Source: a virus
IMG/VR virus record: IMGVR_UViG_3300036846_000882
Coordinates: 1-22,147 of that record
Length of the DNA: 22,147 bases
Direction: 5' to 3' (one strand)
Part shown: piece by piece, positions 1-22,147 of the stretch
How positions within the stretch are numbered: position 1 is the first letter of the stretch
Layout: each line of letters begins with the position of its first letter
The notes under the pieces: model-generated
Databases searched by the model: none
Told to the model about the DNA's origin: nothing
The model's input: only the letters and a program-made list of their open reading frames with translations
Translations under genes and position numbers: made by a program

Positions 1-210
1 CAGGTGGTCCCCTTGTCGGCCGCCAGCGCCATTCCGCCAGCGCCGGCGCCGCACGCGCCACCATCTGCGGCTCCCGCCAAGCCGCCCGAGCCGGAAGCGC
101 CCAAGCCGCCCGAGCCGAAGGAGCCGCCGAAGGATTATTCCGATGCCGTCCAACGGGAACTTAGAAGACTTACCGCCGCCACCGGCCGGGCACGACGACG
201 TTTTAATTGA
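1..210 (+). CDS. C-terminal end of an upstream head-module protein (partial)
   Basis: This reading frame is open from the first base of the window and ends with TGA at 208-210, so only about the last 69 residues are visible. The visible part is almost entirely Pro/Ala/Lys/Glu (repeats of the type [17 protein letters not shown]) and ends in a short basic tail ([15 protein letters not shown]). Such low-complexity tails are common at the ends of phage head and capsid-associated proteins, and the genes that follow are head-completion genes. The identity cannot be decided from this fragment. It overlaps the next gene by 68 bases in a different frame, which is a longer overlap than elsewhere in the window, so the true boundary of one of the two genes could differ. 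Confidence 0.5.
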
Positions 211-1414
211 TGCTTGGCGCGAGGCGCTGGGCGGCGTGCTGGCCGAGCAGCAACGGCAAGGCGAGCGCGCCATCGAGCTGATCGAGACGCATGCCCGGGC
301 GGCGATCGCCGAGCTCCGCGCCGATGGCGCGGCTTTGCGGCGCGAGCTGGAGGCGGCAGTTCTCGCCCGCTTGGCGTCCCTGCGCGACGGCGCCGAGGGC
401 CGGCAAGGTGAGCGTGGCGAGCGCGGCGAACGAGGTGAGCTCGGTCCGAAGGGCGAGAGTGGCGATTTTGGACCGCCAGGCCCCGCCGGCGAGCCAGGTC
501 CGACGGGCGCCGCCGGCGAGCCAGGCCAACCCGGCAATATCGGCGAGCCAGGCCCGCCTGGTCCCGCCGGCGGACCTGGTCCGTCCGGCCCGCCCGGCGA
601 AGTCGGCCCGCCCGGGGAGCCCGGTCCGGCGGGCGCGCCCGGGGAACGCGGGGAGCCTGGATCGATCGGTGCGCGCGGGGAGATAGGGCCAGACGGGCTG
701 CAGGGCGTCGCTGGTGAGCCCGGCGCGCCCGGGCCTGCTGGCCCAGCTGGACCGCAAGGCGCGCAAGGTGAGCAAGGCCTGGGCGGTCCTCCCGGCCCGC
801 AGGGCGAACCGGGCCAAGCTGGTCCCGCGGGGCCCGCGGGCGTCCGCGGCGAGGTCGGGCCGGCAGGACCGCAGGGTCTCGAGGGCAAGCAGGGCCTCGA
901 GGGCAAACCCGGCAAGTTGCCACTCGCGAGATTCTGGGAGGACGGCGTTCACTACGAAGGCGAGGTGGTGACCCACCTCGGCGGGACGTATCAGGCTCGG
1001 CGGGATACCGGCCGGCCGCCCGGCGGCGACGACTGGCTGCTCCTCGCAGCTCCGGGTCGGCCAGCGCGATCGCCGAAGCCGTGCGGCACGTTCGACGCCG
1101 ACGCGACCTATTGCGAGCTGGAAATCGTCGCGCTGAACGGCGGCAGCTTCATCGCCCTGAAGGACAACCCGGGCCCGTGCCCTGGCGAAGGCTGGCAGCT
1201 CCTGACCCGCCAGGGCCAGCGCGGCGTCGCAGGTCCGCGCGGCGAACGAGGTGAGCGCGGCGAGCGTGGCATCGCTTCGCTGCCGGCAAGGATCGCCGGC
1301 TGGCAAATCGATCGCGAGAAATACACGGCGATCCCCAAGATGTCGGACGGCACCGAAGGCCCAGCGCTTGAGCTGCTGCCGCTATTCGAGAAGTTCCAAG
1401 ACGAAGTTGGATGA
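143..1414 (+). CDS. Collagen-like fibre protein with two CBM5/12-like modules
   Basis: A 423-residue protein. ATG at 143 is preceded by AAGGA at 130-134 with 8-base spacing, which supports this start. Residues about 20-80 are predicted helical and charged, a likely trimerisation or anchoring stem. Residues 83-259 are about 59 uninterrupted Gly-X-Y triplets, the hallmark of a collagen triple helix. Two aromatic-rich modules follow. The first (W265, Y271, Y283, DTG 288-290, W298) has the carbohydrate-binding module 5/12 pattern W-x-Y-x-V-x-G-x-Y-x-A-x-D-x-P-x-W. The second (about 312-355) is a weaker copy ending PCPGEGW. A short second collagen block (about 356-370) and a 50-residue tail complete it. 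Its position among head genes, not tail-fibre genes, suggests a capsid-surface fibre that binds glycans. That location is inferred from gene order only. Confidence 0.8.
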
Positions 1415-1554
1415 AGGTGCGCCGCCGGCACGTTGGACATGGGCTCCAGGGAATTGCTGGCCGGCGGCGCCGTCATCGACACGCGGTAGTTGGGTTTCAG
1501 CACACCTTTGGCCGATGACGCCGCCAGCCTAGCAACTCACCATCGCAAATCAAC
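1415..1554. other. Intergenic gap with short open extension
   Basis: This 140-base gap is the largest in the head module. No convincing gene, promoter or hairpin is seen. Reading on past the TGA at 1412-1414 in the same frame gives about 24 protein-like codons, including MGSRELLAGGAVIDTR, before TAG at 1487-1489. A different short frame starts at an ATGA overlap at 1411 and ends at 1518, but it is Arg/His-rich and looks like a shadow. Confidence 0.3.
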
Positions 1555-2214
1555 ATGGCCGATCGGATCATCACAGTGCTGACGCCGGCGACGAGCTTCG
1601 ACCTCATGTCGTTGGACGAGGCGAAAACGCTTGCCGGCATTGCGCTCACCGACACGACCGAAGACGCGCAAATGCAGATGTTCATAGACATCAACAGCGC
1701 GACCGTAATGCGGCTCTGCAACAGAATTTTTGCCTATGAGGAAGTCCGCGAGGAGTGGCGAGAACTGAACGGCGGCGCCCGGCTTTTTCCGAGCCACTGG
1801 CCGATCAAGCAGAGCGACATCGAGTCCGTCGAGTCGCCGATCGGCACGGTGCTCGATCCTTCGAGCTACGAGCTGGAGGAAGGTTCCGGCAAAATCGAAT
1901 TGATCGATGCCACCAGCGGTCTCGCCTATCCGTGGATCGAGGCGGTCGCGATCACGTATTGGGGCGGGTACGATCTGCCGACCGAGGCGCCGCCGCCGCT
2001 CAAGCGCGCGGTCGCGCTGCTCAATCTCCAATCAAAGCTGCTCGCGTCGCTCGCGACTGTCGCCGGCATCCGGCAGATGGCGCATAAGGAAGCCCGCATT
2101 TCCTTCCACGATCCAGCCCGAATTCTTGAGGCCGCGCTCGGCGCCGGCAGCAACAGCGCGATCCAATCATCGATCACGTCGCTGCTTTCCCATTACATCA
2201 GATATGAAGTTTGA
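1555..2214 (+). CDS. Phage gp6-like head-tail connector protein
   Basis: A 219-residue protein with the features of the gp6-like connector (head-tail adaptor) family of HK97-type phages. It has an N-terminal helix set built around 'LDEAKTLAGI' and 'FIDINSATVMRLCNR', a central beta region with YWGGYDLP, and helices in the second half. Members form a ring under the portal vertex and prepare the head for the stopper protein. Position fits: it follows head genes and precedes a stopper/terminator pair. The ATG at 1555 has only a weak ribosome binding site, but the gp6-like N-terminus (MADRIITVLTPATSFDLMSLDEAK) begins there. It is longer than the smallest family members (about 100 residues) and similar to the extended versions with a C-terminal helical part. 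Confidence 0.75.
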   Translation: MADRIITVLTPATSFDLMSLDEAKTLAGIALTDTTEDAQMQMFIDINSATVMRLCNRIFAYEEVREEWRELNGGARLFPSHWPIKQSDIESVESPIGTVLDPSSYELEEGSGKIELIDATSGLAYPWIEAVAITYWGGYDLPTEAPPPLKRAVALLNLQSKLLASLATVAGIRQMAHKEARISFHDPARILEAALGAGSNSAIQSSITSLLSHYIRYEV

Positions 2215-2217
2215 TCG

Positions 2218-2565
2218 ATGGGCATGGATGTCTCGACACTGATCTATGCGCCCAACTTCGACCAGTGGGCGCGGCCGATCACGTTCAATCCGATCGCCTC
2301 ACAGCCGGGACAGCCAGCGTTCGCGGCGCGCGGTATCTGGCATCAGGACAACCTCGACATCGTGCTTGAGGACGGCTCGCTTTATCGCGATCAGCACGAT
2401 TCCATCGACATCCTCGAGGTCGAGTTTCCGGTGTTGCCGCAGCAGCTCGACCGCGTCGTTATCCCGGCCGACAACAACATTCGGGCCGAAGGTGAATTCG
2501 AGGTGGTGAGCGTGACGCGCAACGGCGGCGGCGAAAGTAACTTGGTGCTGCGCGCCTACAAATGA
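2218..2565 (+). CDS. Probable head closure (stopper) protein
   Basis: A 115-residue, beta-rich protein lying three bases after the connector gene and overlapping the next gene by ATGA. The sequence is dominated by short strands (for example IDILEVEFPVLPQQLDRVVI and FEVVSVTRNGGG), as expected for the small beta-barrel stoppers/head-tail joining proteins that plug the connector after DNA packaging. No diagnostic motif is visible, so the assignment rests on size, strand content and position between connector and terminator. An alternative ATG at 2224 would remove two residues. A minor tail-completion protein is the main alternative. Confidence 0.5.
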   Translation: MGMDVSTLIYAPNFDQWARPITFNPIASQPGQPAFAARGIWHQDNLDIVLEDGSLYRDQHDSIDILEVEFPVLPQQLDRVVIPADNNIRAEGEFEVVSVTRNGGGESNLVLRAYK

Positions 2566-3317
2566 TCACCGACACGCAGAGCTATGGACAGGTTATCCGC
2601 GATACGTTGTTCGCGACGGTGGTTCAATTGCCGTTCTTCGCCGGTTACGTCGCGCGGCGGTCGAAGCAGCTTCCCGTTCAGCAGCCGCTGCTGCCCTATC
2701 TCGGGGTCTACATAATCGACGAGCTGATGCCGCCGGACGGCGATCTGAATGCCGGCGACATTCGCTTCATCCATACGCTGCGCATCGGCTTTCAGGTCAT
2801 CATCGAGAGCAACGATCCGGTGGCGGCCGAGCTGGAGCTCGATGCGGCGTTCTGGGCGATCATGAACGGGCTGTGGACCGATACCGGTCTGACCAACATG
2901 ATCACCACAACCTTGCCGGACAACACCCGCTTCGAGGGTGTCGAACGCGGCACCCGCCGGCATGTCTGGGGCGTCATCGGCCGAGGCGAGACGCCGATCG
3001 GCGAGCTGGAATACATCGCCTCGATCCGGCTGCGGACCGAATGGTATCCGACCGGCTTCCCCGACCTGCTGGAGATCAATGTCCAGACCGTGCCGCTGGC
3101 CGATGACGGCACCGTGCCGCCCGCCGAGCAAGTCCAGCGCATCATCTCCGATTACGAATTCACGCCTTCCCGAGAGCAACCTGCACAAGGAGACTCCGAT
3201 GACCGACCAGACATTCGATCCGATCGAGGTGCGCAAGAAGGCGATCGAGGCGCGCAAGGCGATGCTCGCGAGCCGGACGCCGAAGCGGGAGCGCGTCCGC
3301 ATCAACGCGGCGAATGA
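2562..3317 (+). CDS. Probable tail terminator / tail completion protein (Mu gp37 position)
   Basis: A 251-residue protein whose ATG overlaps the previous stop (ATGA), indicating translational coupling. Residues about 1-205 look like a real folded domain with alternating helices and strands (LGVYIIDELMPPDG, HTLRIGFQVIIESND, LEYIASIRLRTEWYP). In size and position this fits the terminator that caps the tail tube, equivalent to Mu gp37. The last 45 or so residues (after YEFTPSREQ) are Arg/Asp/Gly-rich, have no hydrophobic core, and lie over the start of the next gene (3199) in another frame. That tail may therefore be an overprinted extension, or the result of a frame change near 3170-3200. Function is inferred mainly from gene order. 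Confidence 0.5.
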   Translation: MITDTQSYGQVIRDTLFATVVQLPFFAGYVARRSKQLPVQQPLLPYLGVYIIDELMPPDGDLNAGDIRFIHTLRIGFQVIIESNDPVAAELELDAAFWAIMNGLWTDTGLTNMITTTLPDNTRFEGVERGTRRHVWGVIGRGETPIGELEYIASIRLRTEWYPTGFPDLLEINVQTVPLADDGTVPPAEQVQRIISDYEFTPSREQPAQGDSDDRPDIRSDRGAQEGDRGAQGDAREPDAEAGARPHQRGE

Positions 3318-3513
3318 TGACGTGCGCCGTCTGTTGCGGCATCCGCAGGCCGGCGGCTTTCCGGTTGGCGGTGGCGCCGCCGATTGGCCGCTCGATCGCT
3401 TCACGCGCCGTCGTCTGCTCGACAAGTCGGTGACGGCCGCCAAGCCGGAGGAAGCCAAGCCGGAAGGCAGGCAGCAACAGCCGGCGAAGCCGCCGCAGCA
3501 ATCCACGCAGTAA
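3199..3513 (+). CDS. Small DUF2635-like protein (Mu gp38 position)
   Basis: A 104-residue charged protein. ATG at 3199 is chosen because AAGGAG lies at 3187-3192 with six-base spacing, one of the best ribosome binding sites in the window. The frame is open further upstream but that part has a different, shadow-like composition. The middle (about residues 43-75: RRLLRHPQAGG, DWPLDRFTRRRLLDKSV) resembles the DUF2635 pattern R-H-P-x-G ... P-x-x-F/Y-x-x-R-R-L-x-D-x-x-V. In Mu this family is gp38, encoded directly before the sheath gene exactly as here. The C-terminus is Lys/Glu/Pro/Gln-rich and probably disordered. Its role is not established. The gene overlaps the upstream gene by 119 bases. Confidence 0.6.
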   Translation: MTDQTFDPIEVRKKAIEARKAMLASRTPKRERVRINAANDDVRRLLRHPQAGGFPVGGGAADWPLDRFTRRRLLDKSVTAAKPEEAKPEGRQQQPAKPPQQSTQ

Positions 3514-3526
3514 CGGGAGACGACTC

Positions 3527-5101
3527 ATGCCGATTTCGTTCAATCAGATTCCCTCCAACATCAAGGTTCCGCTCTATTGGGTCGAAGTCGATCCCAGCAT
3601 GGCGGGCCTGCCGCTGCTCGGGCTGCGCGCCCTTCTCGTCGGCACCATGCTGACGACGATCGGCGATGCAACGCCCGACATTCCGATCGCCATCGGCTCG
3701 CAGGCGCAAGTCGATGCGCACTTCGGCCAGGGCTCCGAGCTCAGCCGCATGGCGCGCGCCTACTTTGCCAACAACTTCGGCAACGAGGTCTGGGCGGTCG
3801 GGCTTTCCGAGCCGGTAGGCGCGACGGCGGCGAGCGGCACCATCACCGTCAGCGCGCCGCCGACCGATGCGGGGACGATCCATCTCTACATCGCGGGCGA
3901 TCCGGTCGCGGTCAATGTCGGCGCGACCGACACGGCGACGGTGGTCGCGACCAACATCGCCGCGGCCGTCAACGCCATGTTTGATCTGCCGGTCGCTGCC
4001 GCCGCTGCCACCGACATCGTGACCTTGACGGCGCTCTGGAAAGGCATCAGCGGCAACGAAATCTCGGTGATGGTCAACTATTACGGCACCATCGGCGGCG
4101 AGATGCTGCCGCCCGGCATGCAGCTGACCTTGCCGGCGACCGGCATGCTGACCGGCGGCGCCGGCGTGCCCGATCCGACCACCACCATCGCCAACATGGG
4201 CGATCAGCCATTCGAGTATGTTGCGCAGCCCTATACGGACTCGAGCACCATGTTCGATTGGGAGGAAGAATTCGGCTTCTCCGATCAGGGGCGCTGGGGC
4301 TGGCAGCGGCAACTTTTCGGTCATCTTTTCTCGGCCATGCGCGGCACGTTGTCGGAGCTGCAGACCTGGGGCAACACGCAGAATTCCGGCATTCTCTCGG
4401 TGATGGGCTTCGAGGTCGCGAGCCCGTCGCCCGCCTTCGAGTGGACGGCGGCCTATACCGCCAAGGCCCAGCGCGCGCTCACCAACGATCCGGCGCGGCC
4501 GCTGCAGACGCTCTCGCTCAACGAAATCAAGTGCGCGCCGCTGCATCAGCGGTTCGATTTCCTCGATCTGCAGACGCTCGCCAACAACGGCATCGCCATC
4601 CAGAAGGCCGGCGCCGACAACCAGCCGATGATCGCCCGCGAGCAGACGACCTACCAGCTCAACCTCTACGGCACGCCGGACGATGCCTACGAGGTGGTGA
4701 CGACCTTGGCGACGCTCGCCAAGCTGCTGCGCAACCAGCGCGCCGTGGTCACCAACAAGTTCGGGCGCTGCAAGCTGGCCGACGACGGCACCCGCTTCGG
4801 ACCCGGGCAGGCGATCGTCACACCCGGCGTCGTCAAGGCCGAGCTGATCGCGCAGTATTCGCTCGACGAGTTCAACGGCCTGGTCGAGAACGCCGCGGCC
4901 TTCGCGGCGAATCTTCTGGTCGAACGAAATTCCACCGACCCCAATCGGCTGGATGTCCTGTATCCGCCCGATCTGATCAACCAGCTGCGCATCTTCGCGG
5001 TGCTGGCGCAGTTCCGGCTGCAGTACAATCTCGGCATCGACACGCTGATCGTCGCGCCGAGCCCGACCGGCGTCACCGGCATTCTGCCGACCGTCGGCTG
5101 A
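3527..5101 (+). CDS. L: Contractile tail sheath protein (Mu gpL-like)
   Basis: A 524-residue protein, close to Mu gpL (about 495). ATG at 3527 follows GGGAG at 3514-3518. The N-terminus (MPISFNQIPSNIKVPLYWVEVDPS) and the following LLGLRALLVGTML match the start of Mu-type sheath proteins. The inserted outer domain about residues 95-215 is Ala/Thr-rich beta structure (TVSAPPTDAGTIHLYIAGDPV). The C-terminal half contains the conserved sheath core that packs on the tube and links to neighbouring subunits (TTYQLNLYGTPDDAYEVVTTLATLAKLLRN, ending RIFAVLAQFRLQYNLGIDTLIV). Sheath subunits stack around the tube and contract to drive it through the envelope. The gene directly precedes the tube gene, as in Mu. 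Confidence 0.93.
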   Translation: MPISFNQIPSNIKVPLYWVEVDPSMAGLPLLGLRALLVGTMLTTIGDATPDIPIAIGSQAQVDAHFGQGSELSRMARAYFANNFGNEVWAVGLSEPVGATAASGTITVSAPPTDAGTIHLYIAGDPVAVNVGATDTATVVATNIAAAVNAMFDLPVAAAAATDIVTLTALWKGISGNEISVMVNYYGTIGGEMLPPGMQLTLPATGMLTGGAGVPDPTTTIANMGDQPFEYVAQPYTDSSTMFDWEEEFGFSDQGRWGWQRQLFGHLFSAMRGTLSELQTWGNTQNSGILSVMGFEVASPSPAFEWTAAYTAKAQRALTNDPARPLQTLSLNEIKCAPLHQRFDFLDLQTLANNGIAIQKAGADNQPMIAREQTTYQLNLYGTPDDAYEVVTTLATLAKLLRNQRAVVTNKFGRCKLADDGTRFGPGQAIVTPGVVKAELIAQYSLDEFNGLVENAAAFAANLLVERNSTDPNRLDVLYPPDLINQLRIFAVLAQFRLQYNLGIDTLIVAPSPTGVTGILPTVG

Positions 5102-5133
5102 TCTCTCCCCATCAGTAAATCAGGAGCATCAAC

Positions 5134-5502
5134 ATGGCCCAACGATTTGCGGGCATCGCCTTCCTGTTGGTCGACGGCAACCAGATGGCGCTGCGCGGCA
5201 ATTTCACCGTAAGCCCCAGCATCGTCGCGCGCACGATGATCGCGGGGCAGGACGGAATTCACGGCTACCAAGAGCTGCCGAGAGTTCCCTATATCGAGGG
5301 CGACGTCTCGACCGTGCCCAATCTCAATCTCTTGGACCTCGAGGCCCAGGTGAACGTCACCGTTGTCGCCCAGCTCGCCAACGGCAAGCAATACGCACTC
5401 GGGCAGGCCAGCTGCAAAGCCGACCTCGAAGCCAACACTCGCGACGGCCAGGTGCGCGTTCGCTGGGAAGGCGTGACCTGTTCTGAAACCAACCTGACGT
5501 GA
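5134..5502 (+). CDS. M: Tail tube protein (Mu gpM-like)
   Basis: A 122-residue protein, nearly the size of Mu gpM (118). ATG at 5134 follows AGGAG at 5122-5126. It has the expected N-terminus for the Mu-type tail tube family (AQRFAGIAFLLVDGNQMALRGNFTV), a central GxHGYxE-type stretch (IHGYQELPRVPYIEGDV), then a run of beta strands (LEAQVNVTVVAQLANGKQYAL) ending VRWEGVTCSE. Subunits form hexameric rings stacked inside the sheath, with length set by the tape measure protein encoded just downstream. Assignment rests on sequence pattern, size and synteny. Confidence 0.92.
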   Translation: MAQRFAGIAFLLVDGNQMALRGNFTVSPSIVARTMIAGQDGIHGYQELPRVPYIEGDVSTVPNLNLLDLEAQVNVTVVAQLANGKQYALGQASCKADLEANTRDGQVRVRWEGVTCSETNLT

Positions 5503-5509
5503 GCCGCGC

Positions 5510-5914
5510 ATGAACAGACCGATCCGCGAAGGCTTCCAACCCGATCCGGCGCCGGCCGAGCCGGTGGCGACCGCGCCAGCCGCGCCGCCGGCGTCGCCCG
5601 AGCCAGAGGAAAAGTGGCCGATCGTCATCAAGCTCAGGCACCACGGACTCCGCGACCCGAGCGTGCTTGATGAAATTCGCGAGCTGCGCTTGCGGCAGCC
5701 GACCGGCGGCGACATCAATTATTGCGGCAGCCCGATCCTCATGGGCGAGAATGGCAACTTCGTCATTGACTATAAACGCATGCACCTGATGATCGCGCGC
5801 CTGGCCGGCATTCTCACCATGACCCTCGACCAGATCGACCCGCGCGACTGGCAGTCAGCCGCCTATCGGCTATTCCGTTTTTTTCTGCCAAGTGCGGCGG
5901 CTTGGGAGCCGTAG
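5510..5914 (+). CDS. Tail assembly chaperone, short (zero-frame) product (Mu gp41-like)
   Basis: A 134-residue protein between tube and tape measure genes, the standard location of tail assembly chaperones. Residues about 10-38 are Pro/Ala-rich and disordered. The folded part (WPIVIKLRHHG, LRELRLRQPTGGDI, MHLMIARLAGI) matches the Mu gp41 family, with its 'elRLReptgge'-type motif. The zero-frame product ends FRFFLPSAAAWEP. The codons FRFF cover a run of seven T, where a -1 shift gives a longer product. In Mu, P2 and lambda-type phages such paired products coat the tape measure protein during tail assembly. Confidence 0.88.
   Translation: MNRPIREGFQPDPAPAEPVATAPAAPPASPEPEEKWPIVIKLRHHGLRDPSVLDEIRELRLRQPTGGDINYCGSPILMGENGNFVIDYKRMHLMIARLAGILTMTLDQIDPRDWQSAAYRLFRFFLPSAAAWEP
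5878..5884 (+). promoter_or_regulatory. Programmed -1 ribosomal frameshift site T_TTT_TTT
   Basis: Seven T residues sit in the reading frame as T TTT TTT (zero-frame codons CGT TTT TTT CTG), the ideal X XXY YYZ slippery arrangement. A -1 slip makes the next codon TCT at 5884-5886 and opens a frame running to TGA at 6085-6087. Two candidate stimulatory hairpins follow: CCAAG (5888-5892) with CTTGG (5901-5905), and CGGCT (5898-5902) with AGCCG (5907-5911). They are mutually exclusive and modest in length. Conserved frameshifting at this gene position is established for many tailed phages. Use of this particular site is inferred. Confidence 0.85.
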
Positions 5915-6087
5915 CAGGCGACGAGAACAACCTCGTCCTCGACTGCTACTGGCTGGCGCGCTGGTATCACCAATCCCCTGAAGTCTTCCTCAACATGCCG
6001 CTCGCGGATGTGCATATGCATGTCATGCGGACGGTCCAGATCGCGCAGCTGATGCGGCAGCGCGGCGAGAGCAGCGATGGCGAGTGA
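5884..6087 (+). CDS. Frameshift extension of the tail assembly chaperone (Mu gp41/42-like fusion)
   Basis: This is the downstream frame joined to the chaperone by the -1 shift at 5878-5884. It adds 67 residues after residue 125 of the short form, giving a fused protein of about 192 residues. Its sequence is protein-like (NNLVLDCYWLARWYHQSPEV, then LPL-type turn MPLADVHMHV and a final helix VQIAQLMRQRG), as expected for the tape-measure-binding extension of these chaperones. There is no good independent start: the first ATGs lie deep inside, and the frame overlaps the chaperone end by 31 bases. It overlaps the tape measure start by 11 bases. Confidence 0.82.
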   Translation, partial: SAKCGGLGAVAGDENNLVLDCYWLARWYHQSPEVFLNMPLADVHMHVMRTVQIAQLMRQRGESSDGE

Positions 6088-8869
6088 GACCGATGAACTC
6101 CGATTGACCGTTACGCTCGTCGACAATGCGTCGGAGGGCGTCAAGAAGATTGAGCAGAGTCTCAAGAGCTTGTCCGGCGGCCAGAACGCCACTGCGTTCC
6201 AGCAGATGCGCAAGCACACGGAGGAGCTGCAGCGCCAGGTCCGGCCGCTCAGCGAGGACTTCAAGAAGGCCGGCGAGTCGGTGCTGCCGTTCGTGCGCGG
6301 CATCGGCGGTGCCGCCACCGGAATGCTGGCGTTCGGCTATGCCGCCGAGAAGGGCCTCGACGCGCTCGCCAAGTATTCCGGCGAGCTGGTTAAGCTCAAT
6401 CAGCTCTCGATCCAGACCGGAACCGGCGCTGCCACGCTCAAGAGCATGCGCGAACAGATGGAGCAATGGGGACTTTCGGCCGGACAGGTAGCGCGCAACA
6501 CGCAGGGCCTTGCGCAATCGATGTATCAGATGACGCTCGTCATGAGCCCGATGCGGCAGAAGCTGCTCGAGGGCTTGCGCGGCGAGCCGCTGCAGGCGAT
6601 GCAGGAATTCCTGGCCGAATCGAAACGGCTGGCCGAATCCGGCGATATGACCGCCTATGCCAATCACGCCGAGGAAGGGTTGGCGAAGATCACAAAGTCG
6701 ATGGAGGCCGCCGGGCTATCCCAACAACGCATCGCGGAGCGTCGGAAGCAATTTGGCGAGACATTGGGAATTCCCGATCTCAATCTGCTGAACAGATTTC
6801 AGGCGGTGACGGCCGAAGAGGAAAAGGCGCAGAAGGCGCGCGACGAGGCCGCGCAGAAATATTTGGCCTTGACGACGCAGATTGGGCAGGAATGGAAAAA
6901 AATCACGGACGCCTGGTTCAATCAAGCCATCACGTCGAGTCCATTGATGGAGTCGTTGAAATGGATCGACGAGAAGATGCAGGCCTATCTCGGCTATCTC
7001 GACAAGGTCGACAAGATCAACAAGGAGCATCCGGCGGCAACGGGACTGCAATCGTTAAATCCATGGAACAAACAAAACGAGGAGCACTATAAGGCGCTCG
7101 GCAAGGAAACCGGGGTCGACACGTCAAATCCGCTGCTCGAATGGTGGAAAGGAAGGCACGTAGCGCCGGGCGGCGGTGGCGGTGGCTGGGGCGACAAGGA
7201 GATCCCGCACATGCAGCACGGCGGCATCGTCTCGCGCGCGACGCTGGCCATGATCGGCGAAGGCGGACCCGAGGCGGTCATTCCGCTCGGCGCTCTCGGC
7301 GGCGGCGGTGACGAGCATTCGCGCGAGATGAAGGAGAACACCGAGCAGCTCAAGCAGCTCAACGACGCCTTGCACGGCATCATCTATCCCGGCGGCGGTG
7401 GTGGTGGCGCGGTCGCAGGCGGCGGCCCGGGCGGACCGGGTGGCGGCGGTCCCGGCGGCATGCTCAGCGCGCTCACGGGCGGCGGCGGTGGCGGACCGGG
7501 CGGCATCCTGGGCAGCATCACGGGCGGCGGCATGGGCGGGCTCGGCGGCATGATGCGCGGGCTCGGCGGTCTGCCGGGGTTCGGCGGTCGAGGCGGTGGC
7601 GGCGGTGGCGGCGGCGCGCCCAACGGCAGCGACGTCGGGCCCGGCACCGGCGAAGGCGCGGGCACGACGCCAGCGGTCGGCGGCGGTGGTGGTGGCGCGG
7701 TCGCAGGCGGCGGCGGTCCGGATTGGTTCACGAACTTCGTCAAGAAAACCGAAGGGTTCGAGCCGAAAGCAAAATGGGATTACGCGCAATACTCGAGCGG
7801 ATACGGCACCAAGGCCGGTTACGCGGGCGAGCCGATTACGCGCGAGGAAGCCGACAAGCGGCTACAATCGGAGCTCGGCAAGGCCGGCGCCGCGGTCGAC
7901 AAGATCAACCCGAACCTCGACCCGGGGACCAAAGCAGCACTGACCGACCTCGCCTTCAATGCCGGTCCGGGCGCGTTGAGCGGCATTCGCGGCGCCATCA
8001 AGAGCGGCGACACGGCGGCGATCAAGCAATGGTTGCCAGAGCATTTCAGAACGGCCGGCGGCAAGGAAAGCAAAGGCTTGATTGCTCGGCGCGCAGCGGA
8101 GGCGAGCTGGGTCGGAAACAAAGGCTTGGCTGGCACCGGCTCGACGCCAGCCGGCTCTGGCGTAGGCACCGAAGCAGGCGAGGTGAAATCCGTCCCGGCC
8201 AAGTTCCAGGCCGATCTAACGGCGATGACGCTGGCCGGTGCGCAGCCGCACAATATCCATCAGTATATGCTGGCGCACGGCATCAATCTCAGCGAAGCGA
8301 CGTGCGGGCAGTTCATGGCGTCCGTCGTCAAGGAGCACGGCGGCCAGCCGCCCAAAGACCCGGCGGTAGCGTCCAATTGGAATCAGTTTGGCGGCGCGCA
8401 AGGCGCTGGATATTCAGACGATCCGAACGCGATCAACATTGCCGTCAAGCAAGGCACCGGCGTCGGCGCGACCGGATCGCATGTCACCGGCGCCGTCCCG
8501 ATCAGGGACGCCAGCGGCAACATCACCGGCTATCGTGGCGTCGGAGCCAATCAGTTCAATCCGTCCGGGCCGGAACATGGGGTGGGCCAATACGGGCGCG
8601 ACGTTGTCTCCAGTCAGCCAATCAGGATAGGCGACAGGCCCGGCGAATATCATATCCGCCACCAGATCGTTGAGCCGCAGATTGCGCGCGCCGACGTCGA
8701 TCGGCAGATGACCGAGCATCGCGTCGTGGGCACCGGCCAGCTCGACGTCAACGTCAATGCACCGAGGGGAACGTTCGCCAAGGCTTCGGGCGGCGGTCTG
8801 TTCAAGAAGACCACGGTCAATCGCCGCGCCCAGATGGAAGCCGCGGCGACCTCGTCCGGGGAGGGATGA
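6077..8869 (+). CDS. Tail tape measure protein with GH24 lysozyme and possible NlpC/P60-like domain
   Basis: A 930-residue protein. Residues 1-70 (LTVTLVDNASEGVKKIEQSL) are the usual tape-measure start. Residues about 70-90 are one hydrophobic segment, and the region to about 340 is helical. Residues about 380-402 hold the common tape-measure motif GIVSRATLAMIGEGGPEAVIPL. Residues about 438-547 are a Gly-rich linker. Residues about 548-678 form a T4-type lysozyme domain: catalytic Glu559 in TEGF, Asp568 nine residues later as in T4 lysozyme, then SSGYGT with Ser in the usual Thr place, and FNAGPGAL. Residues about 725-870 contain Cys743 (TCGQFMASVV) and His802 (GSHVTG), in the order of an NlpC/P60-type Cys/His peptidase; this second domain is tentative. 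The protein sets tail length and probably opens peptidoglycan during DNA entry. Confidence 0.88.
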   Translation: MASETDELRLTVTLVDNASEGVKKIEQSLKSLSGGQNATAFQQMRKHTEELQRQVRPLSEDFKKAGESVLPFVRGIGGAATGMLAFGYAAEKGLDALAKYSGELVKLNQLSIQTGTGAATLKSMREQMEQWGLSAGQVARNTQGLAQSMYQMTLVMSPMRQKLLEGLRGEPLQAMQEFLAESKRLAESGDMTAYANHAEEGLAKITKSMEAAGLSQQRIAERRKQFGETLGIPDLNLLNRFQAVTAEEEKAQKARDEAAQKYLALTTQIGQEWKKITDAWFNQAITSSPLMESLKWIDEKMQAYLGYLDKVDKINKEHPAATGLQSLNPWNKQNEEHYKALGKETGVDTSNPLLEWWKGRHVAPGGGGGGWGDKEIPHMQHGGIVSRATLAMIGEGGPEAVIPLGALGGGGDEHSREMKENTEQLKQLNDALHGIIYPGGGGGGAVAGGGPGGPGGGGPGGMLSALTGGGGGGPGGILGSITGGGMGGLGGMMRGLGGLPGFGGRGGGGGGGGAPNGSDVGPGTGEGAGTTPAVGGGGGGAVAGGGGPDWFTNFVKKTEGFEPKAKWDYAQYSSGYGTKAGYAGEPITREEADKRLQSELGKAGAAVDKINPNLDPGTKAALTDLAFNAGPGALSGIRGAIKSGDTAAIKQWLPEHFRTAGGKESKGLIARRAAEASWVGNKGLAGTGSTPAGSGVGTEAGEVKSVPAKFQADLTAMTLAGAQPHNIHQYMLAHGINLSEATCGQFMASVVKEHGGQPPKDPAVASNWNQFGGAQGAGYSDDPNAINIAVKQGTGVGATGSHVTGAVPIRDASGNITGYRGVGANQFNPSGPEHGVGQYGRDVVSSQPIRIGDRPGEYHIRHQIVEPQIARADVDRQMTEHRVVGTGQLDVNVNAPRGTFAKASGGGLFKKTTVNRRAQMEAAATSSGEG

Positions 8870-9453
8870 TGGGGCTCTTCAAGATCACCAATCTGCCGAA
8901 CGCGCCGTGGCGCGACGCGCTGTTGCCCGCGTCGTTTCGCGGCGCGTTCTTTCATGTCGAGGCCGGCAGCAAGGAAAGCGGCCGCCGCATCGTCGTGCAT
9001 GAGTTTCCGAAAAAGGACGTCCCTTATTCAGAAGACATGGGCCGGCGCGCGCGGCAATTCACGGTGCGCGGCTATTGCATCACCTTTCCGGTGGAGACAG
9101 GCGCGCCGAATTACAGCAACGATTATCGCATCGCGCGCGACAATCTGATCCTGGCACTGGAGAGCTCCGACGGTCCCGGCGTGCTGCAGCTGCCGACCAT
9201 CGCGCCGATTTCGGTGGTCAATCCGCAATACCGCTGGACCGAGGAGGAGCGGCTCGGCGGCTATTGCACGTTCGACATGACCTTCGTCGAGTATGGCGTT
9301 CCAACGACGCTAGCATCGACGACGTCGAGCCGCGAGCAGATGATCGCCTATTCGAATCTGATGAAGGATCGCGTCCAGCAAGTTATGACCGGGCTCGAGG
9401 CGAAGCTCGCCGCGTCGATTGCGGGCACCAAACCTCTGCTGCCGCCATCGTAA
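8866..9453 (+). CDS. N: DNA circularisation protein N, N-terminal half (Mu gpN-like)
   Basis: A 195-residue protein whose start overlaps the tape measure stop (ATGATG context; start at 8866 or 8869). It matches the DNA_circ_N family: APWRDALLPASFRGAFFHVE, GRRIVVHEFPKKDVPYSEDMG, RQFTVRGYCI. Mu gpN is a roughly 490-residue baseplate protein linking tube, hub and wedges. Here the frame is stopped by TAA at 9451-9453 and the remaining half is encoded in the same frame starting three bases later. The C-terminus is Thr/Ser/Ala-rich and ends TKPLLPPS, which may be a natural linker. Whether the halves are separate functional proteins or one interrupted gene cannot be decided here. Confidence 0.85.
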   Translation: MMGLFKITNLPNAPWRDALLPASFRGAFFHVEAGSKESGRRIVVHEFPKKDVPYSEDMGRRARQFTVRGYCITFPVETGAPNYSNDYRIARDNLILALESSDGPGVLQLPTIAPISVVNPQYRWTEEERLGGYCTFDMTFVEYGVPTTLASTTSSREQMIAYSNLMKDRVQQVMTGLEAKLAASIAGTKPLLPPS

Positions 9454-9456
9454 TCA

Positions 9457-10125
9457 ATGCAAAAGCGAGACGCACAAGAGGCGGCGCCGATCATGCAGCG
9501 GAGCATTACCGTGCTGCTTGGGGCCGTGCCAACGTCGGGGCGCCCAGGCGCGGACTTCCGTACCGCCTGCGACGCCCTGATCGCCAACGCGGAAAGCTTG
9601 ATCCAGACTGATCTCGCCGGACCGCCATTGCAGGCGTGTTTCGATCTTGCTCGCTCGGCCGGTGCGACCCAAGCGCAGCTCGCGTCCGTGCGCAGCCAAG
9701 CGCTGACCGAAAAACCCGTGACGATCGGCGCCAACATGATCACCGGGTCGATCATTGAAATGTGCCTGGCGACCGAAGGCCGCGTCATTGCCGACATGAC
9801 CTTCACCAGCCGGCAGGACGTCGACGCGCTCAAGCTGCAGATGAATGCCATCTTCGCCGAGGTCGAGGAATATCTCGCCGATGCGATGGATCAAATGAGC
9901 TACCGGGCAGCGGTCCAGCTGCACTCTGCCATCATCCAATATCTCGTGCAGACCGCCCGTCCGATGCCGCGCATGCTTTCGTTTGCCTTCACGCAATCGA
10001 TGCCGACGCTGGTGATGGCAAACCGCCTCTATGCCGATGCCAGCCGCGCCGACGAGCTGCTTGCCGAGAATAAGGTCGTGCATCCCGCGTTCATGCTGCC
10101 GAGCGGACAGGCGCTTTCGAACTAA
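9457..10125 (+). CDS. N: DNA circularisation protein N, C-terminal half (Mu gpN-like)
   Basis: A 222-residue protein in the same frame as the preceding half. Its end (MLSFAFTQSMPTLVMANRLY, DASRADELLAENKVVHPAFM, LPSGQALSN) is the characteristic C-terminus of Mu-type gpN proteins. ATG at 9457 has no clear ribosome binding site. ATG at 9493, 12 codons in, has AAGAGG at 9475-9480 upstream and may be the real start (MQRSITVLLGAVPT). Synteny, with gpP directly following at zero spacing, supports the assignment. Split products would have to assemble together in the baseplate to do the job of single-chain N. Confidence 0.82.
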   Translation: MQKRDAQEAAPIMQRSITVLLGAVPTSGRPGADFRTACDALIANAESLIQTDLAGPPLQACFDLARSAGATQAQLASVRSQALTEKPVTIGANMITGSIIEMCLATEGRVIADMTFTSRQDVDALKLQMNAIFAEVEEYLADAMDQMSYRAAVQLHSAIIQYLVQTARPMPRMLSFAFTQSMPTLVMANRLYADASRADELLAENKVVHPAFMLPSGQALSN

Positions 10126-11367
10126 ATGGTCGTCCGCGTCATAGATGCGCCTTCGCCGCCGCCACCGCCGCCGCCGGCTGCCTATAACATTCCGACGCTT
10201 GCGCAATCGGAGAAGGCGGTACTGATCGTCGGCAATCGCCGCTTCGAGAACTTCGAATCGGTATGGGTGCAGCTGCGCTGGACCGAGGCCTATCCGCAGT
10301 TTCGGTTCTCGACCGCCGACATTGTCGAGGTCCCCGGCCAGCCGCCGCCGGCGAATTGGCAGGAGCTGCAGTTCAAGCCGGGCGATGAGTGCGCGGTCTA
10401 TCTCGGCGGCTATCTCGCCGTTGCCGGCGTCATCACGGTCCGGCAGACCGCCTATGACAAGGAGAACAAGGGCGTCCAGCTGTCGGGGATCGGGGTCACG
10501 TGGTATGCGGCGCGCGCCAGCGTCATTCACGCGACCGGGAATTTCGACGGCAAGTCTTTCGAGCAAGTCGCCCGCGAAGTGCTCGCGCCCACCGGCATCT
10601 CGCCCAAGGTCATCGGCACGCTCGACGCGACGCCGTTTGCGCGCCTGCAGGTCGATCCCGGAGAAACGATCTGGAGCTTTCTGGAGCGAATCGCGCGCCC
10701 GCGCGGCATCATTCTCGGCAGCGACAATGAGGGGCATTTTCTTTTGATCGGCGATCACGTCGGCCAGCTGACGTCCGATCTGGTCGAGGGCGTCAATATC
10801 CTGCGCTGCCAGGCGGTGATCTCGGTCGAGAACATTTTCAACGACTACATCATTCGCGGGCAGAGCGCCGCCAGCGACGACATGAACGGCCCGCAGGCGA
10901 GCGAGCAGGAGGCGGCGGCCGGCGGAACGGCGCTGCGTTACAGCCCGCTCTTGACGATGGCCGAGCAGCCGGTGTGGAGCGTCGGCGAGCTCGCGACCCG
11001 CGCGCAGCACGAGGCGGTCTGGCACGAGGGGACGATCGTGCAGGCGACGATCACGGTGCAGGGCTGGATTCGGCCCGGCACCAATCTTCTCTGGATGACC
11101 GGCGACGACGTCATGGTCAGATCGCCGATGGCCATGCTCAATCAGGTTCTCAAGATCGAGACCGTGACCTTCACCCAGGACCGCAACAGCGGAACGCTGA
11201 CCTCGCTCGATCTGGTGGCGCCGTGGCTGCTCAAGGATCACAGCGATTTCAATCTCGGCGTGCCGGGAGCGCCGCAAGCGCCGGACAAGGGTACGCCGAC
11301 GACCACGCCAGCCGCCACGCCGCCGGCCACACCGTCAAGCGATCCGCCGCCGCTCTATCAGGAATAA
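10126..11367 (+). CDS. P: Baseplate hub protein (Mu gp44/gpP-like)
   Basis: A 413-residue protein starting on the base after the N stop codon. Mu gp44 is 379 residues. The N-terminus is a Pro run (PSPPPPPPPAAY). The following region (VLIVGNRRFENFESVWVQLRWTEAYPQFRF, then FKPGDECAVYLGG, GVITVRQTAYD) is the first hub barrel. The second part (FEQVAREVLAPTGI, ETIWSFLERIARPRGIILGS) is the gpD/gp44-type module seen in late control D/hub proteins. The C-terminal 45 residues are Pro/Ala/Thr-rich, probably a flexible tail. The hub trimer joins the tube to the spike encoded next. Confidence 0.9.
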   Translation: MVVRVIDAPSPPPPPPPAAYNIPTLAQSEKAVLIVGNRRFENFESVWVQLRWTEAYPQFRFSTADIVEVPGQPPPANWQELQFKPGDECAVYLGGYLAVAGVITVRQTAYDKENKGVQLSGIGVTWYAARASVIHATGNFDGKSFEQVAREVLAPTGISPKVIGTLDATPFARLQVDPGETIWSFLERIARPRGIILGSDNEGHFLLIGDHVGQLTSDLVEGVNILRCQAVISVENIFNDYIIRGQSAASDDMNGPQASEQEAAAGGTALRYSPLLTMAEQPVWSVGELATRAQHEAVWHEGTIVQATITVQGWIRPGTNLLWMTGDDVMVRSPMAMLNQVLKIETVTFTQDRNSGTLTSLDLVAPWLLKDHSDFNLGVPGAPQAPDKGTPTTTPAATPPATPSSDPPPLYQE

Positions 11368-11371
11368 GCCG

Positions 11372-12349
11372 ATGCACCGCGCCACGCCCGCAAATACCTC
11401 GTTCCGCGCCTACGTCGCCGGCGGCGCGCGCACCGTCATCCATCAGGCGGACGACAGCAAGCTCATGCAGGAGATGGGCGGCAATTTCGCCAAGGGCGAG
11501 TCGCGCGGCAAGGTCGAGTCGCCGCAGAACTACGGCTTTACCTCGGTCGTCATGGACGCCGACAAGGGCCAGGACGGCTCGATCAGCGGCGGTGCCGAGG
11601 GGTTCATGCAATTCCCCGGCGGCAACCGCTCGTTTGCCGTCTGCGGCGTGATGGACGATCGCCGGCATCGCCTCAAAGACCTGGAGAAGGGCGATGTTGC
11701 GATGTTCAGAACCAACAAGGATCAGCTGCAATTTCATCTCACGCAGACTGGCGGTTTCTGGACGGGGCCAACCAACAAGAAGCTGCGCATGCAGCTTGTC
11801 GACCCCGATCAACAAGGCAGCGGCAGCAGCGGCAGCAGCGGCAGCCAGCAGAAAGGGCAAAAGGCGCAGTACAAAAATAATTCCAAGAAGTATTTCGAGG
11901 CGACCAATGCCAGCCACAATCTGGTCCACGATCAAACGATCAACCACAAGAGCGGCTTGCATAGTTTTCAGCCGCCCGAGAGCGGTGGCTCCACCAGAAC
12001 CGGGAACCCGCTGGTCCAGATTTTCGGCGACAAGTTTACTAATGGCCTCGGCTACTTCATGAAACAGGTGACCGCTGCGCCGCCGACATCGTCGATGCAC
12101 GTAACGACCAAGGGGTATGTCGATAGCATCATCCAGGCGCTTGGGTTCAATCTTCCATCAATTCCCTCGCTGCCGATGCCGCCGTTGCCGCCGGGCGTGA
12201 CCTTGCCTCCGGGCGTGACCTTGCCAACGGAAACGGCAGCATCGCGGGAACCGGCTTCGACTACATGGGTCGACGCCCTTTTCCAAAGGTTGGATGCCCT
12301 CGAGGCGAGACTGATCTCGCTCGAAGCCAGAATGGGATGGGATGTATGA
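11372..12349 (+). CDS. Baseplate assembly / central spike protein (Mu gp45-like, gpV family)
   Basis: A 325-residue protein, much longer than Mu gp45 (197). Residues about 50-135 match the Mu-type gpV domain: ESPQNYGFTSVVMDADKG, AEGFMQFPGGNRSFAVCGVM, then the KDLEKGDVAMFRTNKDQLQFHL strands. A Ser/Gly linker (about 152-160) and a His-rich stretch follow (SHNLVHDQTINHKSGLHSF). The C-terminus has a Pro-rich segment with a repeated PPGVTL (from a directly repeated 17-base unit near 12195-12227) and a coiled coil (LFQRLDALEARLISLEARM) that could trimerise. The His-x-His iron site of Mu gp45 is not seen. It forms the membrane-piercing spike below the hub. Confidence 0.82.
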   Translation: MHRATPANTSFRAYVAGGARTVIHQADDSKLMQEMGGNFAKGESRGKVESPQNYGFTSVVMDADKGQDGSISGGAEGFMQFPGGNRSFAVCGVMDDRRHRLKDLEKGDVAMFRTNKDQLQFHLTQTGGFWTGPTNKKLRMQLVDPDQQGSGSSGSSGSQQKGQKAQYKNNSKKYFEATNASHNLVHDQTINHKSGLHSFQPPESGGSTRTGNPLVQIFGDKFTNGLGYFMKQVTAAPPTSSMHVTTKGYVDSIIQALGFNLPSIPSLPMPPLPPGVTLPPGVTLPTETAASREPASTTWVDALFQRLDALEARLISLEARMGWDV

Positions 12350-12854
12350 CATGGGCGACGTTCGCCTCGTCCAGCAGGGCATATTCCCCTATCAAACGGA
12401 GGTATCGGTCGACTGGCTGCTGCTTAATGACGGCACGCTCGACGAGACGCAGGAGCTCGCGACCGCCGTCATTGTCGCGCTCGGGACCGATCGCTTGGCG
12501 GACGTGAGCGATCGGCTGCCCGATCCGGATTCGACCGATCGGCGCGGCTGGTGGGGCGACATGGACGCAAATCTGATTTGGAATGCGTGGCCGATCGGCT
12601 CGCGGCTTTGGCTTCTCTTTCGCGAGAAGATCACCGGCTCCGCGGCGCAGCAAGGCTCGACCATGTCGCGCATCAAGTTTTATATTCAGGAAGCATTGCA
12701 GCCCTTCATCGATCAACGCGTCGCGAGCGGCATGGAGGTCATCGTCACGCGCCTTGATACGCAGCGCATCACGGCGCTGGTCCGTTTGTTTCGCGGCCCC
12801 AAGACCGCGATCGAACTGCAGTATCAAATTCTCTGGCAAAACATCATCGGGTAG
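12342..12854 (+). CDS. Baseplate wedge protein (Mu gp46-like)
   Basis: A 170-residue protein of the phage GP46 family. Diagnostic features are the acidic, early DVRLVQQGIFPYQTEVSVDWLLL, a typical ELATAVIVALGTDRL helix, the DRRGWWGD motif near residues 66-73 and SRLWLLFREKIT after it. The corresponding protein in Mu is gp46, the equivalent of T4 gp25, which initiates sheath assembly on the baseplate. The start is either ATG 12342 (overlapping the spike gene by 8 bases) or ATG 12351, three codons later. It is followed after 3 bases by gp47. Confidence 0.92.
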   Translation: MYDMGDVRLVQQGIFPYQTEVSVDWLLLNDGTLDETQELATAVIVALGTDRLADVSDRLPDPDSTDRRGWWGDMDANLIWNAWPIGSRLWLLFREKITGSAAQQGSTMSRIKFYIQEALQPFIDQRVASGMEVIVTRLDTQRITALVRLFRGPKTAIELQYQILWQNIIG

Positions 12855-12857
12855 ATC

Positions 12858-13946
12858 ATGCCGTGGAGCACCCCGAGTCTGCGGGACGTGCGCAGCGCTG
12901 TCCGCGACGCCATCGCCGGGCGGCTGCCTGGCGCGGATGCGAACGTGCCCAACAGCGTGCTTCGGGTGCTTTCCGATGCGATGGGCGCGCTCTGCCATTT
13001 GGTGCTGCAGTACATCGATTGGCTGGCGCTGCAGCTCTTGCCGGACACCGCCGAGACGGTTTGGTTGGATCGGCACGGTCATATCTGGCTGACCAATTCG
13101 GACGGATCGACGGGACGCAAGCTCGCAACCCTGGCCAGCGGTACGGTCGATTTCATTACATCCAGCGGCAGCGTGATCGTGCCAACCGGCACGCAGCTTT
13201 CCTATAGTACCGGCGTCACCTATCAGACGACCGCCGACATACTGACTGATCCAACCGGCTTGCCGACGCCGGCGCCGATCGTCGCGCTCGATTCTGGCGT
13301 TATCGGCAATCTCGATCAGGGCACTCAGCTCGCGCTGCTGACGCCGCTCACCGGCACCGTCGATTCGATCACCGTCTATACGCTCACCGGCGGCACCGAT
13401 GACGAATCCGACGACGACTTGCGCGCGCGCATTCTCAGACGCATTCGCCAGCCACCAATGGGCGGCGCCGCTTACGATTACGAGGCTTGGGCCCTGGCGG
13501 TTCCCGGTGTCACTCGCGCCTGGTGCGCGCCGATGGAAATGGGGATAGGCACCGCAACGGTTCGCTTCATGATGGACAATCTGCGTGCCAGCAATGGCGG
13601 CTTCCCGTTGCCGGAAGATATCGAGGCGGTCAGCGCCTACATCGACAAGGTGCGGCCGATTACGGTCAAGGATTGCTTCGTCGAGGCTCCTATTCCGTAC
13701 CCGATCGATCTGCGCATCAGTTATCTCGACTCCGACATTGCATCGACGCGCGCATCTATTGAGCAGAGCCTGTTGAATGAATTCTTCGTTCGCGCGACGC
13801 CTGGTCAATTTTGGTACCGCTCATGGTCGGACGAAGGCATCGCCAATGCAGCCGGGGTTAATGCCTACGATCTGGTGGCTTCTGACGTGCCGATGCCGGC
13901 TCCCGGTTACATGGCCGTGCTCGGCGATCTGACTTATGGATCATAG
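12858..13946 (+). CDS. Baseplate J-like protein (Mu gp47-like)
   Basis: A 362-residue protein, close to Mu gp47. It has the baseplate J family layout: N-terminal helices (SLRDVRSAVRDAIAGRLPGA, SDAMGALCHLVLQYIDWLAL), a beta domain (GTVDFITSSGSVIVPTGTQL and TYQTTADILTD), then the signature TGGTDDESDDDLRARILRRI followed by QPPMGGAAYDYEAWALAVPGVTRAW and a C-terminal wedge part. gp47 pairs with gp48 as the wedge heterodimer equivalent to T4 gp6/gp53 functions. ATG at 12858 lies three bases after the gp46 stop, and the TAG is followed immediately by the gp48 start. Confidence 0.93.
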   Translation: MPWSTPSLRDVRSAVRDAIAGRLPGADANVPNSVLRVLSDAMGALCHLVLQYIDWLALQLLPDTAETVWLDRHGHIWLTNSDGSTGRKLATLASGTVDFITSSGSVIVPTGTQLSYSTGVTYQTTADILTDPTGLPTPAPIVALDSGVIGNLDQGTQLALLTPLTGTVDSITVYTLTGGTDDESDDDLRARILRRIRQPPMGGAAYDYEAWALAVPGVTRAWCAPMEMGIGTATVRFMMDNLRASNGGFPLPEDIEAVSAYIDKVRPITVKDCFVEAPIPYPIDLRISYLDSDIASTRASIEQSLLNEFFVRATPGQFWYRSWSDEGIANAAGVNAYDLVASDVPMPAPGYMAVLGDLTYGS

Positions 13947-14669
13947 ATGGATCAGCATGTCCGTCGAACCGGCAGCGATTATCTTGAGGCATTCCTCTCG
14001 TTGCTACCTTCGGGTCAGGCGTGGCCCAAGCGCGCGCTCGACAGCGTTCTGTTTCGGGCCTGCTACGGACTGTGCGATTATTGGGGCTTCGTCGACGGCC
14101 GTGCTGCCGATCTGTTGGAGATAGAGAGCGACCCGCGCATAACCTTTGAATTGCTGGGCGATTGGGAACGCAATTGGGGCCTTCCCGATCCGTGTCTGAA
14201 TCAGCCGCCAACCGGACTTATCGAGCGCCGGAAAGCGCTGATCGCCAAGATGACGATGCTCGGCGCTCAATCGCGTCAGTTCTTTCTCGATCTGGCCACG
14301 GCATACGGCTACACGATCACGATCACCGAGTATCTACCGTACATGACCGGCGTCTCTTTCGTCGGCGACTCGCGCGGGGTCTTCAACGCAGACGACCCGA
14401 CGAATTATCGCTGGCAGCTCGGGCCGCCGGAAATTCGCTATTACTGGACGGTCCACGTCAGCGCCAAGGACTTCGTCTATTTCCGCTGCAATTCGAGCCA
14501 GTGCGGCATCGACCGTCTGCTTGAGATTGGCGTGCCAAGCGATCTGGAATGCGTGTTCGACAAGCTGAAGCCCGCGCACACGCAGATCGTCTACGACTTC
14601 TCGCAATTCGACGGCCTCAACTTCACCGACAAGATCAACAGCGAATATCTCGCGCTGGGGATGATGTGA
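13947..14669 (+). CDS. Tail/baseplate wedge protein (Mu gp48, YmfQ/DUF2313-like)
   Basis: A 240-residue protein directly adjoining gp47. It matches the YmfQ (DUF2313) family: YLEAFLSLLPSGQAWPK near the N-terminus, a helical part with GDWERNWGLPDPC, then IERRKALIAKMTMLGAQSRQFFLDLATAYGYTITITEY and a C-terminal CGIDRLLE/ECVFDKLKPAHTQIVYDF segment, which is typical. In Mu this is gp48, which completes the wedge and carries the fibre attachment point. It marks the end of the conserved Mu-like tail module; everything downstream is variable host-recognition material. Confidence 0.92.
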   Translation: MDQHVRRTGSDYLEAFLSLLPSGQAWPKRALDSVLFRACYGLCDYWGFVDGRAADLLEIESDPRITFELLGDWERNWGLPDPCLNQPPTGLIERRKALIAKMTMLGAQSRQFFLDLATAYGYTITITEYLPYMTGVSFVGDSRGVFNADDPTNYRWQLGPPEIRYYWTVHVSAKDFVYFRCNSSQCGIDRLLEIGVPSDLECVFDKLKPAHTQIVYDFSQFDGLNFTDKINSEYLALGMM

Positions 14670-15362
14670 ATGGCAGACAATCGACAAATCAAGGACGGCC
14701 TGGGCAACCTGTTCACTGTCCGGATGCGAGACTTCTCGACGGCGCAGGACGGCACCGTCCAGCGCTCGATGATCCTCGCGACGCCGTACCCGATCGACTA
14801 CGGCCTCGGCGGCATCTACCTTCATCGGGCGAGGACGACGGTCGACCTCCCGGCCGGATTGGCGGCGGCCGCGCCGATCTATTCCTTCATGTGGATAAGC
14901 TCCACGCTAACCGCGTTGATCTCGCGCATCAGCATTTCGGCCTGGACCACCGGCACCGGCTTCGCGCCTGGGCTCGCGCGCTTCAACATGTACGCGGCGC
15001 GGCCGTTCACGGCGCAGGATGGCAACGGCACGATGGTCAACTTCGCCGCCAGCAACGCCAAGCTGGCCAGCAACATGGCGTCGTCGATCGCCAACATCAT
15101 CTATGCCAACAACGGCGCAGCGCTGACCCCTGGTACCCGCACGCTCGACGCCGACGGGCTCGAGGCGGTGATGACCGCCGCGCCGACGACGGCCAACACG
15201 CCATTCTCATATCCGGCGCTCTCGCTGTTCGATCGGCGCCCTGGCGAGCAACCGCTGCTGCTCGCCCTGAATGAGGGCTTCGTGATCCAAGCCACCGTCC
15301 CGGCTACCGGCACGTGGCAGTTCGCATTGACGCTGGATTGGGCCGAAGTGCAGAAATTCTGA
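14670..15362 (+). CDS. Beta-rich phage structural protein of unknown family
   Basis: A 230-residue protein starting on the base after the gp48 stop. The start ADNRQIKDGLGNLFTVRMRDF (a DG-x-G-N segment) resembles phage accessory fibre/adaptor proteins that begin with a short 'dG-G' strand, and most of the chain is beta-rich (IYSFMWISSTLTALISRISIS, ALNEGFVIQATVPATGTWQFALTL). No Cys residues and no catalytic motif are visible. Its place between gp48 and the first fibre suggests an adaptor connecting fibres to the baseplate, or a fibre component. This is inference from position. Confidence 0.6.
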   Translation: MADNRQIKDGLGNLFTVRMRDFSTAQDGTVQRSMILATPYPIDYGLGGIYLHRARTTVDLPAGLAAAAPIYSFMWISSTLTALISRISISAWTTGTGFAPGLARFNMYAARPFTAQDGNGTMVNFAASNAKLASNMASSIANIIYANNGAALTPGTRTLDADGLEAVMTAAPTTANTPFSYPALSLFDRRPGEQPLLLALNEGFVIQATVPATGTWQFALTLDWAEVQKF

Positions 15363-15372
15363 GGAGGTTATT

Positions 15373-16611
15373 TTGAAGTACAATCAGCCGCTCGACCAGC
15401 CGACCAACACGAACGCGCCGTACATCGACGGCAATCCGGCCGCCGGCATCCAGGGCTCGATCGTCCCGGCGGCGTCGATCGAGTACGATCAGCGCGAGAT
15501 CGTCGAGGTCATCAATGCGGCGAACCTGCGCCTTTACACGGATTTCACCGGGACGCCGTGCGCGGTGCCGAGCAACAGCGACCAGACCCAGCTTCGCAAG
15601 GCGATCGAGGGTTACATTCAGTCGTGGGTGATTGATCGCGTCGTCACGTTCAAGGTCCACGGGCCGGGCGCGGACTTCCCTGATCTGATCGCGGCGATGG
15701 ACTATCTGTCGAAGTTTCGGATCACCAACAACGGCTTCGTCACGTTAGCGGTCGCTGGCGCGACGTCGGGCGTGGCGACGCGCTGGACCTACAACAGGAT
15801 CATCACCTTCGAACACCCGAACCTCGATCGCATTTCCGTTCAGGGTGCGCCGATGATCGGCCCTCCGGTCCTCGGCACTGACTTCCAGTACACGGGTAAT
15901 CGAGGCCAGGACGCCGCCGCGCAGCTCACCATGCTGCGCGGCCGGTTCGCGACCGAGCTCTACTTCACGAGCGGTGCGTACATCAATATCAACGGCTCGA
16001 TCGGGTTCGGCGGGGCGCCGAACCCGGCCGGTTCCGGTATGGCAAATCTGCTGATCTCGTCGGATGGCTCGACTCAGAGCGGCGGTCTTCAGATCAACAA
16101 CGCATATACGGCGCTCGGCAACGTATCGGTCCAGAACACCTGGCTCGGGATCATCAGCAACAACTCCTACTTCTGGACGGAGTTGGACTTCGTCTCTTCC
16201 TGCGGCAACATCCTCTGGGGCTTCGAGTTTCAGGGCTGCATGGCGCTCGGCGCGACCCAGACGATCGCGTGCTCGAACCAGCACCAGGGTTGGGTGATCC
16301 AGGTCGGGTCTGCCATCAGGCAGGGCGGCAACTTCATCGTCTACGCGAGGGGAAACGCCGACTCCGGAATCACGTGTCTGGCGGGTGGCAGCGCGAGCGT
16401 AGTTGGCTCGCAATTCCTCAACAACGGGAACTGGGGCATTCTCAACTATCAAGGCCAGATCAGCTGCAACAACAGCAACTTCTCTGGCAACGTCGGCGGC
16501 CCGATGTACGCCACTGGCGGCGGCATTGTCGCGACTGGTTCGGCGGGCACGGCCGGCTGCGTCCCGGCGGCGAACACTCAGGGCAACGGCTTCGCTTTCA
16601 TCACTGTCTGA
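15373..16611 (+). CDS. Beta-helix tail fibre / tailspike protein
   Basis: A 412-residue protein that uses TTG at 15373. No ATG or GTG lies nearby in frame, and GAGGAGG at 15361-15367 (overlapping the previous stop) is ideally placed five bases upstream. Residues 1-50 (KYNQPLDQPTNTNAPYIDGNPAAGIQGSIVPAASIEYDQREIV) look like a fibre anchoring segment. From about 95 there is the 'phGPGADFPDLIAAMDYL' start of a pectate-lyase-like fold, then many short Gly/Asn/Ser-rich turns (GGLQINNAYTALGNVSV, GSQFLNNGNWGILNYQ, NNSNFSGNVGG) typical of a right-handed parallel beta-helix. No clear catalytic residues can be assigned, so it may bind or cleave surface polysaccharide. Confidence 0.78.
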   Translation: MKYNQPLDQPTNTNAPYIDGNPAAGIQGSIVPAASIEYDQREIVEVINAANLRLYTDFTGTPCAVPSNSDQTQLRKAIEGYIQSWVIDRVVTFKVHGPGADFPDLIAAMDYLSKFRITNNGFVTLAVAGATSGVATRWTYNRIITFEHPNLDRISVQGAPMIGPPVLGTDFQYTGNRGQDAAAQLTMLRGRFATELYFTSGAYININGSIGFGGAPNPAGSGMANLLISSDGSTQSGGLQINNAYTALGNVSVQNTWLGIISNNSYFWTELDFVSSCGNILWGFEFQGCMALGATQTIACSNQHQGWVIQVGSAIRQGGNFIVYARGNADSGITCLAGGSASVVGSQFLNNGNWGILNYQGQISCNNSNFSGNVGGPMYATGGGIVATGSAGTAGCVPAANTQGNGFAFITV

Positions 16612-16624
16612 AGGTGTAAACACT

Positions 16625-17203
16625 ATGCATCTCCTGTACTGCCTCAACGGCCTGGTCGTCGTCATTCACGACGATCAGCAGACTTACGTCGACCCTGCGA
16701 GCTACGGGACCGGCGTTCGCATCATCCCGTGGAAGCAGCCGCTCGGCGACCTGACCTATTCCGGCACATACGACCCGAGCCTGCCGCCTCCACCATATGA
16801 GCAGCCGACCGAGACGCCCGCCATCCTGCAGAACTACGCCTCTCAGGTCAGGTTCGAGCTCGTCATCGCCGGGATCACGTTCAGCGCCGCGAGCGGCCCG
16901 GTGCCGGTCAGCACCGATCGCATCAGTCAAATGCTGATCGGCAATCTGGCGATGTATGCCAGTACGCTGGCGCCGACGGACGTGGTCGACTTCACGCAGG
17001 GTTCCGTCCATTACCCGCTGACGGCGGCGGAGTGCACGACGTTGAATACGAACGTCAACAACTTCGTCCAGCAGTGCCGAACGGTCGAAGGCCAGTGCAT
17101 CGATGATCTGACTTCGGCGTCGCCGACGATCCTCACCTACGACGATGTTGACGCGAAGTTCTCGGGGCTGCGCAGCAAAACGCTGCGCTTTGGAAAGAAG
17201 TGA
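16625..17203 (+). CDS. DUF4376-type tail fibre accessory protein
   Basis: A 192-residue protein. ATG at 16625 follows GAAGGTG at 16611-16617. The frame is open further upstream but that part is a shadow of the beta-helix gene. Residues about 85-190 fit the DUF4376 pattern seen in fibre-associated proteins: VRFELVIAGITFSAASGPVPVSTDRISQMLIGNLAMYA, then VHYPLTAAECTTLNTNVNNFVQQCR. The N-terminus (MHLLYCLNGLVVVIHDDQQTYVDPASYG) is a separate short beta module. Such proteins are often encoded beside fibre genes and may help fibre folding or form part of the fibre; which is true here is unknown. Confidence 0.7.
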   Translation: MHLLYCLNGLVVVIHDDQQTYVDPASYGTGVRIIPWKQPLGDLTYSGTYDPSLPPPPYEQPTETPAILQNYASQVRFELVIAGITFSAASGPVPVSTDRISQMLIGNLAMYASTLAPTDVVDFTQGSVHYPLTAAECTTLNTNVNNFVQQCRTVEGQCIDDLTSASPTILTYDDVDAKFSGLRSKTLRFGKK

Positions 17204-17206
17204 CCG

Positions 17207-17584
17207 ATGGCGGGGCCAGCCTACTACAGCGGTGTGATGAACATCTCGAAGAACGAGGACTGGATCGTCCCGTTTCTCTATCAGAGCACTGATCCGACCG
17301 GGACCATCTTCACTCCGATCGACCTGACCGGGTCGGAATTGAAGCTCGAAATCCGCGTCCAGGAGCTCGATCATGTGGCGCTGGTCTCGGTCTACTCGCC
17401 GGACCACGGCATATTCATCACCAACGCGACGCAGGGCCAGTTCACCGTCCTGATCGACCGCGAGCACCTGATCTACCTTGCGGCTGGCAGCTACTTCACC
17501 GATCTCGTGCGACTGATGCCGAACGGCTATCAGGAACGCATGTGGGAGGGTAACGCAGTCGTGGTTGAGGGGACGACGCGCTGA
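17207..17584 (+). CDS. Small beta-sandwich fibre-associated protein
   Basis: A 125-residue protein with ATG three bases after the DUF4376 gene. It follows a pattern common in baseplate/fibre adaptor proteins: an N-terminal [11 protein letters not shown] strand, then [48 protein letters not shown] and a closing [11 protein letters not shown]. This resembles the N-terminal beta-sandwich of BppU-like upper baseplate proteins. It is followed with a TGATG overlap by a collagen-like fibre, and such pairs recur in phage genomes. A role as fibre base or adaptor is inferred. Confidence 0.6.
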
Positions 17585-18573
17585 TGGCCGAGCCGCTATT
17601 CAATCTCGCCAGCGGAACGCCGCGCATCACGCTGGCGACCTATGCGCCAAGCAACACGGTGCTCACCGTGGCGCCAGAGGGGCCGATAGGACCTCCAGGC
17701 ACGCCAGGGAAAGATGGCATGCCCGGTTATCCCGGGCCCTCCGGTCCACCTGGCGCGCAAGGCGAGCAGGGGCTGACGGGACCAAAGGGCGATCCAGGAC
17801 CTCAGGGCGTTCCAGGACCGCCCGGAGGGCTCGGCGAGGCCCCGACCGACGGCGCGCTCTATGGCCGTGCGAATGCGACATGGACTCAGGTAAGCCCCGC
17901 GAGCGTCAACGCCGTCAGCAAAACCGGCGACACGATGTCGGGCGATCTCGCCGTCGCCGCTGACATCACCGCCTATCGGACCAACGCGCCGACCACGGGC
18001 GTCATCTATCTCAATCAGCCGAAGTCCGCCTACCTCTACTACGACGGCGCGAACTACCAGATGCCGAACGGCAACGTGAACGGCGTGCGCGGCCGTCTCA
18101 TGTACGTCAACGGCGACACCATGACCGCCGAGCTCGTGGTGTCGAATACGCCGTCAGGCAATCAGGTCCGCATGATCAGCGGGAACTACGGCGTCCTGCT
18201 TCGCAACGACGGCGGCAACTTCTACTTCTTGGTGACGAACGCTGGCGATCCGTCAGGAACTTGGAATAACCTGCGTCCCTTCTTGTTCAACTTGGCGAGT
18301 GGAAATGTCGCGTGCGGCGGCACGGTCAGCGCGGTCAACGGACGTCTCTGGGGCGCGAACGACTTCGCGAGTGTGCCGTCGCCGGGGGTCACCAACATGC
18401 GGCTCGCCTACGCGGGCGATCATAGATACCAGCTCGCCAACGGCAACATGGAGGAGCCTTATAGCGGATCAGTCATCACCGGCGCGAACAACCCAAGTTA
18501 CGGGTCCACTCTTCGCCATCGCTATCTCCAGTACTACATCAACGGCAACTGGTACACGGCGGGCTACGCGTGA
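17584..18573 (+). CDS. Collagen-like tail fibre protein
   Basis: A 329-residue protein whose ATG shares its A with the previous TGA. Residues 1-30 ([25 protein letters not shown]) form a short strand base. Residues about 33-86 are some 17 Gly-X-Y triplets. A fibre segment [14 protein letters not shown] follows at about 116-129, a motif repeated in other tail fibres. The remainder is beta-rich with Gly/Asn turns ([41 protein letters not shown]), ending in an aromatic tip [16 protein letters not shown]. This is the usual design of a trimeric collagen shaft with a receptor-binding head; the receptor is unknown. Confidence 0.82.
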
Positions 18574-18968
18574 TGAAGATCATCAATCACGGCTCGTGGT
18601 CGCGCTACACGCCGAGGACGGTCCCGCGGGACGTCCCGGCGGGCGTCATGTTCTGCCGACGCGACGGTGACGGCGTCGACTGGTACGACTACATCCACGG
18701 CGACGGGGCCAAGCTCGCCGGCGGCTCGGTCAAGATGACGGTCCTCGAGGGCACCGTGCGCGCGGTCAACCGTGACGCGACGGCGCTGTTCCCGCAGGGC
18801 TGCGTCGTGCTCGAGCTGATCGGCGACGTGTCGCCGAACCCGCAGGCCGCCTTCGGCGGCAAGTTCTATGACGCGAGGACGAACGCCCTCGTCGATCCGC
18901 CGCCGGCGCGGGTCGAGCCGTCGCTGACCGATCTGATCGCGCGCATCGAGGCGTTGGAGCGAAGATGA
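18573..18968 (+). CDS. Small unknown protein between fibre genes
   Basis: A 131-residue protein. ATG at 18573 shares its A with the upstream stop, like other gene junctions here; GTG at 18570 would add one residue. It is mixed alpha/beta with [21 protein letters not shown] and [23 protein letters not shown], and ends in a short charged helix ([14 protein letters not shown]). No family is recognised with confidence. Position between two fibre genes, with ATGA overlap to the next, suggests a fibre assembly chaperone or accessory subunit. A ligand-binding small fibre protein is equally possible. Confidence 0.55.
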
Positions 18969-20383
18969 GCGGCCCGACGATCTCTCTCACCGTCCCGCAG
19001 ACCGGCCCGGCCGGGCCGATAGGTCCGCCCGGACCGCCTGGCCCGCAGGGAACGCCCGGGCCGCCGGGCAGCTCCGGCGGGCAGGGCGAGCAGGGCGAGC
19101 CCGGTACGCAGGGTCCTGCCGGCCCGCAGGGTGACGCCGGGCCGCCGGGGCCGGCGGGGCCGCAGGGACCGCAGGGGACGCCGGGCACTGGCGGCGGCAG
19201 CAGCGTCTATGTGTCGGACACGGCGCCGACCGGGGTGCCCGACAACTCGCTCTGGTGGGAGAGCGACTCGGGCCTCCTTTACGTCCGCTACAACGACGGC
19301 GACAGCAGTCAGTGGGTCGTCGCGGTGCCGACGCCGACGCTCGGCGCCTTCCTGCTGAAGTCCGGCGACACGATGACCGGGCCGCTCGCGCTCGCGGCCG
19401 ACCCGACGACGGCGCTTCAGGCGGCGACCAAGCAGTACGTCGATCACACCCCTGCGCTCAACAACGTCGGGCGCAATCTGCTGCACAACCCGCTCTTCAA
19501 CGTCGCGCAGCGCGGGGCGGGAGCGTGGACGACCAACGCTGCATATACTGCTGATCGCTGGCAGGCGTATCTCAATCTTGATACCGTGAACGTCACGCTC
19601 GGGCCGTTCAACGATACCCAGCGCGCCGCCATCGGCGACGAGGCGGCAACCACCGCGCTGATCTACGCCGTCGCAGGAAATGCCGGGGCGGCGTCGTACT
19701 CGTTTATCTCACAGAAGATCGAGGGCCTTCGTCGTCTGTCCGGGAAGACAGTGACGGTGAGCCTCTGGGCTTATGCGACTGCCGGCACTCCGAAGATCGG
19801 CATTGGATTTCAGCAGCTGCCCGGAACTGGCGGCTCGCCATCGGGCGGAAGTGCGGTCAACGCGACGCCGATCACGCTGACTACGACGCCGACGCGATAT
19901 AGCGCGACGTTCACGCTGCCGAGCGCCGCCGGCCTGACGCTCGGCACGAACGGTGACGACGCGACCTGGTTAAAGATATTCTTCAGCAGCGGAGCAACGG
20001 CCAATGCAAGTGCCGGCGGCATCGGTGTTCAGAACAACACATTTGTGCTCTGGGGCGTCCAGCTCGAGGTCGGCTCGGTCGCGACGCCGCTCGAGAAGCC
20101 CGACCCGCAGCAGGACTTGGCGAAGTGCCAGCGGTTCTATTGCACCGGGGGTTTTTATGTCGGCGGCTATGGCACCGCCGGGATGGCCGTACAGACCACG
20201 GTGAGCCTTCCCGTCACGATGCGCGGGGCGATGACTATGACACCAAGTTTCTCTATCCAAACGAATTGCGGATCGAGCAGCATGACGGCGCTGTCGCAGA
20301 AGGATTGGTATGCCCAGACGACAGTGACTGCGACAGGTGGCTATGCTCTAGCCGCCAACTACACAGTATCGGCGGACCTCTGA
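18965..20383 (+). CDS. Collagen-like tail fibre with receptor-binding C-terminal domain (paralogue 1)
   Basis: A 472-residue protein starting in an ATGA overlap. Residues about 14-78 are about 21 Gly-X-Y triplets. Then follow [25 protein letters not shown] (a short fibre domain seen in many phage fibres), the repeat [30 protein letters not shown], and the head domain beginning [22 protein letters not shown] ... YTADRWQ. The C-terminal half is jelly-roll-like beta sequence, with a segment [22 protein letters not shown] typical of carbohydrate-binding fibre tips, and ends VSADL. It is paralogous to the next gene from the VDxxPALxNVGRNL motif onward, including one nearly identical 91-base stretch. 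It probably determines host range. Confidence 0.82.
20050..20140 (+). repeat. Direct repeat copy 1 (fibre tip segment)
   Basis: These 91 bases match 21207-21297 at 88 of 91 positions by eye, including the coding stretch for [20 protein letters not shown]. The match is at nucleotide level, far above the surrounding similarity of the two paralogous fibre genes. This indicates recent duplication, conversion or a recombination anchor. Confidence 0.9.
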
Positions 20384-20450
20384 TGGGCATCAACTTCCCG
20401 AACGCACCAACAACAAATCAGCTGTACCCGCAGCCGCCGGTCGCCGGGCT
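20383..20450 (+). repeat. Direct repeat copy A (5' end of fibre gene)
   Basis: The first 68 bases of the second fibre gene recur at 21578-21645 with 4 mismatches by eye. Both copies start at ATG and encode [20 protein letters not shown]. The similarity stops abruptly after GGGCT, which marks a recombination junction in copy B. Confidence 0.9.
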
Positions 20451-21537
20451 GCCGGTGTATCAGTGGGACGGCGAGAAGTGGACGACGCAGGGCGCGAGCG
20501 CGACCAAGACGCCGATCTATACGGACGGCTCGACGGCGATGGTGGCGCAGCTGACGCTGGTTGGCGATCCCGTTAACCCCACCGACGCGGCGGACAAGCA
20601 CTACGTCGACAGCGCCCCAGCCCTTCATAATGTCGGGCGCAATCTCATCCACAACTCGCTGTTCAACATCCAGCAGCGCGGGGTGGGGCCGTGGGGCACG
20701 GGCTACACGGCGGATCGCTGGCAACTGTTTACGAGTACAAGTGCATGCAACGTTTACGTGATAGCCGCTACTGACGGCGATCGTGGGAACATAGGCGATG
20801 AAGCAGCAGCTTCTATATTGGAGCCGCAGTTTAGCGGGACAGGTGGTGCCGGCGATTATGTGATCATCGGACAAGCCATCGAAAATGTGAGGCGCTTGGC
20901 CAACAAAACGGTCACCCTGTCTTTCTGGGCGAACGCCAGTGCTGCGCTCAAGTTCGGTGTTTCATTCGACCAAATTTTCGGTACTGGCGGATCGCCGTCT
21001 CCTGCGGTTCAAGGCAATGGCAGTTCAGTAACTCTGTCTGGTTCATGGTCACGTTACTCATTGACGTTTGCAATCCCCAGCATAGCCGGCAAGGTGCTGG
21101 GAACCAACAATGACACTAGAACCCAAATGTATCTGTGGCTCTCGACTGGATCGAGTAACAGCGTTCGATCAGGTGGAGTTGGCGTACAATCCGGCACCGT
21201 CAACATCTGGGGCGTCCAGCTCGAGGTCGGCTCGGTCGCGACGCCGCTCGAGAAGCCCGACCCGCAGCAGGACCTCGCCAAGTGCCAGCGGTTCTATCAG
21301 ACTGGATACTATCAACTATATGCCTATGGAACGGCAGGATCGGTGGTGATGTATAACCGGACGTTTGTAGTAGCCCTTCGCACCAACAATCCTGTCATCA
21401 CTTCCAACAACACCACTCTTGCGAATGGCACCGCCAGCATCGGCGTTTACGGAGATGGGCTCCAGGTAGGTGTGACCGTAACCGCGGCTGGGATGATGCA
21501 GCTTGCCGGCATCTTCACCGCATCGGCGGACTTTTGA
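20383..21537 (+). CDS. Tail fibre receptor-binding protein (paralogue 2)
   Basis: A 384-residue protein whose ATG shares its A with the upstream TGA; the frame is open further upstream but that is a shadow. It lacks the collagen shaft and starts GINFPNAPTTNQLYPQPPVAGLPVYQWDGEKW, a common short fibre start. Then LTLVGDPVNPTDAADKHYVDSAP and NVGRNLIHNSLFNIQQRGVGPW repeat the domain order of the preceding gene. The middle part (residues about 110-275) is more AT-rich than its neighbours, while flanks shared with paralogue 1 are GC-rich, which suggests an exchanged tip domain. It ends FTASADF, like VSADL in paralogue 1. Confidence 0.8.
   Translation: MGINFPNAPTTNQLYPQPPVAGLPVYQWDGEKWTTQGASATKTPIYTDGSTAMVAQLTLVGDPVNPTDAADKHYVDSAPALHNVGRNLIHNSLFNIQQRGVGPWGTGYTADRWQLFTSTSACNVYVIAATDGDRGNIGDEAAASILEPQFSGTGGAGDYVIIGQAIENVRRLANKTVTLSFWANASAALKFGVSFDQIFGTGGSPSPAVQGNGSSVTLSGSWSRYSLTFAIPSIAGKVLGTNNDTRTQMYLWLSTGSSNSVRSGGVGVQSGTVNIWGVQLEVGSVATPLEKPDPQQDLAKCQRFYQTGYYQLYAYGTAGSVVMYNRTFVVALRTNNPVITSNNTTLANGTASIGVYGDGLQVGVTVTAAGMMQLAGIFTASADF
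21207..21297 (+). repeat. Direct repeat copy 2 (fibre tip segment)
   Basis: Partner of 20050-20140, with three substitutions clustered in the part coding for the DLAKCQRFY stretch. Two of the three are in third codon positions and none changes the encoded protein, indicating purifying selection on this tip segment as well as recent common origin. Confidence 0.88.
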
Positions 21538-21577
21538 CGTGGCTGTGTGAGTCAAACACAAATTCAGGAACGTAACC

Positions 21578-21645
21578 ATGGGCATCAACTTCCCGAACGC
21601 ACCCACAACAAATCAGCTCTACCCGCAGCCGCCGGTATCCGGGCT
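21578..21645 (+). repeat. Direct repeat copy B (5' end of fibre gene)
   Basis: Partner of 20383-20450. The four mismatches include one silent change at the Pro codon, one silent change at Leu, and two in the Val-Ala/Val-Ser codons. Its 3' edge at GGGCT is where homology ends. Confidence 0.88.
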
Positions 21646-21664
21646 TGCCCTGCCGGTTCTGTGA
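21578..21664 (+). pseudogene. Truncated third copy of the fibre gene 5' end
   Basis: ATG at 21578, with AGGA at 21566-21569 upstream, opens 28 codons: [20 protein letters not shown] then SGLALPVL and TGA at 21662-21664. The first 22 codons copy the start of the fibre gene at 20383. Beyond 21645 the sequence departs from the fibre gene and soon stops. It is a remnant of a third tandem fibre gene whose body has been lost or replaced, or a fibre-gene start ready to receive a new 3' cassette. A 28-residue product is unlikely to be a working fibre. Confidence 0.75.
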
Positions 21665-21788
21665 AAAGGCGCGCCAGCTTGCCGCTGCGGCGGTGCGCCG
21701 GCCGCGCATCGCCGCGATCCGCAAGACTTCCAGCGTTGCGCGGCAGCTCAAGCGCGTGCTAAAGATTGATCGGCGCGGCGGCCGCTAG
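21645..21788 (+). CDS. Possible small Cys-pair basic protein or gene fragment
   Basis: Directly after the repeat junction a frame runs from TTG at 21645 to TAG at 21786-21788 and encodes 47 residues: PCRFCEKARQ, then a basic helix-like stretch (AAIRKTSSVARQLKRVLK). The CxxC at the start and the even, protein-like composition suggest a real small protein or the 3' end of a gene displaced into the fibre array. There is no ATG and no good ribosome binding site. The frame is also open upstream across the repeat, but that part is shadow sequence. Function is unknown; a fragment is more likely than an intact gene. Confidence 0.35.
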   Translation: MPCRFCEKARQLAAAAVRRPRIAAIRKTSSVARQLKRVLKIDRRGGR

Positions 21789-21828
21789 CTGCGCCTCTTT
21801 GGGTTCGTTACCTCCCCACGACTTCGAG
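21789..21828 (+). other. Spacer before terminator
   Basis: About 40 bases with no recognisable gene or promoter. Together with 21538-21788 it makes up a 326-base stretch between the last full fibre gene and the facing - strand gene. That stretch contains only the truncated fibre start, the 47-codon frame and the terminator. Confidence 0.3.
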
Positions 21829-21857
21829 AGGCCGGCTTCATCGCCGGCCTTTTTTTT
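21829..21857 (+). terminator. Rho-independent terminator at the end of the late operon
   Basis: AGGCCGGC (21829-21836) pairs perfectly with GCCGGCCT (21843-21850) around the six-base loop TTCATC, and the stem is followed by an eight-T run (21850-21857). It is oriented to stop + strand transcription from the structural operon before it enters the facing gene. There is no T run on the other strand, so it is not obviously bidirectional. Confidence 0.93.
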
Positions 21858-21863
21858 ATGCCT

Positions 21864-22139
21864 TCAATTCGGCTTCGTCTTGTCGACGTGAAGCAAGCTC
21901 AGAGCATCGCGGGTTTTGATAACGCGCTCATCGGCCATGAACGCGCGCAATTCGTCTGGACGCGGCTCGCGCAGCTTACCGCCGCGCGTGAAGACAGCGA
22001 CGTGATTGCAGTGCACGCAGACCGACACGTCGCCGCGCTCGGGGCGAGCGGGGCCATCGCCCTCTGCGGTGACCTGGGTCGCGGCGTCAAGCAATTCATC
22101 GCAGCGAATGCAGCGATTTGCTCTCGTGCGGTGCGTCAT
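21864..22139 (-). CDS. Zinc-ribbon hypothetical protein
   Basis: A 91-residue protein on the minus strand, facing the late operon. Cys10-x-x-Cys13 and Cys41-x-x-Cys44 (RCIRCDE and SVCVHCNHV) form a two-knuckle zinc-ribbon signature. Between the knuckles is an acidic, Pro-containing loop (DGPARPERGDVS), and the C-terminus is a short helical region. Small zinc-ribbon proteins of this shape occur in phages and alphaproteobacteria without known function; nucleic acid binding is possible. The ATG at 22137-22139 is eight bases from the window edge, so its promoter lies outside. Opposite strand and convergent orientation suggest it is not part of the late operon. Confidence 0.7.
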   Translation of the reverse strand: MTHRTRANRCIRCDELLDAATQVTAEGDGPARPERGDVSVCVHCNHVAVFTRGGKLREPRPDELRAFMADERVIKTRDALSLLHVDKTKPN

Positions 22140-22147
22140 CCAAGGAT

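Follow-up and report, generated by a model that had tools for sequence, protein, structure and literature searches.

In phage T4, gp5 is a lysozyme built into a contractile-tail injection machine, to which it brings one activity. It is named as the lysozyme of the baseplate hub (PMC1796659), not of the tape measure. Muralytic domains used in genome entry have also been described inside tape measure proteins, in mt3 of phage TM4, pb2 of phage T5 and phiIPLA35 (PMC1796659, PMC6116005), and the TM4 tape hydrolase helps the infection of stationary cells (PMC1796659); in the portions of these reports at hand, each tape carries one activity. Related Bacillus tapes differ in their peptidase and transglycosylase domains, and in Basilisk-like phages different wall modules (M23, or a lytic transglycosylase with LysM) likewise occupy the same tape region; these phages have Gram-positive hosts, and the available part of that report describes neither a pairing of one module of each kind nor a shared joint linker (PMC6145125). 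Among enterococcal tail lysins, according to the accessible text, GH23 lies in the tapes, and other proteins of the tail module carry NlpC/P60 with M23 or lysozyme, the NlpC/P60 being on the neighbour of the tape (PMC10194240). Additionally, excerpts of two further reports describe tape repeat duplications without wall domains (PMC3271669) and a putative endolysin that belongs to TIGR02594 (PMC5418858).

Here we analysed a window of 22,147 nucleotides, which is the whole stretch of viral DNA recorded as IMG/VR IMGVR_UViG_3300036846_000882 (positions 1 to 22,147). In contrast to the enterococcal arrangement, its tape measure protein holds both predicted wall modules, and, unlike the TM4, T5 and phiIPLA35 tapes, its family appears to combine two chemistries that are exchanged as cassettes. 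We consider it very probable that this is a Mu-type tape with a predicted GH24 muramidase and a predicted cysteine amidase/peptidase serving entry, swapped among relatives as complementary cassettes. Listings of the open-licence literature yielded no description of the one-of-each pattern, of the linker or of complementary tandem tapes.

The tape measure gene (6077..8869, + strand) encodes 930 amino acids and was assigned from its translated open reading frame and from matches to the tape-measure PHROGs phrog_1535 (1.4e-8) and phrog_2276 (1.6e-4). PHROG matches place the sheath gene (3527-5101), the tube gene (5134-5502) and a tail protein in the chaperone position (5510-5914) upstream of it, and baseplate-hub genes downstream, which is the Mu-type order of sheath, tube, chaperone position, tape and hub. 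Among the matches listed, the sheath shares 42-46% identity with 15 phage relatives, and the named phages include those of Paraburkholderia, Salmonella, Shigella and E. coli, at up to about 46%. When the sheath was searched against genome contigs, nine relatives were retrieved at 54-69% identity, all of them Bradyrhizobium loci; by these sequence comparisons, the phage is a Mu-type contractile-tail myophage whose nearest relatives among sequenced genomes are soil Bradyrhizobium prophages, and Bradyrhizobium or a close relative is therefore its likely host. In one such locus, from Bradyrhizobium barranii (L030), the place after the sheath gene where tape genes are expected holds transposase-like ORFs (9515-12735), so that this prophage looks, by reading, interrupted. 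A run of seven T followed by C (5878-5885), near the 3' end of the 5510-5914 ORF, is likely a programmed -1 frameshift site of a tail chaperone pair; its -1 frame is open to 6087, just beyond the tape start at 6077, and in 7/7 loci checked a T-run heptamer precedes the tape by a similar distance. Collagen-like Gly-X-Y stretches were also read in the proteins of 143-1414, 17584-18573 and 18965-20383.

An earlier note on this DNA had placed a lysozyme and a peptidase at 7711-8690, downstream of a long Gly linker. This interval covers both modules, but the protein continues to 8866; the Gly-rich linker is present upstream of the GH24 module, at about residues 436-548. The GH24 module itself (residues 556-675; 7742..8101, +) matches PF00959 at 1e-14 and exceeds the curated cut-off (55.3 bits vs 22.3; 8e-16 with the module alone as query), matches the endolysin PHROG phrog_7 at 1.6e-21, and finds GH24 lysozymes as its closest PDB relatives (1.4e-5). 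Glu559 (7751..7753, +), the predicted catalytic acid, and Asp568 (7778..7780, +), a predicted catalytic residue, have the T4 spacing claimed for them and are invariant in 6/6 aligned sequences. We take the T4 catalytic pattern to be Glu, eight residues, Asp, five residues, Thr; the position of T4 Thr26 is then Ser574 in the window tape, and it is Ser or Thr in relatives. The best relative in a named phage is the lysozyme of Bradyrhizobium phage ppBeUSDA76-2 (46%). A GH24 query of viral contigs returned six loci, three of them distant and three (L133-L135, 75-82% identical) lying inside tapes; GH24 is accompanied by the same cysteine module as in the window in L133, by a canonical TIGR02594 module in L062/L135, and stands as a lone module in L134.

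The second module spans residues 705-865 (8189..8671, +). The earlier note had read it as an NlpC/P60-type peptidase from Cys743 followed by His802, and both residues are correctly numbered in the ORF translation, with Cys743 (8303..8305, +), the predicted nucleophile, in the context TCGQFMASVV, and His802 (8480..8482, +), the predicted catalytic base, in GSHVTG; Asn825 (8549..8551, +) is the predicted third catalytic residue. With the single window sequence, residues 684-930 gave no Pfam match, and Pfam NLPC_P60 did not match the cysteine region at E values up to 5. TIGR02594 reached 0.0089 (16.3 bits, under its curated cut-off of 70.55), and the baseplate-lysozyme family phrog_1259 matched weakly (0.0017). 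No match was obtained when genome contigs were scanned with the cysteine module, nor when named phages were searched by tblastn, at 0.01, with the C-terminal region. Viral contigs, however, contain close relatives that are 71-83% identical, and 12/12 members of this close family match TIGR02594 (best 5e-4). Furthermore, the Bradyrhizobium prophage tapes L023 and L031, whose modules are 38 and 36% identical to that of the window over the alignment, exceed the cut-off of Pfam CHAP PF05257 (about 3e-6 and 9.5e-6) and match TIGR02594 at 1.5e-11 and 1.1e-13; together with L026 and L028, they score from about 1.7e-11 to 1.5e-16 against TIGR02594, all under its curated cut-off.

Viral scans with the cysteine modules of Bradyrhizobium tapes gave 21 and 80 loci, from which a 62-row alignment was assembled comprising the window, 8 sequences of the close set, 4 from Bradyrhizobium and 18/21 and 31/80 from the two scans; duplicates, partial sequences and others were left out, the last to limit size. 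This alignment is continuous from 83% down to about 15-25% identity, which ties the members into one homologous family through intermediates. Seven positions are invariant in all 62 rows (C39, F42, A61, G68, H98, V99 and N121 in module numbering), and C39, H98 and N121 correspond to Cys743, His802 and Asn825. Since the three predicted catalytic residues are invariant in 62 sequences and TIGR02594 is matched by 12/12 close members, the Cys/His region is more than a chance motif.

A smaller alignment, of the 12 close members, had pointed elsewhere: CitA chains were the top PDB matches of its profile (0.0017-0.006), and sCache_3_2 matched 7/12 members (best 0.0043), as if residues 774-825 formed a Cache/PAS sensor fold (sCache_3, CitA) and the Cys and His were coincidental. 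That match spans only about 50 residues, and it vanishes with the 62-member profile, whose PDB matches are instead mostly NlpC/P60 enzymes, including MepS/Spr and CwlO (0.013-0.08). Moreover, intermediates at 36-40% identity exceed the CHAP cut-off, and the structural model described below aligns to CHAP domains and Tse1. We therefore rejected the Cache/CitA identity, which we regard as highly improbable.

An AlphaFold2 model calculated from the 62-row alignment (pLDDT 79.2, pTM 0.80) has a papain-like layout in which the Cys starts a helix, the His lies directly before a strand and the Asn follows the next strand; a previous model from the 12 close members (pLDDT 43.7), whose Foldseek matches were meaningless, was set aside. 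The leading VIA matches, among the top 50 entries listed, are nearly all papain-like wall enzymes (CHAP endolysins, Tse1/Tae1 and MepS), with Z values of 8.7 for the PlyGRCS CHAP domain (rmsd 3.6 over 122 residues), 8.0 for LysIME-EF1, 7.9 for Tse1, 7.2 for the LysGH15 CHAP domain and 7.0 for MepS, with LytE also present, although Z values of 7-9 fall in the range that VIA's own note calls common. With the same model, Foldseek returned no match at an E value of 0.001 or lower, and the fold assignment thus rests on VIA, on the bridging sequences and on the secondary structure. PlyGRCS, LysIME-EF1, LysGH15 and Tse1/Tae1 share the predicted papain-like fold, aligned over 120-130 residues; unlike the window module, the first three belong to endolysins and the last to a T6SS effector, and identity is about 8-13%. 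The fold prediction and fold search proposed in the earlier note thus support a papain-like fold for residues 705-865. In family terms, the profile matches put the module nearer to CHAP/TIGR02594 than to strict Pfam NlpC/P60: the proposed peptidase relationship stands at the superfamily level, in agreement with the papain-like model and the NlpC/P60 matches in the PDB, and falls short at the level of the Pfam family. Residues 705-865 are probably a CHAP/TIGR02594-like cysteine amidase/peptidase, predicted to cut some amide bond.

A papain-like domain might also have lost its chemistry and serve as a peptidoglycan binder or a structural plug, leaving GH24 as the sole cutter. The window sequence lies below the TIGR02594 and CHAP cut-offs, the strand that usually reads GDI in the family reads INI in the window and its close members, and GH24 occurs alone in L134, as this explanation would have it; against it, the positions around Cys, His and Asn vary across the 62 sequences but these three residues do not, and the tapes of L008, L009, L010, L011 and L012 have the cysteine module as their sole recognised module. 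We consider a non-hydrolytic module improbable.

Comparison with related tapes revealed a mosaic organization. The N-terminal part of the window tape (residues 1-310; 6077..7006, +) is 91% identical to that of L003 and 89% to those of L004/L005, with 22-30% for 14 further relatives, and the C-terminal tail (residues 866-930; 8672..8866, +) is 86% and 84% identical to those of L003 and L004, despite different central modules: GH24 is absent from both of these tapes, and L004 also lacks the cysteine module. Conversely, L002 has an N-terminal part of only 29% identity and a cysteine module of 83%. Closely similar ends around different modules, and the reverse in L002, indicate that modules move between tapes. 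At the DNA level, homology between the window and L004 genes extends to nucleotide 1599 of the gene, where the linker ends, and resumes at 2611, with the tail.

The joint at this boundary is a conserved linker (motif PNGSxVGPGTGxGAG), represented in the window by PNGSDVGPGTGEGAGTTP (7619..7672, +) upstream of the GH24 module and found in many tapes. A search of viral contigs with the linker DNA pattern recovered 37 stretches, 37/37 in tape genes of this family (with the tail in 31, the N-terminal part in 35 and one or the other in 37), and a recognised module begins 4-46 residues after the linker in 38/40 instances, the other two running off the contig. Codon identity in 29 linkers was 0.477, against 0.395 expected, a value reached in 2/1000 draws; as a sign that linker DNA drives recombination this is weak, the sequences being related. 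On these comparisons, the C-terminal half of the tape family is a cassette site for wall modules, often joined at the conserved linker.

The modules were then counted in all 107 ORFs of the fetched loci that share the tape C-terminal tail, 72 of them distinct at 95%, using seeds taken from the census tapes themselves and chosen after viewing the sequences; CYS and M15 modules were classed as amide-type. Two modules were recognised in 54 distinct tapes and one in 18. Exactly one amide-type and one other module (glycan-cutting or unassigned) was found in 54/54 two-module tapes, in 18/18 of those retrieved by sheath or linker, and so independently of any module query, and in 24/24 distinct pair types. 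Random dealing would give these outcomes with probabilities of 7e-16, 2.9e-5 and 5e-7, respectively, values that ignore relatedness and are too small because the seeds are post hoc and the tapes related. The amide-type module comes first in 36 tapes and last in 18, and CYSb+SLEb, CYSb+SLEc and CYSb+LTa are common pair types.

Not every partner is equally well classified. Members of Amidase_2, CHAP, M15_4, GH24, Phage_lysozyme2, SLT and Glucosaminidase exceed Pfam cut-offs, Pfam support for LTb is weak, and M15_c is below cut-off; M15_b (L143) has no Pfam match, and its class comes from a motif read by eye. For SLE, X26, 3D, NPGN and LTc there was no over-cut-off Pfam match, so that "glycan-cutting" is a putative class for them. 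SLE (L023, L003, L031, L004 and others) is the commonest partner of amide modules, has Glu, Glu and Asn-Arg invariant in 30/30 modules, and gave no Pfam or PHROG match with the pieces tested. A relationship to SleB/Hydrolase_2 was considered and rejected: the Glu/Asn-Arg stretch aligns, but the hhalign E value of 0.051, vs 0.036 for a glucosaminidase control, is not significant, and the name SLE is therefore only a label.

The single-module tapes followed a related pattern, with 8 amide-only and 10 non-amide tapes among the 18. All eight amide-only tapes adjoin a second tape, which carries a non-amide module in six cases and is cut by the contig end in two; of the ten non-amide singles, five are tandem partners, three stand alone (L134, L024 and L151) and two are fragments. 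Two tandem tapes were located in L008 (4327-9113), L011 (2294-7095), L012 (4354-9137), L068 (3339-7774), L069 (365-5657) and L072 (2158-7078), and 6/6 of these loci are complementary, one tape being amide-type and the other non-amide, with N-terminal parts 37-57% identical. L219 has a similar tandem tape pair.

A prediction of this pairing was written down before 265 Bradyrhizobium genomes were searched with the module-blind tail. The search gave 24 matches in 17 genomes, and 13 regions were fetched; most unfetched matches have frame lengths equal to those of census tapes, and a further three, all from one genome, are fragments of 48 residues. Three new two-module loci were obtained, namely G107 (two copies), with LTc and an Amidase_2 module (4.8e-9) that lay outside the seeds, G072, with M15 and 3D, and G174, with tandem tapes carrying M15_c and LTb; all three are complementary. 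The new lone tapes (G128, G265, G067 and G044) carry a non-amide module only, and a fragment of 176 aa in G184, which contains part of a CYSc module, was kept outside the judgement on lone amide modules. Among the complete loci examined, no amide module without a partner was encountered. Lone non-amide tapes, three in the census and four in the Bradyrhizobium genomes, mean that "one of each" is not universal, and the sequence comparisons are best described as relatives that exchange wall modules but for the most part retain one of each kind.

Such a pattern could arise without selection, if a few ancestral cassettes had spread by descent and hitch-hiking; the tapes share ancestry, and certain pair types are frequent. 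We regard this as rather unlikely, although it carries more weight than the alternatives discussed above, since the 24 subtype pairs, the occurrence of either order (36/18) and the tandem split represent different routes to the same outcome. Our preferred reading is that the pairing results from selection for complementary chemistry.

A more ambitious interpretation is put forward tentatively, at somewhat less than even confidence in all its parts jointly. It holds that the tape is a cassette platform with a joint linker, on which about a dozen module kinds are exchanged, the linker preceding at least eight of them; that an amide-cutter never occurs without a glycan-type partner; that the other cutter sits on a duplicated tandem tape where a tape is amide-only; and that SLE is an undescribed glycan-cutting family.

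With regard to mechanism, we propose that the N-terminal part of the tape would set tail length, and that the C-terminal part would carry both wall modules on flexible Gly-rich tethers. Upon sheath contraction, the tape would leave the tube into the periplasm, where both modules could act at the same spot, the GH24 muramidase cutting the MurNAc-GlcNAc glycan bond and the CHAP/TIGR02594-like module an amide bond of the peptide stem or of the stem-MurNAc link. Cutting both kinds of bond would open a local hole for genome entry. The earlier note had likewise suggested that sugar and peptide bonds are cut together during entry, and the 54/54 one-of-each pairing fits such joint cutting well. C-terminal cassette exchange would then mostly keep one amide-cutter and one other module, in one tape or in two tandem tapes.

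For this phage family, the tapes would constitute a naturally occurring library of linked wall enzymes, joint included, and they invite the question why the pair is divided between two tandem tape measures in some phages. They also suggest a testable rule for breaching the Gram-negative wall, namely that the tape brings one cut to the glycan and another to an amide bond, and this rule would predict functions for the SLE, X26 and NPGN modules.

Follow-up and report, generated by a model that had tools for sequence, protein, structure and literature searches.

The locus described here raises the question of why two neighbouring tail fibre genes of one phage should share short stretches of well-conserved DNA on either side of segments that differ, and whether receptor-facing segments may be exchanged at these stretches. 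The window that was analysed comprises all 22147 bases of a linear virus record in IMG/VR, and the phage is from soil. Matches to Pfam and PHROGs identify the genes of the window as a Mu-like contractile phage tail module that contains the sheath, the tube, a tape-measure-like protein with a lysozyme domain, a DNA-circularisation N-terminal domain, the hub, Mu Gp45, GP46, and baseplate J. The sheath, tube, Mu Gp45-, GP46-, and baseplate J-type genes are found in order, upstream of the fibres. The module is headed by a 423-residue collagen-like protein (window:143-1414; Pfam Collagen 1.8e-31) that is distant from the fibre cluster, and the DNA for its GXX repeats is weakly similar to the GXX DNA of fibre 1. 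The fibre-like genes on the 3' side of the tail module begin with 15373-16611 and continue as follows.

17584-18573, collagen-like fibre with a Gp34-type trimerisation domain
18570-18968, tail-fibre-assembly-like gene, for which a search found no relatives
18965-20383, + strand, fibre gene 1, 472 aa: collagen-like stalk, CBM-like body, connector, tip (Pfam, PHROGs)
20141-20380, + strand, tip of fibre 1, 80 aa
20383-21537, + strand, fibre gene 2, 384 aa: short N-terminus, CBM-like body, connector, tip (PHROGs, AlphaFold, Foldseek)
21298-21534, + strand, tip of fibre 2, 79 aa

The last two genes form the tandem array, in which the ATG of fibre gene 2 overlaps the stop codon of fibre gene 1. An initial annotation, made from the sequence, had described them as adjacent paralogues, and this was found to be correct. 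The genes at 18965-20383 and 20383-21537 share the conserved blocks presented below, and the C-terminal part of each belongs to phrog_4492 (tail fibre), with E-values of 1e-45 for fibre 1 and 5.9e-51 for fibre 2. The Pfam matches to fibre 1 are Collagen (1.4e-7) and CBM_4_9 (3.4e-4, below the cut-off). An AlphaFold model of fibre 2 divides the protein into a body with a beta-sandwich fold, a linker at residues 284-302 that is modelled with low confidence and includes a short helix, and a C-terminal beta domain that stands apart from the body; with a mean pLDDT of 71 and a pTM of 0.49, the model was used for domain limits only. The predicted body resembles the fold of CBM4/CBM16 (Foldseek E about 1e-6), but the CBM_4_9 scores of 21.4 and 16.9 bits are below the Pfam gathering score of 25.9, and the fibre bodies are thus described as CBM-like only and are not assigned to CBM_4_9. 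No close relatives were found when either the fibre 1 tip or the fibre 2 tip was searched alone. The position of the tips, together with the carbohydrate-binding fold of the body, suggests that the tips decide the receptor.

The blocks that are shared within the window, which are 68-143 bases in length and 75-97% identical, and the conserved gene ends are located as follows.

19421-19563, + strand, body-entry block, copy 1 (also the 5' cassette edge in relatives L009/L010 and L011/L012)
20587-20723, + strand, body-entry block, copy 2
20049-20140, + strand, connector block, copy 1, the exchange point on the 5' side of the tip (identity to relative L005 stops at 20140)
21206-21297, + strand, connector block, copy 2
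20348-20383, + strand, conserved gene end, copy 1 (..SADL stop)
21502-21537, + strand, conserved gene end, copy 2 (..SADF stop)
20383-20450, + strand, N-terminal block, copy 1, the start of fibre gene 2
21578-21645, + strand, N-terminal block, copy 2, in the stump described below

The two copies of the connector are identical at 89 of 92 nucleotides (97%), with three differences and a longest exact run of 68. This near-identical repeat had been noticed before at the same place, as a segment of 91 bases, and was then taken for the fibre tip. The latter assignment must be revised, since in both genes the block is followed by another 79-80 residues, which constitute the variable C-terminal domain. 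The 92-base block is therefore a connector, and its position between the CBM-like body and the tip of about 80 residues agrees with the structural model of fibre 2. Since the two copies do not differ in codon phase, an exchange between them preserves the reading frame. The N-terminal blocks are identical at 64 of 68 nucleotides (94%), as the initial annotation had also recognised when it reported that the start of fibre gene 2 is repeated at a remnant of 28 codons. These two pairs were correctly located, but the list was incomplete: the body-entry blocks (75% identical), which encode VGRNL.HN.LFN..QRG at the start of the body, and the gene ends (78% identical) had been missed. The SADL sequence is the terminus of 47 of the 55 full-length tips in the survey described next.

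The window was compared with 58 loci that contain relatives of fibre 2, 69 with relatives of the baseplate, and 63 with relatives of fibre 1. The relatives and the window together yielded 58 distinct full fibre domains. Three of these domains are found in tandem on seven contigs (L005, L006, L009, L011, L012, L026, and L038) and two on another seven, the window included; L003 and L004 have a more diverged fibre gene upstream of the others as well. A search with the exact DNA pattern of the connector found nothing.

Conserved blocks of this type could simply be the remains of old gene duplications, with conservation at the level of the protein because connector residues matter for the folding of the fibre, and with no present exchange in the lineage. 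The connector protein is indeed conserved across all 58 fibres (77% mean identity), and the DNA identity of connectors within a phage (0.751) is on average no higher than between phages (0.742). The silent codons argue against this explanation. In the connectors of the two window genes, 27 of the 29 shared amino acids have the identical codon, compared with 20 of 74 in the body (Fisher p = 7e-10), and the pair ranks second among 1200 comparable fibre-connector pairs, of which the first is a cassette that is plainly one copy. Between phages, silent codons are identical in excess in the conserved columns of the entry block (p = 8e-4) and of the connector (p = 1e-4) relative to conserved body columns; this test was corrected for codon usage and was conducted on 57 fibre genes, with the two of the window included and the duplicate cassette excluded. 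Together with the block-bounded swaps in relatives described below, these results make old duplication alone unlikely. The silent codons of connectors are identical at 0.65 within phages and 0.60 between phages (p = 0.03). Since connectors within one phage are on average hardly more alike than those of different phages, a constant homogenisation of connectors within each array is not the rule, and any general effect of this kind is at most weak.

The initial annotation had suggested that close relatives be compared for different fibre bodies between the same repeats, and differences in bodies, tips, or flanks that are bounded by the blocks were found (window/L005, L011/L012, and L009/L010). 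Dissimilar receptor-facing segments between equal conserved blocks are seen in these three sets and also in the L159 family. Fibre 1 of L005 has a body that is 87% identical in DNA to that of the window (84.9% over 19145-20140), and the similarity ends at the end of the connector. The two tips share 25% of their residues and 37% of their bases, and similarity is back at the start of the next gene. The connector of L005 resembles the connector of window gene 2 (95.9% over 97 bases) more than it resembles that of its ortholog. L011 and L012 have backbones that are 93.5% identical and three fibres each. Their first fibres are alike up to the body-entry block and then unlike, the second fibres are 79% alike to the end of the connector and then unlike, and the third are alike up to the entry block and unlike thereafter. 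L009 and L010 have in common a body-plus-tip cassette of 936 bases that is 99.3% identical, with one base that differs inside the body and tip. This cassette extends from the body-entry block to a few bases past the stop codon, and its flanks are unrelated. The backbones of L068 and the window are about 84% identical in two long blocks and about 80% identical farther along, and most of the intervening fibre region has been replaced.

The fibres of the L159 family are more distantly related and have an equal layout; a profile comparison shows them to be homologous (98.6% probability, 241 columns). The family is represented by eight contigs from eight samples, in which the body of the first fibre is 98-100% alike. 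Four of the contigs have tip 1 and four have tip 2. Over the 1400 bases before the connector, L162 (tip 1) has no difference at printed precision from L161, L163, and L166 (tip 2). In L159 and L164, tip 2 is carried by the second fibre gene, and the tip of the first fibre of L161 is identical to that of the second fibre of L159 at 122 of 122 comparable bases. The first fibre of L161 is thus a chimaera for which both parent sequences are at hand, and the switch between the parents falls inside the connector. The second position of the array has three body-plus-tip combinations behind a much alike N-terminus. A crossover that joins the connectors of two neighbouring genes would be expected to give this arrangement. 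An exchange between phages is equally possible, since the contigs of L162 and L159 end early and the second gene of L162 lies beyond the end of its contig.

Two other explanations for the changed tips were considered with these data. The tips might change by fast point mutation or by targeted hypermutation instead of exchange, and in fact no two of the 55 full tips are more than 59% identical in amino acids, apart from one shared cassette. We give this almost no credence: identity falls to background at one point next to the 1400 bases noted above, the replacing tip is found in identical form in another fibre gene, and no reverse transcriptase (RVT_1) was found in 14 relatives or among the scanned window genes. 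Alternatively, the chimaeras might be false, having been created when metagenome contigs were misjoined at common blocks. All of the sequences are metagenome contigs, the window connectors have an exact run of 68 bases in common, and the contigs of L159 and L164 end inside the shared tip. An artefact is nevertheless very improbable. The chimaeric fibre is found with the same junction in four records from four samples and includes one base that comes from neither parent, and L009 and L010 have no long exact run in common outside their cassette. The ends at L159:10237 and L164:5581, from different samples, are within a few bases of each other, as expected if both arrangements of the array coexist in the samples and split the assembly. 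When such arrays are assembled, the order of fibres along a contig can be ambiguous and should be read with caution.

The sequence that follows fibre gene 2 bears on the loss of whole genes. The features of this region are as follows.

21578-21664, + strand, 28 codons and then a stop, the putative stump of a third fibre gene
21645-21788, + strand, small gene (CRFCEKARQLA..) directly behind the scar, for which only a TTG start remains
21830-21857, + strand, hairpin and T-run, terminator-like, kept in L068 and L075

The first 23 codons of the stump match fibre 2 except for one residue. Five of the 23 codons are changed, one of them non-synonymously, and an AGGAA-like site is located on the 5' side at 21569-21573. 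From 21646 onward, the window matches L068 and L075. In these relatives the small gene begins with ATGGCCTGCCG(G/A)TTCTGC, directly 3' of the preceding gene, with its ATG overlapping the TGA stop. More generally, the ATG of the small gene is just behind or overlaps the preceding gene in relatives, and the small gene follows the last fibre. In the window, the N-terminal block is joined directly to TGCCCTGCCGGTTCTGT, which leaves TTG as the only possible start of the small gene. The deletion edge is 21645/21646. Since the edge of the stump meets the start codon of the gene that follows the last fibre in relatives, the stump is best read as a third fibre gene of which the remainder was deleted up to the start of the next gene. 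A functional short gene was also considered and is judged less likely than a deletion scar. The stump may have been retained for a function, such as a landing pad at which a new fibre gene could be gained, or translational coupling to the small gene, which would be compatible with the modular array proposed below. The complete N-terminal block and the AGGAA-like site have been kept, and few codons are changed relative to fibre 2, but a recent loss also accounts for this intactness, and no second stump was found among the relatives. The probability of a retained function is low. The small gene and the hairpin with its T-run (window:21646-21857; CRFCEK.RQLA) are kept among relatives with wholly different fibres and mark the right edge of the variable region.

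The explanation that we consider probable is that the window holds a modular tail fibre array, in which homologous recombination at the blocks swaps tips or cassettes and gains or loses whole genes. Each gene combines an N-terminal anchor that can be exchanged with a CBM-like body and a tip of about 80 residues, and the short conserved blocks that part these units are the body-entry block, the connector, the gene end, and the N-terminal block with which the next gene starts. Recombination at these blocks, within the array or with other phages, would swap tips or body-plus-tip cassettes, whereas unequal exchange or deletion in the array would lead to the gain or loss of whole fibre genes. In this reading, the window shows an array of two genes together with the scar left by deletion of a third, and the expected effect of an exchange would be a change in the surface sugar that is recognised. 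The idea that fibre bodies are exchanged or lost at the repeats had already been put forward in the initial annotation. It holds insofar as relatives have different bodies and tips between equal blocks, but the unit of exchange is often the C-terminal tip alone. Exchange and loss at the repeats are supported by the relatives and would by extension apply to the window phage itself.

A further proposal, which we offer tentatively as the less likely part of this reading, is that the array acts as an on-board reservoir of tips. The two or three paralogues, with connectors conserved at the level of DNA, would keep tips in store. Recombination inside a single genome or among sister phages would bring stored tips to the position that counts, and selection would act on the connector DNA itself to keep it recombinable.

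The recombinase is probably of the phage annealing type. The records of L064, L075, and L067, which are close to the window in backbone, encode RecT, as does one further relative, and four others encode Erf. Phage Rad52-like recombinases act efficiently on diverged DNA, including a substrate that is 78% identical (PMC3945230). By this comparison, the length and identity of the window blocks fall in the range that is usable by RecT/Erf-type recombinases. The earlier statement that neither an invertase nor a diversity-generating retroelement is visible holds for the annotated window genes and for 14 relatives. Resolvase-type serine recombinases were not found in these relatives, nor was an invertase among the annotated window genes. 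The fibre repeats are direct, which differs from invertase switching as in the Mu G segment and the P1 C segment, and the inverted repeats in the window are at most 30 nt and 70-83% complementary. A diversity-generating retroelement, with its reverse transcriptase and template/variable repeats, was likewise not found in these records, which are fragments and could therefore miss a distant gene.

The swapping of fibres by recombination is already known. In the T-even phages, it is established that adhesin segments between conserved motifs are swapped by recombination (references in PMC7468147 and PMC2248197), and domain duplications in the T4 adhesin were described by Tetart 1996 (cited in PMC2248197). 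According to the same two papers, gain and loss of domains alters the host range of T4 and of Xanthomonas phage OP1. As far as these accounts go, the T-even adhesins resemble the window fibres in having variable receptor-facing segments between conserved motifs, swaps by recombination, and duplications of fibre segments. The window array differs in that it is made of two to three complete tandem fibre paralogues, so that a spare tip can sit in the phage's own genome. The window fibres are CBM-like (phrog_4492) in a Mu-like tail and are likened to gp37 by arrangement.

Mu-like phages in cryoconite metagenomes have interchangeable variants of receptor-binding genes (PMC7468147). As here, near-identical cores are combined with dissimilar host-recognition genes, and several variants are found at one place. 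The cryoconite variants were described at the level of the gene (PMC7468147), whereas the present comparison places the edges at blocks within the fibre gene and finds one tip at two different positions of the array. In the tail fibres of the Xanthomonas phages OP1, Xp10, and Xop411, the host range is changed by duplication or deletion of small domains (PMC2248197). These fibres also have repeats in and around their domains, with gain and loss, and fibre 2 matches the OP1h fibre in structure (BFVD Q2PGC3, E 1.2e-18). In those phages the variation affects small domains close to the N-terminus of a single gene (PMC2248197), whereas here the tips, the bodies, and whole genes vary. Domain mosaicism has also been described for phage receptor-binding proteins in general, including recent shuffling of fibre domains between phages (PMC10684548); the portions of this broad survey drawn on here describe no particular crossover block or array.

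The present analysis adds the tandem array as a setting, the mapping of the exchange units to short blocks, and a chimaera for which both parents are known. The general statement that fibres are mosaic is thereby replaced with mapped exchange points and defined units (tip, body plus tip, and whole gene), and in one relative the chimaera and both of its parents are known to the base level. The rate at which recognition tips change in wild phages becomes measurable from read pairs that span three short conserved blocks.

The likely host of the window phage, by inference from its tail, is rhizobial, since the nearest named relative by sheath protein (68%) is a tail cluster in Bradyrhizobium jicamae. 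Fibre 2 has no match in the Bradyrhizobium genome that carries this related tail (L129), which is thus a tail cluster without a detectable copy of the window fibre type. In this Bradyrhizobium jicamae contig, the sheath and tube genes are separated by about 8 kb (L129:11577-18688) that holds reverse-strand genes. By eye, these genes look like a heavy-metal efflux set composed of a cation-diffusion facilitator, an RND pump, an adaptor, and an outer-membrane channel, and the tail cluster with this insert is probably a broken prophage.
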